Assembly (NCBI RefSeq): GCF_022429645.1
Contig: NZ_CP092480.1
Coordinates: 709,501 to 773,500 of the forward strand
Source: Lutibacter sp. A80
GTDB taxonomy: Bacteria; Bacteroidota; Bacteroidia; Flavobacteriales; Flavobacteriaceae
Direction of reading: 5' to 3'
DNA length: 64,000 nt
The notes beneath the pieces are model-generated. The model was not told the DNA's origin, did no database searches, and saw nothing but the letters and a program-made list of their open reading frames with translations. Positions 1 to 64,000 of the stretch are shown one piece after another. The stretch's first letter is position 1. Every line of letters starts with the position of its first letter. The position numbers were made by a program, and so were the translations under genes.

Positions 1-205
1 CTGTGGAAATTGCATTTGTGAAATAAACTCCCTCAGAAGCAAGTTGATCAATATTAGGTGTTTTAACATCTGGGTTTCCAGCATAACCTAATGATTCCGC
101 GCGCCATTGATCTGCAAAAACAAATACAATATTCGGTTTTTCTATTTTATTCTTACAAGAAATAAAGAATAATGTTGTGAATAATATAATACTAATTTTT
201 TTCAT
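1..205 (-). CDS. Sulfatase lipoprotein, N-terminal fragment cut by the window edge
   Basis: The 68 visible codons start with a short hydrophobic leader ending in a lipobox (FISC), so the mature protein should be a lipid-anchored periplasmic or surface protein. The mature part opens with [18 protein letters not shown] and continues [13 protein letters not shown], which is the conserved N-terminus of type I sulfatases (family knowledge: the Asp of the FADQ segment binds the catalytic metal). The formylglycine Cys/Ser motif lies outside the window. The start ATG is at 203-205. A half recombination-site-like sequence begins about 30 bp upstream. Whether the gene is itself a cassette or the chromosomal neighbour of the array cannot be decided here. 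Confidence 0.88.
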
Positions 206-260
206 TTTATTATCGATAGTTTGTTGAGCCTTACATACAACGTGTTTCTTTCGTTTGTAA

Positions 261-394
261 CAGAGGAGAACTATAACGTGTTTTAGATTTGCAGTTCCAG
301 TACACGTACGAGTCCTCTGTTGCTATAAAGTTGCAAAGAACCATTTGGAATACCAGGCGTATAAAACCCCGATAAAGGAAGTGGTTTTTGCAAC
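261..394 (+). ncRNA. Candidate IS110 bridge RNA, copy 1
   Basis: IS110 elements encode a bridge RNA in the non-coding end next to the transposase (established for IS621). Here two stems are visible. CAGAGGA (261-267) pairs with TCCTCTG (313-319), with ACGTG (276-280) and CACGT (303-307) nested inside. GTTGCAAAGAACCA (330-343) pairs with TGGTTTTTGCAAC (382-394) with one bulge, enclosing a ~38-nt loop. The block is better preserved between the two copies than the transposase. That it is transcribed and guides recombination is inferred. Confidence 0.45.
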
Positions 395-421
395 ATATTT
401 AATCTTTCTAATTGTAAAAAT

Positions 422-913
422 ATGAAAAATTACCAAGAAGTAGTAGGAATTGATGTATCAAAAAAGACGATTGATGCTTATTGTTATTATGCCCAAGTAC
501 TCCAAGATGTTTTAACACGCTTAAAAACGATACCAGGAATTGGAAACAAAACAGCTTTAATGTTAGTTGTTTTAACAGACGGATTTGATCGTTTCACAAG
601 CGGAAGCGAATTATGTAGTTATGCTGGTCTAACCCCTGTGATTAGAAAAAGTGGAAGCAGTGTAAATGGACGACCAAAGATTAGTAAAATAGGAAATCAA
701 AAGCTTCGAAATTTATTATTTATGTGCAGTTTTAATGCTTGCAAATACAACAAGGCTTGTAAGGAAATTTATGAACGAATAGTAGCAAAAGGAAAGAGCA
801 AAAAATTAGCATTAATAGCTGTGTGTAATAAACTACTAAAACAGGCTTTTGCTATTGCTAAATCAGGATTAATATATGATGGAAACTATAAAAGTACTTT
901 AATGAAAAATTAA
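422..913 (+). pseudogene. IS110-family transposase with internal deletion
   Basis: The 163-residue frame starts with VVGIDVSKKTIDAY, the first strand of the RuvC-like DEDD domain, and then jumps directly to TIPGIGNKTALML and YAGLTPVIRKSG, the C-terminal transposase_20 domain with the catalytic-serine region. Intact family members are about 300-350 residues, so roughly half the protein, including the remaining acidic residues and the coiled coil, is missing. The deletion is in frame, so a short protein could still be made, but it should be catalytically dead. It lies directly downstream of the structured left end. Confidence 0.82.
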
Positions 914-959
914 TACAGTTTTACTTGTTTTTTACCACAGTACTTGGTTGTGGTTTGTA

Positions 960-1343
960 TTAATACAAAGGGGTTAAATTTTCCTTCATATGCACATTTA
1001 CGACGATTGAATCACCACTTTTAATCGATAATTTTTGTATCTTAATAGATTGTTTTCCTATATAAAAAATTTCTACATCAAATATATTAGGAAATAGTAC
1101 TGCTTTTACATTATTCTTAGGAAAAGGATTAAAAAAGACTCCATTGATTAATATCCCTGCAGGAATTTTACTTTCATCGAGAGAATCATAACAATTTACG
1201 ATCATTTGAGTTGTTTTATCATTGCTTTTTTTTCTAATAATTTCAAAGGTTTCAGTTTTGTAATAGTTATCTTTAAGGACATTACAATTTGTAAATATTA
1301 GAAAAGTTGAAAATAAGACTAAATATTTAATCACATTTGACAT
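960..1343 (-). CDS. Small lipoprotein of unknown function, cassette gene
   Basis: 127 residues. The leader ends in a lipobox (IFTNC, Cys20), predicting a lipid-anchored envelope protein. The rest (two beta-rich stretches with FFNPFPK and SIKSGDSIVVNVH) is not recognised. The upstream small frame 1331-1468 overlaps its start by 13 nt, suggesting translational coupling. The stop codon lies a few bases from the GTT core left by the IS110 remnant (947). Of all cassettes its two end sequences match worst (7 of 13), possibly because the IS disturbed one end. Confidence 0.65.
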   Translation of the reverse strand: MSNVIKYLVLFSTFLIFTNCNVLKDNYYKTETFEIIRKKSNDKTTQMIVNCYDSLDESKIPAGILINGVFFNPFPKNNVKAVLFPNIFDVEIFYIGKQSIKIQKLSIKSGDSIVVNVHMKENLTPLY

Positions 1344-1468
1344 TTTTTGGCATCTTTTTTATTAAAGCGTTCATTTTTTATAATATTTTGAATTTCGTTT
1401 TCTAGTGAATCTAAATTGTTAGAATTCTGTTTATAATTCCTGATTCTTTCCCATTTATCGTTTTCCAT
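1331..1468 (-). CDS. Short hydrophilic ORF (45 aa) overlapping the next gene
   Basis: ATG at 1466-1468, stop TGA at 1331-1333, giving a 45-residue, strongly charged peptide beginning MENDKWERIRNYKQNS and ending in KKDAKKCQM. It fills the otherwise empty stretch between the cassette site ending at 1491 and the lipoprotein gene, and its last codons overlap that gene's start in another frame. No family is recognised. It could be a real first gene of a two-gene cassette, or a decayed N-terminus. Position and length make translation plausible, but nothing proves it. Confidence 0.35.
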   Translation of the reverse strand: MENDKWERIRNYKQNSNNLDSLENEIQNIIKNERFNKKDAKKCQM

Positions 1469-1490
1469 TTTATCGTTTTCCTAAATGAAT

Positions 1491-1626
1491 GCCAACGAGT
1501 TTTTATAAGATTTGTTGCGTGTTTTAAGCTATAAATTTAGTAAATAATTCCCGAGCAAAGAAAGTTAGTGAGGACTTTCGTAAGTAGGCTCTAACCAGGC
1601 AATTAATTTTGTACGTTGTTGTAACC
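1491..1626. repeat. attC-like site B between cassettes
   Basis: Read on the plus strand: inverse core GCCAAC (1491-1496), 7-nt spacer, arm TATAAGATTTGTTGC (1504-1518), central region with hairpin GAAAGT/ACTTTC, arm GCAATTAATTTTGTA (1599-1613), 4-nt spacer, core GTTGTAACC (1618-1626). The arms pair over 15 positions with three G.T wobbles and one T.T mismatch. Core GTTGTAACC is the exact reverse complement of 2161-2169 on the far side of the next gene, not of the near end of this site. Confidence 0.7.
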
Positions 1627-1641
1627 TGTGCATTTTTCATT

Positions 1642-2154
1642 TTAATCATATTCAATCGGAAGAAATTTCTTTTCAGGAATCTTTCCATAATCACAAGGAT
1701 TATCAATAAATCTAAAATCTTTTTCATATTCCTTTCTAGTCATCATCATTTTCCCTATTCGTATATCATTTGGATTATTTTTAGGTGTTAATTCCCATTT
1801 CAACAGGTACAATTTCTTATCAAAATCTATAATTTTCATAATTGACCTAATTGTATAAAATTCGTGAACCCCTAAAAACTCAATTTCATTTAATGTTTTT
1901 AATATTTTAACTGAATTAATCTTTAAATCATTTGGTCCTTCGTGTCCTAAATCGTAAATCACATTATTATCAGTAATTGTAATGTAATTATTGTTTCCAT
2001 CGCAAGGATCATAAATCAGATATCCTTTTTCATCTCTTTCTAAATTCACCCAAGTTCCAATTAATTCAGATTTGTTTTTCCATTCATTGTCTTGTTTTCT
2101 AGTAAAAGAAAATATCAATATTAAGATTATTATTATCGTAGAAATTTTTTTCAT
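1642..2154 (-). CDS. Secreted or membrane-anchored protein, unknown function, cassette gene
   Basis: 170 residues from the ATG at 2152-2154. The open frame extends 46 codons further upstream, but that stretch is antisense to the IS110 left end, so the start at MKKISTIIIILILIFSF is preferred. It gives a normal signal or anchor segment directly after the site end. The mature part has GTWVNLERDEKGYLIYDPC, reminiscent of small lipocalin-like lipoproteins (LIGTW start), and a C-terminal Cys motif NPCDYGKIPEKKFLPIEYD. No lipobox Cys is present. Flanked by the perfect pair GTTGTAACC / GGTTACAAC. Confidence 0.65.
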   Translation of the reverse strand: MKKISTIIIILILIFSFTRKQDNEWKNKSELIGTWVNLERDEKGYLIYDPCDGNNNYITITDNNVIYDLGHEGPNDLKINSVKILKTLNEIEFLGVHEFYTIRSIMKIIDFDKKLYLLKWELTPKNNPNDIRIGKMMMTRKEYEKDFRFIDNPCDYGKIPEKKFLPIEYD

Positions 2155-2208
2155 AGCATTGGTTACAACGTGTTTCTTTAGTTTGTAATAAATATCTTTA
2201 TGTAGTAA

Positions 2209-2342
2209 CAGTGGAGAACTATAACGTGTTTTAGATTTGCAGTTCCAGTACACGTACAAGTCCTCTGTTGCTATAAAGTTGCAAAGAACCATTTGGAATA
2301 CCAGGCGTATAAGACCCCCATAAAGGAAGTAGTTTTTGCAAC
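2209..2342 (+). ncRNA. Candidate IS110 bridge RNA, copy 2
   Basis: Same two-stem architecture as the copy at 261-394: CAGTGGA (2209-2215) with TCCTCTG (2261-2267), one mismatch, and GTTGCAAAGAACCA (2278-2291) with TAGTTTTTGCAAC (2330-2342), one C.A mismatch. The loop of the second stem is almost unchanged (CCAGGCGTATAA), differing only at a few positions. The near-identical loops fit the observation that both copies sit in the same kind of target. Expression is inferred. Confidence 0.4.
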
Positions 2343-2369
2343 ATATTTAATCATTTTAATTGTAAAAAT

Positions 2370-2694
2370 ATGAAAAATTACCGGAAGCGAATTATGTAGT
2401 TATACTAGTCTAACCCATGTAATTAGAAAAAGTGGAAGCAGTGTAAATGGACGACCAAAGATTAGTAAAATAGGAAATCAAAAGCTTCGAAATTTATTAT
2501 TTATGTGCAGTTTTAATGCTTGCAAATACAACAAGGCTTGTAAGGAAATTTATGAACGAATAGTAGCAAAAGGAAAGAGCAAAAAATTATCATTAATAGC
2601 TGTGTGTAATAAACTACTAAAACAGGCTTTTGCTATTGCAAAATCAGGATTAATATATGATGGAAACTATAAAAGTACTTTAATTAAAAATTAA
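2370..2694 (+). pseudogene. IS110-family transposase fragment, deleted and frameshifted
   Basis: The original start (MKNY) is present at 2370, but the deletion throws the frame off, ending at a TAG within ten codons. In the correct frame the C-terminal transposase_20 part continues from 2383 to the stop at 2694 (KSGSSVNGRPKISKIGNQ, then NLLFMCSFNACKYNK). An internal Met at 2503 could start a 63-residue peptide, but this would be a fragment with no catalytic core. Confidence 0.85.
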
Positions 2695-2747
2695 TACATT
2701 TTTACTTGTTTTTTACCACAGTACTTTGTTAGCCACTGTTTTTTCAT

Positions 2748-3341
2748 TCAGCTTACCCAACTTCCAAGGCTTTCTTTTTCAATCCATTTTCCGTTGACAA
2801 ATTCGTAAATTCTTTCTTCTCCACCACCACATAACCAACCGCAAACTGTTCCGATTTGCACATACGCCAAATCGAATGTTTCATTAAATATAGGTTTACT
2901 AATCGAACAATATCCATCTTTACAATTCGTGTTAAGCAAGTCCCAAAATTGAAATTCGCCACTTTTTGATTTTTTTTCAAATTTCTCAAATTGCTTTTGG
3001 GTTAATATATTCTTATTCTTAACTAAATCAGATGTAATTTTAAACCTTTTGTATAGCCTTGACTGAGTATTTAAATGAACGGTATCTTTAATTTTCAAAT
3101 TTTTCTTAATATATTCATTAAAATCGGAAACCATTGGATGCGAAACTGCTCTTGGTTTTTCTGTTATACAACTCGATATTAAATATCCCTTACTTTCATC
3201 TTTTAAAATCTGTTTTATTAATTCCGTCGTTTTTTGAGCATCCAATTCCTCCAATTCTTTCAAATCAGTTTTGATGTTCGTTTTGCAACTGAAATTCAAA
3301 ATTAGAATTATAAATGATATGTAGAATGTTATTTTTTTCAA
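2748..3341 (-). CDS. Lipoprotein of unknown function, cassette gene (TTG start)
   Basis: 197 residues with a leader ending in lipobox LNFSC (Cys19). The middle is hydrophilic. The C-terminal third has NCKDGYCSISKPIF, a conserved-looking Cys pair, and IGTVCGWLCGGGEERIYEF, a second Cys pair that may form a disulfide in the periplasm. No family is recognised. The start is TTG at 3339-3341. No ATG lies in frame between it and the site end at 3354, so a non-ATG start is needed. The gene is enclosed by the perfect 9-bp pair GTTAGCCAC (2728) and GTGGCTAAC (3346). Confidence 0.7.
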   Translation of the reverse strand: MKKITFYISFIILILNFSCKTNIKTDLKELEELDAQKTTELIKQILKDESKGYLISSCITEKPRAVSHPMVSDFNEYIKKNLKIKDTVHLNTQSRLYKRFKITSDLVKNKNILTQKQFEKFEKKSKSGEFQFWDLLNTNCKDGYCSISKPIFNETFDLAYVQIGTVCGWLCGGGEERIYEFVNGKWIEKESLGSWVS

Positions 3342-3345
3342 AATG

Positions 3346-3485
3346 GTGGCTAACGTTTATGTATAAGGAAAGTTGCGTGTTTGTGTGCGAGGATTTTCCG
3401 AAGGAAAATCAGAAGCTAGCAAACAAGCAACTAACTTTGGTTTAGCTAAAACTAGCAATTTTTTTTATACGGTGTTGTGCGTAGG
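3346..3485. repeat. attC-like site D between cassettes
   Basis: Plus-strand order: inverse core GTGGCTAAC (3346-3354), 7-nt spacer, arm TATAAGGAAAGTTGC (3362-3376), central hairpin GATTTTCC-GAA-GGAAAATC, arm GCAATTTTTTTTATA (3455-3469), 4-nt spacer CGGT, core GTTGTGCGTAGG (3474-3485). The two arms pair over all 15 positions with three G.T wobbles and no mismatch. On the minus strand those three would be A.C mismatches. Confidence 0.75.
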
Positions 3486-3491
3486 TTTTTT

Positions 3492-4229
3492 TTATTCAAA
3501 ATTCGCTATTCTTTCATTAAAGGTTTCTCCAAGTCCGTATAAACATCCAGAACAGCTAAAAATCACGGAATTTATATTTTTTAAATGCTCTATAATTTGT
3601 TTTTGATCATCACTCAAATTTCCTATTTTAAGCAAACCTATAGTTCCAAGAGTTTGTAATTCAGGTGAAAATGATGTTAAATATCTATTAAGTGCTTTTT
3701 TATTTTTATTTTTTGACAGTCTTAGTGTTTTTTTTGATTCACTCGGAATATCAAGACCGACTTCTCCACAACCAAATCCGACAACATATTCGGTTAAAAT
3801 CTGTTCTTTGAAATCAGATTCATTTAATTGAGTTTTGTAAAAGTCATTATGGTTTTTAATGTAGTTATTTAAAAATTCTAGATTGTTTTTAAAAGTCGAA
3901 ATGTCAATGTGCTTGTCTTTGCTTAAGTCATATTCTGAAACCCAACCAATAATTATTTTTCCATTTTTGGAAATAAAATTTACTTTAATGTCTAAACCTG
4001 GGTTTGGCATTACTAAAATCCGATGATGCTCATAACCAAAATCAATTTTTCTTTCAATTTCGTCAAAGGTTGTTAAAACTGATAGGGTTTTAAAATCCGC
4101 CGTTTTGATTGATGAAATTAATTCTACATTCTCAATAGTTGATAAGTATGATTTTAATTCCACAAGATTATTTTGTCCATTTAAGAACTGGGTTAAAATC
4201 AGAGTAATAAATATGAATGTTTTTCTCAT
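3492..4229 (-). CDS. Secreted protein of unknown function, cassette gene
   Basis: 245 residues. Residues 1-18 (MRKTFIFITLILTQFLNG) form a clean Sec signal peptide without lipobox. The mature protein is alpha/beta-like, with GFGCGEVGLDIPSESKK near residue 155 and a C-terminal FSCSGCLYGLG. The three cysteines suggest disulfides or metal binding. No family is recognised. It is enclosed by the perfect 10-bp pair GTTGTGCGTA (3474) and TACGCACAAC (4240), so it forms a discrete unit with its ends. Confidence 0.7.
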   Translation of the reverse strand: MRKTFIFITLILTQFLNGQNNLVELKSYLSTIENVELISSIKTADFKTLSVLTTFDEIERKIDFGYEHHRILVMPNPGLDIKVNFISKNGKIIIGWVSEYDLSKDKHIDISTFKNNLEFLNNYIKNHNDFYKTQLNESDFKEQILTEYVVGFGCGEVGLDIPSESKKTLRLSKNKNKKALNRYLTSFSPELQTLGTIGLLKIGNLSDDQKQIIEHLKNINSVIFSCSGCLYGLGETFNERIANFE

Positions 4230-4239
4230 TTTCTCAACT

Positions 4240-4377
4240 TACGCACAACGTGTTTTTATAAGATTTGTGCGACTGGAAAATCGGAGATTTTTCGGTGGTA
4301 GCAAATCGTTTGTTGAATTTTTATCAGTTTATTTTTAGTTTAAAAGTAAGCATAAATTTTATGAGGTGTTGTGCATA
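4240..4377. repeat. attC-like site E between cassettes
   Basis: Inverse core TACGCACAAC (4240-4249), spacer GTGTTTT, arm TATAAGATTTGTGC (4257-4270), central region with AAAATC-GGA-GATTTT, arm GCATAAATTTTATG (4350-4363), spacer AGGT, core GTTGTGCATA (4368-4377). The arms pair over 14 positions with three G.T wobbles. The central part is close to that of site F (4883-5021), whereas the outer cores differ and follow the flanking genes. Confidence 0.75.
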
Positions 4378-4383
4378 GTTTTT

Positions 4384-4863
4384 TTAATTCTCCCAAACAG
4401 AGTAATCGAGTATTCTCCATTCTCCGTTATCATTCAAAAACTTTCCTCGACAACCAGCTCCTTCAATTTTATAAAATAATTTAAAATCGGTAGTGTCAGT
4501 TTTTATTTCTAATATGTCAAATATTACATAATCTTTAATTTCTTCTTTGTCTAATTCCTCAAGCGTCAATATTCTAACTTTTTGCTCGAACTTAGTCAAG
4601 TTAAAGTTTTTTTTAATATGTTCCGTTTCCATGATTTTTACGGGCAACCTCTCTTTCAGTTCTGGATGATAAATCCATTGAAGTTTAGGTAAGTCAAGAA
4701 TTTGTTGAACAATCAATTCGGTTTGATTTGATTCCGATTTTATTAATTCCGTTTGAGTGAGTTCGTTTTCAGATTCAGATTTGTTTTCCGTTTCTTTTTT
4801 TTTCGAATTCTTGCAAGAAATCAGAAGTGAAATTATCAATAAAATTCCGACTATTTTTTTCAT
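4384..4863 (-). CDS. Lipoprotein of unknown function, cassette gene
   Basis: 159 residues. The leader ends at lipobox LLISC (Cys17). It is followed by a low-complexity charged linker (KNSKKKETENKSESENE) containing the repeat TELIKSESNQTELI, then a folded part ending LFYKIEGAGCRGKFLNDNG and EWRILDYSVWEN. Such linkers tether lipoproteins away from the membrane. Function unknown. Flanked by the perfect 10-bp pair GTTGTGCATA (4368) and TATGCACAAC (4883), with the stop codon 6 bp from the core and the start 20 bp from the inverse core. Confidence 0.7.
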   Translation of the reverse strand: MKKIVGILLIISLLISCKNSKKKETENKSESENELTQTELIKSESNQTELIVQQILDLPKLQWIYHPELKERLPVKIMETEHIKKNFNLTKFEQKVRILTLEELDKEEIKDYVIFDILEIKTDTTDFKLFYKIEGAGCRGKFLNDNGEWRILDYSVWEN

Positions 4864-4882
4864 TTCGTGAGCTTTCTCAAAT

Positions 4883-5021
4883 TATGCACAACGGTTTTTT
4901 ATATGATTTGTGCGACTGGAAAATCGGAGATTTTTCGGTTGTAGCAAATCGTTTGTTGAATGTTTGTCGTTTGTATTAGTTCAAATTTAAGCATAAATTA
5001 TATAAGTTGTTGGCTGCTGCC
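4883..5021. repeat. attC-like site F between cassettes
   Basis: Inverse core TATGCACAAC (4883-4892), spacer GGTTTTT, arm TATATGATTTGTGC (4900-4913), central region as in site E, arm GCATAAATTATATA (4991-5004), spacer AGTT, core GTTGGCTGCTGCC (5009-5021). Compared with site E, the fifth arm position has changed from A to T and its partner from T to A, a compensatory pair of changes that keeps the stem intact. Confidence 0.75.
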
Positions 5022-5025
5022 TTTT

Positions 5026-5817
5026 TTATCGTTTTAGTAATCCTTTAACAAACTCTAAAGAATTTTCAGCTTGTTGTTTAGTGTGATCCTGATCAGTATG
5101 AGCCGAAATATTTCTCATTTTTCGAAGATTTTCAATTTTTATTAAATCATCTTTTGAAATGATATTTTCTTTTAGAGAAATACTAATTAAATCATTAAAT
5201 CTAAATTTAGAAACTCTAATATCTCTAGCTCTAATCATTTTATACAAATGAGTTTCTAAAATCTTATATGATTCTAATATTGAATGTGAATAATATCCAT
5301 CTCTGAATAGTTTATTTGCACTGTCAAGACCTTTAATCTCATTTTCTTCAGCTTGTTCTTGAAATTTCAATTTACTTTCAAGACGATATTTTTTAGCTAC
5401 TAAAACAGAGTAGAATATAGTCAAACCTGAAATCAAAATATTCATTACAGTTATTATAATATTGGCGAATTTTTCGTTCTCCTTTAGTATTAGATTTATT
5501 TGAAATAGAATAAAAGATAAGACAATTATTAGAGGTGAAAATATAATCAACGCAAATAACGAATAAGCAATTTTCAGGGTATAATCGAATATTTTCCATT
5601 TTCCGATTTTAGTATCTCGTACAACAATTTCTAAAATGTATAAATAAAGACTGATTGAAAAACCTATTACACTATAAAGAAAATAGTCAGCAAATGTAAT
5701 TGTCTTAAAACCTAAATCAATATTTATTTGGGATAATTCCTCTTTAAAAGCACTTAAAGAAATGACGAGAGTTACAAACCCTAAAATGATTTCAAATTTA
5801 TTCTTAATCTTTTCCAT
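5026..5817 (-). CDS. Membrane protein with C-terminal HEPN-like domain, cassette gene
   Basis: 263 residues. Four hydrophobic segments lie at about residues 8-24, 40-62, 85-110 and 122-142. The remaining ~115 residues are cytoplasmic and helical: DSANKLFRDGYYSHSILESY, ETHLYKMIRARDIR, then LRKMRNISAHTDQ. The RNISAH stretch fits the R-x4-H motif of HEPN proteins, many of which are RNases in defence or toxin systems, and the preceding helix pattern also fits HEPN. Catalytic activity is an inference. It is the last unit of the array. Its end pair (GTTGGCTGCTGCC / GGTTGCTGCCAAC) matches at 10 of 13 positions. Confidence 0.7.
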   Translation of the reverse strand: MEKIKNKFEIILGFVTLVISLSAFKEELSQINIDLGFKTITFADYFLYSVIGFSISLYLYILEIVVRDTKIGKWKIFDYTLKIAYSLFALIIFSPLIIVLSFILFQINLILKENEKFANIIITVMNILISGLTIFYSVLVAKKYRLESKLKFQEQAEENEIKGLDSANKLFRDGYYSHSILESYKILETHLYKMIRARDIRVSKFRFNDLISISLKENIISKDDLIKIENLRKMRNISAHTDQDHTKQQAENSLEFVKGLLKR

Positions 5818-5831
5818 TTATTTTTTCATCT

Positions 5832-5844
5832 GGTTGCTGCCAAC
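5832..5844. repeat. Terminal half of a cassette site (inverse core G)
   Basis: GGTTGCTGCCAAC lies 15 bp upstream of the HEPN-like gene and pairs with the core of site F. The sequence beyond it is AT-rich and shows no second arm and no following GTT core, so the array appears to end here. The following ~300 bp (5851-6152) carry no gene and only the hairpin noted at 6105. Confidence 0.5.
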
Positions 5845-6104
5845 TCGTTATATAATAACAAATATAACTGTTTTACCCTAAAAAAACACGGGATAAACGT
5901 AGTTTTTATATTTTTTATTAATTATCTATACACCGGTTTTAGCTTATGTTTTCTTTATAAATTACCATATTTTTTATACTAAAAAAATACCAAAACTAGG
6001 CTTACTTATAAACAGCTTTTATACATTAAATTATTTAACAATAATTAAAAGGCATTTTTAACAAGATTTTATAATTAAAAAAAAATAACTATATTCGTTT
6101 ATAA

Positions 6105-6125
6105 ACAACTCTATTTCAGAGTTGT
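6105..6125 (+). promoter_or_regulatory. Hairpin upstream of the HTH gene
   Basis: ACAACTCT (6105-6112) and AGAGTTGT (6118-6125) form a perfect 8-bp stem with a 5-nt loop, 27 bp before the start of the HTH protein. It could be an operator for that protein or a 5' leader structure. The rest of 5851-6152 is AT-rich without recognisable genes. Confidence 0.35.
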
Positions 6126-6152
6126 AACTATTAACTAACAAAATAAGTTATT

Positions 6153-6407
6153 ATGAAAAAAGAAAAAAATAAACAAACCCCAGAAAATCAACACCCACAT
6201 TTAGAATTTGATGCCCATTTATTAGAAAATGAAGTATGGTTAACCACAGAAGAGGCCATGGCACATTTAAACGTAAGCCGCAGTACTATTTATAGATTAC
6301 GAAAACAACAACATATTCCAAATTTTAAATTAGGTCATATCCCTATGTACCCAAAGCACTTATTAAACAAAATGTTAATGCACCGAGCTTTAAAAAATGT
6401 AAAATAA
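6153..6407 (+). CDS. Helix-turn-helix domain protein (excisionase/MerR-like HTH_17)
   Basis: 84 residues. The C-terminal half, WLTTEEAMAHLNVSRSTIYR followed by RLRKQQHIPNFKLG and PMYPKHLLNK, has the winged-helix layout of the HTH_17 family (excisionases, small regulators of mobile elements): TTEEA, then LNVSRSTIYRL as recognition helix, then a short wing. The N-terminal 25 residues are charged. No integrase or other mobile-element gene is next to it. Role unknown: DNA binding is well supported, a target is not. Confidence 0.8.
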   Translation: MKKEKNKQTPENQHPHLEFDAHLLENEVWLTTEEAMAHLNVSRSTIYRLRKQQHIPNFKLGHIPMYPKHLLNKMLMHRALKNVK

Positions 6408-6480
6408 AAGTAGTTTATGCTACTTGTCTCTTGTAGCTTCAATTATTGCTGTGCAGTAATGTTGTATACAATATAACAAA

Positions 6481-6523
6481 GCGCATATACGTATTCTATA
6501 GTTCATAAAATACATATATGCGC
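6481..6523. terminator. Bidirectional terminator-like hairpin
   Basis: GCGCATATACGTATT (6481-6495) and AATACATATATGCGC (6509-6523) form a 15-bp stem with one mismatch and a 13-nt loop, between the convergent HTH gene and DUF6266 gene. The T run on the plus side is short. Confidence 0.65.
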
Positions 6524-6550
6524 CTTTAAAAAGCCTTTAAGGTACAAGGT

Positions 6551-7192
6551 TTATATTACCGTAACACTACCTAAATAGGTGCTTATAGCTGCAAAATTGG
6601 TATCTGGTTTACTAAAAGATGCCCAAACCTCAACTTCTAATCCAGCCATATAATCGGGTAAAGTTACTGTTGCTGTTGTGGCATCTCTTGTAGCAACTGC
6701 TAAATTGGTGTAAAATAAATTAAGATCGGGGGCATATGCCACTACCATAAGTTGGTCTGTTGCAGTAGCTTTACCTTGACCGCTATTATCTTGCCACCCA
6801 AAAACAAGTGCTTGTCTAGCGCCTGCCGTAAGTGTACCAGCATCTAAACCGCGTAAATCACCTTTACTTATTAATACCTTAGCATAATCCATTACCATGC
6901 CAAGGGGTGTGCTTAATACTGCATTTTTTAAATGATAAGAAGTAGCTAAATTAGCACGAGATTTATCGCCTTGTGGATTTCCAAAATAGCTGCTTAATAC
7001 CTCTATAATTGGACTTAAAAAACTAATAACGGTTTTAAATTTTTCGCGTTGTTCTTCTTGTTTTGCAGATGGCGTATAGTTACCGCGTTGTGGTAAACTT
7101 CGCATTATATTTTTTCCACGCCAGCGAGAACCTACTACGTTACCTACTTTACCAGAAAATCCGCCTAAAATTCCTTTTTCGAATGTTGCCAT
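6551..7192 (-). CDS. DUF6266 family protein
   Basis: 213 residues starting MATFEKGILGGFSGKVGNVV, the signature opening of the Bacteroidota-specific DUF6266 family. It is followed by a basic stretch (GSRWRGKNIMRSLP), a helical middle and a C-terminal beta-sandwich-like part (ATVTLPDYMAGLEVEVWASF). There is no signal peptide. The length is typical. The family has no known function, and the basic Gly-rich N-terminus hints at nucleic-acid or protein-complex binding, which is speculation. Convergent with the HTH gene across a shared terminator. Confidence 0.75.
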   Translation of the reverse strand: MATFEKGILGGFSGKVGNVVGSRWRGKNIMRSLPQRGNYTPSAKQEEQREKFKTVISFLSPIIEVLSSYFGNPQGDKSRANLATSYHLKNAVLSTPLGMVMDYAKVLISKGDLRGLDAGTLTAGARQALVFGWQDNSGQGKATATDQLMVVAYAPDLNLFYTNLAVATRDATTATVTLPDYMAGLEVEVWASFSKPDTNFAAISTYLGSVTVI

Positions 7193-7633
7193 AATTATAT
7201 ATTTTTTTAATTAATAGATTTCAAATCTAAACGCTAAACACTTAGTAAACAAACCCCTGACACATACCGACACGTATTGAAATAAATTGAAAGTTTTTGA
7301 ATGCTTATAAAACAAAGTGCTGTTTTTAGACTACTTTAGACTTTTTATGATAGCTACTGACCGGCAATGACACAAAAACAGTTATTTTAAGGGGTTTTGT
7401 TCGGGTTTTGTTCGAGCATCCTTCGGTAAATAGCGGTATTTATTTTTTAAAAATGGAAAATTTTAAGAGAAAAAGGGGAGTAAACCCATTTAATACACAA
7501 TGCATTAACAGCAATATAAGAGTAGTGTATGTATTTAATACTTTTATATAAATTACAATCGATAAAATACCATAGTTCGTATAAATAATAGTGTAAATTA
7601 TCTATTATGTAGTACAGGAATGGTAAAAATTTT
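7193..7633. other. Gene-free spacer with short direct repeats
   Basis: About 440 bp without a convincing reading frame. Small direct repeats are visible: TTTAGACT twice around 7325-7342, TTTTGTTCG twice at about 7395-7415, and CGGTAAATA / CGGTATTTA near 7425-7443. No hairpin with a T run was found. It should contain the leftward promoter of the DUF6266 gene and upstream elements of the kinase gene. Confidence 0.5.
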
Positions 7634-7641
7634 TACTTTTG
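7634..7641 (+). promoter_or_regulatory. -7 box TACTTTTG of the kinase gene
   Basis: TACTTTTG matches the Bacteroidota -7 consensus TAnnTTTG. It lies inside the 5' extension of the open frame of the histidine kinase, which supports the downstream start at 7716. No clear TTG -33 element is seen. Confidence 0.4.
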
Positions 7642-7715
7642 AAAGGTGTTTAAAAGCAGTACCTATGTACACCGTACTGTCTAAAATTGTAAAATACGTT
7701 ATAAAATTAAACAGC

Positions 7716-8750
7716 ATGCATAAAAATAAAATAATAACACTTTTCTCGCATCTTATAGTATGGATTGTATTGTTTTGTCTGCCATACATATTATCTTATG
7801 GACAAGAGCAAGATATTAACAGAGTAATAGCACATTTTTGGATTCCAATATTGTTTTATGCTATTATTTTTTACGTTAATTATATGCTATTGGTAGATCG
7901 TTTTTTGTTTGCTAAAAAAACCTTAATTTTTGTTCTTATCAATATGGCTATGATAGCCTTGTTTATTCTATTAAAAGAACAAATTGAAGACCATTTATTT
8001 GTTGATTTTATTAAAAAAAGAAATAGTGGAGAAGGAGGTGGTCCACCTTTTAAAATGACTATTTATATTCAAATGTTGTCTTATATGGCTCCTTTATTAT
8101 TTTCCGTGGCTATTAAAACCACAAAACGATGGGCTGAAACAGAGGCTAAACGCAAAGAAGCAGATAATATAAAGTTACAATCAGAATTACAACATTTACA
8201 TTATCAATTACAACCGCATTTCTTTTTTAACTCATTAAATAATATTTACTCTTTGGTAGATATTTCACCAGATCAAGCAAAAAAGTCTATTCATAGCTTA
8301 AGTAAGTTAATGCGTTATATGTTATATGAAACCAATATAGAATTAATTTCATTATCTAAAGAAATAGATTTTATGAAAAAATATATTGACTTAATGAAAT
8401 TAAGGGTTTCAGATAAAACAGTTGTTAATTATAATTTCCCTTCAAAAGAATCTGGAATAAAAATTGCACCGCTATTGTTTATCTCTTTAATAGAAAATGC
8501 CTTTAAACATGGGGTTTCTGCAAGTAAGGAAAGTGAAATTAACATAGATTTAGCAATAGAGGGTACTACCGTTGTATTTAACGTGGTTAATAATAATTTT
8601 CCTAAAAAAATAAACGATAAAAGTGGTTCGGGTATTGGATTGCAGAATTTAGAAAAACGTTTAAAACTTTTATATGCTGGTAAATACAGCTTTAAAACAT
8701 CTGTTGAAAATAATCTTTTTTTAGTACATCTAAGCATCGATACATTATAA
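7716..8750 (+). CDS. LytS/YehU-type sensor histidine kinase (PF06580)
   Basis: 344 residues from the ATG at 7716. The frame is open 32 codons further up, but a -7 box lies there. Hydrophobic segments at about 10-27, 42-60, 68-86 and 116-134 form a four-helix membrane sensor. A coiled linker (residues 140-162) leads to the His_kinase box QLQPHFFFNSLNN with phospho-acceptor His168, followed by an HATPase domain with N box LIENAFKHGV (Asn261) and G box GSGIGL (304-309). It probably phosphorylates the LytTR regulator encoded at 9600-10334. The lipoprotein gene lies between them. Confidence 0.9.
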   Translation: MHKNKIITLFSHLIVWIVLFCLPYILSYGQEQDINRVIAHFWIPILFYAIIFYVNYMLLVDRFLFAKKTLIFVLINMAMIALFILLKEQIEDHLFVDFIKKRNSGEGGGPPFKMTIYIQMLSYMAPLLFSVAIKTTKRWAETEAKRKEADNIKLQSELQHLHYQLQPHFFFNSLNNIYSLVDISPDQAKKSIHSLSKLMRYMLYETNIELISLSKEIDFMKKYIDLMKLRVSDKTVVNYNFPSKESGIKIAPLLFISLIENAFKHGVSASKESEINIDLAIEGTTVVFNVVNNNFPKKINDKSGSGIGLQNLEKRLKLLYAGKYSFKTSVENNLFLVHLSIDTL

Positions 8751-8796
8751 CTCTCTAAATTTATGTACACGTTTTAATGGTTAAAAATTATAAAAT

Positions 8797-9420
8797 ATGA
8801 ATACATTTAAAAATATAAAATATTTATTTCCATTGCTGCTTATTTGTTTTATTTCTTGTACTAATAAAAAACCAGCTAAAAAAAATATAACACTTACTAA
8901 AATTAATCATGATGATTTTAAAAGAATTCATCCAAACTTTAAAATATCTAGTATAGCAATAGAAAATGGCGTTTTAAAAGATGCCTATAAATGTGAAGAG
9001 AAGGTAAATGATGTTGAAAATTCAATTCCACTTTCTTGGCAAAATGTACCTAATGGCACTAAATCTTTAGCTATTGTAATGTACCATTACCCAAAAAAAG
9101 ATGATAAAACCGAAATTAATTCGTATTTATTATTGTGGAATATAGATCCTAAAATAACTGAAATACCATATAAAATGGCTTCAAAAGGTAGTTGGTTTAT
9201 GGGAGCTAATAAAGATGGTACGGCAGTTTCATACACTTCGCCTTGTTCAAGAGGAAAAGGTACGCATAAATATATTATTGCACTGTATGCACTCTCTAAA
9301 ACACCCGATAATTTACCAAAATCTAACTCTTTAAATGTAGATTATAATGTGTTTATGGATGCAATTGCTACTGTAGATATTATAGATAGAACCACCTTAG
9401 AATTTATAAGCGCTAATTAA
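8797..9420 (+). CDS. YbhB/YbcL (PEBP) family lipoprotein
   Basis: 207 residues with a lipobox ICFISC (Cys21). The mature part matches the bacterial phosphatidylethanolamine-binding-like family: IPLSWQNVPNGTKSLAIVMY near the start, YLLLWNIDP, and the C-terminal YTSPCSRGKGTHKYIIALYA, equivalent to the GxxxYxGPxPP and GxHRY segments. The family binds small anionic ligands, and its physiological role is unclear. Its position between a kinase and a response-regulator gene, 46 bp downstream of the kinase, suggests co-transcription and possibly a sensing or target role. Confidence 0.82.
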   Translation: MNTFKNIKYLFPLLLICFISCTNKKPAKKNITLTKINHDDFKRIHPNFKISSIAIENGVLKDAYKCEEKVNDVENSIPLSWQNVPNGTKSLAIVMYHYPKKDDKTEINSYLLLWNIDPKITEIPYKMASKGSWFMGANKDGTAVSYTSPCSRGKGTHKYIIALYALSKTPDNLPKSNSLNVDYNVFMDAIATVDIIDRTTLEFISAN

Positions 9421-9599
9421 AGTGTAAAACATATAAAACAGTACTAACTAATTTTATAAAATTTAGTATTCATTATATTTAAAACCTTCTGTTTCATTAC
9501 ATTTTGTTATAGTGTTGTTAAAATGGAATAGTTACTGCATAAAAGTATTTATAAGTAGTGTAATTTTAGTACCTTTAAATTTAAAAATAAATTAAATTT

Positions 9600-10334
9600 A
9601 TGAGTAACTTAAAAATTACGTGTGTTATTGTTGATGATGAACCTATGGCACTTAATTTAGTAGAAAGCTATGTAGAAAAAACACCTTTTTTAACACTAAA
9701 ACAAAAATGTAATAGTGCTATTGAAGCTATGGAGTTTATAAAATCTGAACCTGTAGATCTACTTTTTTTAGATATTCAAATGCCCGATTTAACAGGAATT
9801 GAATTTTCTAAAATGTTACCCGAAAATACCCGAGTTATTTTTACCACTGCATTTGATCAATACGCTTTAGAAGGTATAAAAGTTGAAGCTTTAGATTATT
9901 TATTAAAACCCTTTGATTATGCTGAATTTTTAGCCGCTGCTAATAAAGCTAATAAATGGTTTTCTTTGATAAAAGGCAAACAGCAAAAAATAGTATCTCC
10001 AGAAAAAGAATTTCTTTTTGTAAAGTCTGAATACAAACAACTACGCATTAAACTATCGGATGTATTGTATTTTGAAAGTTTAAAAGATTATATTAAAATT
10101 TGGTTGAAAGACAATCCGAAACCAATTTTAACACTTATGAGTTTAAAATCTTTACAGCAAGAACTCCCAGAAACACAATTTATGCGCGTACATAGATCGT
10201 TTATTGTTTCTTTAAAAAATATTAAAGAAATAGAACGTAGTCAAATTATTATTAACAAACAACGTATAACAGTTTCGGAACAATACAAATCTAAATTTTT
10301 AGAGTTTATTTCAAATAATTCATTAGATAATTAG
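9600..10334 (+). CDS. LytTR-family response regulator
   Basis: 244 residues. The receiver domain (1-120) has acidic pair DDE (12-14), phosphorylation site Asp58 in LFLDIQMPDLTG, Thr82/Thr83 in FTTAF and Lys103 in YLLKPF. The LytTR DNA-binding domain (about 140-240) has FVKSEYKQLRIKLSDVLYFE and RVHRSFIVSLKNIKEIE. LytTR proteins bind direct repeats upstream of targets. The natural partner is the kinase encoded at 7716. A 179-bp spacer separates it from the PEBP gene, so it may have its own promoter. Confidence 0.92.
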   Translation: MSNLKITCVIVDDEPMALNLVESYVEKTPFLTLKQKCNSAIEAMEFIKSEPVDLLFLDIQMPDLTGIEFSKMLPENTRVIFTTAFDQYALEGIKVEALDYLLKPFDYAEFLAAANKANKWFSLIKGKQQKIVSPEKEFLFVKSEYKQLRIKLSDVLYFESLKDYIKIWLKDNPKPILTLMSLKSLQQELPETQFMRVHRSFIVSLKNIKEIERSQIIINKQRITVSEQYKSKFLEFISNNSLDN

Positions 10335-10499
10335 TCAAAATAGTATGAATTAATAGGTTTTAAACAAATAAAACCTAATAAGCTGATATAGATCAGTTTA
10401 AAATATTAAAATGTTTGCTAAATTAGAGAAATGGGTAGTTTTAGAGATTTGGTTTTAAAGCAACCCAAATTTAAGTTAACATTTTAAATATTTAAGATT

Positions 10500-10850
10500 A
10501 TGACTAAAGATTATTCAAAACGGTACAACGATCTCTCTAATTTAATGGGAGAAATGGGCGCAAAAATCCCTAACATTATGGAAAGTTTTAGCAAAATGCA
10601 TACTGCTAGTTGTGAAGATGGAGCACTTTCTGCTAAAACAAAAGAACTTATAGCTTTAGGTATTGCAATTACTATTAGATGTGAAGGCTGTATTGTATGT
10701 CACGTACACGATGCCATAAATGCAGGTGCTAGTACAGAAGAAATAATGGAAACTATTGGAGTTGCTATTTTAATGGGTGGCGGACCTTCTGTAGTATATG
10801 GTTGTGAAGCTATGGAAGCATTAGATCAATTTGTAGTTTTAGAAAACTAA
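10500..10850 (+). CDS. AhpD-like carboxymuconolactone decarboxylase family protein
   Basis: 116 residues, the usual length for a single CMD domain. It carries the alkylhydroperoxidase-type motif RCEGCIVCHVHDA, with Cys64 and Cys67 as the CxxC redox pair and His68/His70 following, then ASTEEIMETIGVAILMGGGP. The GCIVCH pair indicates a peroxidase or disulfide-reductase role rather than lactone decarboxylation. It forms helical trimers or hexamers in known members. Single gene with its own 165-bp upstream region. Confidence 0.87.
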   Translation: MTKDYSKRYNDLSNLMGEMGAKIPNIMESFSKMHTASCEDGALSAKTKELIALGIAITIRCEGCIVCHVHDAINAGASTEEIMETIGVAILMGGGPSVVYGCEAMEALDQFVVLEN

Positions 10851-10987
10851 CCAATACTACTTGTTAAAATATCTGTTACTTTTAAATAGTATTATTGATT
10901 AAAGCTGAATTCGTCTATAAAATTATCTGATTTAAAGGTAAATAGGTTTAGTTTGTCTATTCTATTTTTATTGTACTATCAAAGCTG

Positions 10988-10995
10988 TAACTTTG
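10988..10995 (+). promoter_or_regulatory. -7 box TAACTTTG upstream of the EF-hand lipoprotein
   Basis: TAACTTTG fits TAnnTTTG and lies 26 bp before the ATG at 11022. A TTG is found 14 bp upstream, closer than usual. Confidence 0.45.
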
Positions 10996-11021
10996 CATTT
11001 CATTAAAAATAAATTTATTAT

Positions 11022-11321
11022 ATGAAAAGAATTGTTTTATCATTAGCCTTAGCTACTGCAATGTTTAGTTGTGATAGTGTTAAAAATGTAAATACATCTA
11101 ATGTTGCTAGTGCAGCTACATTATTAAGCTCATTAAGTTCAAATTCTACTGTACAACAAATTTCTACGCTTTTTACTTTATTAGATTCTAATAAAGATGA
11201 AGCTATTAGTACAACAGAAGCAATTGGATCTGTAGCTGAAAATTTTGGAGTATTAGACACAGATAGTAATTCAAGTTTAAACCTAACAGAATTAACAGGT
11301 TTACTTAGTTTACTTAAATAA
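11022..11321 (+). CDS. EF-hand domain lipoprotein
   Basis: 99 residues. The signal ends at lipobox TAMFSC (Cys17). Two EF-hand-like loops follow: LLDSNKDEAISTTEAI (DSNKDEAISTTE, calcium-ligand spacing D-x-N-x-D-x-I-x3-E) and LDTDSNSSLNLTEL (DTDSNSSLNLTE). Together they resemble a calmodulin-like pair exposed outside the cytoplasm. The section between (residues 18-45) is Ser/Asn-rich. A strong terminator follows directly, so it is monocistronic. Calcium binding is inferred from the loop residues. Confidence 0.75.
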   Translation: MKRIVLSLALATAMFSCDSVKNVNTSNVASAATLLSSLSSNSTVQQISTLFTLLDSNKDEAISTTEAIGSVAENFGVLDTDSNSSLNLTELTGLLSLLK

Positions 11322-11343
11322 AAACTTTACTTAAAGTAAGTAA

Positions 11344-11374
11344 GGGCATACATGTTAAATGTATGCCCTTTTTT
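11344..11374 (+). terminator. Intrinsic terminator
   Basis: GGGCATACAT (11344-11353), loop GTTAA, ATGTATGCCC (11359-11368), then TTTTTT: a perfect 10-bp stem and T run, 22 bp after the EF-hand gene. Confidence 0.9.
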
Positions 11375-11558
11375 ATTTAAAATTAATTTCAAAAACACAT
11401 AATATCTATACAATTTAACGTTCTATAGATGTATTTTAAGTAATCTTCTATTTACTTTTTTAGTTATTAATTATAAAGATATCTTTAAACTATTAATACA
11501 AAAGCAAGTCTTAGTATTATAACAATAATAGAAGTTTAATCTAAAAAAATTAAAAATT

Positions 11559-12152
11559 ATGAAAACATTTATCAAAACATATGTATTGTCAGCAATATTT
11601 ATAGTAGCAATTTCAACTCAAGTATCTGCACAATCTCGTAGAAGTAGTACAACAAGTAAAACTGTAACAAAAACAACAGTTAAAAAAACTACTCCAACTA
11701 AAAAAATACCTAGTACTAAAGTAACTTATAAAAAACCACAAAAGAAAGTAGTTTCTGTTAGAAATATACCAAATAAAACTGTGGTTGATTACAGAGGTCA
11801 AAATTATTATTACGCTAATAATAAATATTACACACAATCTGCAGGTCGTTATATTTCTATAGCTCCAAAAATTGGATTTAGAGTTAATATTTTACCTACA
11901 AATTATAAATTAATAAAATATAATAACCGTAATTATTACAATGCTCAAGGTATATTTTATATACAAATTAATAATCAATACGAAGTTGTAGAGCCTGAAA
12001 TTGGAACTATTGTTTACGAATTACCAGATGATTATGAAAAAGTAGTTATTGATGGTTTAACGTATTACGAATACGCAAACATTTTATATGAAAAAGTACA
12101 ATACAATGGTACTAGAGCTTATGAAGTAGTTGGTATTATTGATGTAGAATAA
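11559..12152 (+). CDS. Secreted DUF6515-like protein with three internal repeats
   Basis: 197 residues. A signal peptide ends near VSAQS (25). A Ser/Thr/Lys-rich basic linker (residues 26-65) follows. Then three ~40-residue repeats occur, each with a Tyr-rich hairpin and a closing valley: DYRGQNYYYANNKYYTQ, KYNNRNYYNAQGIFYIQ and VIDGLTYYEYANILYEKV, separated by PKIGFRVNILPTNYK and PEIGTIVYELPDDYE. This resembles the Bacteroidota family DUF6515. No enzymatic motif is visible. The basic linker suggests association with the cell wall or surface polymer, which is inferred. Confidence 0.65.
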   Translation: MKTFIKTYVLSAIFIVAISTQVSAQSRRSSTTSKTVTKTTVKKTTPTKKIPSTKVTYKKPQKKVVSVRNIPNKTVVDYRGQNYYYANNKYYTQSAGRYISIAPKIGFRVNILPTNYKLIKYNNRNYYNAQGIFYIQINNQYEVVEPEIGTIVYELPDDYEKVVIDGLTYYEYANILYEKVQYNGTRAYEVVGIIDVE

Positions 12153-12176
12153 ATTTAAAACAGCTACATAAAAAAG

Positions 12177-12206
12177 CGCGTAATTTTTAACTAAATTACG
12201 CGTTTT
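12177..12206. terminator. Bidirectional terminator overlapping a stop codon
   Basis: CGCGTAATTT (12177-12186) and AAATTACGCG (12193-12202) form a perfect 10-bp stem with a 6-nt loop, followed by TTTT. It serves the convergent genes on both sides. The TAA stop of the leftward gene (12196-12198) lies inside the stem. Confidence 0.8.
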
Positions 12207-14379
12207 CTGTATTCTTAAATAACTTAGCTTGTTCTAAAATTTGTATGGTTACCTCTGTAATATTGTACAATAAGGTATATTGAATGTTTAAAGACGCTTC
12301 TTTTTTAGTATGTAATTGTATACTTATTTCTTCTAAACTATCCTTAATTGTTTTTATTTCACCTTTATCTTCAGTAGTTAACCAATCATAAGCCTCATCT
12401 AAAGCATTTAAAATAAGATTTTCAAATTCTAACATATTTAAAACTTGATTTGCCTGTTGATTTCTATGTGCTCCTAAAGCAGACAAATAAGAAAGTAATG
12501 CATGGTTTAAATAGGTTAATCTAAAAGCTGTTTTTTTAAGTTTTTGATGCTTTTGAGGATCTAACTGCATATTTTGCCAAGCCATAACCAATGCATTGTC
12601 TGCTCTATGTGCTTCTCTTCTTGCAATTCTATAAGTTAAATCATCGTTTACAGGCGCTTTATATTCGTTTAAAATAGCCTTTAAATAAGCTGTATTTTTT
12701 ACAACAACTTGGCTTAGTAATTTCGGTAATTTTTTATATTGCCAATCTGGCCATAAAAAGCGTACCACTATAAACGTTACAAAAGCCCCAATTAGCGTAT
12801 CTATTAAACGAGGAGCCATAACATCTACACCTTTATTAGCAATAATATTAAAAGCACACAATACAAAAATTGTAATAAAAATAATACTGATTGAGTATTT
12901 GCGTTTCATCCAAAAGAAAAATAAATAGGCCGATGAGAGCATCAACACTATTTGTCCTGAAAATGAAAATAATTGTACAATTAAAACCCCAGAAACTACT
13001 CCCATAAAAGTACCTAAAATCCTTTGAAACAAGCGTTTTCTGGTTTCACTATAACTAGGTTGTAATACAAATAAAACGGTTAAAACAACCCATTCACCTT
13101 TTTCTATATGAAAATACTTATAAATTGCGTAACCGATTAAAAAAGAAACACTTAATCGTATAGCATAACGCATTCTTGGATGGTTAAAATTAAGTTGTGC
13201 TTTTAATCTTTCTAAATAAGAACTGCTATCTTGTTCTAATTTAGGCAATAAATCCGTATCGTAATTTTTATGAATGTTTTTTAAAGTTTTATGAGATTGG
13301 GTTAAATTTTGAATTAATAATTTTAGTGGAAGGGAAGGATTATCATCACTATATTTTATTGAATTACGAATTGTTTTTGTCAACCAATCTAAAGCAGATG
13401 GATGCTTGTAAGTAGTACCTGTAAGTAAACATTCAGCAAAACTTTGTGTTGCATGTGAAAGCTCATGTAAAAACTGACGAATACCACCCATTAAATCGTT
13501 GTTTAAAGGGTTCGAGCTTAATAAATCATAACGTTCATGGCTAGATGCAGCACGTTCGTGCAAACTTTGCAAGGCCATAAAATAATGTAAATAGGGTTGT
13601 AAAGGCTTTTTGTCTTTTAGAGATTCTCCATAACTATTTAAAACCTCTTTACATCTATCTAAAGCTTCAACAGTTTGTACATTTAAAAGCGCTAGTTTAG
13701 TTCTAATTTCTTTTTCGTTTTGTTTATCACTCGGAAAAAGTTTCGATTTTTCATTTAAGTATAACGAAAGTGCAGAAAAACCTCTAGCAAGTTGTTCTTC
13801 TAATAAACTATAAGGTTTTATACGCAATGTTATATATGAAAAAACACCATAAATAAAGGCTCCTGATGTTAATAAAATAGGCTGAATATACCAATTAGGA
13901 CTAATTTGAGTTCCAATCATTGTATAAATACCAACTAATAAACCTCCAAATGTAACACCTCTAAAACGCTCACTAATACCTCCAATTAAAATAAATACCA
14001 CCGTAGATAATGCCAATCCAATTCCTAATAAAATAGGGTATGGCTGCAATAATTCTACCGAAAAACTGGAGATGGCAAAACTAACAATTTTTAATGCCAT
14101 AGATTTTAAGCGTCCGTTAGGATGGTCATCTGTTTCAGAAAGTGCACCGGCAAGCGCACCTAAACCTAATGTAACAGCATAAAAAGGTAATTTTAAACTT
14201 ACCATTAAAACAACGAGAACTCCAATAACAAAAGTTGCTTTAATAGACAATAATCTATTTGGGTTTCTTAAAAAGGCTGTTCTAAATGAAATAAACCAAG
14301 GTTGCTGTTTTAAGTAATTAGAAAGAAGCATCATTATATTTAATAGGTAAGAATTATACTTTTGCGCAAAATTAAGCAT
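12196..14379 (-). CDS. YccS/YhfK-like FUSC-family membrane protein
   Basis: 727 residues. It has two membrane domains of about six helices each (roughly 45-190 and 405-545), separated by a long cytoplasmic helical region, and a C-terminal helical domain. This is the FUSC/aromatic-acid-exporter-like architecture of YccS, with matching segments such as GEWVVLTVLFVLQPSYSETR (fusaric acid resistance motif) and KRLFQRILGTFMGVVSG. The family is thought to export aromatic or other small compounds; the substrate is unknown. An alternative start at MMLLSNYLKQQPWF, 15 codons downstream, is possible. Divergent from the oxidoreductase gene. Confidence 0.85.
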   Translation of the reverse strand: MLNFAQKYNSYLLNIMMLLSNYLKQQPWFISFRTAFLRNPNRLLSIKATFVIGVLVVLMVSLKLPFYAVTLGLGALAGALSETDDHPNGRLKSMALKIVSFAISSFSVELLQPYPILLGIGLALSTVVFILIGGISERFRGVTFGGLLVGIYTMIGTQISPNWYIQPILLTSGAFIYGVFSYITLRIKPYSLLEEQLARGFSALSLYLNEKSKLFPSDKQNEKEIRTKLALLNVQTVEALDRCKEVLNSYGESLKDKKPLQPYLHYFMALQSLHERAASSHERYDLLSSNPLNNDLMGGIRQFLHELSHATQSFAECLLTGTTYKHPSALDWLTKTIRNSIKYSDDNPSLPLKLLIQNLTQSHKTLKNIHKNYDTDLLPKLEQDSSSYLERLKAQLNFNHPRMRYAIRLSVSFLIGYAIYKYFHIEKGEWVVLTVLFVLQPSYSETRKRLFQRILGTFMGVVSGVLIVQLFSFSGQIVLMLSSAYLFFFWMKRKYSISIIFITIFVLCAFNIIANKGVDVMAPRLIDTLIGAFVTFIVVRFLWPDWQYKKLPKLLSQVVVKNTAYLKAILNEYKAPVNDDLTYRIARREAHRADNALVMAWQNMQLDPQKHQKLKKTAFRLTYLNHALLSYLSALGAHRNQQANQVLNMLEFENLILNALDEAYDWLTTEDKGEIKTIKDSLEEISIQLHTKKEASLNIQYTLLYNITEVTIQILEQAKLFKNTENA

Positions 14380-14557
14380 TCGTAATTAATAACTATACGT
14401 AAAATTTGATTAATAGTTGATAGAATTAATTTTCAATATAAAATAGTTAAAAAATTATAGTTACAGGTGTAATTGTGGAATCTTTAAAACCACTTTTATA
14501 TTAATTGCTTTTAAGGTATGTAAGTACTAATTTTACCCAGATTTTATTTTTATAAAA

Positions 14558-15574
14558 ATGCAAAAAATTTCTTATTCTATTTTAGACCTCGCTTTGGTAT
14601 CCAAAGCACACACACTAAAGCAAACATATAACAACACCCTTAAACTAGCACAGCAGGCTGAAACATTTGGCTATACACGTTATTGGTTGGCAGAACACCA
14701 TAATGCTGCTACTATTGGAAGCAGTGCAACCTCGATATTAATAGGTTATGTTGCTGAAGGAACAAAGACACTTCGTGTTGGTTCTGGAGGTGTTATGTTG
14801 CCGAATCATTCTCCATTAATTGTTGCAGAACAATTTGGAACCTTAGCATCTTTATACCCAAATAGAATTGATTTAGGTTTAGGAAGAGCTCCAGGAACTG
14901 ATAGAGAAACGGCATTAGCCATTCGCTCAGATTTTATGGAAGCAGCACACTCTTTTCCTAATGAATTAGAAAAAATACAACAGTACTTTTCTACAGAAAA
15001 TGCAAGTTCTAAAGTACGCGCAACTGTTGCCGAAGGTGTAGATGTACCTATTTACATTTTAGGATCGAGTACAGATAGCGCTCATTTAGCAGCAAAAAAA
15101 GGCTTACCATACGCTTTTGCTAGTCATTTTGCAACCAATCAGTTATGGGATGCATTAGAAATTTATCGCAAAGAATTTCAACCCTCATCTGTATTAAAAA
15201 AACCATATATAATGGCAGGTGTAAATAGTATTGTTGCCGATACTGATGAAGAAGCGGAACGTTTATATACTTCTTTTATACGTATGATTGTTGGTATATT
15301 TACTGGTAAACGTGATTTTGTACAACCTCCAACGGCAATGACTCCAGAGTTTGAAGAAATATTACAACATCCACAAATACATCAAATGCTTAAATATACT
15401 TTTGTTGGAAGTAAAGCCACGGTTAAAACTCAAGTAAAAGAGTTTATAGCACAAACAAAGGTAGATGAGTTAATTGCTGTAACAAATATTTATGGTATTA
15501 CAGATAAAATACATTCGTATAAATTATTTGCAGAAATTATGGATGAAATAAATTTAGAACGCTCAACTAATTAA
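14558..15574 (+). CDS. Luciferase-like (LLM) flavin-dependent oxidoreductase, YhbW type
   Basis: 338 residues, the full length for a single TIM-barrel LLM protein. Diagnostic segments: YSILDLALV at the N-terminus, FGYTRYWLAEHHN (30s-50s), LRVGSGGVMLPNHSPLIVAEQFG, YPNRIDLGLGRAPGTDR and the C-terminal FVGSKATVKTQVKEF. These match the YhbW/MsnO8 subgroup, FMN-dependent enzymes of unknown substrate. Monocistronic. A decayed SCO-family gene follows. Confidence 0.88.
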   Translation: MQKISYSILDLALVSKAHTLKQTYNNTLKLAQQAETFGYTRYWLAEHHNAATIGSSATSILIGYVAEGTKTLRVGSGGVMLPNHSPLIVAEQFGTLASLYPNRIDLGLGRAPGTDRETALAIRSDFMEAAHSFPNELEKIQQYFSTENASSKVRATVAEGVDVPIYILGSSTDSAHLAAKKGLPYAFASHFATNQLWDALEIYRKEFQPSSVLKKPYIMAGVNSIVADTDEEAERLYTSFIRMIVGIFTGKRDFVQPPTAMTPEFEEILQHPQIHQMLKYTFVGSKATVKTQVKEFIAQTKVDELIAVTNIYGITDKIHSYKLFAEIMDEINLERSTN

Positions 15575-15613
15575 AAAAAGTGCAGATACTCTTATGGTGT
15601 TGATAGTTAATAA

Positions 15614-15817
15614 ACAGCTATTTACAACCTTGGCAGGAATCAATATTTTGTTGAAAATGATTTAGGAGAACCTAAAAATATAGATGATTTTTTACATTCA
15701 GAAAACTTTTTATTAATAGATAAAAACAAACATATTAGAGGAATTTATAACGGTTTAAACAGAGCTTTAATGGCGCAATTAATTACAGATGTTAAAGCAC
15801 TGAAATTAGAAAAATAA
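15614..15817 (+). pseudogene. C-terminal remnant of a SCO1/SenC family gene
   Basis: Open from just after two TAA codons to TAA at 15815, with no start codon in a sensible place. The translation YFVENDLGEPKNIDDFLHSE then FLLIDKNKHIRGIYNGLN and LITDVKAL is the C-terminus of SCO proteins (HSExFxLIDxxxxIRGxYxG), which insert copper into cytochrome oxidase. The His of FLHSE is the family's copper ligand. The N-terminal thioredoxin-fold half with the CxxxC motif is missing, so this is a relic. It has no recognisable promoter. Confidence 0.75.
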
Positions 15818-15883
15818 TTATCTTAAAAATCAAATATTTGAAATTTAATTTCTTTATTTTTAGAGAAATTAAATTAAAGTAAC

Positions 15884-17107
15884 ATGAATCAATTTGATAA
15901 AACACATACTGTTAAAAACAACTTTATTAAGAATAATCCAGACTTTTTAAAACCAATGTTTGGAACTACAGATGTAATTCCATTATGGATTGCAGATATG
16001 GATTTTGAAGTAGCTAAACCCATACAGGAAGCTTTACAAGAATTGGTCTCTAGAAATATTTATTCCTATGAATTTAAAACAAAAGATGTTTTTAAAGCCA
16101 TTTCAGATTGGAATTTTAAACGTCATCAATTAAAATTAAATCCAGAATCTTTTATTCAAGTTCTTGGTGTACTTACAGGAATAGGCGTTTTAATTAGAGA
16201 ACTTTCAGAAAAAGGGGATCATATTATGGTACAAACACCTGTATATCATCAATTTTTTAAGATTATAGAAACCGCTGAAAGAAAAGTACTTAACAACAAT
16301 TTAAAAGTGGTTGAAGATCATTATCAAATGGATTTTGATGCTATAAAAAATCAAATTGAAACCTTAAATATTAAAGTAATTTTACTGTGTAACCCTCATA
16401 ATCCAGTGGGTAGAGTATGGGATAGAGAAGAACTGCAAACCTTGGTAGATATAGCCAATGAATACGATGTAACTATTATTAGTGACGAAATTCATTCAGA
16501 AATTGTATATTCAAAAGGCAACTTTAATAGTATTGTATCCTTAAACAATAGTGAAAATCATATTGCTGTTATTGGATCTCCAGCAAAAACATTTGGTATG
16601 CAAAGCATCTCTAACGGCTATTTATACATACAAAATCCGAAGCTTCATAAACAAGTTGAAAAATCTGTAGCATCTTTATATTTAGACCACGGTAGTATAC
16701 TTTCTGCAAATGCAACCATTGCAGCATATACAAAAGGAGAGGAGTGGTTAGAAAATTTATTAGAGTACCTTGAAAATACCGTAAATTGGATACTTGATTT
16801 TGTTGAAAAAGAATTACCAGATGTAACTATGTATAAACCAGAAGGAACTTATCAGATTTGGTTAAACTTTAGTAAACTAAATCTATCTGACATTGCTTTA
16901 AAACATTTAATTATGCAACAAGCAAAATTAGGTTTAGCACCAGGAGATTGGTTTGAATCGAATCATACTCAGTTTATGAGAATGAATATTGCGTCTCCAT
17001 TAACAAAAATTAAACAAAGTTTTTACCAATTAAAAGAAGCCATTAATAACGGTTTAGACAACTCTTTTAATGAGACTAAAATAAATTATAGGAAAAAACC
17101 ATTTTAA
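15884..17107 (+). CDS. MalY/PatB-type PLP-dependent C-S lyase (cystathionine beta-lyase)
   Basis: 407 residues, fold-type I aminotransferase family. Markers: PLWIADMDFEVAKPI near residue 30, VLLCNPHNPVGRVW (about 165), IISDEIHSEIVYSK (about 200) and the PLP lysine in GSPAKTFGMQS (about 230). MalY/PatB members cleave C-S bonds of cystathionine or cysteine, giving homocysteine or sulfide plus pyruvate and ammonia. The WIADMDF motif separates this group from ordinary aspartate aminotransferases. Cytoplasmic; single gene convergent with the DEAD-box-like gene. Confidence 0.9.
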   Translation: MNQFDKTHTVKNNFIKNNPDFLKPMFGTTDVIPLWIADMDFEVAKPIQEALQELVSRNIYSYEFKTKDVFKAISDWNFKRHQLKLNPESFIQVLGVLTGIGVLIRELSEKGDHIMVQTPVYHQFFKIIETAERKVLNNNLKVVEDHYQMDFDAIKNQIETLNIKVILLCNPHNPVGRVWDREELQTLVDIANEYDVTIISDEIHSEIVYSKGNFNSIVSLNNSENHIAVIGSPAKTFGMQSISNGYLYIQNPKLHKQVEKSVASLYLDHGSILSANATIAAYTKGEEWLENLLEYLENTVNWILDFVEKELPDVTMYKPEGTYQIWLNFSKLNLSDIALKHLIMQQAKLGLAPGDWFESNHTQFMRMNIASPLTKIKQSFYQLKEAINNGLDNSFNETKINYRKKPF

Positions 17108-17194
17108 CAGGTTATTGTAAATTTTATAAGCATTAATTTTTAAACGAATTAATGCTTATAGTTTATAGTTTTAAAACTAGTATCTATAAAACCT

Positions 17195-17806
17195 CTAAAC
17201 AGCTATTGTTTTTGCATATTCCATAAAATAAGATTCAAAACGTTTAAGTACTGCAGATTTCTTTTCTGAATATAATACATATTGGCATTTATGAATGCTT
17301 TGCGTAATAGACATTAATGCATTGTATGCAGAATTTTTAGCTAAAAACTCAGCGTCGTCAATATTAAAAATCAATAATTGAGAGGTTCCTACACCGTTTG
17401 ATAGGAATAATTTATTCATTGTATCTGGTGTGGAAATAAGAATATCTACACCTTCAAATATTTCAGATTTTTGTAAATCTAAATAAATATGTTCGTGACC
17501 AACATATACTCTCAACGAACTATGTCTTGTATAAGCTAAAAAAGCTTCGTATAATTCTAACGCTTTTTCCTTAGTTTCAACAACAACTATTGCTCTTGGA
17601 AGTGTTCCAACAGCTTTATATTTTAATTTTTGTAGAGTTGTTAATATAAGTGTTGTAGTTTTTCCACTACCTTTTGCTGCAGTGCAATAAACATTGGAAC
17701 CGCTTTTTATTACTGGAATACTTTTACGCTGAAATGAAGTAGGTGTTTCTATTTTTAAATCTGTTAACTTCTCTTGAATTTCAGGATGTAATTTTTTAAA
17801 AGGCAT
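17195..17806 (-). CDS. Single-domain DEAD-box helicase-like protein
   Basis: 203 residues from the ATG at 17804-17806. The frame is open 23 codons further upstream, but MPFKKLHPEIQEKL is the natural Q-motif lead. Present are the Q motif (TPTSFQRKSIPVI), Walker A AAKGSGKTTT, motif Ib region DILISTPDTMNKL and motif II as FNIDDAEFLAK, where DEAD is degenerate. The second RecA domain (motifs IV-VI) is absent, so it cannot unwind RNA like a normal helicase. Ends are clean and the frame is intact, arguing for a maintained short protein rather than a decaying one. Confidence 0.78.
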   Translation of the reverse strand: MPFKKLHPEIQEKLTDLKIETPTSFQRKSIPVIKSGSNVYCTAAKGSGKTTTLILTTLQKLKYKAVGTLPRAIVVVETKEKALELYEAFLAYTRHSSLRVYVGHEHIYLDLQKSEIFEGVDILISTPDTMNKLFLSNGVGTSQLLIFNIDDAEFLAKNSAYNALMSITQSIHKCQYVLYSEKKSAVLKRFESYFMEYAKTIAV

Positions 17807-17986
17807 TTTGTTCGGTTTATAATAAATTAAGGCAAATATACTACCTGTAAATGGAATATTAAGGAGAAGTTTCATTTCTATTTTAGAAAAACAAAACGAT
17901 AATTTATTATTAATTGGTATTTAGTTCCATTTTAAATGAATTAATTAGATCTTTATATTATATTCATCTTAAAAACTATTAAAACA

Positions 17987-18943
17987 ATGTCTATTACAAA
18001 AATTGGTTTGGGATTAGCAGCCTTAGGAAGACCTGAATATATTAATATAAGAAATGGAAAAACTCCAGATAAAACAGAAGAAGTTTTTACAGAAAATGCT
18101 TTTAACATGCTAAATTTTGCATATAAACAAGGTATTCGATATTTCGACACTGCACCTTCTTATGGTAAAGGCGAACAGTTTTTAACAGATTGGAATTCAG
18201 AACATAAGTATAAAGATATTACCTTAAGCACAAAATGGGGATATACATATGTAGCAAATTGGGAGTTAGGTTTTAGTGGTACTCATGAGGTTAAAGAGCA
18301 TTCTTTAAATAAACTTTTAGAACAATGGCAAATTTCAAAAAAACTATTACCAAATTTAAAAATATACCAAGTACATTCAGCGACTTTTGAAAGTAAAATT
18401 TTAGAAAATACCGCAGTTTTAAATCAACTTTTTGAAATAAAAAAACAAACGGGACTTCAAATTGGTATTACTACAAGCGGAACAAATCAAAGTGAAATTA
18501 TTAAAGAAGCATTAAACATAAAGATTGATAATATAGATTTGTTTGATAGTTTTCAGGTTACCTACAATATTTTAGAACAATCTACACATTCCGTTTTAAA
18601 GCATTTATTGCAACTTAATAAAACCGTTATTATTAAAGAAGCTTTGGCAAACGGACGTATCTTTAAAAATGAAAAATTCAATCATTATCAGAAGTTTTAT
18701 CGTGTTTTAGAAGCATTAGCTACAAAATATCAAGTAGGAGTAGATGCAATTGCTCTAAGATTTGTAATAGACAATTTAGCACCAACGTACTTACTTAGTG
18801 GCGCATCTAGTAAAGAACAACTCTTACAAAACTTAAAAGCTTATAATTTTAAGTTTGAAAATGAAGAATTAGCGCTATTAAAATCAATAGACCAATCCAA
18901 TCAAGCATATTGGAAAGAAAGAAACAACTTAAACTGGAACTAA
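17987..18943 (+). CDS. Aldo/keto reductase
   Basis: 318 residues, TIM-barrel AKR family. Features: KIGLGLAALGRPEYI at the start, YFDTAPSYGKGEQFLTDW (catalytic Asp and Tyr of the tetrad), STKWGY carrying the Lys, YQVHSA with the His, and the C-terminal cofactor-binding segment YLLSGASSKEQLLQNLKA. It resembles the D-threo-aldose/pyridoxal dehydrogenase-like subgroup; the substrate is not predictable. Divergent from the DEAD-box-like gene across a 180-bp region. Confidence 0.87.
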   Translation: MSITKIGLGLAALGRPEYINIRNGKTPDKTEEVFTENAFNMLNFAYKQGIRYFDTAPSYGKGEQFLTDWNSEHKYKDITLSTKWGYTYVANWELGFSGTHEVKEHSLNKLLEQWQISKKLLPNLKIYQVHSATFESKILENTAVLNQLFEIKKQTGLQIGITTSGTNQSEIIKEALNIKIDNIDLFDSFQVTYNILEQSTHSVLKHLLQLNKTVIIKEALANGRIFKNEKFNHYQKFYRVLEALATKYQVGVDAIALRFVIDNLAPTYLLSGASSKEQLLQNLKAYNFKFENEELALLKSIDQSNQAYWKERNNLNWN

Positions 18944-19156
18944 TACAATTTGTTTAATAAATAGGTTCTAAATTTATAAATACAATAAAAACTATTTCGC
19001 TCTACAATTTGCAAATTGAAGCCTAAATTATTGTGAGTAAATAGCTTATAAAATTTTGTAAAAAATAAATTAAGCATCTATTAAAAACATGCCTCAAACC
19101 CTTTATTTTAAAGTATAATTAGCATTGTTTAAATAGTGATTTTAGTGAAATTTTCT

Positions 19157-19164
19157 TAAATTTG
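19157..19164 (+). promoter_or_regulatory. -7 box TAAATTTG of the universal stress protein gene
   Basis: TAAATTTG fits TAnnTTTG, 25 bp before the ATG. It overlaps the inverted repeat ATTTGA-N6-TCAAAT (19160-19177), which could be an operator. The 246-bp spacer also holds a 14-bp palindrome CAATTTGCAAATTG (19005-19018). Confidence 0.45.
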
Positions 19165-19189
19165 AGTAAATTCAAATCAACCTTAAAAA

Positions 19190-19996
19190 ATGAGTATTTT
19201 AGCAGCAACAAATTTTTCGAAAACATCTAATAATGCAGTTTTATATGCGGCTTCTTTAGCCAAGCAATTCAATACAAATTTAATTGTATTTAATGCTTTT
19301 AAACTACCGTTACATGCTTCAAACTCAAGAGTAACCGATAGGTTATTTGATGATTTAATGAAAGAAAACACTAATAAATTAAAAAATTTAGCTTTAGATT
19401 TAAATAAAAAATTTGATATTGATGTAACGTATAAATGTAGTTATTCTAGTTTAGATGAAGAAGTTGATTCTTTAATGACATCTAATAATTGTCGCTATTT
19501 AGTTATTGGAATGTCAACAAAATCTATGGAACAAAATTTACTAGGAAACCCTACAACTACTTTAATTAGTATGAAACGATTTCCGGTATTAGCAGTACCA
19601 ATTAATGCTAAATTTAATGGAATAAAAAACATACTTTTTGCCTGTGATTTATTAGAAGATATTCCTTTAAAAACCTTAGCTAAATTACGTCAATTAGCAG
19701 TTAAGCTAAAATCTGAAGTTACCGTTTTTTATGTTGAACAAAAACTTAACGAATTAAAAGATATAAAAAATGATACTATTGATAAAGGTTTAGAAGATGT
19801 AACTCTTTTGTATAAAAATGTACAATCAAATACCGTAATTGAAGCTTTAGAAAACGAGATTAAAAAATCTAATTCCGATTTATTTGTAATGATGCCAAAA
19901 CATTATGGTTTTTGGGAATCTATTATACACAAAAGCAAAACTAGAGTTATGGCTTCTGGATTAAATATTCCATTATTATCCATTCCAATAAATTAA
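19190..19996 (+). CDS. Universal stress protein, tandem UspA domains
   Basis: 268 residues with two Usp domains (about 1-145 and 146-268). The first begins SILAATNFSKTSNNAVLYAA and ends with LVIGMSTKSMEQNLLGNPTT; the ATP-binding G-x2-G-x9-G-S/T motif is only approximate (GMSTKSMEQNLLGN). The second begins NILFACDLLED and lacks the motif, as is common in tandem forms. Such proteins are induced by stress or stationary phase in Bacteroidota. Monocistronic with its own predicted promoter. Confidence 0.88.
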   Translation: MSILAATNFSKTSNNAVLYAASLAKQFNTNLIVFNAFKLPLHASNSRVTDRLFDDLMKENTNKLKNLALDLNKKFDIDVTYKCSYSSLDEEVDSLMTSNNCRYLVIGMSTKSMEQNLLGNPTTTLISMKRFPVLAVPINAKFNGIKNILFACDLLEDIPLKTLAKLRQLAVKLKSEVTVFYVEQKLNELKDIKNDTIDKGLEDVTLLYKNVQSNTVIEALENEIKKSNSDLFVMMPKHYGFWESIIHKSKTRVMASGLNIPLLSIPIN

Positions 19997-20028
19997 GATG
20001 CTATTTAAGGCTTTTAAACTGCAAAGGT

Positions 20029-20754
20029 TTACCAAGCTTCTATAATTAAAGCAGGGCTGTTAATAGTATATGGTTCCTGCTTAAAATTTCCATAATAGTT
20101 GCAATTATCAAAACCAGCTTTATTTAATAAAAGAGTAAGGTCCTTTTTTAATAAGGGTAATAATTGAATACTGTTTTCTATTATTTGTTGGGTTGCTTTA
20201 ACAGTTAGTTGGGTATTAAAATCAATTTTATTTTCTAATTCTTGATAGGAATAATTTCGTTCAAAAATAATCTCATCATTTTCTATGAGTGGTAAATGCT
20301 TAATGTTTTTTGAAATAATTCTATCATAATTAACTATTTGCAGCAACAATTTTCCATTTGATTTAAGTACTGCTTTTGCTTGTTGTAAAAAATCAGCGAC
20401 TTCATTTAATGAATTCAAATGAACCAAAGTATTTCCAAAACAAACAACACCATCTATAGAATTTTTAGTGTTCAACGTATTTAATTGAAGCATACTCAAT
20501 TGTTGAAATTCAACCGGTTTTAATACAGTTTCCTTTGCTTTTAAGGCCGTTTGTATCATTTCAGCATCCATATCAATTCCAAGAACATGTTTGTAATACG
20601 CAATCAGTTCAAAAGAGAGTGTTCCAATTCCGCATCCTACATCTATAATAGTAGCATCATTTTCAGGTATTTTGGACTTAACAAAATCAATTTGATTGAT
20701 ATTAACTTTAAAAATATGATGATAATAAGGGGCAATTTGCTGATAAAAACTCAT
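20029..20754 (-). CDS. Class I SAM-dependent methyltransferase
   Basis: 241 residues from the ATG at 20752-20754. The open frame has 12 more codons, but MSFYQQIAPYYHHIF is the typical opening. Motif I is IIDVGCGIGTLSFELIAY, motif II GIDMDAEMI, and the acidic loop is VVCFGNTLVHLNSLNEV. It resembles small-molecule or quinone-type methyltransferases (methyltransf_25); the substrate is unknown. Cytoplasmic. Transcribed away from the redox fusion gene. Confidence 0.85.
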   Translation of the reverse strand: MSFYQQIAPYYHHIFKVNINQIDFVKSKIPENDATIIDVGCGIGTLSFELIAYYKHVLGIDMDAEMIQTALKAKETVLKPVEFQQLSMLQLNTLNTKNSIDGVVCFGNTLVHLNSLNEVADFLQQAKAVLKSNGKLLLQIVNYDRIISKNIKHLPLIENDEIIFERNYSYQELENKIDFNTQLTVKATQQIIENSIQLLPLLKKDLTLLLNKAGFDNCNYYGNFKQEPYTINSPALIIEAW

Positions 20755-20916
20755 AATTAGTGTATAAGTATCAAATATAATAATTTTCATTCTAAAGTAA
20801 TAAGCACTTTAGTTCAAGTACCGTAATTTATAAATGTGTATACAGAACAAATCACTTGTACGTAAGTACTTATAAGTTTTAACGTCTAAAAATAAAATTG
20901 AATAAAATAGAGATTA

Positions 20917-20931
20917 AAATCACCGTGATTT
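20917..20931. promoter_or_regulatory. 15-bp palindrome upstream of the redox fusion gene
   Basis: AAATCACCGTGATTT is a perfect palindrome (7+1+7) 28 bp before the ATG at 20959. This position is where an activator or repressor could act. The half-site TCAC...GTGA is CRP/FNR-like in composition but has the wrong spacing, so no regulator is assigned. Confidence 0.4.
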
Positions 20932-20958
20932 AAAATCTATTTTTAAACAACCAAACTT

Positions 20959-22365
20959 ATGAATGATATTTTATTGTATGGAGCCGATTGGTGTCCAGAT
21001 TGCAGAAGAGCTAAAGCATATTTAAAAGAAAACAATGTAGATTTTACCTTTGTAGACGTAGATTTAGATAAAGAAGCAACAGCAAAAGTTGAAGCTATTA
21101 ATAATGGAAAACGTATTATACCAACCGTTATTATTAAAGATAAATCGTACACAAATCCTGATAATACCGAATTAGCTGCTGTTTTAGGTTTTAATGAAGT
21201 TGGAAACGTACAATTATTTGGTGCAGATTGGTGTCCAGATTGTAGAAGAGCAAAAAGTTTTTTACGAGATAATGGTATTAATTTTGATTTTATTGATGTT
21301 GACACATACGATTGGGCAACCGCCAAAGTTGAAGCAATTAATAATGGAAAAAGAATTATTCCAACAATATTAATTGACGATAAACCTTATACAAACCCAG
21401 ATAATGTTAAGTTAACGGAGCTACTTTCAATAAATATAGAAAAAGAGCATAAAATTTTCGACACTATTATTATTGGTGGAGGAGCCGCAGGATTAACAAC
21501 ATCTATTTATGCACAAAGAGATCGTTTTGATAGTTTAATACTTGAAAAATCAACCATAGGAGGGAACGCCTTTTTAACTGAAAAAATAGAAAACTACCCG
21601 GGGTTTCAGTCCATTTCTGGTCCAAAATTAATGGAGAAGATGGAAGAACAAGCAACAACTTATGGAGCGGTAATTAAAACTGGCGAAGAAGTTGTTTCCA
21701 TAGAAAAACAAAATAATTTATTTTCTATACAAACAAAGAGCACAACATATTTAGGAAAAACAGTGGTTTTAGCAACAGGTTCAACCTATAGAAAGTTAAA
21801 TATACCAAATGAAGAAGCGTTGATAGGTTCTGGAATTCATTTTTGCGCTACTTGCGATGGTGCTTTTTACAGAGATAAAGATATTATTGTTGTAGGAGGT
21901 GGAAATTCAGCGCTGGAAGAAGGTATCTTTTTAGCTGGTTTTTGTAAAAGTGTAAAAATTGTGCATCGTTCAGATGAATTTACAGCATCAGAAACCTATG
22001 TTGAAAAATTGAAATCTATCAAAAATATTTCTACATATATGAATAAAACTTCATTGGAATTTCTTTCAAATGAAAAAGGATTATTTAATGGTTTAAAAAT
22101 AAAGGATAATATTAGTAATGAAGAAGCTGTTATAGAAGCAGATGGTGTATTCATCTTTATAGGATTAATTCCTAATACAAAATCTTTTAAAGCTGTTATA
22201 AATCTTGATGAAAGAGGTTTTATTAAAACGACAGCATTAGCACAAACATCGGTTGATGGAATATTTGCCGCTGGAGATTGTAGAGAAGGTGCCATTGCGC
22301 AAGTTGCCGCAGCTACAGGAGAAGGTGTTTTAGCGAGTTATGGAATTAGAAATTATTTAAAATAA
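20959..22365 (+). CDS. Glutaredoxin-glutaredoxin-thioredoxin reductase fusion
   Basis: 468 residues. Residues 1-80 and 81-160 are two glutaredoxin/mycoredoxin-like domains in an exact 80-residue tandem repeat, each with GADWCPDCRRAK (Cys12/15 and Cys92/95) and NNGKRIIPT. Residues ~167-468 are a complete thioredoxin reductase: FAD motif IIIGGGAAGLTTSIYA, redox centre FCATCDG (Cys296/299), NADPH motif VVGGGNSALEEG and C-terminal GIFAAGDCREGAIAQV. The protein could shuttle electrons from NADPH through FAD to its own glutaredoxin domains. The nearest partners of unfused relatives are thioredoxin or bacilliredoxin systems; bshA in this window shows bacillithiol is probably made here. Intact frame. 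Confidence 0.9.
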   Translation: MNDILLYGADWCPDCRRAKAYLKENNVDFTFVDVDLDKEATAKVEAINNGKRIIPTVIIKDKSYTNPDNTELAAVLGFNEVGNVQLFGADWCPDCRRAKSFLRDNGINFDFIDVDTYDWATAKVEAINNGKRIIPTILIDDKPYTNPDNVKLTELLSINIEKEHKIFDTIIIGGGAAGLTTSIYAQRDRFDSLILEKSTIGGNAFLTEKIENYPGFQSISGPKLMEKMEEQATTYGAVIKTGEEVVSIEKQNNLFSIQTKSTTYLGKTVVLATGSTYRKLNIPNEEALIGSGIHFCATCDGAFYRDKDIIVVGGGNSALEEGIFLAGFCKSVKIVHRSDEFTASETYVEKLKSIKNISTYMNKTSLEFLSNEKGLFNGLKIKDNISNEEAVIEADGVFIFIGLIPNTKSFKAVINLDERGFIKTTALAQTSVDGIFAAGDCREGAIAQVAAATGEGVLASYGIRNYLK

Positions 22366-22420
22366 CATATTGAATAACTACTAATAGTAAGCTTTTAATC
22401 AGACATAGTTAACTTATTTA

Positions 22421-22456
22421 CAATGGTTTATTTACAAATTAGTAAATAAACCATTG
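22421..22456. terminator. Bidirectional terminator hairpin
   Basis: CAATGGTTTATTTAC (22421-22435), loop AAATTA, GTAAATAAACCATTG (22442-22456): a perfect 15-bp stem between convergent genes. A6-7 follows on the plus strand. Confidence 0.7.
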
Positions 22457-22481
22457 CAATAAAAAAAGTATTAAACTATTA

Positions 22482-23129
22482 TTAGTAATTCTCTAAATAA
22501 TTTTGGACTTCTAGCATAGATGAAAATAGATGATCTGCTAAAGAAAACCTTGGATCTAAATTATTTTCAGGAATTACAAAAGTATGCATTGATGCTGCTT
22601 TAGCAGCAATTAAACCAGTTATACTATCTTCTAAAACAAAGCAATTAGCAATATTTACGCCTAGCTTTTTAGCGGTATTAATGTAAATTGCAGGATGTGG
22701 TTTTCCATATACTTCATTATCTGCACTACAAACAACTTTAAAGTATTTAGCAATTGAAAGTCGGTTAAAAACAGCATTAATTACGGGTAGGCTAGAGGAA
22801 GTTGCTAATGCAATATTATAATTGTTTGCTGCTAGAAAATCTAAAAGTGTATACAAGCCTTTTTTAGCTTCACCTTTAGTTTGTATTAAATTTATAACTA
22901 AATTAATAATCGAGGTTTCAAGTATTTTTGGATTTATAGTTAATTTATGTAATCGACACCAAATTAAAGCAACTTCTTCAATTCTTTTTCCCATTGTATA
23001 TTTAATACAATCGCTTATAGAAATAGTAATATTGTATTTTAGAAGTGTTTCTATTTGAGCCTGTCTCCAGAGTGGTTCAGAATCGATTATAACGCCATCC
23101 ATATCAAATATAAATGTGTTTTTTTCCAT
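22482..23129 (-). CDS. HAD-family sugar phosphatase (HxpB-like)
   Basis: 215 residues, subfamily IA HAD. Motif I FIFDMDGVIIDSEPLWRQAQ (Asp9 and Asp11), motif II Ser in LATSSSLPVINAV, motif III Lys in YGKPHPAIY, motif IV VLEDSITG. The GVIIDSEP...W pattern and cap size match 2-deoxyglucose-6-phosphate/hexitol phosphatase HxpB. The gene starts 3 bp after the Nudix-regulator gene (same strand), so it is probably in its operon and would dephosphorylate accumulating hexitol or sugar phosphates of the adjacent polyol pathway (inferred). Confidence 0.85.
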   Translation of the reverse strand: MEKNTFIFDMDGVIIDSEPLWRQAQIETLLKYNITISISDCIKYTMGKRIEEVALIWCRLHKLTINPKILETSIINLVINLIQTKGEAKKGLYTLLDFLAANNYNIALATSSSLPVINAVFNRLSIAKYFKVVCSADNEVYGKPHPAIYINTAKKLGVNIANCFVLEDSITGLIAAKAASMHTFVIPENNLDPRFSLADHLFSSMLEVQNYLENY

Positions 23130-23132
23130 AAA

Positions 23133-23870
23133 TTAAATATTAATTAAATTGTTTTTCTTAAACATTTTTTCATAAATATCTTTACTAAACATATACAATC
23201 TAGCAGGTTTATTAGTAACCCCAACTTGTTTTTCGTCTAAAGGAATAATATATTTTTTATTAATTAACTTTCTTCTAAAATTACGGTTATCAATTTCTAT
23301 TTCAAGTATACATTGATATAAATCTTGTAATTCATTAATTGTAAATTTATCAGGTAATAATTCAAAAACTATAGGTTTATATGTTGCTTTCGATTTTAAA
23401 TCTTCATACGCTTGATTGATAATTTCTAAGTGATCAAAACCTAATTTTGGAAGATTTTTTATTGGAAACCATTGGGCGTTGTACTTATTATCTTTCAAAT
23501 TCACTTCATTAGTTTGAAGTAAAAAATAATATGCTACTGTTATTGTTCTTAAATTAAAATTTTCACTTTTAGCCCAAATAATATCCTTTTCATTTAATAA
23601 CCTATTTGGGTTTCCAAAAGATTTAAACTGTTTTTTATAAAGATTATCTAATCCTGTTAATTCTTTTAAAATCCTTGTTGCTGTTTCATCAAGCTTTTCA
23701 TTTTCATAAACATGATAACCTGTAAGTACAAAATCGTCTACTAATAATTTATTCGTTGCTGAATCTTTTAATTGCCGTTGAATTAATAATACATTTAACG
23801 ATTTAGTTTTAGCATCATAACCAAAAATTACACAATCTACAGATACATTAGGAATTATTTTAGATGTCAT
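23133..23870 (-). CDS. NrtR/AraR-like Nudix transcriptional regulator
   Basis: 245 residues. The N-terminal Nudix domain (1-150) starts VSVDCVIFGYDAK and has LLVDDFVLTGYHVYENEKLD where the Nudix box should be. The catalytic EExxE is lost (TRILKELTGLD), so it should sense rather than hydrolyse. The C-terminal winged helix (about 165-235) has FTINELQDLYQCILEIEIDNR and RRKLINKK. Bacteroidota relatives are sugar-responsive repressors such as AraR. Divergent from the polyol operon, whose promoter region contains an obvious palindrome. Confidence 0.88.
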   Translation of the reverse strand: MTSKIIPNVSVDCVIFGYDAKTKSLNVLLIQRQLKDSATNKLLVDDFVLTGYHVYENEKLDETATRILKELTGLDNLYKKQFKSFGNPNRLLNEKDIIWAKSENFNLRTITVAYYFLLQTNEVNLKDNKYNAQWFPIKNLPKLGFDHLEIINQAYEDLKSKATYKPIVFELLPDKFTINELQDLYQCILEIEIDNRNFRRKLINKKYIIPLDEKQVGVTNKPARLYMFSKDIYEKMFKKNNLINI

Positions 23871-23969
23871 ATTTATATAAATTTTAAATAATAATTTATG
23901 CTGTTATTATTTTTTGCAATATTAAAAATAGTTTTTTTCATAAAAAAACAAATCGATTAAAAGGTGTTA

Positions 23970-23986
23970 AACGTCATTATAACGCT
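23970..23986. promoter_or_regulatory. Imperfect operator-like palindrome (distal)
   Basis: AACGTCATTATAACGCT is a 17-bp imperfect copy (6 of 8 arm positions) of the perfect palindrome at 24122. The half ATAACGCT recurs at about 24048 within TATAACGCTAATATAG, so at least three related half-sites lie in the divergent region 23871-24192. Confidence 0.45.
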
Positions 23987-24106
23987 ATATTTCACTAAAC
24001 CTGCCGCAAAGTTAATAAAACGTTTTAGTATATCAAAATAGTTCACTATAACGCTAATATAGAACATTTTTTTTCTAAAAATTAGGTTTATTAAAATATT
24101 TTTTTC

Positions 24107-24114
24107 TACTTTTG
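24107..24114 (+). promoter_or_regulatory. -7 box TACTTTTG of the polyol operon
   Basis: TACTTTTG matches TAnnTTTG. It ends 7 bp before the perfect palindrome, which would therefore cover the transcription start. A clear TTG -33 box is not seen, as expected for a regulated promoter. Confidence 0.55.
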
Positions 24115-24121
24115 AAGTATA

Positions 24122-24138
24122 AACGTCATAATGACGTT
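24122..24138. promoter_or_regulatory. Perfect 17-bp operator palindrome AACGTCAT-A-ATGACGTT
   Basis: An 8-bp half-site repeated in inverted order around a central A, between the predicted -7 box and the first gene of the polyol operon. The divergently encoded Nudix regulator is the obvious candidate binder; occupancy would block transcription start. Binding is inferred. Confidence 0.65.
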
Positions 24139-24192
24139 AACTTGTAATAAAAAAGATTACAGCTAGATTAATTAAATTAAAAATTAAAATTT

Positions 24193-25053
24193 ATGCTATC
24201 AACATTTAAAAATCCAATAACGCAGCATTCTAATAAATTTACGATAACTAGTTTTAAAAATTTTCTACTTGTATTTATAATAATGCAAAATATTAGTTAT
24301 TTAAATGCTCAAGAAAAGAGTATAAATACATATAAGCCTATTACTGCCAGTGCACACATAAAAAACATGCACACTTGGCATGGATCTGTAGTTCACCCTG
24401 GAGCTATTTTTGCAACCAGTTTAGAATACAATTCTCGTAATTCAAAATTTACATTTGGTCTATGGGGTGGAGCTGGATTTAGCAGTACAGATGTATTTAA
24501 TAGTTATACACAACAACATGTAAGCGCTAATTATAAAGAAGTTTCGATTTATACTGCTTATCGTTTTTCAGATGCCTTTTTTATTGAAGCAGTTTCACAT
24601 AATAATTATACAGGTGTTGAAGAACGTGGAGATGAATTAAATTTTTGGAGTTATGATAAAACACAAGGTTACAATTTTGTAGATATAAATTTTGGTGTGA
24701 ATGTTTCTAAAAATACTTCATTATATTTAGCTACAATATTAGGTGGAGGATCAGGAGATTATGAAATTAAAGCAGATGGTTCTTATAAAGATTCTTGGAC
24801 ACATTATTTAGAAATAAAAAGTAAAATTTGGGAAAAAGAAGATTATAAATTAACGCTTTTTGCTGGAGGTGCTTGGTCTTTTATAACAGATAAAACCTTT
24901 TATACCGAAAGTAAAGGAAATCTTATTAATGTAGGAGCAACTTTTGGTCAAAACATTAATTTGGGTAGCTATAAAATACCAGTAGAAGTTATGGCTATGT
25001 GGAATCCTGAAAAGAAAAAAACAATTCTTCAACTTGATTTAACCCTATTCTAA
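24193..25053 (+). CDS. Outer-membrane protein of the polyol operon
   Basis: 286 residues. A long N-terminal region ends in signal segment FLLVFIIMQNISYLNAQ. The mature part is rich in alternating beta strands with aromatic belts (FTFGLWGGAGFSSTD, YKLTLFAGGAWSFITD), ending KKTILQLDLTLF with C-terminal Phe, typical of an outer-membrane beta-barrel. Strand count suggests about 10-12. No family is recognised. As first gene of the operon, 49 bp before the permease, it may admit the substrate through the outer membrane (inferred). Confidence 0.7.
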   Translation: MLSTFKNPITQHSNKFTITSFKNFLLVFIIMQNISYLNAQEKSINTYKPITASAHIKNMHTWHGSVVHPGAIFATSLEYNSRNSKFTFGLWGGAGFSSTDVFNSYTQQHVSANYKEVSIYTAYRFSDAFFIEAVSHNNYTGVEERGDELNFWSYDKTQGYNFVDINFGVNVSKNTSLYLATILGGGSGDYEIKADGSYKDSWTHYLEIKSKIWEKEDYKLTLFAGGAWSFITDKTFYTESKGNLINVGATFGQNINLGSYKIPVEVMAMWNPEKKKTILQLDLTLF

Positions 25054-25102
25054 ACACTATAAATAAAACCAAATATAAATAAGAATTATAAAAACTATTA
25101 GT

Positions 25103-26818
25103 ATGGAAACATCCAATAATTACCAGCAGTTTAACAATTTAGAAGCAGAGCAATTACCGGTTGCAAAACATAAATTACATAATTGGACTCATTTTGCAGG
25201 TCTGTATGCCGCTGAGCATGTTGCTGCTACAGAATTTGTTATTGGAGCAACTTTTGTTGCTTTAGGAGCAACAACTAAAGATATTATTTTAGGATTATTA
25301 ATAGGTAATATTTTAGCTGTTTTAAGTTGGACACTTATTACTTCTCCAATTGCAGTTGAAACACGATTAAGTTTATACACTTACCTTAATAAAATAGCAG
25401 GAGATTCTATGACTAAGCTTTACAATTGGGCAAATGTTATAATTTTTACGGTTATTTCCGCAGCTATGATCACCGTATCTGCAACAGCAGTGCGTTTTGC
25501 ATTTAATATTCCTGCACAACTCAATTGGTATCCAACAAATTTATGGTTTATAGCAATAGTTTTAGTTGTAGGCTCTGTTGTGGTATCAATAGCAATATAT
25601 GGTTTTAAATCAGTATCAGAGTTTTCTGGAATTTGTGCTCCTTGGCTTTTTGTAATGTTTACTTGTGGTGCATTTGTTCTTTTACCAGCATTATCTCTAG
25701 AAGTATTAGAAAAAACAATACCAAGCGGATGGAACGATTTTATAACATTAGGAGACAAATCTATATGGACTGGTGTTAATAGTAATGGAGAACCAGGTAT
25801 CGGTTTAACAGAAGTTATTGGTTTTGCTTGGGCTGCAAATACGATTACACATTTTGGACTTATAGATATGGCTTTATTACGCTTTGCTAAAAAGAAATCG
25901 TACGGATTAGCTACAAGTACAGGAATGATGTTTGGGCATTATGTTGCTTGGATTTCAGCAGGAATTATGGGAGCTGGAGCTGCTGTAATTATTGGAAAAT
26001 CTATTGTTGAGCTAGATCCAGGTGATGTTGCTTATTATGCATTAGGTTGGTCTGGTTTTGTTATTGTAATTGTAGCTGGTTGGACCACTGCAGTTGCAAA
26101 TCTTTACAGAGCAGGTTTAGCGGCACAAGCTATATTTAAAAATCATTCACGTAAAAAAACAACTATAGTAGTTGGTTTAGTAACTATGATTGTTGCTTGT
26201 TTTCCTTTTGTATTTTCTCAAATGCTTCCGTTATTAACTTATGCTGGGTTATTAGTAGTACCAGTAGGTGCCATTGTATTTGCCGAACATCAAATTTTCC
26301 CTAGAATTGGATATACCAGATATTGGGCACAGTACCTTGAATTAACATTTAGCACACCTGCAATTGCGTCTTGGGCTTTAGGACTAATATTTGGTTTTGG
26401 TTTAAACGCTTTAAATGTAATGTCATTCTTTTATCTATTTATTCCAACTTGGATATTTACCATACTTGTTTATACTTTTTTAGCTGGACGATATGGAGCA
26501 AAAAGAAAATATCCTGAAGCTGAAGAAAAAGAAAAATTACGAAATATAGATATTGTTAAGTTTCAAGAAGAACAAGCAAAAGAAGAAGTTGTGCATGTAA
26601 AAGACACTTCACTTTTTACAAAAATATTAAGAAGTATATCATTACTTGTTTTACTTATTACTGTAGTCTTGGCTTGCAATGTTTTATTTGGTAGTTCAGA
26701 TGAAGCTATTTATATAAAAAACCGTGAAATCTTTTATCAATACGCATTTATTTGTACCTTAACTTACTTTATTACTGCATATTGGGCGCTTAAACGTGGA
26801 AAAACTCAAAACTCATAA
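25103..26818 (+). CDS. NCS1-like purine/cytosine-permease family transporter
   Basis: 571 residues with about 12-14 membrane helices. Family markers: ATEFVIGATFVALGATTKDI in helix 1, GNILAVLSWTLITSPIAVE, a central conserved NTITHFGLIDMALLRFAKK, and GWTTAVANLYRAGLAAQAIF in helix 8. NCS1 symporters usually carry nucleobases or allantoin with Na+ or H+. Here the neighbours are a mannitol dehydrogenase and fructokinase, so a polyol substrate is likely but unproven. The C-terminal ~70 residues add a hydrophilic stretch and two more helices. Confidence 0.85.
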   Translation: METSNNYQQFNNLEAEQLPVAKHKLHNWTHFAGLYAAEHVAATEFVIGATFVALGATTKDIILGLLIGNILAVLSWTLITSPIAVETRLSLYTYLNKIAGDSMTKLYNWANVIIFTVISAAMITVSATAVRFAFNIPAQLNWYPTNLWFIAIVLVVGSVVVSIAIYGFKSVSEFSGICAPWLFVMFTCGAFVLLPALSLEVLEKTIPSGWNDFITLGDKSIWTGVNSNGEPGIGLTEVIGFAWAANTITHFGLIDMALLRFAKKKSYGLATSTGMMFGHYVAWISAGIMGAGAAVIIGKSIVELDPGDVAYYALGWSGFVIVIVAGWTTAVANLYRAGLAAQAIFKNHSRKKTTIVVGLVTMIVACFPFVFSQMLPLLTYAGLLVVPVGAIVFAEHQIFPRIGYTRYWAQYLELTFSTPAIASWALGLIFGFGLNALNVMSFFYLFIPTWIFTILVYTFLAGRYGAKRKYPEAEEKEKLRNIDIVKFQEEQAKEEVVHVKDTSLFTKILRSISLLVLLITVVLACNVLFGSSDEAIYIKNREIFYQYAFICTLTYFITAYWALKRGKTQNS

Positions 26819-26822
26819 TATC

Positions 26823-28316
26823 ATGAAAAATATAATTAATCTTAATCAAAATAATTTGGCAAAAATTGCCAATCGTATTGCTTGTCCTAAATACAATAGA
26901 AGTGACATAAAAACAGGAATAGTACATGTTGGTATTGGTGGTTTTCATAGAGCTCATGAAGCTTTTTACACAGACCAATTATTACACGATGAATCTGTTA
27001 AAGATTGGGGAATTTGTGGTGTAGCCTTGTTAGATTTTGATACAAAAATTTACAATACACTTAAAGAACAAGATGGTTTATACACTTTAATTGTAAAAGA
27101 ATTGGATGGTTCTTTTACAAAAAGAGTAATTGGTTCTATAGTTGACTATTTATTTGCACCAGAAAATCCTTCAAAAGTAATTGAAAAAATGGCGAGTCCA
27201 GATGTTAAAATTATAACATTAACTATTACTGAAGGTGGTTATAATTACAATGAAGCAACAAAAGCCTTTGATTTTGACAATCCTTTAATTCAACATGATT
27301 TAGAGCATCCACAAGCACCAAAAACCATTTTTGGATATTTAACCGAAGCATTAAAATTAAGACAAGAAAGAGGTTTAAAAGGAATAACTATTCAATCTTG
27401 TGATAATATACAAGGTAACGGACATATGGCTAAAAATATGCTTTTAAGTTATGTTAAAAAAGCAGCACCTGAATTGGTTTCTTGGATAGAAAATAATGTA
27501 TCGTTTCCAAATAGTATGGTAGATAGAATTACACCAGCAACATCTCCAACAGATATTTCAAATTTAGTAGAAACATCAGGAATTGAAGATGCTTGGCCAG
27601 TAGTTTGCGAACCGTTTAAACAATGGGTTATAGAAGATGATTTTATAGCAGGAAGACCTGCTTGGGAAAAGGTTGGCGCTCAATTTGTAGAAGACGTTGT
27701 ACCTTTTGAAAAAATGAAATTAAGTTTGTTAAATGCTGGACATTCTGTGTTAGGTATTTTAGGTGATTTAATGGGGTACGCAACTATAGATGAATCGGTT
27801 CATAATAATGAAATAAAAAAGTTTTTAACTAATTATATGAATATTGAAGTTACTCCAACTTTAGCCGGTTTAGAAGGTGTTAATTTAGATGAATACAAAC
27901 AATCTTTATTACAACGCTTTGGAAATATTTATATAAAAGATCAAATAGATAGAATTTGTTCAGAAAGTTCAGCAAAATTCCCAATATTTATTTTACCAAC
28001 GGTACATAAACAATTAGAAAAAAATGGATCGGTTGAATTTGCATCATTTGTAGTGGCTGCTTGGGCAATTTATAGCTTAGGAAAAAATGAAAATGGTAAA
28101 CCGTTACTTATTAAAGATGCTATGAAAGCTATATTAAATGAAAAAGCAATATTGGCAAAAGAAAACCCGGAAGCATTTTTAGAAATAGCATCTATTTTTG
28201 GAAAATTAAAAGATTCAAAAATATTTGTAAATGCATACACAAAAGCTTATACTAATATTGTTAAATATGGTGTAGAAAAATGTGTTATCGCTATTAATAA
28301 TAAAGTTGATAAATAA
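26823..28316 (+). CDS. Mannitol dehydrogenase family protein
   Basis: 497 residues from the ATG at 26823; nine upstream in-frame codons overlap the permease gene and are not preferred. Rossmann motif GIVHVGIGGFHRAHEAFY, the catalytic region VDRITPATSP and KQWVIEDDFIAGRP, and the lysine motif KMKLSLLNAGHSVLGILGD identify the long-chain polyol dehydrogenase family (mannitol 2-dehydrogenase, fructuronate reductase). With a fructokinase gene 8 bp downstream, oxidation of mannitol to fructose with NAD(P) is the most likely reaction. Spacing to the permease stop is 4 bp. Confidence 0.9.
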   Translation: MKNIINLNQNNLAKIANRIACPKYNRSDIKTGIVHVGIGGFHRAHEAFYTDQLLHDESVKDWGICGVALLDFDTKIYNTLKEQDGLYTLIVKELDGSFTKRVIGSIVDYLFAPENPSKVIEKMASPDVKIITLTITEGGYNYNEATKAFDFDNPLIQHDLEHPQAPKTIFGYLTEALKLRQERGLKGITIQSCDNIQGNGHMAKNMLLSYVKKAAPELVSWIENNVSFPNSMVDRITPATSPTDISNLVETSGIEDAWPVVCEPFKQWVIEDDFIAGRPAWEKVGAQFVEDVVPFEKMKLSLLNAGHSVLGILGDLMGYATIDESVHNNEIKKFLTNYMNIEVTPTLAGLEGVNLDEYKQSLLQRFGNIYIKDQIDRICSESSAKFPIFILPTVHKQLEKNGSVEFASFVVAAWAIYSLGKNENGKPLLIKDAMKAILNEKAILAKENPEAFLEIASIFGKLKDSKIFVNAYTKAYTNIVKYGVEKCVIAINNKVDK

Positions 28317-28324
28317 TTTGTTTT

Positions 28325-29206
28325 ATGAAAAATTTAGTTTGTTTTGGTGAGGTTTTATGGGATGTATTTCCAAATCATAAAAAAATTGGTGGTGCACCTT
28401 TAAATGTAGCTTTAAGATTGCAATCTTTAGAAAATAATGTTTCTATAATTACTAGAATAGGAGATGATTCCGACGGAATGGAAATAAAAGAATTTATTAA
28501 AAAGAGAGGTGTTCAGATAGATAATATTCAAATTGATTCGAAATTAAAAACTGGGGAAGTAGCCGTTGAATTAAACAAAAAAGGTTCAGCAACTTATACA
28601 ATAAATTTTCCTAGAGCTTGGGACAATATTCAATTGACAGAAAAAACTAAGGAAATTACTAAAAAATCAGATGCATTTATTTTTGGAAGTTTAATAGCAC
28701 GAAACGATGCTTCAAAAAACACCTTGTATGAACTTTTAAAAATTGCGAAATATAAAATTTTCGACATTAATTTAAGAGCACCTCATTACACCTTAGAAGT
28801 ATTGAATTACTTAATGAATGAAGCCGATTTTATTAAGTTTAACGATGATGAAATTTTTGAAATAGCCGAAGCTTTACATTTTAAAACTGAATCTTTAGAA
28901 GATACAATTAAATTTATTGCAACTCAAACAAATACAAAGTCTATTTGTGTTACAAAAGGTCGTCATGGAGCAATATTGTATTGCAATAACACCTTTTATT
29001 ACAATCCTGGTTATAAAATAGTTGTTGTAGATACAGTAGGAGCAGGGGATTCTTTTTTAGCTTCATTAACAGATAAATTATTGAGAGGAAATTCACCTCA
29101 AGAAGCATTAAATTTTGCTTCTGCTGTTGGAGCTATAGTAGCCAGTAACGAAGGTGCAAATCCAGAAATTAAAAAAGAAGCTATTGCTGAATTTATCAAT
29201 ATTTAA
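28325..29206 (+). CDS. PfkB-family fructokinase
   Basis: 293 residues. Signature 1: GGAPLNVALRLQSLENN. Signature 2: VVDTVGAGDSFLASL, with catalytic Asp in GAGD. The opening LVCFGEVLWDVFPNHKKIGG is typical of bacterial fructokinases. It would convert fructose made by the preceding dehydrogenase into fructose 6-phosphate for glycolysis, using ATP in the cytoplasm. Marine Flavobacteriaceae such as Zobellia pair the two enzymes for algal mannitol; the parallel is from knowledge, not measured here. Last gene of the operon. Confidence 0.92.
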   Translation: MKNLVCFGEVLWDVFPNHKKIGGAPLNVALRLQSLENNVSIITRIGDDSDGMEIKEFIKKRGVQIDNIQIDSKLKTGEVAVELNKKGSATYTINFPRAWDNIQLTEKTKEITKKSDAFIFGSLIARNDASKNTLYELLKIAKYKIFDINLRAPHYTLEVLNYLMNEADFIKFNDDEIFEIAEALHFKTESLEDTIKFIATQTNTKSICVTKGRHGAILYCNNTFYYNPGYKIVVVDTVGAGDSFLASLTDKLLRGNSPQEALNFASAVGAIVASNEGANPEIKKEAIAEFINI

Positions 29207-29213
29207 TTAAAGT

Positions 29214-29253
29214 AGTGCATTTTGGCAATTTAACGTTATTGTTAAAATGCACT
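29214..29253 (+). terminator. Terminator-like hairpin after the polyol operon
   Basis: AGTGCATTTT (29214-29223) pairs with AAAATGCACT (29244-29253), 10 bp, 20-nt loop. The T run is poor, so efficiency is uncertain. Confidence 0.5.
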
Positions 29254-29294
29254 TACTAAAATAATAAGAGAAATATTCTTAATAATTACTCGTA

Positions 29295-30248
29295 TTATTT
29301 AACTAAAATTAATTTCTGACCAATTCTAAGCGTGCTTGTTTTTTTAATAGCATTGGTTTTACAAATTGAAGTTATAGAAACGTGGTGTCTGTTAGAAATT
29401 CTAGACAGTGTATCACCTCGTTTAACTATATACAATTCTTTCTGTTTTATTTCACTTTGTAAAGCTTCATCATAAGTACTGCAAACGGTAATATTACTTG
29501 TTCGTTTAGAACTATGATTGTATGCTGTTACCCAATTTTTAGTAACCCAAATATTTTCAGCTCTTACTATATTTTCTTCACCAAAATCAAATAAATATTC
29601 AGGATTTATATGATTTCCTTTATAATTAACTTCTAAGTGTAAATGACTTCCTCTAGAATTTCCTGAATTACCACCTTTACCTATAATTTCACCTTTTAAA
29701 ACAATATCATTAACTTTTACCAATCGTTTAGATAAGTGTGCATACACTGTTTCTAACCCGTTAAAATGGCGTATTACAATAACTTTTCCGTGACCTCTAT
29801 TATAACCTACATAACGTACTTTACCGTCAAGTATAGCGAACACATTGTCTCCAGTAACTAAATCTATATCAATGCCATAATGAGATCTTCCATTTCGCCA
29901 ACCATAATGTGATGTAATTACTTTTTTTCGTTCTATAGGAGAACTATAAACAGTATCAGAAAATTTTATATTGAAAGGTTCAATTATAGCTTCTCTTTTG
30001 TAGGGATTAATAACTGAAGTGTCCCAATTTTCTGTTAACCAAACATTTGGTATAGTATCTTTTTTTGAAGCAATTAGAGAGTCTTGTACTATACTAGTAC
30101 TCACCGAATCTATTTTAACGTCTTTTTTTAGTTTAGAAATTTCTGATAGAATAATTGAATCTATTTCAGTATTAAAGTTATCATTATTCTGTGCATAATT
30201 TGTAAAACAAGAACAAAATAAAATTAAGAATATATATAATGGTTTCAT
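29295..30248 (-). CDS. LysM-containing M23 metallopeptidase
   Basis: 317 residues. Signal peptide (MKPLYIFLILFCSCFTNYAQ), Ser/Asp-rich linker, then a peptidase M23 domain (about 110-215): SHYGWRNGRSHYGIDIDLVT with His and Asp zinc ligands, GHGKVIVIRHFNGLETVYAH, and HLHLEVN with the second ligand. A LysM domain (about 270-317) reads LYIVKRGDTLSRISNRHHVS and LRIGQKLILVK. It should cut peptidoglycan cross-links in the periplasm with LysM as wall anchor. All catalytic residues are present. Single gene. Confidence 0.9.
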   Translation of the reverse strand: MKPLYIFLILFCSCFTNYAQNNDNFNTEIDSIILSEISKLKKDVKIDSVSTSIVQDSLIASKKDTIPNVWLTENWDTSVINPYKREAIIEPFNIKFSDTVYSSPIERKKVITSHYGWRNGRSHYGIDIDLVTGDNVFAILDGKVRYVGYNRGHGKVIVIRHFNGLETVYAHLSKRLVKVNDIVLKGEIIGKGGNSGNSRGSHLHLEVNYKGNHINPEYLFDFGEENIVRAENIWVTKNWVTAYNHSSKRTSNITVCSTYDEALQSEIKQKELYIVKRGDTLSRISNRHHVSITSICKTNAIKKTSTLRIGQKLILVK

Positions 30249-30568
30249 ATAAAATTAAAAATCAAGTATATTTAAATACTGTGCAAAAATAATAGAAAAG
30301 ATTGTGTTTTTTCTTAAAAATTTCTAAAATTAAAAACTAATAGATTTAATAAATAAAAGGTTATATTATGAAAACAATTTTGAACGGTATACATTTAAGT
30401 TTACTAATAATATTCTAAATTTGGAGTTGGTTTCTAATTTTGATAGAATCTGAACTAGAAAAGATTATTATTACATTTAAAGTGAATAGAATACATACAA
30501 AATAGAACTATCAATTAGTACACATCATAACATATGTAAAACATTTTCAATTAAGAAATTCAAAATAA
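30249..30568. other. Gene-free spacer
   Basis: About 320 AT-rich bp between divergent peptidase genes. The only frame of note is a 16-codon one at 30369 (MKTILNGIHLSLLIIF) that looks like a lost signal-peptide start, but nothing follows it. No hairpin or clear promoter box was seen. Confidence 0.5.
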
Positions 30569-31876
30569 ATGAAACAGTTCAAAATCAAGAAATTTATAAA
30601 TATTAGAACACTTATATTAATCACTTGTATACTATCATTTAATCAAATAATGGCTCAAAAAATAATATTTGAAGAATATTTTGAAGAAGCTACATTAAGA
30701 TTTGATTATCACCATGCTGGTACAGATACTACGGAAGTTATTTATCCTGAAGAATATAGTAAAGAAAAATATTGGTCTGGTAGTAAAAAGCATTTAATTT
30801 CTCCATTTGATTACGGTAAGTATAAAGTTGTTGTTAAAGATGCTAAAACTAAAACAATCATATATTCAAATGGTTACTCTACTTTATTTATGGAATGGCA
30901 AACAACTCCAGAGGCAAAGAAAATAAGGAAATCTTACTATGAAAGTGTAAATGTTCCATTTCCTAAGAATAAGATAATTTTAGAAATAAATAGCATAGAT
31001 AAAAGCCAAAAATGGACTAATATTTATTCAGAAGAAATAGATCCTGCTAATTATTTTATAAAAAATGAAAATGCATTTACATATAAGGTAGAAGAAATTC
31101 AAGTGAATAATTCTCCAAACAAAGCACTTGATATTTTATTTTTACCTGAGGGATATACGGAGAATGAAATGGATAAATTTATTGCAGATGTTACACGGTT
31201 AAAGTCCTCTTTATTTAAAGTTAAACCTTTTAATGAATTCAAAAATAGTATAAATATTAGAGCTGTACTTGCTCCATCTAAAGAAAGCGGTACTGATATT
31301 CCAGGAGAAGGAATTTGGAAAAAAACTGCTTTAAACACCAATTTCTATACTTTTGATAGTGAACGTTACTTAACTACAAAAGACATAAAATCCATAAAAG
31401 ATATAGCAGGAGTTAGTTATTACGACCAAATTTATATTTTAGTAAATACCGATAAATATGGTGGCGGTGCTATTTATAATTTCTATAATTTATGTACATC
31501 TGATAATGAATTTACAGAAGAAGTTTTTAGCCACGAATTTGGCCATGGATTGGCTTGGCTTGCAGACGAATATTACTATGATGATGATATGAGTTCTTTT
31601 TATGATACAACTTTAGAACCTAGAGAAGAAAACATAACAACACTTGTTAATTTTGATAAAAAATGGAAAAATAAACTTCCAAAAAAATTAGAATTTCCAA
31701 CAAAAGCTTCACCTAAAAATCTAACTAAAATAGGTGTTTATGAAGGAGGTGGCTATACATCAAAGGGTGTTTATAGGGCTTTTCAAGAATGTAAAATGAA
31801 ATCTAACAGTACCAAAGAGTATTGTGAAGTTTGTGAAGAAACAATAGTTAAGGTGTTAGAATATTACAGTGAATAG
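30569..31876 (+). CDS. M64-family (IgA peptidase-like) zinc metallopeptidase
   Basis: 435 residues, signal peptide to about residue 30 (NQIMAQK). An N-terminal all-beta M64 prodomain-like part (30-170) leads to the catalytic domain, with KALDILFLPEGYTENEMDKF, VLAPSKESGTDIPGEG, and zinc site VFSHEFGHGLAWLADEYY (HEFGH, with a following Asp-Glu), all characteristic of peptidase family M64. Most Bacteroidota have several such secreted enzymes; IgA cleavage is known only for the Clostridium ramosum enzyme. Ends at CEVCEETIVKVLEYYSE, a typical C-terminus. Confidence 0.87.
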   Translation: MKQFKIKKFINIRTLILITCILSFNQIMAQKIIFEEYFEEATLRFDYHHAGTDTTEVIYPEEYSKEKYWSGSKKHLISPFDYGKYKVVVKDAKTKTIIYSNGYSTLFMEWQTTPEAKKIRKSYYESVNVPFPKNKIILEINSIDKSQKWTNIYSEEIDPANYFIKNENAFTYKVEEIQVNNSPNKALDILFLPEGYTENEMDKFIADVTRLKSSLFKVKPFNEFKNSINIRAVLAPSKESGTDIPGEGIWKKTALNTNFYTFDSERYLTTKDIKSIKDIAGVSYYDQIYILVNTDKYGGGAIYNFYNLCTSDNEFTEEVFSHEFGHGLAWLADEYYYDDDMSSFYDTTLEPREENITTLVNFDKKWKNKLPKKLEFPTKASPKNLTKIGVYEGGGYTSKGVYRAFQECKMKSNSTKEYCEVCEETIVKVLEYYSE

Positions 31877-31939
31877 TACTGAATAATCTCATTTACACTT
31901 CAAAAAACAACTTGAAATTACGGAGTATTTATTTTAAAT

Positions 31940-31947
31940 TATATTTG
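31940..31947 (+). promoter_or_regulatory. -7 box TATATTTG before the membrane hydrolase gene
   Basis: TATATTTG fits TAnnTTTG, 24 bp before the TTG start at 31972. TTG lies about 25 bp further upstream, a little beyond the usual spacing. Confidence 0.45.
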
Positions 31948-31971
31948 TAGCAACTTCTTAAAAAACATTTT

Positions 31972-32973
31972 TTGGATTCATTAACTCAAATTGTTCTTGG
32001 TGCTGCAGTAGGAAATGCTGTTTTAGGTAAAAAAATAGGAAATAAAGCCCTGTTTTACGGTGCTATTGCTGGTACCATACCAGATTTAGATGTGGTAGTT
32101 GGAAAGTTTACAGACACCATAACCGCCATAGAATGGCATCGTGGAATTAGTCATTCTATTCTGTTTTGCATTGTTATGAGTCCACTTTTAGGTTGGCTGG
32201 TAAATAAGCTGGAACGGAAATTAAATCTAGATTGGAAACCCTGGGCAAAACTCTTTTTTTGGGGCTTATTTACACATTCGCTTTTAGATGCTTTTACTAC
32301 TTGGGGTACACAACTGTTTTGGCCGCTGGATATTCATTTAGCTTTTAATTCCATTTTTGTAATCGATCCGCTGTATACATTGCCTTTTTTGGTGTTTACC
32401 ATAATTGCAATGTGTTATAAACGGACTTCAAAAAAAAGACACCTTTTCAACAATTTAGGATTAATACTATCTTCCTGTTATTTATTAATTGCAGTGGCTG
32501 TTAAATTTGTTGTGACACATAAATTTGAAGCCGCTTTACAAAAACAAGGAATTGAATATTCTGAAATCAGTACACGTCCGTCACCAATGAACATTATACT
32601 TTGGAATGCCAATATAGCAACCGAAGATAGTTATTTGATAAGTGATTATTCCTTTTTTGATACTGCACCAATAATATTTACAGTTTATCCTAAAAATCGT
32701 AAAGATTCAACACCGTTGATGCAATACCCCAATGTGAAACGATTAATTGCCATTAGTAAAGGTTGGTTTATTTTAGAACAAAAAGACCATAACTGGTATT
32801 TTAACGATTTACGATTTGGATTACTTCCACAAAAAAATAAAGAACCTGTTTTTGTGTTTTCATATCTGCTTAAAGAAACCAATGGTATAATTACAGCTAC
32901 TGAACTACCTAAAAATGAAAGAGATGCACAATTTATGCTATCTAATTTATGGCAACGCATTAAAGGGATTTAA
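31972..32973 (+). CDS. YdjM/DUF457-type membrane-bound metal-dependent hydrolase
   Basis: 333 residues. It starts with TTG; no ATG occurs between the promoter box and MDSLTQIVLGAAVGNAVLG, which is the conserved family opening. Metal-site motifs: AIAGTIPDLDVV, EWHRGISHSILF and FTHSLLDAFTTWGTQLFWP. Four to five membrane helices lie in residues 1-180, then a soluble ~150-residue tail. E. coli YdjM is a LexA-regulated inner-membrane protein of unclear substrate. Monocistronic. Confidence 0.85.
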   Translation: MDSLTQIVLGAAVGNAVLGKKIGNKALFYGAIAGTIPDLDVVVGKFTDTITAIEWHRGISHSILFCIVMSPLLGWLVNKLERKLNLDWKPWAKLFFWGLFTHSLLDAFTTWGTQLFWPLDIHLAFNSIFVIDPLYTLPFLVFTIIAMCYKRTSKKRHLFNNLGLILSSCYLLIAVAVKFVVTHKFEAALQKQGIEYSEISTRPSPMNIILWNANIATEDSYLISDYSFFDTAPIIFTVYPKNRKDSTPLMQYPNVKRLIAISKGWFILEQKDHNWYFNDLRFGLLPQKNKEPVFVFSYLLKETNGIITATELPKNERDAQFMLSNLWQRIKGI

Positions 32974-33637
32974 ATTTCTCAATACTCAGCAGTTTAGTTT
33001 CTGCTTGACTGGGAATCTGTTGATATAAAAGGTGGGGGTGAAGTGGTGACTTTTATATTTCATTCATTTCTTTTATGCCAAAAGAAACGAACCAAAGAAA
33101 AGGGCACAACCAGATAGGAATTGCAAGCACCGTTTGCCAAACTCAGCGCTCCTTACCAGTCGCTGAATCTCTGAGCTTTGTCTGCACTATTCTTACTGGT
33201 TGAAACTTCCAAATGATATTTACAGTTTTATTATTTTGTTTAGTTTAAACAATAAGCTTTTTACATTGTTCTCCTAAACACGTTTAAGCATCTTAATTTT
33301 ATAATTTAAAACTAAATGCTAATTACGTAGTCTTCGGCCTATCGAATAGTTATCGTAAAATTTGAAGTGAAAGCATCGTAAAATTTCAAGCTGTTTGAGT
33401 TCAACGAATTAATATCGCTATTCAAATTACAATAACGAGTCATTGAAATTTAGATGCCGAACGAAAAATTTAGATAAGTATTCGTAAGCTTAGATTTTTG
33501 GTTACTTTTCATCAATGGAAAAGTAATATTAAAAAGCCTAAGCATATAGTTTCCATGTATTTTTTATAAAATTACTGAAAAGAATAAAAGAGTTATATTA
33601 TTTTTGTGTTTTATTTATTTTATATAAAACCTGAAAT
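32974..33637. other. Long gene-free spacer with hairpins and a direct repeat
   Basis: About 660 bp without a convincing gene. Contains hairpin TTTCTTTT-ATGCC-AAAAGAAA (33067-33087), hairpin TTACTTTTC-N7-GAAAAGTAA (33502-33526), and a direct repeat ATCGTAAAATTTGAAG / ATCGTAAAATTTCAAG (33352 and 33375). The first ~230 bp are clearly more GC-rich than the rest. Similar hairpin-rich patches are scattered in flavobacterial genomes; nothing transcribed can be asserted. Confidence 0.5.
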
Positions 33638-34237
33638 TTGTTAAAGAAAACTCAACAATTACCCCAAGAACAATTTATAGATACAGATTATTTTATTTAC
33701 TGTTTAGAAGCTATTCATGATATAGAAACTGACAAGGTTACCGAAGCACAAAAAAGCTTAGAACATTTGAGCAGACAATATGGAGTAGCCAGTATTTACA
33801 ATACATGCGATACCATTGAAGGTTTAGAAACTAGCTTAAATGCATTGGTCTTGGATGATCATAATTTTAAAAACTATGAAATAATCTATTTGGTTATAGC
33901 AGGTGAAGCAAATAGTATTTGTTTAAATAACTACTACTATAGTTTGCAAGAAATTGCAGAAATTTTTGAAGGAAGTTTAGAAGGGAAGATTTTACATTTT
34001 TCAAATGCAAAAATTCTAGATTTAGACGAAGAAGAAGCGCAATATTTTTTGGATATAACTGGCGCTAAAGCTGTTTCTGGCTACGGTAACAAATACAATG
34101 GAATAACTAGTTCAAATCTTGATATGGCATTTTTTAATTTATTTAACGAAGATGAGAATATGTTTGATGTTGTTGAAGAGTTGCATCAAAAACATTACAA
34201 AGTATGTAAACTACTTGATTTTAGATTGTATTATTAA
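33638..34237 (+). CDS. Conserved protein, possible inactive caspase/CHAT-like fold (DUF6642-like)
   Basis: 199 residues from a TTG start. The pattern IIYLVIAGEANSICLNNYYY, SLQEIAEIFEGSLEGKILHF and YFLDITGAKAVSGYG, then SSNLDMAFFNLF resembles a caspase-like family (DUF6642-like) in which active members have a His in the FHG strand end and a Cys after a GSC strand. Here those positions read IAG and SNA, so the dyad would be lost. The family link is from memory and moderate. No signal peptide; isolated between two long spacers. Confidence 0.55.
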   Translation: MLKKTQQLPQEQFIDTDYFIYCLEAIHDIETDKVTEAQKSLEHLSRQYGVASIYNTCDTIEGLETSLNALVLDDHNFKNYEIIYLVIAGEANSICLNNYYYSLQEIAEIFEGSLEGKILHFSNAKILDLDEEEAQYFLDITGAKAVSGYGNKYNGITSSNLDMAFFNLFNEDENMFDVVEELHQKHYKVCKLLDFRLYY

Positions 34238-34284
34238 ACTTTAGAAGATAATTTGATTGACAAACTAAAAATTTAGTTTTATAA

Positions 34285-34804
34285 TATTATGTTAAATAGA
34301 AGTAGAGCATTATTACCAAAATAATGATGCGTAGGCAAAATAGCCTTAAAAACTTTAGACAAAACAATCGGCGAATGAGCGTACTTATTTAGGCGTATAA
34401 CAATACATAATTTTTGATAGTTCATATTTTAGACCTAATTGTAAATAAACTTAAGAAACCATAGCTACAAATTAATAAACAAGAACTTTGCTGAGAATAG
34501 TATATTTGAAAATTATTTAATTTATATACAGAATATCGTTAAGAAAACGAATGCTTCAAATATTAGCATAATAAAATTATAGATTCAAATGTTTTTAAAC
34601 AATGCTTAGCAAAGAAAACAAAATATAGAATTATAACTACACAACTAAATTATTCTAACGAGGCCACAATTAGCTTGTACATAATCATAAACGATATAAA
34701 ACACTACGTGTTGATTATATCTATGATTATGTAAAATATCGCCCAAAAGCGCTATTTCTCTAATTGTTATAAAATGTACTATAATTTATATTATGTTAAA
34801 TAGA
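34285..34804. repeat. Gene-free segment bounded by 16-bp direct repeats, with a large palindrome
   Basis: TATTATGTTAAATAGA occurs at 34285-34300 and 34789-34804. Between them, TACATAATCATA (34678-34689) and TATGATTATGTA (34722-34733) are the ends of an imperfect ~56-bp palindrome centred on CACTACGTG. The longest reading frame inside is only 22 codons. It could be a small mobile-element remnant with a long target duplication, or a structured RNA. The whole gene-free stretch is 34238-34842. Confidence 0.4.
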
Positions 34805-34842
34805 GTTTTTAAAACACTATATTGCATACTCTTTAATAATAT

Positions 34843-35442
34843 CTATTGTTTTTGAATCACTAATGTGCTCATACTTCTTTTTTGATGAACGATGGTAGTT
34901 TTTAAATCTTCTATTAATTTTATGTTTGTATTTTTAAATAAATCATCCAAAAGTGTTTGTGTTAATAAAAATCGTGTTGATCCGTCTGGTAAATTATAAA
35001 CACCATTAGAAATTAATTCAACTTGGTTTTCTAATCCAAAATTTGAAGCCATTCGTATTAATAAAGTTCCCTGAGGTTTTAATATTCGAAGTAATTCTTG
35101 AAACATTTTTAAAAAATGGCTTAAATCTTCTGCAAAATGTAATACGGCATTACAAATAATATGATTAAAATAAGCTGTCTTATAAGGCATTTCATCTACA
35201 GAAGCTACAGTAAAATTATCTTTTTGTTGTGAATACAATTCTTTACAATATTGAATACTACTGCTATCATTGTCAGAACCATAAATTTTAAAGCCTGCAT
35301 TATAAAACCATTTTAAATTTCTACCCTTTCCACAACCTGCGTCTAATATAACGGCACCTTGTTGGTAGTTTTCCTTTAGTATTTGATCTAAAATATAAAT
35401 ATCAACTCCTCCAATATTTTCTTTTAATAATGCAATATCCAT
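34843..35442 (-). CDS. Class I SAM-dependent methyltransferase
   Basis: 199 residues. Motif I VILDAGCGKGRNLKWFYNAG, motif II IYGSDNDSSSI, motif post-II FNHIICNAVLHFAED, motif III LRILKPQGTLLIRMAS. Matches methyltransf_11/25 enzymes acting on small molecules. The N-terminal GVDIYILDQILKENYQQG resembles thiopurine/tellurite-type methyltransferases, but the substrate is open. Starts 13 bp from the oppositely oriented transporter frame; the two genes share a short divergent promoter region. Confidence 0.85.
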   Translation of the reverse strand: MDIALLKENIGGVDIYILDQILKENYQQGAVILDAGCGKGRNLKWFYNAGFKIYGSDNDSSSIQYCKELYSQQKDNFTVASVDEMPYKTAYFNHIICNAVLHFAEDLSHFLKMFQELLRILKPQGTLLIRMASNFGLENQVELISNGVYNLPDGSTRFLLTQTLLDDLFKNTNIKLIEDLKTTIVHQKRSMSTLVIQKQ

Positions 35443-35530
35443 AATTTTTATTTAGGTGTACAAATTACAAATTCTTATGGTTAGATCAGTTTTTACTATA
35501 AAAAAAAGTTATATGGTAATACAATTCTAT

Positions 35531-35538
35531 TACATTTG
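35531..35538 (+). promoter_or_regulatory. -7 box TACATTTG, possible leaderless transcript
   Basis: TACATTTG fits TAnnTTTG and ends only 4 bp before the ATG of the transporter at 35543, so transcription from it would start at or very near the start codon. Alternatively the true start is the upstream Met codon and the match is chance. Confidence 0.35.
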
Positions 35539-35542
35539 CAGA

Positions 35543-36748
35543 ATGCTTAAAAATAAGATTTCTCAATTTGAATTTATTGCATTAATGGCCGCATTAATGT
35601 CTGTTGTTGCGCTTGCAATTGATGCATTACTTCCAGCTTTAGACATTATTGGCGCTTCTATTGGAACTAAATCTAATAATGAAAATCAACTTTTAATTAT
35701 TATGATATTTTTAGGTTTGGGTATTGGCCCTTTATTATTTGGTCCTATTTCAGATTCAATAGGCAGAAAACCAGTTGTTTATATTGGTTTTTCAATATTT
35801 GTTATTGCTAGTTTTATCTGTATTAATGCGCAATCTATTGAAGTAATGATTGTTGGTAGAATTCTTCAAGGTGTTGGTCTTTCTGCTCCAAGAACTATTA
35901 GCATTGCAATTGTAAGAGACACTTATAATGGCGATTATATGGCTAGAATTATGTCGTTTATTACGGTAGTTTTTTTACTAGTACCTATTATAGCACCTGC
36001 ATTGGGTAAACTTGCTTTAGAAATGTATAATTGGGAGGCTATTTTTTATTTTCAATTGGTAATAGTAGTAGTTGTTTCAATATGGTTTTGGTTTCGTCAA
36101 CCTGAAACATTACACCCTGAATATCGTATAAAATTTACAAGAACTCTCGCTATTGATGGAGCTAAAGAAATATTTAAATTCAAAGAAACTATTGGATATA
36201 CTCTTATTTCAGGCTTTATTACAGGATCTTTTATGGTATATTTAAGTACTTCACAACAAATTTTTCAACATCAATATAATTTAGCAAATGAATTTCCATT
36301 TATCTTTGCTGGCTTAGCAATTTCTATGGGTGCTGCTAGTCTTTCTAATGGTTCTGTTGTGATTAAGTTTGGAATGAAACGATTGGCAACTATTGCTTTA
36401 TATACATTTTTTGGTGTTTCTTTTCTCTATGTTTTACTATTTTTTAATAGTGAAAATCCAAGAATTGAAATTCTATTAGTGTTTTTTGCGCTTCAATTTT
36501 TCTCAATCGGATTCCTTTTTGGAAATTTAAGAGCTTTAGCAATGCAACCAATTGCACATGTTGCAGGAATTGGTGCGGCAATAACTGGTTTTATTTCTAC
36601 TATTATGGCTGTTCCAATTAGTACATTAATTGGTAGATATGTAAATAATACCGCCCTACCCCTTTTTATTGGTTTTTGTATTTGTAGTTTTATAGCTATT
36701 TTAATTACGCTTTATTTAAACCGTAGTTTAAATAAAAATATCAGCTAA
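35543..36748 (+). CDS. Bcr/CflA-type MFS drug transporter
   Basis: 401 residues from the ATG at 35543; 29 more in-frame codons upstream are hydrophilic and run into the divergent region. Twelve membrane helices. MFS signature loop 2-3: GPISDSIGRKPVVYIGFSIF. Helix 1 ALAIDALLPALDIIG and helix 5 APALGKLALEMYNWEAIFYF match the Bcr/CflA (DHA1) subfamily, proton-driven exporters of drugs such as bicyclomycin. Single gene, divergent from the methyltransferase. Confidence 0.88.
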   Translation: MLKNKISQFEFIALMAALMSVVALAIDALLPALDIIGASIGTKSNNENQLLIIMIFLGLGIGPLLFGPISDSIGRKPVVYIGFSIFVIASFICINAQSIEVMIVGRILQGVGLSAPRTISIAIVRDTYNGDYMARIMSFITVVFLLVPIIAPALGKLALEMYNWEAIFYFQLVIVVVVSIWFWFRQPETLHPEYRIKFTRTLAIDGAKEIFKFKETIGYTLISGFITGSFMVYLSTSQQIFQHQYNLANEFPFIFAGLAISMGAASLSNGSVVIKFGMKRLATIALYTFFGVSFLYVLLFFNSENPRIEILLVFFALQFFSIGFLFGNLRALAMQPIAHVAGIGAAITGFISTIMAVPISTLIGRYVNNTALPLFIGFCICSFIAILITLYLNRSLNKNIS

Positions 36749-36814
36749 ACACTTCCTTTTAATTAAATATTTAAAGTAAATTTTGTAATTTTAGTAGTAT
36801 AAAATCTATAAATT

Positions 36815-37108
36815 ATGAAAAAGTCTTTTAACGAAATAGTAAATCAAGAAGTACCTGTATTAGTTGATTTTTATGCAGATTGGTGTGGTCCTTGTAAATC
36901 AATGGCTCCAGTTTTAAAACAGTTAAAAAGTGAATTAAAAGATACTGTAAAAATTATAAAAATAAATGTAGATACCAATCAAACATTGGCTGCTAAGTAT
37001 CAAGTTCAAGGTGTGCCTACGTTTATGGTTTTTAAAAATGGTAAACAAACTTGGAGACAATCTGGAATGCAATCTATATCACAATTAAAACAAGTATTAA
37101 GTACTTAA
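36815..37108 (+). CDS. trxA: Thioredoxin
   Basis: 97 residues, the standard single-domain length. Active site YADWCGPCKSMAP (Cys24 and Cys27), conserved Asp18 (VDFY) and cis-Pro in GVPTFMVFKNG. Cytoplasmic general disulfide reductant for thioredoxin reductase, although the only reductase in this window is the glutaredoxin fusion at 20959. Convergent with the CPXCG gene. Confidence 0.93.
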   Translation: MKKSFNEIVNQEVPVLVDFYADWCGPCKSMAPVLKQLKSELKDTVKIIKINVDTNQTLAAKYQVQGVPTFMVFKNGKQTWRQSGMQSISQLKQVLST

Positions 37109-37146
37109 ATAGTTTAACTTCAATTATTTATATGTAATATTTTCAA

Positions 37147-37329
37147 TTATTGTTCAATATTTAAAATATTTAAAGCAATTAATTCTGAATTATTAAATAC
37201 AGGGTTTATTTCAATAGGATTGCAACAAATTTCGCAATCTTCAATATATGTTTGATTATGCACTGAAGTATCAAATAGCATAGAAATTTCTTCCCAACAA
37301 TATGGACATTGAAAAAAGTGCTCTTCCAT
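37147..37329 (-). CDS. CPXCG-motif cysteine-rich protein
   Basis: 60 residues. FFQCPYCWEEISM supplies the first CPxC pair and YIEDCEICCNPIEI the second, the zinc-ribbon-like layout of the PF14255 family found in many bacteria as tiny cytoplasmic proteins of unknown function. Located 9 bp downstream of the TauE exporter gene on the same strand, so probably co-transcribed with it. Confidence 0.85.
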   Translation of the reverse strand: MEEHFFQCPYCWEEISMLFDTSVHNQTYIEDCEICCNPIEINPVFNNSELIALNILNIEQ

Positions 37330-37338
37330 AAATTATAA

Positions 37339-38106
37339 TTATTTAAATAATAAAATCACTGCTCCTATTGCCGTAACTAATATAATAAATTTACGGTAGG
37401 CTTCATTATTAATCAATTTTACTAATTTAATTCCCAAGAAAAAACCAATAAGTATTGCCGGAATTAAAACTATATTAATGGTTAAAGTTTCTACAGAAAT
37501 TGTTTTCCAAACAAAGATATGAAAGGGTAATTTAAAAATATTAATTATAAAAAACAGCCAAGCTGCTGTACCAATAAACTCGTTTTTTGGAAAACGCATT
37601 GCTAAAAAATAAATATTTGAAAATGCTCCAGCTAAATTACCTATCATAGATGTAAAACCAGATAAAAGTCCCATAGTATTAGAAAAAATACGAGTGTTAG
37701 GAACAGCGGTAGATTTTCGTTTTTCCATAACAAACATAAAAATAACAATTCCTAATATTAAAAATGCCATAATGCGTTTAAATACTTCATCTGAAATATC
37801 GTTACCAAACCACACTCCTATTAATACACCTATAACCATTGTTGGCATTAATTTTACTAAGTACTTCCATTGGGTATATTTGTTGTAATAAATAACAGCC
37901 ATAAGATCTGCAAATAACATCATTGGTATTAATGCTCCAGTAGATGATTTTCCACCAAAAACTATAGCCATTAAGGTTACAATTACAACTCCAACACCTT
38001 TTATTCCAGCTTTACTGGTTCCTAATAAGAATGCTGCTAAAAATGAAAAAAACCAACTAACAGGTGTTAATTGGTGTGCGTTTATTAATTCTAGTATGTT
38101 TTCCAC
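37339..38106 (-). CDS. TauE/SafE-family sulfite or organic-acid exporter
   Basis: 255 residues from a GTG start (38104-38106). Eight membrane helices with the family motif FLLGTSKAGIKGVGVVIVTL in helix 1 and the repeated equivalent GLLSGFTSMIGNLAGAFSN in the second half. Conserved PMMLFADLMAVIYY follows. TauE/SafE proteins export sulfite, sulfoacetate or similar anions. The MalY-type lyase elsewhere in the window also concerns sulfur, but no direct link is visible. Confidence 0.86.
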   Translation of the reverse strand: MENILELINAHQLTPVSWFFSFLAAFLLGTSKAGIKGVGVVIVTLMAIVFGGKSSTGALIPMMLFADLMAVIYYNKYTQWKYLVKLMPTMVIGVLIGVWFGNDISDEVFKRIMAFLILGIVIFMFVMEKRKSTAVPNTRIFSNTMGLLSGFTSMIGNLAGAFSNIYFLAMRFPKNEFIGTAAWLFFIINIFKLPFHIFVWKTISVETLTINIVLIPAILIGFFLGIKLVKLINNEAYRKFIILVTAIGAVILLFK

Positions 38107-38129
38107 AAATTTTGTTAGTATAAAAAATA

Positions 38130-38180
38130 AACAACTGTTTAAAAAGTTCTATATTAATTAAAACTTTTTAAACAGTTGTT
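38130..38180 (-). terminator. Long hairpin of the CTGTTTAAAAA family
   Basis: AACAACTGTTTAAAAAGTT (38130-38148) and AACTTTTTAAACAGTTGTT (38162-38180) form a perfect 19-bp stem with a 13-nt loop. On the minus strand TTTATTTTTT follows, making it a good terminator for the OmpA operon. The same core recurs at 47420 and 58854. Confidence 0.75.
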
Positions 38181-38195
38181 TTATATAATTGCTAT

Positions 38196-38903
38196 TTAAT
38201 TTCCAGCTTCTTTTTCTGCGTCTGCTTTCATTTTGTCGTTAGGTATAATTCCAATGTTTACCCTTCTGTTTTTAGAACGACCTTCTTCTGTAGTGTTATC
38301 AGCAATTGGTTGTTCTTCCCCAAACCATTTTGTTGTAAACCTAGATGAACTTAACCCTTTATTAGTGAAAAAATTAGTTACAGCATAAGCTCTATTTTGA
38401 GAAAGCGTCATATTATACGCATCTGCACCAGTACTATCTGTATGTCCTACAACTAGTACATTTGTATCTGGATATTCAATTAAAATACCAGCTAATTTAT
38501 TTAATAACGTTTCTGAATCACTATTAATATTGTATTTATTGGTATCAAAATAAACACCACTATTTTCATCAAAAGTAACTACAATTCCATCGTCTACACG
38601 TTCTACAACAGCACCAGGAATTTCTTCTTCAATTTGTTGCGCTTGTTTATCCATTTTTTTACCGATTAGTACTCCGGCACCACCACCTACTACTCCACCA
38701 ATAACGGCTCCTAGTTCTGCTCCATCACCTTTTGTTCCAACATTATTACCAATAATTGCACCTAAAAGAGCTCCACCTGCAGCACCTATTACACCTCCTT
38801 TTTGTGTATTACTTGCATTTTTTGTAGCCTCACAACTACTAATGTTTAATGCTAGTAGTACTGCTAATATTCCAAATCCTATTTTTTTAAATATTGTTGT
38901 CAT
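38196..38903 (-). CDS. OmpA-family lipoprotein (YiaD-like) with glycine zipper
   Basis: 235 residues. Lipobox NISSC (Cys24). A glycine-zipper region (about 36-85, GGVIGAAGGALLGAIIGNNV and AVIGGVVGGGAGVLIG) could insert in a membrane. The C-terminal OmpA domain (115-225) has VYFDTNKYNINSDSETLLNKL, VVGHTDSTG (peptidoglycan-binding Asp), NRAYAVTNFF and GRSKNRRVNIGI. It links the outer membrane to peptidoglycan. The start overlaps the stop of the lipocalin-like gene by one base, so the two are translationally coupled. Confidence 0.92.
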   Translation of the reverse strand: MTTIFKKIGFGILAVLLALNISSCEATKNASNTQKGGVIGAAGGALLGAIIGNNVGTKGDGAELGAVIGGVVGGGAGVLIGKKMDKQAQQIEEEIPGAVVERVDDGIVVTFDENSGVYFDTNKYNINSDSETLLNKLAGILIEYPDTNVLVVGHTDSTGADAYNMTLSQNRAYAVTNFFTNKGLSSSRFTTKWFGEEQPIADNTTEEGRSKNRRVNIGIIPNDKMKADAEKEAGN

Positions 38904-39382
38904 TATTCGTTATTTTTTATAAAATTCATATAAATATTAAAAGGTTTACCTTCTAATAAAACTGTTTGTTCCCATTGCATATTTGTATCAGACAATTGTG
39001 TTAAGTTTAATCTAAAACCTACATTGTCAGCTGATTTATTTTTTGAGTCTGTTGGTTTTAATAAAAAGTTATACAAACCTGTTTCTTCATCAACTTCTTG
39101 TATTGTAAACACAAAATTGCGATCGCCAATTACACAATTTCCATTATTTATTGTATAAATACCTGTATTATTATTTGGTATAAATCTCCAAGTACTTCCT
39201 TCAAAACATTCTGTTGGTGCATCATTTAATAAAGTTACATTAAATGTACCAGCTTCACTGTAAGAGATATTGTTTAAAGTCCAATAGCCTTTAATCACTT
39301 TTTTAGATTGAATAACTGTTTTTGATGTTCCACAAGATAGTATTGTGCATACAAAAAGAGTTAGCATTACTAGTTTTTTCAT
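38903..39382 (-). CDS. Lipocalin-like lipoprotein
   Basis: 159 residues with lipobox TILSC (Cys17). The mature domain starts KGYWTLNNISYSEAGTFNV and contains CFEGSTWRFIPNNNTGIYTI, the strand pattern of the short Bacteroidota lipocalin-like family (LxGxWxL, then SxWxFxxNNxG). These bind hydrophobic ligands in the periplasm or outer membrane; the ligand is unknown. Forms an operon with the downstream OmpA lipoprotein. Divergent from the pseudouridine synthase gene. Confidence 0.85.
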   Translation of the reverse strand: MKKLVMLTLFVCTILSCGTSKTVIQSKKVIKGYWTLNNISYSEAGTFNVTLLNDAPTECFEGSTWRFIPNNNTGIYTINNGNCVIGDRNFVFTIQEVDEETGLYNFLLKPTDSKNKSADNVGFRLNLTQLSDTNMQWEQTVLLEGKPFNIYMNFIKNNE

Positions 39383-39552
39383 TTTTTTAGCATTTTAATT
39401 ATTTTAATAAAATTTATTTTTAATATACGAATATTAAAAGTTCAAAAGTATAAAAAAAAGAATGATTGAACATAATATAATTTAAGTGATTTATATTCGT
39501 ATTTTTTTTAATTTAAATCCCTGAATTTTTATTGAAAATGTATATTTACACA

Positions 39553-40245
39553 ATGAAAGTACAAATTCTTTTTGAAGATAATTATTTGGTTATTGTAAAC
39601 AAACCAAACAATGTTTTAGTTCACAATTCGTATTACGCTAGAAATATAAAAGATGCTACCCTATTAAATTTATTGAAAGAACAATTAGGCTTAGACCTAT
39701 ACCCTATTCATAGACTAGATAGAAAAACTTCAGGTGTATTGGTTTTGGCAAAACAAAAAGATCAAGTAGCTAAATTTCAAGAATTATTTAATGCTAACAC
39801 TATTAAAAAAAGCTATTTAGCTATTGTTCGTGGTTTTGTAGATGAAGCAATAGAAATTACTACTCCTGTTAAAAATCCCGATACAAAAGTTTATAAAGAT
39901 GCTGCGACTAGTTGTAAACCTATAGAAAAAATTGAATTAGATATTGCCGTTCATCCCTATAAATTTTCTAGATATAGCTTGGTTGAACTAATACCAAAAA
40001 CTGGCAGAATGCACCAACTTAGAATTCATATGAACAAGGTGAGTCGCCCAATTGTTGGTGATTATAAATATGGAGATCGGTTTCATAACAGAATGTTTGA
40101 AACTGAATTTGCGTGCAAAAATATATTTTTACATGCAAATTCAATTCAATTTAAGCATCCTATTTTAGAAACAGTTATTTCTGTGAATGCTACATTACCA
40201 GATGATTGGAATAAAATTATTAAATTATTTAATTGGAAAATTTAA
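39553..40245 (+). CDS. truC: RluA-family pseudouridine synthase (TruC-like)
   Basis: 230 residues from the ATG at 39553; an ATG five codons upstream (39538) is equally possible. Catalytic motif HRLDRKTSGVLVLAKQ with the essential Asp, PKTGRMHQLRIHM, and a lone catalytic domain without S4. Length and the opening ILFEDNYLVIVNKPNNVLVH match TruC-type enzymes, which modify U65 of tRNA. The assignment to tRNA over rRNA is family-based. Cytoplasmic. Confidence 0.83.
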   Translation: MKVQILFEDNYLVIVNKPNNVLVHNSYYARNIKDATLLNLLKEQLGLDLYPIHRLDRKTSGVLVLAKQKDQVAKFQELFNANTIKKSYLAIVRGFVDEAIEITTPVKNPDTKVYKDAATSCKPIEKIELDIAVHPYKFSRYSLVELIPKTGRMHQLRIHMNKVSRPIVGDYKYGDRFHNRMFETEFACKNIFLHANSIQFKHPILETVISVNATLPDDWNKIIKLFNWKI

Positions 40246-40266
40246 TTTATAAAAACTACCACTTTT

Positions 40267-40710
40267 TTAGTTAGATAACATATGGTGATTTTTATTATTT
40301 TTCATAATTAATAATACCAACTCGTAAATCTGTTCTTTAATATATCTAAAGTTTTGAATGTAATTAATTACTTCAATTTCTATCAATTTATGATTATTTC
40401 TAAAATTAGCTTCTCTTTTTAAATATATATTTTCTAAAAGAAGAGATAGATTAACATTATGGTCGTCGATAGAAATTAATAAATCGTCACCTAAAATAGA
40501 TTCGTGATCAATTCCTTTAAGCAGTAATTTAGCTTTATTAAAATTGTCAGATTCACACAATTCAATAATATGCTCAGCGAGTAATTCCTTTAAAAATTGT
40601 TGTTCAATTTTAATAAACTCGATTTCCGCAACCCAATCTTGTGTTTTTTTATACAATTCTTCTATGCTTGTACAAGGTTCTTTTGATTTTTCAGGGGTGG
40701 TACTTTTCAT
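40267..40710 (-). CDS. Helical protein of unknown function
   Basis: 147 residues, no signal peptide, almost entirely alpha-helical with heptad-like stretches (QDWVAEIEFIKIEQQFLKEL and KLIEIEVINYIQNFRYI), suggesting a coiled-coil bundle. The acidic motif GIDHESILGDDLLISIDDHN lies between two helices. No family is recognised. Convergent with the pseudouridine synthase; the upstream 360 bp contain no gene. Confidence 0.65.
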   Translation of the reverse strand: MKSTTPEKSKEPCTSIEELYKKTQDWVAEIEFIKIEQQFLKELLAEHIIELCESDNFNKAKLLLKGIDHESILGDDLLISIDDHNVNLSLLLENIYLKREANFRNNHKLIEIEVINYIQNFRYIKEQIYELVLLIMKNNKNHHMLSN

Positions 40711-41073
40711 ATTATATATTTTTAAGGTTAAACTTACTTTATCATTTTCTATGCATTGGATATTTTAAATTTTGTAGTTAAAAGTATTTATTAAATAATC
40801 TTGTTGAAGAAAATTACAATTGAATTTTCTTTATTTTGAATTAAATTAAACACTTAATTTCTTAGAATTAAAGTGAACTTTAATAGCTATTTTTTTATTT
40901 ACTAACATTATAATAACAATAATATATGATAAATTTAAAACTTAAAATAGAGTATTTGTATGATTATTATCAGCTTTAATTGAATTTAGTATTAAATTTT
41001 AATTCCAAATAAGTAGTTTTATTCCAAATAGTTAGCGAAAGTTAAGTGTTTCTATACACAATTATAAAAACAC
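40711..41073. other. Gene-free spacer
   Basis: About 360 AT-rich bp between two leftward genes. No reading frame with coding character, no clear hairpin, and no TAnnTTTG box on the minus strand was found by eye. Confidence 0.45.
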
Positions 41074-41577
41074 TTAAAAACCTCGCTGCATTCCTCTTCT
41101 TTTTCCATTGCCATTTCCCATTCCATTTGGATGTTCTTCATTATAATGACTTTGAAACCAAACTGGTTTTTCTAATTCATTATTAAAAACATAGCTTGCT
41201 ATTTTTACCATATCAATTTCGTTAAATGGTAGTTTCGGCATTGTTTTAAAGTTTTGAACGGCTCCAAACATTAATGCATTTTCTTTATTTGGGTTTAAAG
41301 TCCATTTTGTAAATGCTGTTACAAATTCATTTTCAGTAGAATAAGACATCATATACCTCTTTTTAATTGCAATCATAGGAGGAGCTATAATATCATCGTG
41401 TGATTTTGAAGTTACCGAATGACAAGCATAACAATTTTTTTGTAGTAATTTATATCCTTCTTCATTATTAGATAAAACAGCTATTCCATTTGAAATATTT
41501 TTATTGCTTTTGTTATTGGAACATGCTGTAAAAAATATTAAAGTAAGAACTAATAAAAATTTTAATAATTTCATCAT
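41074..41577 (-). CDS. c-type cytochrome lipoprotein
   Basis: 167 residues. Lipobox FFTACS (Cys19). One haem-binding motif NCYACHS (Cys49, Cys52, His53), and candidate Met ligand around KTMPKLP. Helix MVKIASYVFNNELEKP matches the C-terminal helix of class I cytochromes c. The tail is unusual: Gly/Asn/Arg/Met-rich (NGMGNGNGKRRGMQRGF). Lipid-anchored in the periplasm; would pass electrons in a respiratory chain. Single gene. Confidence 0.88.
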   Translation of the reverse strand: MMKLLKFLLVLTLIFFTACSNNKSNKNISNGIAVLSNNEEGYKLLQKNCYACHSVTSKSHDDIIAPPMIAIKKRYMMSYSTENEFVTAFTKWTLNPNKENALMFGAVQNFKTMPKLPFNEIDMVKIASYVFNNELEKPVWFQSHYNEEHPNGMGNGNGKRRGMQRGF

Positions 41578-41697
41578 TTATAACTTAAAAATCTAATCAA
41601 ATTTCATACTTAATTTTAAATAAGTAAGTGACTAAGGTTGCTTATAACTATATGTTTTTACCTGAATTGCTGAATATTAGAATTATAAATATAAAAA

Positions 41698-41724
41698 AAA
41701 CGCTTCCAATAATTGGAAGCGTTT
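41698..41724. terminator. Terminator after typA
   Basis: AAACGCTTCCAA (41698-41709), loop TAA, TTGGAAGCGTTT (41713-41724): perfect 12-bp stem. On the minus strand a run of T follows, so it ends the typA transcript. Confidence 0.88.
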
Positions 41725-41747
41725 AAATATTTTAAAACTAAAAGTAT

Positions 41748-43517
41748 TTATCTAAATGAGATTTTACGAATACGTAAACTTAGAGGAGTAATTTCTAAAT
41801 ACTCATCTTCTTTAATATACTCCATACATTCTTCTAAAGAATAATCTATTTTTGGAGCAATTTTAACACTATCATCTGTTCCAGATTTACGGACGTTTGT
41901 TAATTTTTTACCTTTAATTAAATTAACTGCCATATCTTCTTGTTTGTTGTTTTCTCCAACAACCTGACCTTTATAAATATCTTGATTAGGATCTATAAAA
42001 AACTTACCTCTATCTTGTAATTTATCGATAGAATAAGCTGTTGCTTTACCTGTTTCTGCAGAAACAATAGCACCATTATTAGAAGTAGCAATTTCTCCTT
42101 TGTAAGCATCGAAACCACGTAATCTATGATTAATAATAGCTTCACCAGCTGTTGCTGTTAAAATTTTATTACGTAAGCCTATTAAACCTCTAGATGGGAT
42201 ATCGAATTCTAAATGTTGTAAATCTCCTTTTGGTTCCATTACTAATAAATCTCCTTTTCTTAAGCTTACTAAGTTAATAGCTTTACTAGCAGATTCTTCA
42301 GGAACATTTATAACTAAGGTTTCATAAGGTTCACATTTAACACCATCAATTTCTTTAATAATTACATGTGGACGTCCAACTTGTAACTCATATCCTTCTC
42401 TACGCATTGTTTCAATTAATACAGATAAATGCAAAATTCCACGTCCAAAAACGTTAAACTTATCTTCTGTATCAGTTTCTTCAACTCTAAGTGCTAAGTT
42501 TTTTTCTGTTTCTTTAAACAATCTATCACGTAAATGACGAGAAGTTACATATTTCCCTTCTTTTCCGTAGAAAGGAGAATTATTAATTGTAAACAACATA
42601 CTCATTGTAGGTTCATCTACTTTTAATCTTGGTAAAGCTTCTGGGTTTTCTAAATCGGCAATTGTATCCCCAATATCAAATCCTTCTATACCTGTAATTG
42701 CACAAATATCACCACTTCTAACTTTAGAAGCTTTATTTTTACCTAAACCTTCAAAGGTATGTAGTTCTTTAATACGTACTTTCTTAAAGCTACCATCTGC
42801 TTTACAAAGCATATAATCTTTACCTTCTTCTAAATCACCTCTAAAAACACGTCCAATAGCAATTCTACCAACAAAAGATGTAAAATCTAACGAAGTAATT
42901 TGCATTTGTACTGTTCCTTCTTTGTATGGTGCTTCTGGTATATTTTTAAGTATAGAGTCTAAAAGAGGTACAATATCTGTAGTTTCGTCTTTCCAATCTC
43001 TACTCATCCAACCATTTTTAGCTGAACCGTAAATTGTATCAAATTCTAATTGTTCTTCTGTAGCATCTAATGCAAACATTAAATCAAAAACTTTTTCGTG
43101 TACAATATCTGGTGTACAGTTAGGTTTATCAACTTTATTTACAACAACAATTGGTGTTAATCCAAGTTCTAATGCTTTTCCTAACACAAAACGTGTTTGA
43201 GGCATTGGACCTTCAAAAGCATCAACTAATAGTAAAACACCATCAGCCATTTTTAATACACGTTCAACTTCTCCACCAAAATCGGCGTGACCAGGTGTGT
43301 CAATAATATTAATTTTTACGCCTTTGTAATTTATTGATACGTTTTTAGATAAAATAGTAATTCCTCGCTCTCGCTCCAAATCATTATTATCTAATAAAAG
43401 ATCTGTTCTAACTTTACGCTCATCTAATATGTGAGCTTGGTCAATAATTTTATCAACCAACGTAGTTTTACCGTGATCAACGTGAGCAATAATTGCTATA
43501 TTTCTGATAGATTGCAT
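41748..43517 (-). CDS. typA: Translational GTPase TypA/BipA
   Basis: 589 residues, close to the usual ~600. G1 AHVDHGKTTLVDKII (residues 11-25), G2/G3 RERGITILSKNVS and DTPGHADFGGEVERV, G4 VVNKVDKPNC. EF-G-like domains III and V follow, and the TypA-specific C-terminal domain (about 480-589) with MAVNLIKGKKLTNVRKSG. It associates with ribosomes and helps 50S assembly under stress and cold. Own promoter region; no operon partner on the same strand downstream. Confidence 0.96.
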   Translation of the reverse strand: MQSIRNIAIIAHVDHGKTTLVDKIIDQAHILDERKVRTDLLLDNNDLERERGITILSKNVSINYKGVKINIIDTPGHADFGGEVERVLKMADGVLLLVDAFEGPMPQTRFVLGKALELGLTPIVVVNKVDKPNCTPDIVHEKVFDLMFALDATEEQLEFDTIYGSAKNGWMSRDWKDETTDIVPLLDSILKNIPEAPYKEGTVQMQITSLDFTSFVGRIAIGRVFRGDLEEGKDYMLCKADGSFKKVRIKELHTFEGLGKNKASKVRSGDICAITGIEGFDIGDTIADLENPEALPRLKVDEPTMSMLFTINNSPFYGKEGKYVTSRHLRDRLFKETEKNLALRVEETDTEDKFNVFGRGILHLSVLIETMRREGYELQVGRPHVIIKEIDGVKCEPYETLVINVPEESASKAINLVSLRKGDLLVMEPKGDLQHLEFDIPSRGLIGLRNKILTATAGEAIINHRLRGFDAYKGEIATSNNGAIVSAETGKATAYSIDKLQDRGKFFIDPNQDIYKGQVVGENNKQEDMAVNLIKGKKLTNVRKSGTDDSVKIAPKIDYSLEECMEYIKEDEYLEITPLSLRIRKISFR

Positions 43518-43577
43518 ATTCCGAATTTTTTAGAGGCTGCAAAAGTAATTGTTTTATTTGGTTTATTGTAACAAAAG

Positions 43578-43611
43578 TTGAATTATGATTTTTTAAAAAT
43601 TTATATTTTTG
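43578..43611 (+). promoter_or_regulatory. Predicted promoter of the small membrane protein gene
   Basis: TTG (43578-43580), 23-nt spacer, TATTTTTG (43604-43611), matching TTG-N17-23-TAnnTTTG, with ATG 16 bp further on. Confidence 0.55.
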
Positions 43612-43627
43612 AATAAAACCTACTATT

Positions 43628-43768
43628 ATGATACTAAACAACTTACCATTAGTTAGCTGGAATTGGGGAATTATAGGCGCAATTATAATGTTTTTAGTCT
43701 TTTTAGGACTAATTGTAGTTTTGCTTATATTTTTACGTGGAGGCAAGAAAAACGATACAACTGTTTAA
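43628..43768 (+). CDS. Small single-span membrane protein (46 aa)
   Basis: ATG at 43628, TAA at 43766, giving MILNNLPLVSWNWGIIGAII and then a continuous hydrophobic helix (FLVFLGLIVVLLIFL) ending in a basic tail GGKKNDTTV. The composition is that of a real membrane mini-protein: an amphipathic N-terminus with two Trp, one helix (about 14-36) and a positively charged cytoplasmic end. It has its own predicted promoter 16 bp upstream and a 14-bp terminator 7 bp downstream, so it is a free-standing gene. Function unknown. Confidence 0.7.
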   Translation: MILNNLPLVSWNWGIIGAIIMFLVFLGLIVVLLIFLRGGKKNDTTV

Positions 43769-43775
43769 AATTATT

Positions 43776-43809
43776 AAAGAGTTGTTTTTTTAGTAAAAAC
43801 AACTCTTTT
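43776..43809. terminator. Bidirectional terminator
   Basis: AAAGAGTTGTTTTT (43776-43789), 5-nt loop, AAAAACAACTCTTT (43795-43808): perfect 14-bp stem between the small membrane protein and the convergent proline dehydrogenase gene. Confidence 0.85.
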
Positions 43810-43829
43810 ATTTTGAAAATTCATATAAA

Positions 43830-44996
43830 TTAAATTTTTCTTCTTTCCCTTTCTTCTTTTAATAAGCGAAGCTCTCTACTGGTTTGTCCGGCTACAGAAG
43901 TATTTTCTTCAGCACGTCTAATTAAGTATGGCATTACGTCTCTAACGGGGCCAAACGGTAGATATTTTGCAACATTATAACCTGCATTCGCTAAATTATA
44001 ACTAATATGATCACTCATTCCATACAATTGCCCAAACCAAATTCTGGAATCATTTTTATCTAAACCAGATTTTGCGATTAAATCCATTAATAGGTAAGAG
44101 CTTTCTTCATTATGTGTACCTGAAAAAATAGCCATATCTTCTATATTTTTGAACATATACGTTAATACGTCGTTAAACATAGTGTCTGTAGCTTGTTTAT
44201 TTGCACAAATTGGATCTTTATACCCTTTTTCTTCAGCACGTTCTCTTTCTTTTTCCATGTATGCTCCACGAACTAATTTCATACCTATTTTAAAACCTTG
44301 TTTTTTAGCACGTTCGTGTAAGCTTTTTAAATAATCCAATCGATCCCATCTATACAATTGCAATGTGCTAAATACAATTACTTTTTCTTTATTATACTTA
44401 GCCATCATTTCTTCAATTAAATCATCTGCAGCATCTTGCATCCAAGTTTCTTCGGCATCAATTAATAAAGGAACATCTCTATCAAAAGCAGCTTTACATA
44501 CTATATCGTACCTCTCTTTAATGCGTTTCCACTCAACTTCTTCATGAGGGTCTAATGGTGTATCTTCTGTTATTTTTTGGTAAATTTTAAACTTACCAAA
44601 ACCAGTTGGTTTAAATACTGCAAATGGAATTCCTAATTTTTCTTTTCCAAATTTAATGGTATTTAATGTTTTTTCCATTGCCAAATCAAATTGAGACTCA
44701 ACCTCCTTACCTTCAGCTGAATAATCTAAAACAGAATGTACATTTTTGCTATACATTTTATCGATTGTTGGCATACAATCTTCTTCTGTAATTCCTCCAC
44801 AGAAATGGTCAAAAACAGTTGCTCGTATGATACCTTCAACAGGTAAATGCGTTTTTAAAGCAAACTTGGTTACTGCTGTACCAATTTTAACTAGAGGTTC
44901 TCGCTTTATCATTTCAAAAAGATAAAAAGCTCTGTCTAGTTCGGAATTTGATTTTATTGCAAAAGCAATTTCCGTGTTATCAAATATTTTTTTCAT
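43830..44996 (-). CDS. Proline dehydrogenase family protein
   Basis: 388 residues, FAD-dependent TIM barrel. Markers: VLDYSAEGKEVESQFDLAM, LLIDAEETWMQDAADDLIEE, GFKIGMKLVRGAYMEKERER, and the flavin/substrate motif YMSD... here GQLYGMSDHISYNLANAGYN with terminal YLIRRAEENTSV. It oxidises proline to pyrroline-5-carboxylate and passes electrons to quinone. It is the monofunctional type; no P5C dehydrogenase lies alongside. Cytoplasmic or membrane-peripheral. Confidence 0.92.
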   Translation of the reverse strand: MKKIFDNTEIAFAIKSNSELDRAFYLFEMIKREPLVKIGTAVTKFALKTHLPVEGIIRATVFDHFCGGITEEDCMPTIDKMYSKNVHSVLDYSAEGKEVESQFDLAMEKTLNTIKFGKEKLGIPFAVFKPTGFGKFKIYQKITEDTPLDPHEEVEWKRIKERYDIVCKAAFDRDVPLLIDAEETWMQDAADDLIEEMMAKYNKEKVIVFSTLQLYRWDRLDYLKSLHERAKKQGFKIGMKLVRGAYMEKERERAEEKGYKDPICANKQATDTMFNDVLTYMFKNIEDMAIFSGTHNEESSYLLMDLIAKSGLDKNDSRIWFGQLYGMSDHISYNLANAGYNVAKYLPFGPVRDVMPYLIRRAEENTSVAGQTSRELRLLKEERERRKI

Positions 44997-45082
44997 TGTT
45001 GATTGTATTTAATCAAAGATAATTACAAACATTTATTTTTTTCATTTTTTTACCTTTAATTTGCACTAAAATATTATCCAAA

Positions 45083-46150
45083 ATGAAACCTATATTATCC
45101 AATAACTACTTTGTAAACTTTAATGATGAAGCTTACTTGAAATTAAACACCTATTTAGCTTCAAATATCCCTTCTAAAATTTTTATTTTAGTTGATGAAA
45201 ATACAAATCAATATTGTTTACCAATTTTATTGGAAGTTATGGAAACTACTTCTGAAATAGAAATTATTGAAATTGAAGCTGGTGAAGAAAATAAAAATTT
45301 AGACACTTGTACTGGTGTTTGGCAGGCATTAACCGAATTAGGAGCTGATAGAAAAAGTTTACTTATTAATTTAGGAGGTGGAGTTATTACAGATTTAGGT
45401 GGTTTTGTAGCTTCATGTTTTAAACGTGGTATTGCATTTATTAATATTCCTACTACCCTATTAAGTATGGTCGATGCTTCTGTAGGTGGAAAAACTGGTG
45501 TAGATTTAGGCGTTTTAAAAAACCAAATAGGATTGTTTTCAGATCCAGAAATGGTGCTTATTGATACAAGATATTTAGAAACGGTAACAGAACGTGAAAT
45601 TAGATCTGGATTGGCTGAAATTATTAAATATGGACTGTCTTACGATGTTAAACTATGGAACAACATAAAGTCATTTAAAGAACTAACTATTAGAGGTATA
45701 AGCACTTTAATTCATCGTTCTATTGAGATTAAAAACGAAGTGGTTACAGAAGATCCTAAAGAACATGGACTTCGTAAAATTTTAAATTTTGGACATACTT
45801 TAGGACACGCTATTGAGTCATATTTTTTAGAGTCTGAAAATAAAGAAAAGTTAACTCACGGAGAAGCTATTGCAATTGGTATGATTACTGAAACATATCT
45901 ATCTCAAAAATTATTAAATTTTCCTGAAGATGAAGTAGCAGATATTAAAAGTAAATTACTTAAAATTTATGGAAATGTTATAATTGAAACTTCTGATTAT
46001 GATGCTATAATAGAGCTTTTAATTCACGATAAAAAGAATGTTGGTGGACAAGTAAATTTTGTATTACTTACAAATTATGAGAACTTTAAATTTAACTGTA
46101 AAGTAGAAAAAAAATTATTAATTGATGCTTTAGATTATTATAGATCCTAA
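45083..46150 (+). CDS. aroB: 3-dehydroquinate synthase
   Basis: 355 residues. NAD-binding region LLINLGGGVITDLGGFVASC, FINIPTTLLSMVDASVGGKT (substrate-binding Lys), and zinc ligands Glu in SGLAEIIKYG, His in LNFGHTLGHAIE and HGEAIAIGM. It catalyses the second step of the shikimate pathway, DAHP to 3-dehydroquinate. Divergent from the proline dehydrogenase gene; convergent with bshA. Confidence 0.95.
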   Translation: MKPILSNNYFVNFNDEAYLKLNTYLASNIPSKIFILVDENTNQYCLPILLEVMETTSEIEIIEIEAGEENKNLDTCTGVWQALTELGADRKSLLINLGGGVITDLGGFVASCFKRGIAFINIPTTLLSMVDASVGGKTGVDLGVLKNQIGLFSDPEMVLIDTRYLETVTEREIRSGLAEIIKYGLSYDVKLWNNIKSFKELTIRGISTLIHRSIEIKNEVVTEDPKEHGLRKILNFGHTLGHAIESYFLESENKEKLTHGEAIAIGMITETYLSQKLLNFPEDEVADIKSKLLKIYGNVIIETSDYDAIIELLIHDKKNVGGQVNFVLLTNYENFKFNCKVEKKLLIDALDYYRS

Positions 46151-46165
46151 ATAAATCTATTTACT

Positions 46166-47293
46166 TTATTTACCTAAAACTTCTTTATACGTTTCTATAT
46201 AACCTGGTAATATATTTTGTAAACTAAATTGTTGAGCTTGTGCAAATGCATTTTGCTTAAATTTTAACAGTCTTTCATCAGATTCTAAAATATATATTCC
46301 ATTTTTAGCCATATTATCGGTATCACCAATATTGCTTAAAAACCCTGTAACTCCTTCAATATTAACCTCTGGCAAACCACCAGAATTAGTAGAAATAACA
46401 GGTGTTTTAGCTGCCATAGCTTCTAAAGCTGCTAAGCCAAAGCTTTCAGTTTCAGATGGTAATAAAAATAAATCTGAATAACACAATAACTTATTCACTT
46501 CGTTACTATTTCCTAAAAAAAGTATTTTATCTAGAATCCCTAAATCTTTTGCCATACATTCTATACGTTCTCGATCTGGGCCTTCTCCAACTAATAATAA
46601 TTTTGATGGTATTTTTTTCTGAATTTTATAAAAAATATCAATAACATCCCACGCTCTTTTAACTGGGCGTAAATTACTAATATGGGTTACTATTTTTTCG
46701 TTATTCTGAGCAATACTACTTCTTTGGCATTCTTCATCAGTAATTTCTGGGTATTTATCAAAATCAATAAAATTATATATTACTTGAATCTCTTTTTTAA
46801 TATTAAACAACCTTAATGTGTCGCTTTTTAAGCTATCTGAAACCGTTGTAACAACATCAGAATGGTTGATGCTAAATTCTACAGCTGTTTTATAATTTGG
46901 ATGACTTCCAACTAAAGTTATATCTGTTCCGTGTAAAGTAGTTACAACTTTTACTACAATTCCTTTTTCTTTTAGCATTTGTTTTGCCATATAAGCTGCA
47001 TATGCATGAGGAATTGCGTAATGTACATGTAAAATCTCTAAATTGTACATTTCAACAACTTCTACTATTTTACTTGAAAGTGCTAATTCGTATGGTTGAA
47101 ATTGAAATAATGGATATTCTTCAACAAAAACTTCGTGAAAATGAATGTTATTTGAAATAAAATCTAATCTAACAGGAAGTTTATAAGTAATAAAATGCAC
47201 TTCATTTCCTTCTTTTGCTAAAGACATACCTAATTCAGATGCTACTACTCCACTACCTCCAAATGTTGGATAACAAACAATTCCTACTTTCAT
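46166..47293 (-). CDS. bshA: N-acetyl-alpha-D-glucosaminyl L-malate synthase BshA
   Basis: 375 residues from the ATG at 47291-47293, the classical start MKVGIVCYPTFGGSGVVAS; 15 extra codons upstream are not used by the family. GT4 glycosyltransferase with YAIPHAYAAYMAKQ, TLHGTDITLVGSHPNYK, and the EX7E motif ETESFGLAALEAMA. It makes GlcNAc-malate, the first step of bacillithiol synthesis, from UDP-GlcNAc and malate. Its presence implies a bacillithiol-type thiol system in this cell. Confidence 0.93.
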   Translation of the reverse strand: MKVGIVCYPTFGGSGVVASELGMSLAKEGNEVHFITYKLPVRLDFISNNIHFHEVFVEEYPLFQFQPYELALSSKIVEVVEMYNLEILHVHYAIPHAYAAYMAKQMLKEKGIVVKVVTTLHGTDITLVGSHPNYKTAVEFSINHSDVVTTVSDSLKSDTLRLFNIKKEIQVIYNFIDFDKYPEITDEECQRSSIAQNNEKIVTHISNLRPVKRAWDVIDIFYKIQKKIPSKLLLVGEGPDRERIECMAKDLGILDKILFLGNSNEVNKLLCYSDLFLLPSETESFGLAALEAMAAKTPVISTNSGGLPEVNIEGVTGFLSNIGDTDNMAKNGIYILESDERLLKFKQNAFAQAQQFSLQNILPGYIETYKEVLGK

Positions 47294-47419
47294 ACTAATT
47301 ATTAAATGATTAAAAAATTTAAAGGTTGAATTTATCAACTTTTATACTTAGTTGTAAATATAAATTGAAACTTACAATAAGATGTGTTTTATATTATAAA
47401 TATATCTTAAAAAAAGAAT

Positions 47420-47500
47420 AAGACTGTTTAAAAAGTAAAATTCCTTCATTCTGAATGTATTTCAAAATGATGATAAATTTAAAACTTTTTAAACAGTCTT
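47420..47500. repeat. Long inverted repeat of the CTGTTTAAAAA family
   Basis: AAGACTGTTTAAAAAGT (47420-47436) and ACTTTTTAAACAGTCTT (47484-47500) form a perfect 17-bp stem around a 47-nt loop, between bshA and the transketolase gene. It can end the leftward transketolase transcript. Its arm shares CTGTTTAAAAAGT with the hairpin at 38130. Confidence 0.75.
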
Positions 47501-47526
47501 AGTTATAAACTCTTTAAATGGTATAT

Positions 47527-48372
47527 TTAATAATCTCCTAAAGTTTCAGGATTTTGAGCAAGAGCATCTTCTAATTGAGCATCACTTGGTGCTTTTCCGT
47601 GCCAAGCGTGAGTTCCCATCATAAAATCAATTCCGTTACCCATTTCAGTTTTTAATAAAATACAAACTGGTTTTCCATTACCTGTTAATGATTTTGCTTC
47701 TGCTAAACTTGCTTTAATAGTATCAATATCATTTCCTTTTTCAACCTCTAAAACAATCCATCCAAAAGCTTCAAATTTAGCTTTTAAATCTCCCATTGGC
47801 ATTACATGGTCTGTAGAACCATCTATTTGTTGACCGTTATAATCAATTGTAGCAATTAAATTATCAACATTTTTACCAGCAGCATACATAATTGCTTCCC
47901 AGTTTTGACCTTCTTGTAATTCACCATCTCCGTGTAAAGAATAAACTAAACGTGTATCTCCATTTAATTTTTTAGCTTGAGCCGCTCCAAGGGCAACACT
48001 CATTCCTTGACCAAGAGAACCTGAAGCAATTCTAACACCAGGTAAACCTTCATGTGTAGTTGGATGACCTTGTAAACGTGAATTTAATAATCTAAAAGTA
48101 GCTAATTCTGAAACTGGAAAAAAACCACTTCTTGCCAAAACACTATAAAAAACCGGAGAAATATGTCCGTTTGATAAAAAGAATACATCTTCATCTTTAC
48201 CATCCATAGTAAAATCGGTACTATATTTCATTGTATCTTGATATAGTACGGTTAAAAACTCATTACATCCTAAAGAACCTCCAGGGTGACCAGAATTTAC
48301 AGCATGTACCATTCTAACTATATCTCTTCTTACTTGTTGTGCAAAATCTTGCAGTTGTTGTGTAGTTGACAT
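47527..48372 (-). CDS. Transketolase, N-terminal (TPP-binding) subunit
   Basis: 281 residues, the usual size of split transketolase subunit A. HAVNSGHPGGSLGCNEFLTV (His), GSLGQGMSVALGAA, and the TPP motif GDGELQEGQNWEAIMYA. Together with a ~310-residue C-terminal subunit it interconverts pentose and hexose phosphates. The partner gene is not adjacent: downstream on the minus strand is the long hairpin at 47420 and then bshA. In many Flavobacteriaceae the two subunits are neighbours, so the partner must be elsewhere. Confidence 0.92.
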   Translation of the reverse strand: MSTTQQLQDFAQQVRRDIVRMVHAVNSGHPGGSLGCNEFLTVLYQDTMKYSTDFTMDGKDEDVFFLSNGHISPVFYSVLARSGFFPVSELATFRLLNSRLQGHPTTHEGLPGVRIASGSLGQGMSVALGAAQAKKLNGDTRLVYSLHGDGELQEGQNWEAIMYAAGKNVDNLIATIDYNGQQIDGSTDHVMPMGDLKAKFEAFGWIVLEVEKGNDIDTIKASLAEAKSLTGNGKPVCILLKTEMGNGIDFMMGTHAWHGKAPSDAQLEDALAQNPETLGDY

Positions 48373-48472
48373 TATATATTTTTATTTAAAAAAACAAAAA
48401 TACTATTTTAGTACTATGAAGCAATAACTTTTATCAATAAAATTTTAAGTGCTTTATTAACAGTACCCTATT

Positions 48473-49756
48473 TTAAGTTTTTTGCTTTTTCTTTTTTGCT
48501 GCAGGAAACAGCACATTATTTAATATTAAACGGTATCCAGGAGAATTTGGATGTAAATCTAACTCTGTTTTTGGATCTCCTACTCTATGTTGATAATCTT
48601 CTGGATCGTGACCACCATAAAAAGTAAACATCCCTTTACCTTTAACACCATGTATATAACGCGCTTCTCTATTTAATTTTATCTCCCCCATCACTAAAAC
48701 ATTTGATTTTACAGCATCTCTATCAAAAGAAGTAGTTTGTCCCATAAAACCTTTAATTAATTGTGTATGATTTTGACATAACATGGTAGGTATTGGATCC
48801 CATTTTGCAGAATATTCTTTTAATGAAAAATAATCTGCTGTACGTTTTATATTTTGACGTTTACGAGTCATATCAATTGAAGAAAACTCATATTCAATTG
48901 GATTTCTAACTAATGTAAAATCTTTAAAAGCAAAAGTTTTATTATAATCTATTTTATTTTGATAATCAATTTCTGATGGATCACCATCAAACATTGTTTC
49001 ACAAATATCTACACTTTCGGCAGATAAAGCAATATCAAAACTATCAGTTGCAGAACACATTGCAAACATAAAACCACCACCAATAACAAAATCTCTAATT
49101 TTTAATGCTACAGCTAATTTTTGTTCAGAAACTTTAGAATACCCTAATTTTGCAGCCAAATTTTCGGCAGATTTTTTTTGTTCTATATACCAGGGTGCTG
49201 TTTTATATGCTCCGTAAAATTTACCATACTGCCCCGTAAAATCTTCATGATGTAAATGTAACCACTCATATAAAAGTAATTTTTCATTCAATACTTCTTC
49301 ATCATAAACAACATCAAAAGGTATTTCTGCATATGTTAATACCATAGTTACTGCATCATCCCAAGGCATTTTATCTTTTGGAGAATATACTGCAATTTTA
49401 GGTGCTTTTTCTAAAATAACAGCTTCCATATTTTTTGAAGGACTACTAATTTCTTGTAAAATATTTGCTGCTTGCGTATCTGATATTACTTGAAAAGTTA
49501 CACCTCTAATTTTACATTCGTTTCTGGTTGCTTCATTATCTTCTAATAAAAAAGAACCTCCTTCATAATTAAGTAACCATTGCGCTGTATTTCCTCTTTT
49601 TAAAGACCAAAATGTAATTCCATATGCTTTTAAATGATTGGTTTGTGTAACATCATCCATTGGAATTAATATAAATGAAGCATAACTAAAAGTTGTAATA
49701 AATAACATTACAATAATTAAAATGCGTTTCAGAAAGAAGTTTTTTAACAATTCCAA
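48473..49756 (-). CDS. Conserved exported protein, usually annotated asparagine synthetase B
   Basis: 427 residues with a signal peptide or anchor (ILIIVMLFITTFSYASF). Characteristic segments: FILIPMDDVTQTNHLKAYGI at the mature start, KIAVYSPKDKMPWDDAVTMV, LLYEWLHLHHEDFTGQYGKF, FVIGGGFMFAMCSATDSFDI and the C-terminal FYGGHDPEDYQHRVGDPKTE. None of the motifs of true AsnB (N-terminal Cys glutaminase, ATP-binding SGG loop) is present, so the common name is doubtful. GGGFMFAMCSATD looks like a glutamine-amidotransferase-like nucleophile elbow. Gene order: 11 bp downstream of dnaB. Confidence 0.72.
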   Translation of the reverse strand: MELLKNFFLKRILIIVMLFITTFSYASFILIPMDDVTQTNHLKAYGITFWSLKRGNTAQWLLNYEGGSFLLEDNEATRNECKIRGVTFQVISDTQAANILQEISSPSKNMEAVILEKAPKIAVYSPKDKMPWDDAVTMVLTYAEIPFDVVYDEEVLNEKLLLYEWLHLHHEDFTGQYGKFYGAYKTAPWYIEQKKSAENLAAKLGYSKVSEQKLAVALKIRDFVIGGGFMFAMCSATDSFDIALSAESVDICETMFDGDPSEIDYQNKIDYNKTFAFKDFTLVRNPIEYEFSSIDMTRKRQNIKRTADYFSLKEYSAKWDPIPTMLCQNHTQLIKGFMGQTTSFDRDAVKSNVLVMGEIKLNREARYIHGVKGKGMFTFYGGHDPEDYQHRVGDPKTELDLHPNSPGYRLILNNVLFPAAKKKKQKT

Positions 49757-49767
49757 TTGATTAATTT

Positions 49768-51285
49768 TTAAAATGGTACGTCATCGTCATTTAAATTATC
49801 AGGAGCTCCAAAAGCATCTTGTGCACTTGGCATACTTCCTGCTGATATTTCATTATTCATTTTAGAATGGAATTCGTTTCCAAAGTCTTCATCTAAATTA
49901 CTAAATTGTGCTAAGTGACCTGTAAATTTTAAACGTATATTTTCTAAACCACCATTTCTATGTTTTGCAACAATAAATTCAGCTTGACCTTCACAAGGTG
50001 TTCTTTCTTCGTCATCCCATTCAGTTAAACCATAATATTCAGGTCTAAATATAAACGAAACAATATCCGCATCTTGTTCAATTGCACCAGATTCACGTAA
50101 ATCGGATAGCAAAGGTCTTTTACTTCCTCCACGTGTTTCAACTGCACGCGATAACTGTGAAAGTGCAATTACTGGTATTGATAGTTCTTTGGCTAATGCT
50201 TTTAAATTTCGAGAAATTGTTGATATTTCTTGCTCTCTATTTCCGTTTGAAGAACTTCCAGCAGTCATTAACTGTAAATAATCAATAATTATAATTTTAA
50301 TTCCGTGTTGCGATGCTAAACGACGTGCTTTTGCTCGTAAGTCAAAAATTGATAATGAAGGTGTATCATCAATAAAAATAGGTGCTTTCGATAAATTTTT
50401 AACTTTAACGTTTAGTTGCTCCCATTCATGCGGTTCTAAATTCCCTTTTCTTAATTTCCCTGAAGAAATACCTGTTTCACTAGAAATCATACGTGTAATT
50501 AACTGTACAGATGACATCTCTAATGAAAATATAGCAGCTGGAGTTCCAAAATCGATGGCCATATTTTTTGCCATTGACATTACAAATGCTGTTTTTCCCA
50601 TACCAGGACGTGCAGCTAAAATCACCAAATCTGAAGGTTGCCAACCCGACGTTAATTCATCTAAACGTGTAAAACCAGTAGCTACACCACTCATTCCACT
50701 TTTATTAGATATTTCTTGAATCTTTTTTATAGCCTGTGTTACAAGTCCTTGAGCATCTTCAGAACCTTTTTTAAGATTCCCTTGAGTTACCTCAAAAAGC
50801 TTGGTTTCGGCATCATCTAATAAATCAAATACATCTACAGTTTCGTCATAAGCTTCTTCAATAATTTCAGCAGAAATAGATATTAATTTTCGTTGAATAT
50901 ATTTTTGAAGTATAATACGAGCGTGAAATTCTATATGTGCTGATGATGATACTTTTTGAGTTAAACCAACCAAATAAAAATCACCTCCAACAAGTTCTAA
51001 ATTTCCTGTTTTACGCAATTGATTAGAAACCGTTAATAAATCTGTTGGTTCTGAGTTTTGAAACAACGTATAAATTGCTTCATAAATATGTTGGTGTGTT
51101 TCTTTATAAAATACTTCTGGATGTAAAATATCAATTACATCATCTACACCTTTTTTATCAATCATCATCGCCCCTAATACAGCCTCCTCTAAATCAATAG
51201 CTTGCGGTGGCATTTTTCCTTTTTCAAGACTTATAACAGAACTCTTTTTGAATTTTTTAGCGGGTGTTGGTTGTAAATTTTTCAA
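49768..51285 (-). CDS. dnaB: Replicative DNA helicase DnaB
   Basis: 505 residues. The N-terminal domain (about 20-130) starts PPQAIDLEEAVLGAMMIDKK. The C-terminal RecA-like domain has Walker A LAARPGMGKTAFVMSMA, Walker B IKIIIIDYLQLM, motif H4 LSQLSRAVE, and arginine-finger region KHRNGG. It unwinds DNA at the replication fork as a hexamer. Probably co-transcribed with the downstream exported protein gene (11-bp gap). Confidence 0.97.
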   Translation of the reverse strand: MKNLQPTPAKKFKKSSVISLEKGKMPPQAIDLEEAVLGAMMIDKKGVDDVIDILHPEVFYKETHQHIYEAIYTLFQNSEPTDLLTVSNQLRKTGNLELVGGDFYLVGLTQKVSSSAHIEFHARIILQKYIQRKLISISAEIIEEAYDETVDVFDLLDDAETKLFEVTQGNLKKGSEDAQGLVTQAIKKIQEISNKSGMSGVATGFTRLDELTSGWQPSDLVILAARPGMGKTAFVMSMAKNMAIDFGTPAAIFSLEMSSVQLITRMISSETGISSGKLRKGNLEPHEWEQLNVKVKNLSKAPIFIDDTPSLSIFDLRAKARRLASQHGIKIIIIDYLQLMTAGSSSNGNREQEISTISRNLKALAKELSIPVIALSQLSRAVETRGGSKRPLLSDLRESGAIEQDADIVSFIFRPEYYGLTEWDDEERTPCEGQAEFIVAKHRNGGLENIRLKFTGHLAQFSNLDEDFGNEFHSKMNNEISAGSMPSAQDAFGAPDNLNDDDVPF

Positions 51286-51512
51286 GTTATAAATTATAAT
51301 TTTATGATATTAAACGTTTGTTAATTTTTATGAAATCTAGAATTGTAAATGTCTCAATTTACTAGTTTCAAAGAAAAACAAAAGTAAATTTTTAATCTCA
51401 ATAAGAACCTTAAATATAAATTTAATTTGCACAATTTTTGTTAACAAGTGCTTTTTTTGTTAATAACTATTATAACGTTATTTACTCGAGAATTATTTTA
51501 TATTTTTACAAA

Positions 51513-52592
51513 ATGAATTCGAAAAAGTATTATATAATTCTTTCTATATTATTGGTTATGCAATGGGCTTTTATTCAAATAATTGCTCAATTCCCTAACT
51601 TTATTGAAACTTATTATTCTAATGGTTTGTATATTTATATTTCAAATTTTCTAAGGATTTTACTGGGTTGGATTCCTTTTTCATTTGGAGATTTAATGTA
51701 TGCTGCACTGGTTATTTTTATTTTAAGAGCGTTTTATAAAGCTATAAAAAGTAAAAAAATTAATTTTAAAGCTACTTTTTTTAAAATTACAGGAATTCTT
51801 TCAATTGTATTTTTTGTTTTTCATTTTAATTGGGCTTTAAATTATTTCAGACTTCCTATTAACAACTCTTTAAATTTTAAAATAAGTAATTACTCTAATG
51901 AAGAATTAATAGATTTTACCAAAAAATTAATTACTAAAACAAATGAAGTTCACACTTTTATAACAAAAAACGACACTCTAGTTGTTGAAAATTTACTTAC
52001 AAAAAATCAGATTAAAGCAAAGGTTGAAAATGCTTACAATCAATTAGAAAAAAAACATCCTCAATTTAAATATTCAAATCCAAAAGTTAAACATTCGCTT
52101 TTTAGCGTACCATTAACCTATATGGGATTTGGAGGCTATATAAATCCGATAACCAACGAATCTCAAGTAAATTCATTAATTCCAAAAAATAATTATGCCG
52201 CAACTGCTTGCCATGAAGCTGCACATCAAATTGGAATTGCTTCGGAAAGTGAAGCTAATTTTGTAGGCTATTTAGCAACAACAAACTCGAACGATATATT
52301 TTTTAAATATTCAGGCTATTTAATGGCATTACGTTATTGCATTTCAGAGGTTTATAGAAAAGACCCTGCAAGTTTTGAAATTATAAAACCACTTATTAAT
52401 AAAGGTATTTTAAAAGATATAAAACAAAGTCAGGCATTTTGGGAATCTTATCAAAATAAATCTGAAAAATATTTTAAAATATTTTACGATAATTTTTTAA
52501 AAGCAAATAAACAAAAAGACGGAATTGAAGGCTATAGCAAAATGGTAGTATTGCTAATTAACTACCATAAAAATGTTGATTTAACACCTTAA
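51513..52592 (+). CDS. DUF3810-type membrane protein with HEAAH zinc motif
   Basis: 359 residues from the ATG at 51513. Three membrane helices lie in the first 110 residues, then a soluble domain. YAATACHEAAHQIGIASESE has the HExxH-type zinc motif (HEAAH) followed by a conserved ESEANFVGYL, whose Glu could be the third ligand. This matches DUF3810 of Bacteroidota, a putative membrane-tethered metallopeptidase of unknown substrate. Divergent from dnaB over a ~230-bp region. Confidence 0.82.
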   Translation: MNSKKYYIILSILLVMQWAFIQIIAQFPNFIETYYSNGLYIYISNFLRILLGWIPFSFGDLMYAALVIFILRAFYKAIKSKKINFKATFFKITGILSIVFFVFHFNWALNYFRLPINNSLNFKISNYSNEELIDFTKKLITKTNEVHTFITKNDTLVVENLLTKNQIKAKVENAYNQLEKKHPQFKYSNPKVKHSLFSVPLTYMGFGGYINPITNESQVNSLIPKNNYAATACHEAAHQIGIASESEANFVGYLATTNSNDIFFKYSGYLMALRYCISEVYRKDPASFEIIKPLINKGILKDIKQSQAFWESYQNKSEKYFKIFYDNFLKANKQKDGIEGYSKMVVLLINYHKNVDLTP

Positions 52593-52638
52593 AAACCTGT
52601 TTTAATCAACGCTAGTATATTCAAAATTTATTTATCAT

Positions 52639-52646
52639 TACCTTTG
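52639..52646 (+). promoter_or_regulatory. -7 box TACCTTTG of the RNA methyltransferase gene
   Basis: TACCTTTG fits TAnnTTTG, 16 bp before the ATG at 52663. The transcript leader would be about 10 nt. Confidence 0.5.
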
Positions 52647-52662
52647 CTAATTATTAAAAACT

Positions 52663-53466
52663 ATGCGAAAACAAATTTCAAGTACACAAAATCCTTATAT
52701 AAAGGAACTTTTCCAAATAAAAGAAAAATCTCGCATTCGAAAAAAAACAAAAACCTTTTTAATTGAAGGCCTACGTGAAATTTCTTTAGCATTAAAAGGT
52801 GGTTATGAAGTACACACATTATTGGTAGATTTCTCTATTATAGATGAATCAACTTTAAATTCATTATTAAAAAGCACAGATTTAAGCATAGAAGTAATTG
52901 AAATTACGCATCAAATACATCAAAAATTAGCCACTAGAACTACAACTGAAGGAATTTTAGCAGTTGCTAAAACAAAAGATTTACTACTAAAAACACTTAA
53001 GTTTAAAACAAAAAATCCTTTAATTTTAGTTGCAGAAGCACCTGAAAAACCAGGAAATATTGGAGCTTTATTAAGAACTGCTGATGCAGCAGGTATTGAT
53101 GCCGTTTTAATTGCAAACCCAAAAACGGACATGTACAACCAAAACATTATTAGATCTAGTGTAGGTTGTTTATTTACAACAGCAATTGCAACAGGTTCCA
53201 CATCAGAAATTATTGCCTTTTTAAAAGCGCATAAAATTAATATATTTGGTGCAGCACTTACTGCATCTGTAGCATACCAAACAAAAGATTATACTGAGCC
53301 AAGTGCAATAGTTGTTGGTACTGAAGCTACGGGTTTAACTGATGAATGGTTACAAAATACCACTTCAAATATTATAATTCCAATGCGAGGTGCTATAGAT
53401 TCTATGAATGTTTCGGTAAGTGCAGCAATTATTTTATTTGAAGCTGTTAGACAACGCCAATTATAA
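52663..53466 (+). CDS. TrmH/SpoU-family RNA methyltransferase
   Basis: 267 residues. N-terminal substrate-binding domain (RKKTKTFLIEGLREISLALK), then the SPOUT domain with motif 1 LVAEAPEKPGNIGALLRTAD (Asn and Arg), motif 2 VVGTEATGLTDEW and motif 3 IIPMRGAIDSMNVSVSAAI, which together form the trefoil knot binding SAM. It 2'-O-methylates a ribose in rRNA or tRNA; the exact target is not predictable. Followed at 29 bp by the M48 gene, probably co-transcribed. Confidence 0.92.
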   Translation: MRKQISSTQNPYIKELFQIKEKSRIRKKTKTFLIEGLREISLALKGGYEVHTLLVDFSIIDESTLNSLLKSTDLSIEVIEITHQIHQKLATRTTTEGILAVAKTKDLLLKTLKFKTKNPLILVAEAPEKPGNIGALLRTADAAGIDAVLIANPKTDMYNQNIIRSSVGCLFTTAIATGSTSEIIAFLKAHKINIFGAALTASVAYQTKDYTEPSAIVVGTEATGLTDEWLQNTTSNIIIPMRGAIDSMNVSVSAAIILFEAVRQRQL

Positions 53467-53495
53467 TTAATGTTTCAATTTATAATTTATAAAAA

Positions 53496-54728
53496 ATGAC
53501 ACCAGAAATTCTTTTTTACATATTAATAGCTATAATTATTGTTAAGTTTTTATTCGATACTTTTTTAGATACTCTAAATGCTAAACATTTTAACGATGCC
53601 ATTCCTGAAGAATTAAACGATATTTATGATGACGAAGAGTACAAAAAATCTCAAGCATACAAAAAAGTAAATTATAAATTTTCGAGTTTAACTAGCGCTT
53701 TTTCTCTTGTAATAACACTGCTCTTTTTTATTTTTGATGGTTTTGCCTATGTAGATGGAATTGCAAGAAGTATTACAGATAATACTATTTTAATTACGCT
53801 TATTTTTTTCGGAATTATTTTATTTGGTAGTGATATTTTATCATTGCCTTTTTCATATTACAATACCTTTGTTATTGAAGAAAAATTTGGTTTTAATAAA
53901 TCTACTTTAAAAACATTTGTTTTAGATAAAATAAAAGGATGGTTAATGATGATAATAATTGGTGGAGGAATTTTAGCCTTATTAACATGGTTTTACCAAT
54001 TAACAACAACTAACTTTTGGTTATATGCTTGGGGATTAATAGCTGTTTTTACAATTTTTATGAATCTATTTTATTCAAAATTAATTGTACCTATCTTCAA
54101 TAAACAAACTAGTTTAGAAGATGGAGAATTAAAAACAGCAATCGATAATTTTGGAAAAAAAGTAGGGTTTAATTTAGATAATATATTTGTAATTGATGGC
54201 TCAAAACGATCTACAAAAGCGAATGCATATTTTTCAGGTTTTGGTTCTCAAAAAAGAGTTACTTTATATGATACGTTAATCAATGACTTAGAAACTGATG
54301 AAATTGTAGCAGTTTTAGCACATGAAATCGGTCATTATACTAAAAAACATATTATTTATAATTTAATACTATCGCTAATTTTAACGGGATTTACACTTTA
54401 TATCTTATCACTTTTTATTGGAAATCAATTACTTTCACAAGCTTTAGGGGTTGAAATAACCAGTTTCCATATTGGTTTAATTGCTTTTGGTATTTTATAC
54501 AGTCCTATTTCAGAAATTACAGGATTTTTAATGAATATTATCTCTCGAAAATTTGAATATGAAGCTGATGATTATGCTAAAACTAATTTTAATGCAGAAG
54601 CTTTAATTTCTTCCTTAAAAAAATTATCTAAAAATAGTTTAAGCAATTTAACACCTAGTAATATGTACGTTAAGTTTCACTACTCACACCCCACTTTATT
54701 AGAACGCATATTAAATTTAAAAAAATAA
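53496..54728 (+). CDS. M48-family (Ste24-like) membrane metallopeptidase
   Basis: 410 residues. Seven membrane segments, with the N-terminal CAAX-protease-like domain (peptidase_M48_N, ILFYILIAIIIVKFLFDTFL) and the zinc motif VLAHEIGHYTKKH near residue 276, plus distal ligand in RKFEYEADDYAKTN. C-terminal HYSHPTLLERI is the conserved closing motif of Ste24. In bacteria it serves as a membrane-protein quality-control protease. All catalytic residues are present. Confidence 0.93.
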   Translation: MTPEILFYILIAIIIVKFLFDTFLDTLNAKHFNDAIPEELNDIYDDEEYKKSQAYKKVNYKFSSLTSAFSLVITLLFFIFDGFAYVDGIARSITDNTILITLIFFGIILFGSDILSLPFSYYNTFVIEEKFGFNKSTLKTFVLDKIKGWLMMIIIGGGILALLTWFYQLTTTNFWLYAWGLIAVFTIFMNLFYSKLIVPIFNKQTSLEDGELKTAIDNFGKKVGFNLDNIFVIDGSKRSTKANAYFSGFGSQKRVTLYDTLINDLETDEIVAVLAHEIGHYTKKHIIYNLILSLILTGFTLYILSLFIGNQLLSQALGVEITSFHIGLIAFGILYSPISEITGFLMNIISRKFEYEADDYAKTNFNAEALISSLKKLSKNSLSNLTPSNMYVKFHYSHPTLLERILNLKK

Positions 54729-54772
54729 AGATTTGACATTGTTGGGTAATTAAAAAATATTAAATTTAATCG

Positions 54773-56992
54773 ATGACTTACAATTTAAGCTTAGAAGAGG
54801 AAAATAAAGAAATAGCAAAACGCTATAAAGGCTTGCTAAAAGGTGCGTATCAAACATTTACGGATGCTGATAAAAAAGAAATTAGAAAAGCCTTTGATAT
54901 TGCATTAGAAGCGCATAGTACACAAAGAAGAAAAACAGGTGAACCTTATATTTTTCACCCCATAGCAGTTGCTAAAATTGTTGCTTACGAAATTGGACTA
55001 GATACTACTTCTATTGTAGCAGCATTATTACATGATGTAGTTGAAGACACCGATTACACATTAGAAGATATTGAACGTTTATTTGGTGAAAATGTAGCAC
55101 GTATAGTTAACGGTTTAACTAAAATTTCGCATTTAAAAAAGGATCAAGATGCCTCAATACAAGCTGAGAATTTTAGAAAAATGCTCCTTACCTTAAATGA
55201 TGATGTACGTGTAATTTTAATAAAAATTGCAGATAGATTGCACAATATGCAAACTATGGATGCAATGCCGGCAGATAAACAAATAAAAATTTCTTCTGAA
55301 ACCCTATATATTTATGCCCCTTTAGCGCACAGACTTGGACTTTATAATATAAAATCTGAGCTTGAAAACTTAGGTTTAAAATACACTGAACCCGATGTTT
55401 ATATAGATATTGCTAATAAAGTAACACAAAGCAAGGAAGAACAAAAAATTTATATAGATTCTTTTAGTAATATTATTAAAGAAACTTTAGATAAAGAAGG
55501 TTTTCAATATACTATAAAGGGTCGTAGAAAATCGATTTATTCTATTCGTAAAAAAATGCTATCTCAAGGTGTTACTTACGACGAGATTTACGATAAATTT
55601 GCGATTAGAATTATTTACAAATCTACTATAAAAAAAGAAAAATTTGATGCCTGGAAAATATATTCTATTGTAACTGATCACTTTAGACCAAACCCAAATA
55701 GGTTACGTGACTGGATAAGTCAACCAAAAAGTACAGGATATGAATCGCTTCATATAACTGTTATGGGACCTAAAGGAAAATGGGTAGAAGTTCAAATTCG
55801 TTCAGAAAGAATGGATGAAATTGCTGAAAAAGGTTATGCAGCACATTATAAATATAAAAACCAAAATGAACGCGAAACAGGCTTAGATGATTGGTTAAAT
55901 AAAATAAAAGAATCTCTTGAAAACCCAAATGCAAGTGCTATTGATTTTGTTGAAGATTTTAAATTAAATTTATATGCCAAAGAAATTTTTATTTTTACGC
56001 CTAACGGAGATTTAAAGGCGCTTCCAAAACATGCTACCGCTCTAGACTTTGCTTTTTCCATTCATACACAAGTTGGAATGAGTTGTAGAGGGGCCAAAAT
56101 TAATGGAAAATTAAAACCTATTAGTCAAGAATTATTTAGTGGTGATCAAGTTGAAATTATCACTTCTAAAAATCAAAAACCTAATATTGGTTGGTTAGAT
56201 TTTGTTGTAACTGCACGTGCCAGAGCTCGTATAAAAAACGCTTTAAAAGAAGATCAAAAAAGAATAGCTGAGGAAGGTAAAGAAATTTTAACACGAAAAT
56301 TAAAACATCTAAAAATTACTTTAAACGAAAAAGTAATAAATGAATTAGTTGTTTATTTTAAACTAAAAACAAGTTTAGAATTATTTTATAGAATGGGAAA
56401 TGGTTCTATAGAAAACAATCAACTTAAAGATTTTATTGCAAAACGAAATAATGCTTTTGTTAGTTTCTTTAAAAATAGAATACGAAGAACTCCTGCCAAA
56501 CCAGAAAATATTGATAAAGACGAAGTTATTGTAGAATATGATTCTTTGGTTTTTGGCGCTGAAGAGGAACATCTAGAATATAAAATGTCGCAATGCTGTA
56601 ATCCAATTCCTGGAGATAAAGTTTTTGGTTTTATTACAATAAATGATGGCATTAAAGTTCATAAAAAAGATTGTCCAAATGCCATAAGTCTTCAAGCTAA
56701 CTATGCTTACAGAATACTAAGTGCTAAATGGATAGACTCTGATAATCAAGAATTTAAAGCTATTTTAAAACTGTACGGTGTAGACCATGTAGGAATTGTA
56801 AATGAAATTACACAAATTATTTCAAGAAGTATGAATGTAGATATTCATAATTTAAATATCTCTAGCAACAATGGTATTTTTGAAGGAAGTATAACCGTTA
56901 GTGTTAAAAATAAATCGCAACTTCAAAAATTAAGTGACGCCATAAAAAAAATAGAAGGAATAGATAAAGTAGATAGAATTAATAAACATTAG
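54773..56992 (+). CDS. RelA/SpoT-type bifunctional (p)ppGpp synthetase/hydrolase
   Basis: 739 residues, full length. HD hydrolase domain: EPYIFHPIAVAKIVAYEIGL, ALLHDVVEDTDYTLED and LIKIADRLHNMQTM. Synthetase domain (about 240-370): GRRKSIYSIRKKM, YDKFAIRIIY, STGYESLHITVMGPKGKWVE. TGS domain (about 395-455), then a Cys motif (CCNPIPGD) and C-terminal ACT domain (LYGVDHVGIVNEITQIISRS). With hydrolase residues HD and ED intact it both makes and degrades the alarmone. A Fur gene follows. Confidence 0.95.
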   Translation: MTYNLSLEEENKEIAKRYKGLLKGAYQTFTDADKKEIRKAFDIALEAHSTQRRKTGEPYIFHPIAVAKIVAYEIGLDTTSIVAALLHDVVEDTDYTLEDIERLFGENVARIVNGLTKISHLKKDQDASIQAENFRKMLLTLNDDVRVILIKIADRLHNMQTMDAMPADKQIKISSETLYIYAPLAHRLGLYNIKSELENLGLKYTEPDVYIDIANKVTQSKEEQKIYIDSFSNIIKETLDKEGFQYTIKGRRKSIYSIRKKMLSQGVTYDEIYDKFAIRIIYKSTIKKEKFDAWKIYSIVTDHFRPNPNRLRDWISQPKSTGYESLHITVMGPKGKWVEVQIRSERMDEIAEKGYAAHYKYKNQNERETGLDDWLNKIKESLENPNASAIDFVEDFKLNLYAKEIFIFTPNGDLKALPKHATALDFAFSIHTQVGMSCRGAKINGKLKPISQELFSGDQVEIITSKNQKPNIGWLDFVVTARARARIKNALKEDQKRIAEEGKEILTRKLKHLKITLNEKVINELVVYFKLKTSLELFYRMGNGSIENNQLKDFIAKRNNAFVSFFKNRIRRTPAKPENIDKDEVIVEYDSLVFGAEEEHLEYKMSQCCNPIPGDKVFGFITINDGIKVHKKDCPNAISLQANYAYRILSAKWIDSDNQEFKAILKLYGVDHVGIVNEITQIISRSMNVDIHNLNISSNNGIFEGSITVSVKNKSQLQKLSDAIKKIEGIDKVDRINKH

Positions 56993-57027
56993 TTTATTCA
57001 CAATTATAGTTAATAAATATACTACTC

Positions 57028-57055
57028 AAGCCTAATTTTTTAAAAAAATAGGCTT
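57028..57055 (+). terminator. Terminator-like hairpin after the (p)ppGpp synthetase gene
   Basis: AAGCCTAATTTTTT (57028-57041) and AAAAAAATAGGCTT (57042-57055) form a nearly loop-free inverted repeat of 14 bp with one mismatch. A trailing T run is lacking. It touches the -7 box of the Fur gene at 57055. Confidence 0.45.
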
Positions 57056-57062
57056 AACTTTG
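57055..57062 (+). promoter_or_regulatory. -7 box TAACTTTG of the Fur-family gene
   Basis: TAACTTTG fits TAnnTTTG, 33 bp before the ATG at 57096. Confidence 0.5.
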
Positions 57063-57095
57063 TTGTTTAATTTTTTAAATTAAAAAAGTGAACTT

Positions 57096-57539
57096 ATGAG
57101 TGTTGAAAACCAGAAAATTGTAAAAAACGTTTTTATTAAATTTCTAGAGAAAAATCTTCACAGAAAAACTCCAGAACGTTTTGCAATTCTTCAAGAAATT
57201 TATGATTTAAATGATCATTTTGATATAGAGTCTCTTTATATTCAAATGAAACTTAAAAATTATAGAGTTAGTAGAGCAACACTTTATAATACAATAGAGT
57301 TACTTTTAGAATGTGGTTTGGTTAGAAAACATCAATTTGGACAAAGTCAAGCTCACTATGAAAAATCTTATTTCGACAAACAACACGATCACGTTATACT
57401 AACAGATACAGGAGAAGTTATTGAATTTTGTGACCCAAGGGTACAAATAATTAAAAAAACTATTGAAGATACTTTTAATATAGAAATTCATAAACACTCA
57501 CTCTATTTTTACGGAACTAAAAAAGATAAAAACAATTAA
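57096..57539 (+). CDS. Fur-family transcriptional regulator
   Basis: 147 residues. Winged-helix domain (20-85): [20 protein letters not shown] and [20 protein letters not shown]. Metal sensor: [20 protein letters not shown] (His-x-His site) and FCDPRVQII. The CxxC zinc sites of many Fur proteins are missing, as in several Bacteroidota members. Iron, zinc or peroxide sensing cannot be told apart from sequence alone. Short 27-bp gap to purA, so the two may be co-transcribed. Confidence 0.92.
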
Positions 57540-57566
57540 TACTAACATATTATTAAGTAACACAAC

Positions 57567-58838
57567 ATGGCTGTAAATTTATTACTAGGACTACAATGGG
57601 GAGATGAAGGAAAAGGGAAAATTGTAGACGTTCTTACCTCTAATTATGATATAATTGCTCGTTTTCAAGGAGGTCCAAATGCAGGGCATACATTAATTTT
57701 TGATGGACATAAACACGTTCTACACACAATTCCTTCAGGAATTTTTCACAAAAATGCTGTAAATGTAGTTGGAAACGGAGTCGTAATTGACCCAATTATT
57801 TTTCAAAAAGAACTAGAAAACCTATCACAATTCAATCTAGATTTTAAAACAAAATTATTAATATCTAGAAAAGCACACTTGATTTTACCAACACATCGTT
57901 TATTAGATGCTGCAAGTGAAGCTTCTAAAGGAAAAGCTAAAATTGGTTCTACTTTAAAAGGAATTGGTCCTGCTTATATGGATAAAACCGGTAGAAATGG
58001 AATGAGAGTTGGTGATTTAGAATTAGAAGATTGGAAAGATAGATATGCAGCTTTAACAGAAAAGCATATTAAAATGATAGACTTTTTTGATGTTGATATT
58101 CAATATGACTTAAAAGAATTAGAAACAGAATTTTTTAATGCTATTAAAGTTTTAAAAGAACTAACTTTTATAGATAGTGAAGAATATTTAAGCAAAGCTT
58201 TAAAATCTGGTAAAACAGTTTTAGCTGAAGGTGCTCAAGGTTCTTTATTAGATGTAGATTTTGGTACATACCCATTTGTTACATCTTCAACTACTACTGC
58301 AGCTGGAGCTTGTACAGGTTTAGGTGTACCTCCAAATAAAATTGGAGATGTTTTTGGAATTTTTAAAGCCTACACAACACGTGTTGGTTCTGGACCATTC
58401 CCTACCGAATTATTTGATGAAAATGGAGAAATAATGTCTAGAGTTGGTCACGAATTTGGAGCAACTACTGGTCGTGCTCGTAGATGTGGTTGGTTAGATT
58501 TAATTGCTTTAAAATATGCTGTTGAAGTAAATGGTGTTACACAATTAATGATGATGAAAGGAGATGTACTTTCTGGATTTGATACATTAAAAGTATGTAC
58601 TTCTTACAATTACAAAGGTACAGAAGTTGACCATTTACCATATAATATTGAAGCACATAATGTAACTCCAATATATACTGAACTAAAAGGTTGGAAAGAA
58701 GATATAACTTCAATGAAAAGCGAAGATACACTTCCTAAAGAATTAAAAGACTATATTAAATTTATTGAAGATTTTGTTGAAGTCCCTGTGAAAATTGTTT
58801 CTGTAGGGCCAGACAGAAAACAAACAATAGTTAGATAA
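57567..58838 (+). CDS. purA: Adenylosuccinate synthetase
   Basis: 423 residues. GTP loop GLQWGDEGKGKIVD, conserved GGPNAGHTL with the catalytic His, TLKGIGPAYMDKTGRNGMRV, EGAQGSLLDVDFGTYPFVT, and arginine-rich switch TTGRARRCGWLD. It joins IMP and aspartate using GTP, the first step towards AMP. Ends with a long terminator, so the transcription unit with the Fur gene closes here. Confidence 0.97.
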   Translation: MAVNLLLGLQWGDEGKGKIVDVLTSNYDIIARFQGGPNAGHTLIFDGHKHVLHTIPSGIFHKNAVNVVGNGVVIDPIIFQKELENLSQFNLDFKTKLLISRKAHLILPTHRLLDAASEASKGKAKIGSTLKGIGPAYMDKTGRNGMRVGDLELEDWKDRYAALTEKHIKMIDFFDVDIQYDLKELETEFFNAIKVLKELTFIDSEEYLSKALKSGKTVLAEGAQGSLLDVDFGTYPFVTSSTTTAAGACTGLGVPPNKIGDVFGIFKAYTTRVGSGPFPTELFDENGEIMSRVGHEFGATTGRARRCGWLDLIALKYAVEVNGVTQLMMMKGDVLSGFDTLKVCTSYNYKGTEVDHLPYNIEAHNVTPIYTELKGWKEDITSMKSEDTLPKELKDYIKFIEDFVEVPVKIVSVGPDRKQTIVR

Positions 58839-58853
58839 TAATTAGAACACTAG

Positions 58854-58951
58854 CTGTTTAAAAAATTTTAGCTTAGTATCCTGAAATCAGAGTTATAACA
58901 AATAACCAATATCAGAATTAAAATGCTAAAATTTTTTAAACAGTTTTTTTT
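58854..58951 (+). terminator. Long terminator of the CTGTTTAAAAA family
   Basis: CTGTTTAAAAAATTTTAGC (58854-58872) and GCTAAAATTTTTTAAACAG (58925-58943) are perfect 19-bp complements around a 52-nt loop, followed by eight T. Arm core is shared with the elements at 38130 and 47420. Confidence 0.8.
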
Positions 58952-59012
58952 AACATAGTATTTAAACTTTCATATTGCTTTTTAGTTAGTTTTGTATTTA
59001 AACTTATTACAC

Positions 59013-60635
59013 TTGAAAAATATTATATTCATACTTCTGCTACTTTTTAGTTTTCAAGGATTTACACAATCTAAAAAAATTAAAATTTTAAAAGCAGATA
59101 ATACTATGGTTGATCCTAAATTTCCAGGAGCTACAATATCAATAGGTAATATATTTGTTGAACACGATGGCGCTACTTTACGTTGCGATAAAGCTTATAT
59201 TTACTCAGAACAAAACTTGATTAAGGCTATGGGTAATGTTATAATCAACCAAGGTGATACCATTATTCAATATAGTAAATATGTAGATTACGATGGAAAT
59301 AAAAAAATGGCAACTTCTTGGGGAGATGTAATTTTAAAGGATGAGTTAATGGTACTCAAAACAGATACTTTATATTTTGATAGAGAAAAACAACATTTAT
59401 TTTATAATAGTTGGGGCACAATTAAAGATACTACTAACTTACTTAAAAGTAAAATTGGAAACTATTATCTACAAACCAATAAATTTCAAGCTTTTACAAA
59501 AGTAGATGTTACAAATAAAGACAGTAAATTAATTTCAGATCACTTAGATTATTATACAAGTACTGGAATAGCAGAATTGTTTGGACCTTCAACAATTACT
59601 AGTGATGAAAATGCAATTTATACAGAGAAAGGACATCATAATACAAAGACTAATATTTCGCATTTTTTAAAAAAATCTAAAATTTATTACGGTGATAGAA
59701 CTATTGCTGGCGATAGTCTATATTATAATAGAAATACTGAATTTGCTTCTGCAACTGGTAATATAAAAGTTTTAGACACTGTAAATCAAACAATTATTAA
59801 AGGTGGCTATGCAGAATATTTTAAATTAAAAGATTCTGTATTTATTACTGATAGAGCTGTAGCGATTTCTGTTATGGAAAAAGATTCTATGTATGTACAT
59901 GGAGATAAATTAATGGTTACAGGAAAAACAAATGAGCGATTAATTAAAGCCTTTAAACGCGTAAAAATTTTTAAATCTAACTTACAAGGTAAATGCGATT
60001 CTTTGGTTACTAATGAAAAAACAGGAATCACAAAAATGTTTACAAAGCCAGTTATGTGGGCTGAAGGAAACCAGATTACAGGAGATACAATTCATTTTTT
60101 ATCAAATTTAAAAACAGAACAACTAGATTCTTTAAAAATATTAAACGATGGCTTAATGGTTAAAAAAGATACTGCAGGTTTTAGTCAAATTAAAGGTAAA
60201 AACATGTATGGTAAATTTAAAAATAACGATTTAGAATCTCTAGATGTAGTTGGAAACAGTGAAACATTGTTTTTTTTAAGAGATGAACACGATAAACTCT
60301 TTGGTATTGATAAAAAACAAAGTAGTGATCATATTTTAATTCTTTTTGAAAATGAGGATGTAAAAAGTATTAATTATTATAAAGCCATAACAGGTAAAAC
60401 CTACCCTCCTTCTGAATTTGAAATACTAAGTGATGATGAAAAATTATTACCTGGGTTTATTTGGAGAGAAGATGAAAGACCTTTAACAAAAGATGATATT
60501 TTTATAAAAGATGAACTTCTAGAAGGTGAAGATTCTGAAAATTCTGAAAAAATTAAAGAAATTAAAGAAATTCCACCAAAAGCAAAAGATTCTATTATAA
60601 AACCACCTATAAAAAACGTATTTAAGAGAGAATAA
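59013..60635 (+). CDS. OstA/LptA-like organic-solvent-tolerance protein
   Basis: 540 residues from a TTG start at 59013 (signal LKNIIFILLLLFSFQGFTQS); the frame is open to another TTG 7 codons earlier. The N-terminal third is an OstA-like N domain with repeated short strands: VDPKFPGATISIGNIFVEHD, GATLRCDKAYIYSEQNLIKA and TATSWGDVILKDELMV-type units, equivalent to LptA, which carries lipopolysaccharide across the periplasm. The C-terminal tail is Pro/Lys-rich (IPPKAKDSIIKPPIKNVF). Two bases separate its stop from the next gene. Confidence 0.8.
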   Translation: MKNIIFILLLLFSFQGFTQSKKIKILKADNTMVDPKFPGATISIGNIFVEHDGATLRCDKAYIYSEQNLIKAMGNVIINQGDTIIQYSKYVDYDGNKKMATSWGDVILKDELMVLKTDTLYFDREKQHLFYNSWGTIKDTTNLLKSKIGNYYLQTNKFQAFTKVDVTNKDSKLISDHLDYYTSTGIAELFGPSTITSDENAIYTEKGHHNTKTNISHFLKKSKIYYGDRTIAGDSLYYNRNTEFASATGNIKVLDTVNQTIIKGGYAEYFKLKDSVFITDRAVAISVMEKDSMYVHGDKLMVTGKTNERLIKAFKRVKIFKSNLQGKCDSLVTNEKTGITKMFTKPVMWAEGNQITGDTIHFLSNLKTEQLDSLKILNDGLMVKKDTAGFSQIKGKNMYGKFKNNDLESLDVVGNSETLFFLRDEHDKLFGIDKKQSSDHILILFENEDVKSINYYKAITGKTYPPSEFEILSDDEKLLPGFIWREDERPLTKDDIFIKDELLEGEDSENSEKIKEIKEIPPKAKDSIIKPPIKNVFKRE

Positions 60636-60637
60636 AA

Positions 60638-61825
60638 TTGAAAACACAATTTTTTAAACACCAAGCACAAACAAGTCCACATCCATTAGCTCTAGAAATA
60701 TCACATGCAAATGGATCTTATGTGTACGATTCCAATAATAAAATGTATTTAGATTTTATTGCTGGAGTATCAGCAAATACATTAGGACACAATCACCCTG
60801 CAATATCAAAAGCTATAAAAGATCAGGTTGATAAATATACACATGTAATGGTTTATGGAGAATTTATTCAGAAACCTCAAATAGCAGTCTGTACTTTACT
60901 TGCTAAAAATTTACCAAAAAATTTAGAAACTGTATATTTAACTAATTCTGGAACAGAAGCTACAGAAGGCGCTTTAAAATTAGCAAAACGTTTTACAGGT
61001 AGAAGCGAAATTATTGCTGCTAAAAACGGATATCATGGGAATACTCAAGGTTCAATGAGTGTTTGTGGTGCTGAAGAACAAAATAGTGCATTTAGACCAT
61101 TAGTACCAGGAATTAAATTTATAGAATTTAATAATACGCTAGATTTAGATAAAATTACAGCAAAAACTGCAGGTGTAATTTTAGAAACTATACAAGGAGG
61201 CGCTGGTTTTATTGAACCTAAAAATAATTATTTACAAAAAGTACTTGATAAATGTAATGAAGTTGGTGCTTTATTAATTTTAGATGAAATACAATCTGGA
61301 ATTGGAAGAACAGGAAAATTATTTGGTTTTCAAAATTACATTTCCAGTCCTCATATAATTGTTACAGGAAAAGGATTAGGTGGTGGAATGCCAATTGGAG
61401 CATTTATTTCTTCTCTTGAAATTATGAGCTGTTTAAAACAACAACCGAAACTTGGACATATTACTACATTTGGTGGACATCCAGTAATTGCTGCAGCTGC
61501 AAATGCTACATTAGAAGAACTCTTAAATTCTAATTTAATTAAAGAAACACTTAGTAAAGAAGCTTTAATTAAAAAATTGTTAGTACACCCACTAATTACT
61601 GAAATTAGAGGAAAAGGCTTAATGCTTGCAGTGATGGTTGAAACTAGTGAAATTGCATCAAAAGTAATTTTAAAAAGTTTAGAAAAAGGGCTACTACTTT
61701 ATTGGTTGTTATTTGAAGGAAGAGCTGTTAGAATTTCGCCTCCCCTTACTATTACTGAAGATGAAATATACAAAGGCTGTAATATTATTATTGAAGTTTT
61801 AAATGAAGTTTTAGCTGAATACTAA
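60638..61825 (+). CDS. Class III aminotransferase (acetylornithine aminotransferase-like)
   Basis: 395 residues from a TTG start (60638-60640), 2 bp after the OstA-like gene; no ATG lies nearby. PLP family markers: GHNHPAISKAIKDQVDKYTH, YLTNSGTEATEGALKLAKRF, KNGYHGNTQGSMSV, LILDEIQSGIGRTGKLFG (Asp) and VTGKGLGGGMPIGAF with the PLP lysine. Likely an ornithine/acetylornithine or similar omega-aminotransferase; substrate open. The tight coupling to an LPS-transport-type gene is a genome-order feature rather than a functional link. Confidence 0.9.
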   Translation: MKTQFFKHQAQTSPHPLALEISHANGSYVYDSNNKMYLDFIAGVSANTLGHNHPAISKAIKDQVDKYTHVMVYGEFIQKPQIAVCTLLAKNLPKNLETVYLTNSGTEATEGALKLAKRFTGRSEIIAAKNGYHGNTQGSMSVCGAEEQNSAFRPLVPGIKFIEFNNTLDLDKITAKTAGVILETIQGGAGFIEPKNNYLQKVLDKCNEVGALLILDEIQSGIGRTGKLFGFQNYISSPHIIVTGKGLGGGMPIGAFISSLEIMSCLKQQPKLGHITTFGGHPVIAAAANATLEELLNSNLIKETLSKEALIKKLLVHPLITEIRGKGLMLAVMVETSEIASKVILKSLEKGLLLYWLLFEGRAVRISPPLTITEDEIYKGCNIIIEVLNEVLAEY

Positions 61826-61845
61826 CCAAATATTGGGCTTATAAA

Positions 61846-62304
61846 TTAATCTAATCCTGTACCACAAAATTCAATTATTTTTTGGTATTCTAATCCTGGA
61901 CCATCACAAGCATTCCAGGTAGAAACTAATTTATCTCCGTCTTCTAAAACCATTAAAACCTCTGTTAAATCATTTGTGCAATTGCCAATTAAATCTGTAT
62001 TTTCATTAAATAAAAATTTAATATATTTCTGATTATCGATGGTTTTATAAGTATATGTGCCATTTCCATTATAAGTAGAATCGTTGGTAAAACGTGTTTT
62101 TACAAACGTACTATCAGTATTTTTTAATACATAAATTTCTTGCCATTCCATTTTAGCTCCAGTAGTTTCAGACCCTTCAAAACCACCAGTCATTTTCACT
62201 AATTCATAATATCCTTGAAAACCAGTTATTACTTCCGTTTCATCATCATTAGAACAAGAAATTACTAAAATTATTATTATAAATAGTCCTATTATTTTTT
62301 TCAT
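61846..62304 (-). CDS. Small lipoprotein of unknown function
   Basis: 152 residues, lipobox LVISC (Cys17). The mature part, GFQGYYELVKMTGGFEGSET and ATGAKMEWQEIYVLKNTDST-like strands, followed by NGTYTYKTIDNQKYIKF, has the order seen in lipocalin-like lipoproteins of Bacteroidota. Four cysteines besides the lipid Cys (TNDLTE region and CDGPG, CGTG) may form disulfides. Convergent with the aminotransferase gene. Function unknown. Confidence 0.72.
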   Translation of the reverse strand: MKKIIGLFIIIILVISCSNDDETEVITGFQGYYELVKMTGGFEGSETTGAKMEWQEIYVLKNTDSTFVKTRFTNDSTYNGNGTYTYKTIDNQKYIKFLFNENTDLIGNCTNDLTEVLMVLEDGDKLVSTWNACDGPGLEYQKIIEFCGTGLD

Positions 62305-62545
62305 CTTTGATAAATAGTTTATAAAATCTTTGAGACTTTCTAAAAAGTAAGTTTAATAATTTAATTGTTTATTTAAACAGCTGCTGAAACCTGATTAAAT
62401 ACAGAAATTCTTATCAATTTACTTTAAAGTTCGTCTCTTAAGATTTTATATTTTGTAATTAAATTGAAAATTTAATCTATTAACCTATTACCTATACGCG
62501 GTAAATTAGCAAAACGCTTCACTTAATATTATTTTTTTTTCAATT

Positions 62546-63337
62546 TTAATTAAAATTAATATTATTCCAACCATAAATTACAATAGTAACTCCAGAATTT
62601 TCTTCAATAACATCTTTTGAAAAATTATTAAGTATGGTTTCTAAATTGTTAAATTCGTCAATATTTGTGTAAGTAAAGAATTTTGAAGGATGATTAACCC
62701 AATGTCCATCTGAACTTTCCTGGTAAGGCACTCTTCCTTCTCCATCAAATTCAAAAGTTGTAAAATTTGGATTTTGTTCTAATATTGTTAAAAAATCAGT
62801 GTAAATTTCCGTGTTATTCGTATTTGTACCACAAACATAGGCAAATGAATTTTCTGGAATTCTAAACGTTTTATTGTACAATGAATTTGTAAAATTAATA
62901 TCAAAAGGTTCAATAATTACTTTTTCTTCATTAATTACTATTGAATAAGAATCTATAATATCACCATTAATAAAGGTTATTTTAGTTATGTTTTCAGTTA
63001 GATCAATATAAGACGTTGCTGGTCCAATTGCAGTTAAGCACAATTCAGGAATAATTAATCCATCAAACCTTATAATTAGTTCGTTTGTATTTATAAATGC
63101 TGTTGTTGCTATGCCATAATTAATACACGGATAAATTTCTTCTGTAATTAATCTCAACTTTAATTGAGGTTCTTGTGCTTCATTAGTTAAATAAATTTCT
63201 TCTGGCATAAAAGTTATATCAGACTCAATACTATTTCCGTTAATAAATTCTGAATATTCAGAATTGTTGGATATTTCGTCATTAGAATTACAACTAAAAA
63301 CTATTAGTGATATAAGTATGAATAAGCTGTTTTTCAT
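62546..63337 (-). CDS. Lipoprotein of unknown function
   Basis: 263 residues, lipobox IVFSC (Cys16), Ser/Asn-rich linker, then a beta-rich domain with Cys in YPCINYGIATTAF, LCLTAIGPATSYIDL and FAYVCGTNTNNTEIY. A C-terminal segment NPNFTTFEFDGEGRVPYQES ends in VTIVIYGWNNINF. No family is recognised. It sits among short lipoproteins on the same strand, separated by 33 bp from the upstream one, so the two are probably co-transcribed. Confidence 0.7.
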   Translation of the reverse strand: MKNSLFILISLIVFSCNSNDEISNNSEYSEFINGNSIESDITFMPEEIYLTNEAQEPQLKLRLITEEIYPCINYGIATTAFINTNELIIRFDGLIIPELCLTAIGPATSYIDLTENITKITFINGDIIDSYSIVINEEKVIIEPFDINFTNSLYNKTFRIPENSFAYVCGTNTNNTEIYTDFLTILEQNPNFTTFEFDGEGRVPYQESSDGHWVNHPSKFFTYTNIDEFNNLETILNNFSKDVIEENSGVTIVIYGWNNINFN

Positions 63338-63369
63338 TTTGACTATTTTTAAAATTTTATTTAAAGGAA

Positions 63370-63654
63370 TTATTCTATAATTTTTAAGTGCGACAATGGT
63401 ATGTTTATTAATTCTTGCGCATTTATAGTGTTATTTTTCTTTGCAATTCTTACACTTATAGAATCAATAATTAGAGCTTCAGCTATTACAATTTCATCTT
63501 TTTGGAAACACATATCCATAATACCTACAACCCCACCAATAACTACCCTATCGCAATATTTTTCGGTTAAAATATATTCACTTAAAGAAAGATCATCATT
63601 TTTAGTACAGGCTATACATGATAAGAATAAAAGTGAAAGCAAAAATAATCTCAT
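63370..63654 (-). CDS. Small lipoprotein of unknown function
   Basis: 94 residues from the ATG at 63652-63654; the frame is open 16 codons further, but MRLFLLSLLFLSCIACTKND is a textbook lipoprotein leader (lipobox SCIAC). The mature part has YCDRVVIGGVVGIMDMCFQK, with two cysteines spaced to form a disulfide. The upstream partner is the outer-membrane protein fragment at the window edge. Confidence 0.72.
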   Translation of the reverse strand: MRLFLLSLLFLSCIACTKNDDLSLSEYILTEKYCDRVVIGGVVGIMDMCFQKDEIVIAEALIIDSISVRIAKKNNTINAQELINIPLSHLKIIE

Positions 63655-63733
63655 ATTATTAGTTTTTGTATTTATATAAAAAATCAACACTACTTCCTGC
63701 ACAAAGTAATCTATTTCAAAACTCTACCTAAGT

Positions 63734-64000
63734 TTAATTATTCTTAGAAAAGCTAAAATTATACCTTAAATGAACACCGCCACTATTAAAATCTATTTGT
63801 TGATTTGTTAATGGTTTTAAAGAGTATTTAAAATAAGGTGCAATTGTAATGGACTGACGTTGATTATTAATAGGTAATTTTATACCAAATGATACGTTTA
63901 AATAATTTGCAAAATTAAAGGTATTAGAATTTGCTTCTGTAGTTATTTCTGAATTAGTTTGAACAAGTTCGTATTTTACAATATTATTACCTGAAAAATC
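63734..64000 (-). CDS. Outer-membrane beta-barrel protein, C-terminal fragment
   Basis: 88 residues to the stop at 63734, open at the window edge. Alternating strands such as YLNVSFGIKLPINNQRQSIT, IAPYFKYSLKPL and VHLRYNFSFSKNN, rich in Gly and aromatic residues, are typical of the last strands of an outer-membrane beta-barrel (porin-like or OmpA-N-like). The N-terminal part lies outside the window. Confidence 0.72.
   Translation of the reverse strand, partial: DFSGNNIVKYELVQTNSEITTEANSNTFNFANYLNVSFGIKLPINNQRQSITIAPYFKYSLKPLTNQQIDFNSGGVHLRYNFSFSKNN

Follow-up and report, generated by a model that had tools for sequence, protein, structure and literature searches.

A 64,000-nucleotide stretch of the genome of the marine bacterium Lutibacter sp. 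A80 (here, the window) very probably carries an array of gene cassettes belonging to an integron-like system of Flavobacteriaceae that uses a Xer-type recombinase. At the level of sequence comparison, we demonstrate the borders and common direction of its units, the hairpin fold of its sites, an attI, a link to a recombinase, and the exchange of cassettes between species. The enzyme lacks the IntI insertion and lies outside the IntI clade; the system is therefore integron-like in its working, yet without a defining feature of integrons. It was not described among the best-ranked matches of our literature search (titles and starts of abstracts of open-access PMC papers), and as far as that search reaches it appears to be a new variant of the integron kind.

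The window array starts at an attI-like site at position 5844 and extends leftward beyond the window edge, with four intact sites and two further sites replaced by IS110 remnants (Table 1). Four perfect pairs of cassette ends reported in an initial annotation of this DNA (1618/2161, 2728/3346, 3474/4240, and 4368/4883) were found exactly there, as were the partial match of the last cassette (5844/5009, 10 of 13) and the weak one of the first (1496/947). The latter ends have GTTG in common and little else, which we count as no match, and this unit may have arisen when two cassettes fused. At the left edge, the sulfatase-like gene also belongs to a cassette, since its core GTTGTATGTAAGG/GTTGTATGTA (241) matches an inverted core at genome position 708253, outside the window. 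PHROGs gave weak matches for two of the six cassette proteins (E, 0.0005 to 0.007), with two of the three matched families lacking a function; PADLOC (six cassette proteins) and Rfam (window) searches gave no match.

Table 1. Parts of the cassette array in the window, in order from the attI-like site
Feature	Position	Strand	Details
attI-like insertion point and conserved upstream stretch (TTATATTTGTTATTATATAACGA/GTT)	5842..5925	-	crossover GTT 5844-5842; no adjoining integrase
Cassette 6	5009..5844	-	gene 5026-5817; end match 10/13 (core 5844, end 5009)
Cassette 6 protein, HEPN-like C-terminus	gene 5026-5817	-	Pfam HEPN 24.2 bits (cut-off 22)
attC-like hairpin site, type A	4890..5011	-	model R1 57.2 bits, E 1.2e-10
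Cassette 5	4368..4892	-	gene 4384-4863, lipoprotein-like by eye, no Pfam match; ends GTTGTGCATA complementary, A/C at position 11
attC-like hairpin site, type A	4247..4370	-	model R1 53.3 bits, E 8.7e-10
Cassette 4	3474..4249	-	gene 3492-4229, no Pfam match; ends GTTGTGCGTA complementary
attC-like hairpin site, type B	3352..3476	-	model R1 97.1 bits, E 1.5e-19
Cassette 3	2728..3354	-	gene 2748-3341, no Pfam match; ends GTTAGCCAC complementary
IS110-family remnant in place of site	2170..2727	.	ORF piece 2503-2694 (+); 98% over 300 nt to copy at 601-900; IS end abuts AAC directly
Cassette 2	1618..2169	-	gene 1642-2154; ends GTTGTAACC complementary
attC-like hairpin site, type B	1494..1620	-	model R1 84.0 bits, E 1.3e-16; R1 training site
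Unit 1	947..1496	-	gene 960-1343, lipoprotein-like by eye
IS110-family remnant in place of site	242..946	.	transposase piece 422-913 (+), Pfam Transposase_20
Start of next cassette, sulfatase-like gene (recognised from sequence alone)	1..241	-	

Arrays were sought with a chain search (GTT core, its own inverted core, a 40- to 170-nt gap, and the next core), which scored 25.1 over window positions 1 to 6100 (20 Markov controls, 13.2 or less; reversed sequence, 6.1). Just three of the seven links were pairs of the initial annotation and the others look spurious; pair 2169/1618 was missed because the IS remnant breaks the spacing. A covariance model (R1) was trained on the 59 of 85 picked sites that were placed in alignment A2, among them window site 1494 to 1620, the other three window sites lying outside the training set. 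It returned the four intact sites from the 64-kb window (Table 1), the next match having an E value of 0.18. Site matches in the Lutibacter genome were clustered, each cluster on one strand, and an array at 946 to 965 kb, directly after the recombinase gene described below, had a chain score of 78.0 (control maximum, 25.9). A site profile without the variable bases gave 233 matches on the integrase strand and 6 on the opposite strand (42 sequences), of which 190 on the integrase strand were kept after matches lacking AAC and GTT ends, or overlapping, were dropped; in named loci, 44 of 45 sites lay on the recombinase strand. Sites as located by the profile measured 121 to 128 nt in 317 of 322 cases, and the longest open reading frame of the cassettes was on the site strand in 259 of 322 (other strand, 16; none of 40 amino acids, 47).

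End complementarity was tested without bias by the profile that omits the variable bases, as positions 4 to 9 are biased in the chain-derived set of 143 cassettes (links below 10 bits and loci below 16 left out). The six variable bases were complementary at 105 of 143 own cassette ends, leaving 38 consecutive-site units without full complementarity, compared with 4 of 123 skip-one pairs and 5 of 190 pairs within one site. A covariation scan of 162 sites (190 reduced to 188 and then 162 by removing sites outside 105 to 135 nt or duplicated) gave z values up to 14 along one diagonal. The hairpin was 88.7% paired (shuffled, 71.8) with a covariation of 0.372 (shuffled, 0.101; slides, at most 0.084). 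AAC...GTT R boxes and an imperfect palindrome that can fold as a hairpin are thus present, as in integron attC. The main register of the stem was constant from +4/−7 to +19/−22, and a signal at +20/−24 hints at one more extra base deeper in the stem. We had considered a stem free of extrahelical bases, which was rejected on recount, with one extra right-arm base in 19 of 59 aligned sites; the integron attC definition in a passage of PMC2727003 has two or three extrahelical bases in the L stem. By folding energy, the bottom strand was the more stable in 100 of 101 circle forms and 99 of 101 array forms, a difference that arises from the A.C pattern in a comparison among sites of this system; the circle form was more stable than the array form in 97 of 101. 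Gammaproteobacterial integrons have own-end matching too (9 to 14 bp), and own-end pairing alone was therefore dropped as the mark of a new system.

An integrase-family search within the 64-kb window gave no match, in line with the initial annotation, which had left the recombinase open between an IntI type and something else. That question is largely answered by sequence: a tyrosine recombinase of 390 amino acids, encoded about 250 kb from the window array (965117 to 966289), heads a second array of such sites and appears to be of Xer type, the IntI option being contradicted by both the insertion test and the tree. In other Flavobacteriaceae, homologues of this enzyme are followed by arrays on their own strand. 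Among 40 homologous loci, 35 of them with at least 800 bp downstream, the chain score was at least 20 in 18 of 35 downstream regions (below 20 in the other 17) and in none of the 40 upstream regions; when the best of five Markov controls was taken, 20 was attained in 2 of 35 and 1 of 40, respectively. Residues R232, K257, H321, R324, H347, and Y356, which we take to be catalytic, are invariant in 24 recombinases, and the C-terminal SPLD tail is as in IntI. TIGR02249 matched with 205 bits, below its curated cut-off of 265 and split into two pieces, and the phmmer alignment to VchIntIA is interrupted at the insertion (query 277 to 301, chain 180 to 247). Of 24 rows of this family, 23 have a spacing of 64 to 65 residues from the K patch to HTLRH and one lacks the pattern; of 16 IntI rows, 13 have a spacing of 106 to 107, one has 87, and two lack the pattern. 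The IntI-specific additional domain around patch III, by which integron integrases are defined in passages of PMC9668308 and PMC8138268, is absent. In the tree (unrooted, with long branches), 16 IntI rows, labelled by tail and spacing, form one clade (100/100) with the 24 recombinase-family rows outside it; loci without a detected frame had been left out of an earlier recombinase comparison, and several were restored here. Enzymes of other array-bearing Bacteroidota (Arundinibacter and S0862) fall on the IntI side of the midpoint.

In 35 of 40 loci, against 0.4 expected, the attI motif ATATAA-n2-4-GTT followed the integrase match at a distance of no more than 450 bp, so that attI lies beside the integrase gene, as in integrons. 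The window attI is orthologous in another genome (G462), where the same attI stretch is followed by different cassettes and homology stops at the crossover GTT. TAnnTTWD, presumably a promoter form, occurs in 23 of 35 attI stretches (9.6% at random places); a TTG box at the usual distance was found in 0 of 35, so a promoter inside attI is only a possibility.

Lutibacter-group genomes have single cassettes in common, with borders at GTT/AAC. In 14 interspecies pairs of at least 85% identity (nine families), homology ran end to end from GTT to AAC in 11, which supports the mobile-cassette reading of the initial annotation; a fixed order of genes and sites in relatives, named there as evidence to the contrary, was not seen. 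The downstream site was alike in 11 of the 14 and the upstream site in 2 (13 and 6 of all 27 interspecies pairs). One gene plus one site in the same direction is thus exchanged as a unit, as in integrons, with exceptions. Sites had been expected to travel with their genes, and for most close pairs they do; that they always do so is weakened by different downstream sites in three of the 14 pairs and behind window cassette 2 (1618 to 2169), whose unit is 95% identical in G437:C12:57670-58223 with different flanks. The ends likewise travel with the genes only in part: the six-base end word differed in 4 of 14 close pairs, which weakens the idea of a word fixed per cassette, and both ends had changed jointly and were still complementary in all four. 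At each of the six places found, in searched stretches most of which bear arrays, an IS110-family remnant immediately followed the AAC box.

A true IntI integron that is merely divergent, or likewise a CALIN (a cluster of cassettes whose IntI has been lost), would share the GTT/AAC boxes, attI, cassettes, SPLD tail, and own-end pairing of gammaproteobacterial integrons; the extra right-arm base could be an extrahelical base, TIGR02249 does give 205 bits, and Bacteroidota are among the phyla listed with integrons in passages of PMC8618304 and PMC9668308. We nonetheless consider this reading improbable, given the split score below the cut-off, the K patch-HTLRH spacing, an IntI clade without these recombinases, and a site model with no match in 43 loci outside Bacteroidota (582 kb, some with integron arrays). 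The attI motif right behind the 390-amino-acid recombinase gene, the strand on which the sites lie, and the lack of any chain of at least 20 upstream of it argue against sites moved by host XerC/XerD (a Xer-using cassette system with the 390-amino-acid protein just a neighbour), which seems very unlikely even with an enzyme fold that is Xer type (XerA best) and some site-bearing genomes that hold no recombinase better than XerC/D. The hairpins do lie between co-directional genes, as ordinary dispersed repeats or immobile terminator-like hairpins might; that explanation is left next to no probability by own ends that are complementary, by the unit borders seen in relatives, by the different cassettes at the orthologous attI, and by single units common to different species.

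In this integron-like system with its probable Xer-type recombinase, a unit consists of a gene, preceded by a short leader, that is bounded by GTT-N6-A-A-... and the inverse sequence ...-C-T-N6'-AAC; behind it comes a hairpin site of about 121 to 128 nt. The recombinase would cut at G^TT and release the cassette as a circle, in which the two cassette ends would form a single hairpin with pairing in its outer arm. The bottom strand of the circle site would fold, its G.T wobbles lying at the places of A.C mismatches in the top strand, and would be inserted at double-stranded attI (ATATAAC-n-A/GTT) as the first gene of the array. Since the window array has its own attI and no integrase, the enzyme about 250 kb away may act on it in trans, or the array may be a relic.

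The site model matched 221 of 249 Flavobacteriaceae genomes (198 of 226 without the 23 training genomes) and 70 of 198 genomes drawn across Bacteroidota, with at most 14 or 17 candidates scored per genome and rough E-values. Two further genomes, G438 and G446, carried 54 and 58 sites. Among 21 single-contig family genomes, 6 had sites yet no recombinase match clearly better than XerC/D, and 7 had recombinase matches beyond the XerC/D level with stops. Recombinase relatives are present in other Tenacibaculum; for one Tenacibaculum genome, a passage of PMC10013915 reports no integrons with IntegronFinder. The IntegronFinder 2.0 paper (PMC9024848) names, in one passage, Salinibacter ruber for the complete integron identified in Bacteroidetes.

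Like sedentary chromosomal integrons, the system joins each gene with a site, carries GTT/AAC boxes, and has cassettes whose two ends match and which face one way in their arrays; the sites form hairpins with both an outer and an inner arm, an attI adjoins the tyrosine recombinase gene, species have cassettes in common, and IS110-group remnants occur in sites. It differs in its recombinase (no IntI insertion, a position outside the IntI clade, and an N-terminal stretch of about 95 residues), in an array downstream of and co-directional with the integrase, in a nearly fixed site length (gammaproteobacterial sites, 82 to 104 nt in 12 of 13), in conserved A.C oppositions (G.T in the bottom strand), in a 3- versus 6-nt spacer, and in an outer arm of 10 bp, A.C, and 3 bp. 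The window array resembles a CALIN in lacking an adjoining integrase but starts from an attI-like site, and elsewhere in the genome there is a recombinase with sites of this kind. The closest solved fold and sequence are those of XerA-type archaeal recombinases (PDB 5hxy and 4a8e). Insertion sequences of the IS1111-attC group resemble the IS110-family remnants in their place directly behind the AAC box, the elements here being remnants. We know of no cassette arrays for the XerA-type enzymes.

On balance, we lean toward a second integron kind across Flavobacteriaceae and other Bacteroidota, in which the recombinase would do without a domain regarded as essential to integron recombination, strand choice would run via G.T wobbles and a hairpin bulge, and the six-base end word would be rewritten simultaneously at either end; few gene-capture systems of marine bacteria would then be as widespread, and current integron models would miss it. 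As five of the six window cassettes had no Pfam match, such arrays may hold a pool of unknown mobile genes. If the sites recombine, a large group of marine bacteria would prove to have cassette gene capture that has gone unnoticed, and the need for the IntI insertion in using folded sites would become testable by comparing the two enzymes.

The minus-strand array at the left of the window consists of gene cassettes, each lying between a GTT core and its own inverted core (AAC) and followed by a hairpin site of ~121 to 128 nt. The matching end pairs reported in the initial annotation are real and their positions exact. The chain score of the array was 25.1 (maximum in 20 controls, 13.2), so the end pairs go beyond chance, although only 3 of the 7 links were the pairs already annotated. 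The genome of Lutibacter sp. A80 is a single contig (3,930,133 bases; window, 709501 to 773500), and the array extends beyond the left window edge, because the sulfatase-like gene there has its inverse core further out. A covariance model of the attC-like site (R1; trained on the 59 sites of alignment A2, one from inside the window and six more from this genome) found four sites in the window, with everything else no better than an E value of 0.18. Remnants of IS110-family elements replace some sites, also in the relatives G439 and G462. In a search covering mostly array DNA, this IS end stood directly behind the AAC box in all six places where it was found (four in A80 and another in each of G439 and G462). 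The IS1111-attC elements of integrons are a parallel.

Locations of arrays, recombinase and associated features
Feature	Location	Strand	Remark
Start of window array (attI-like insertion point)	window 5844	minus	array runs past left window edge
Inverse core of sulfatase-like gene	genome 708253		matches gene at left window edge
IS110-family remnant	window 242-946		in place of site
IS110-family remnant	window 2170-2727		in place of site
IS110-family remnant	genome about 691.3 kb		in place of site
IS110-family remnant	genome about 698.1 kb		in place of site
Cassette shared with relative G437	window 1618-2169	minus	95% identity
Recombinase gene	genome 965117-966289	minus	~250 kb from window array
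Longest chain, directly after recombinase	genome 964932 to 953711		14 consecutive cassettes
attI stretches of locus L259 (G462:C1)	980090, 974058, 972734, 970543		four in one array
Large array, G446:C1	600-700 kb		58 sites on one strand
Large array, G438:C18	210-270 kb		54 sites on one strand
Site repeats, locus L227 (G452:C148)	1169-4978		eleven consecutive copies of one site type

Across 143 chain-picked cassettes, the two ends paired over positions 1 to 10 (72% at 10), the pairing broke at position 11, where 138 cores have A and 111 ends have C, and it resumed at positions 12 to 14 (76 to 85%) before reaching background level at 15. All six variable bases (the end word) matched between own ends in 105/143 cases, within one site in 5/190, and between skip-one pairs in 4/123, with cassettes not selected on pairing. 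The genus set gave a full end match in 256 out of 322 units, with 109 different end words. Integrons of gammaproteobacteria (links of 9 bits or more) also pair their own ends over 9 to 14 bp but lack the conserved mismatch, and 12 of their 13 sites were 82 to 104 nt long; in Arundinibacter, outside Flavobacteriaceae, the same mismatch pattern was present in 4/5.

With no structure presupposed, most of the covariation in 162 sites lay along a single diagonal, pairing left +k to right −(k+3), and fainter signals appeared at offsets of one or two registers; A stood opposite C at +1/−1 (151 sites), +10/−13 (111) and +15/−18 (122). The paired fraction of A2 was 88.7% (control, 71.8 ± 0.8) and its covariation 0.372 (control, 0.101 ± 0.010; no slid version exceeded 0.084); in 19 of the 59 aligned sites, the right arm carried a single extra base, placed between +14 and +15. 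Each A.C opposition reads as G.T on the bottom strand, and this strand folded better in 100/101 circle forms, in which both ends of one cassette are joined (mean, −28.2 versus −23.3 kcal/mol), and in 99/101 array forms. The circle form was more stable than the array form in 97/101. We infer that a cassette would be excised as a circle, cut at G^TT, and that the bottom strand of this circle would fold and be inserted at attI. What the sequences themselves show is the unit borders, the fold, attI, the link to the recombinase and the exchange of cassettes.

The attI motif, ATATAA-n2-4-GTT, was found at most 450 bp from the integrase match in 35 out of 40 loci (0.4 expected) and also where the window array begins. 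These 35 stretches share conserved words ahead of the crossover, including TATATTTR, and both the window attI and the main attI of the genome have an inverted repeat of the form TTTATCCC...GGGTAAA; words and repeat are possibly promoter or accessory binding sites. Each attI stretch of L259 is preceded by a near-identical short unit beginning GTTGTGTGTAATAACATT, as if attI were carried there by a cassette.

The initial annotation saw no integrase in the window, and our search for integrase-family matches likewise found none there. The whole genome contained nine, among them the 390-amino-acid Xer-type tyrosine recombinase that heads the longest cassette chain and would be the enzyme of the system, which largely answers whether an IntI-type or another recombinase is involved. 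The protein combines core-binding and catalytic domains with ~95 further residues at its N terminus; an IntI insertion, looked for by alignment to VchIntIA and by spacing counts, was absent from it. NCBIfam scores were 214 bits for the XerA type (cutoff, 220) and 205 bits for the integron integrase (cutoff, 265). By sequence, two archaeal Xer enzymes were the nearest solved structures, followed by VchIntIA, and fold comparison gave the same order (model pLDDT, 82; pTM, 0.56). The nearest named relatives include several from Lutibacter. Out of 70 rows in an unrooted tree, the 16 IntI rows formed one clade with the 24 rows of the recombinase family outside it. When the tree is divided at its midpoint, enzymes from Arundinibacter and Flavobacteriaceae S0862 that also have arrays group on the same side as IntI, which may therefore be nested among enzymes of this sort.

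Among 40 loci fetched around recombinase homologues, the downstream sequence extended for 800 bp or more in 35. Chain scores of at least 20 occurred in 18/35 downstream and 0/40 upstream regions; with the best of five Markov controls, they occurred in 2/35 and 1/40, respectively. R1 matched 15/37 named Bacteroidota loci (45 matches, 44 downstream on the recombinase strand), including Lutibacter, Mesonia, Zunongwangia, Algibacter (possibly one of the sources of the model sites), Flavobacterium and Arundinibacter; 43 loci outside Bacteroidota (582 kb) gave no match at E values up to 1. Upstream of a recombinase with short spacing (65) in L143 (Firmicutes HGW), the chain score was 22.9 (control, 5.2), which may be a sign of a further cassette system without IntI in a phylum other than Bacteroidota. 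R1 matched 221/249 family genomes (198/226 after leaving out those that supplied model sites) and 70/198 genomes of a phylum-wide sample; 16 of the 20 family genomes listed without a match are 1.9 Mb or smaller. A close relative of the recombinase (E up to 1e−70) occurred in 81/249 family genomes, 80 of which have one. Out of 21 single-contig genomes without one, a match that clearly exceeds the presumed XerC/D level is present in 14 (in 7 of the 14, one or more matches contain stops) and missing from 7, one of which also has no sites. The large arrays of G446 and G438 are of superintegron-like size, and the site copies of L227 are nearly bare (gaps, 53 to 225 bp in 8/10).

The shared cassette recurs in G437 with different flanks on both sides, its window copy having an IS remnant upstream and a site of a different type downstream. 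Out of 14 interspecies cassette pairs of at least 85% (nine families), homology ran end to end in 11, and the downstream site was alike in 11 and the upstream site in 2; for all 27 interspecies pairs the downstream and upstream sites were alike in 13 and 6, and 73/364 random interspecies site pairs reached this level of likeness. The right flank of the window is homologous to G462 (87 to 88%) up to the attI GTT; past this point, the cassettes of G462 are different ones, and the attI stretch recurs there four more times. The sharing, the borders and the orthologous attI bear out the exchange of cassettes as units. That ends travel with their genes, as the initial annotation required, held in part: the end word differed in 4/14 close pairs (for example, G439_C9 and G437_C16) and the downstream site was unlike in 3/14, but in those 4 both copies were fully complementary. 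Among all 27 pairs, the end word differed in 14, with both copies fully complementary in 7. Both ends of a cassette thus seem to receive a new end word in a concerted change, which would imply copying from one end to the other or simultaneous replacement of the two; one guess is repair of the folded hairpin. Exchanged downstream sites could, as a further guess, reflect recombination at the AAC side; in a Vibrio cholerae site, changes to extrahelical bases shifted the point to R'' with loss of strand specificity, according to passages of PMC2727003.

Bacteroidota are listed among the phyla with integrons in reviews, in passages from which this system is absent (PMC8618304), and a literature search of subscription-free papers other than preprints found no description of it. 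IntI with its own domain is named as defining or essential in passages of PMC9668308 and PMC8138268, and this recombinase is without that domain; by that test the system is therefore not a member, and it works like an integron.
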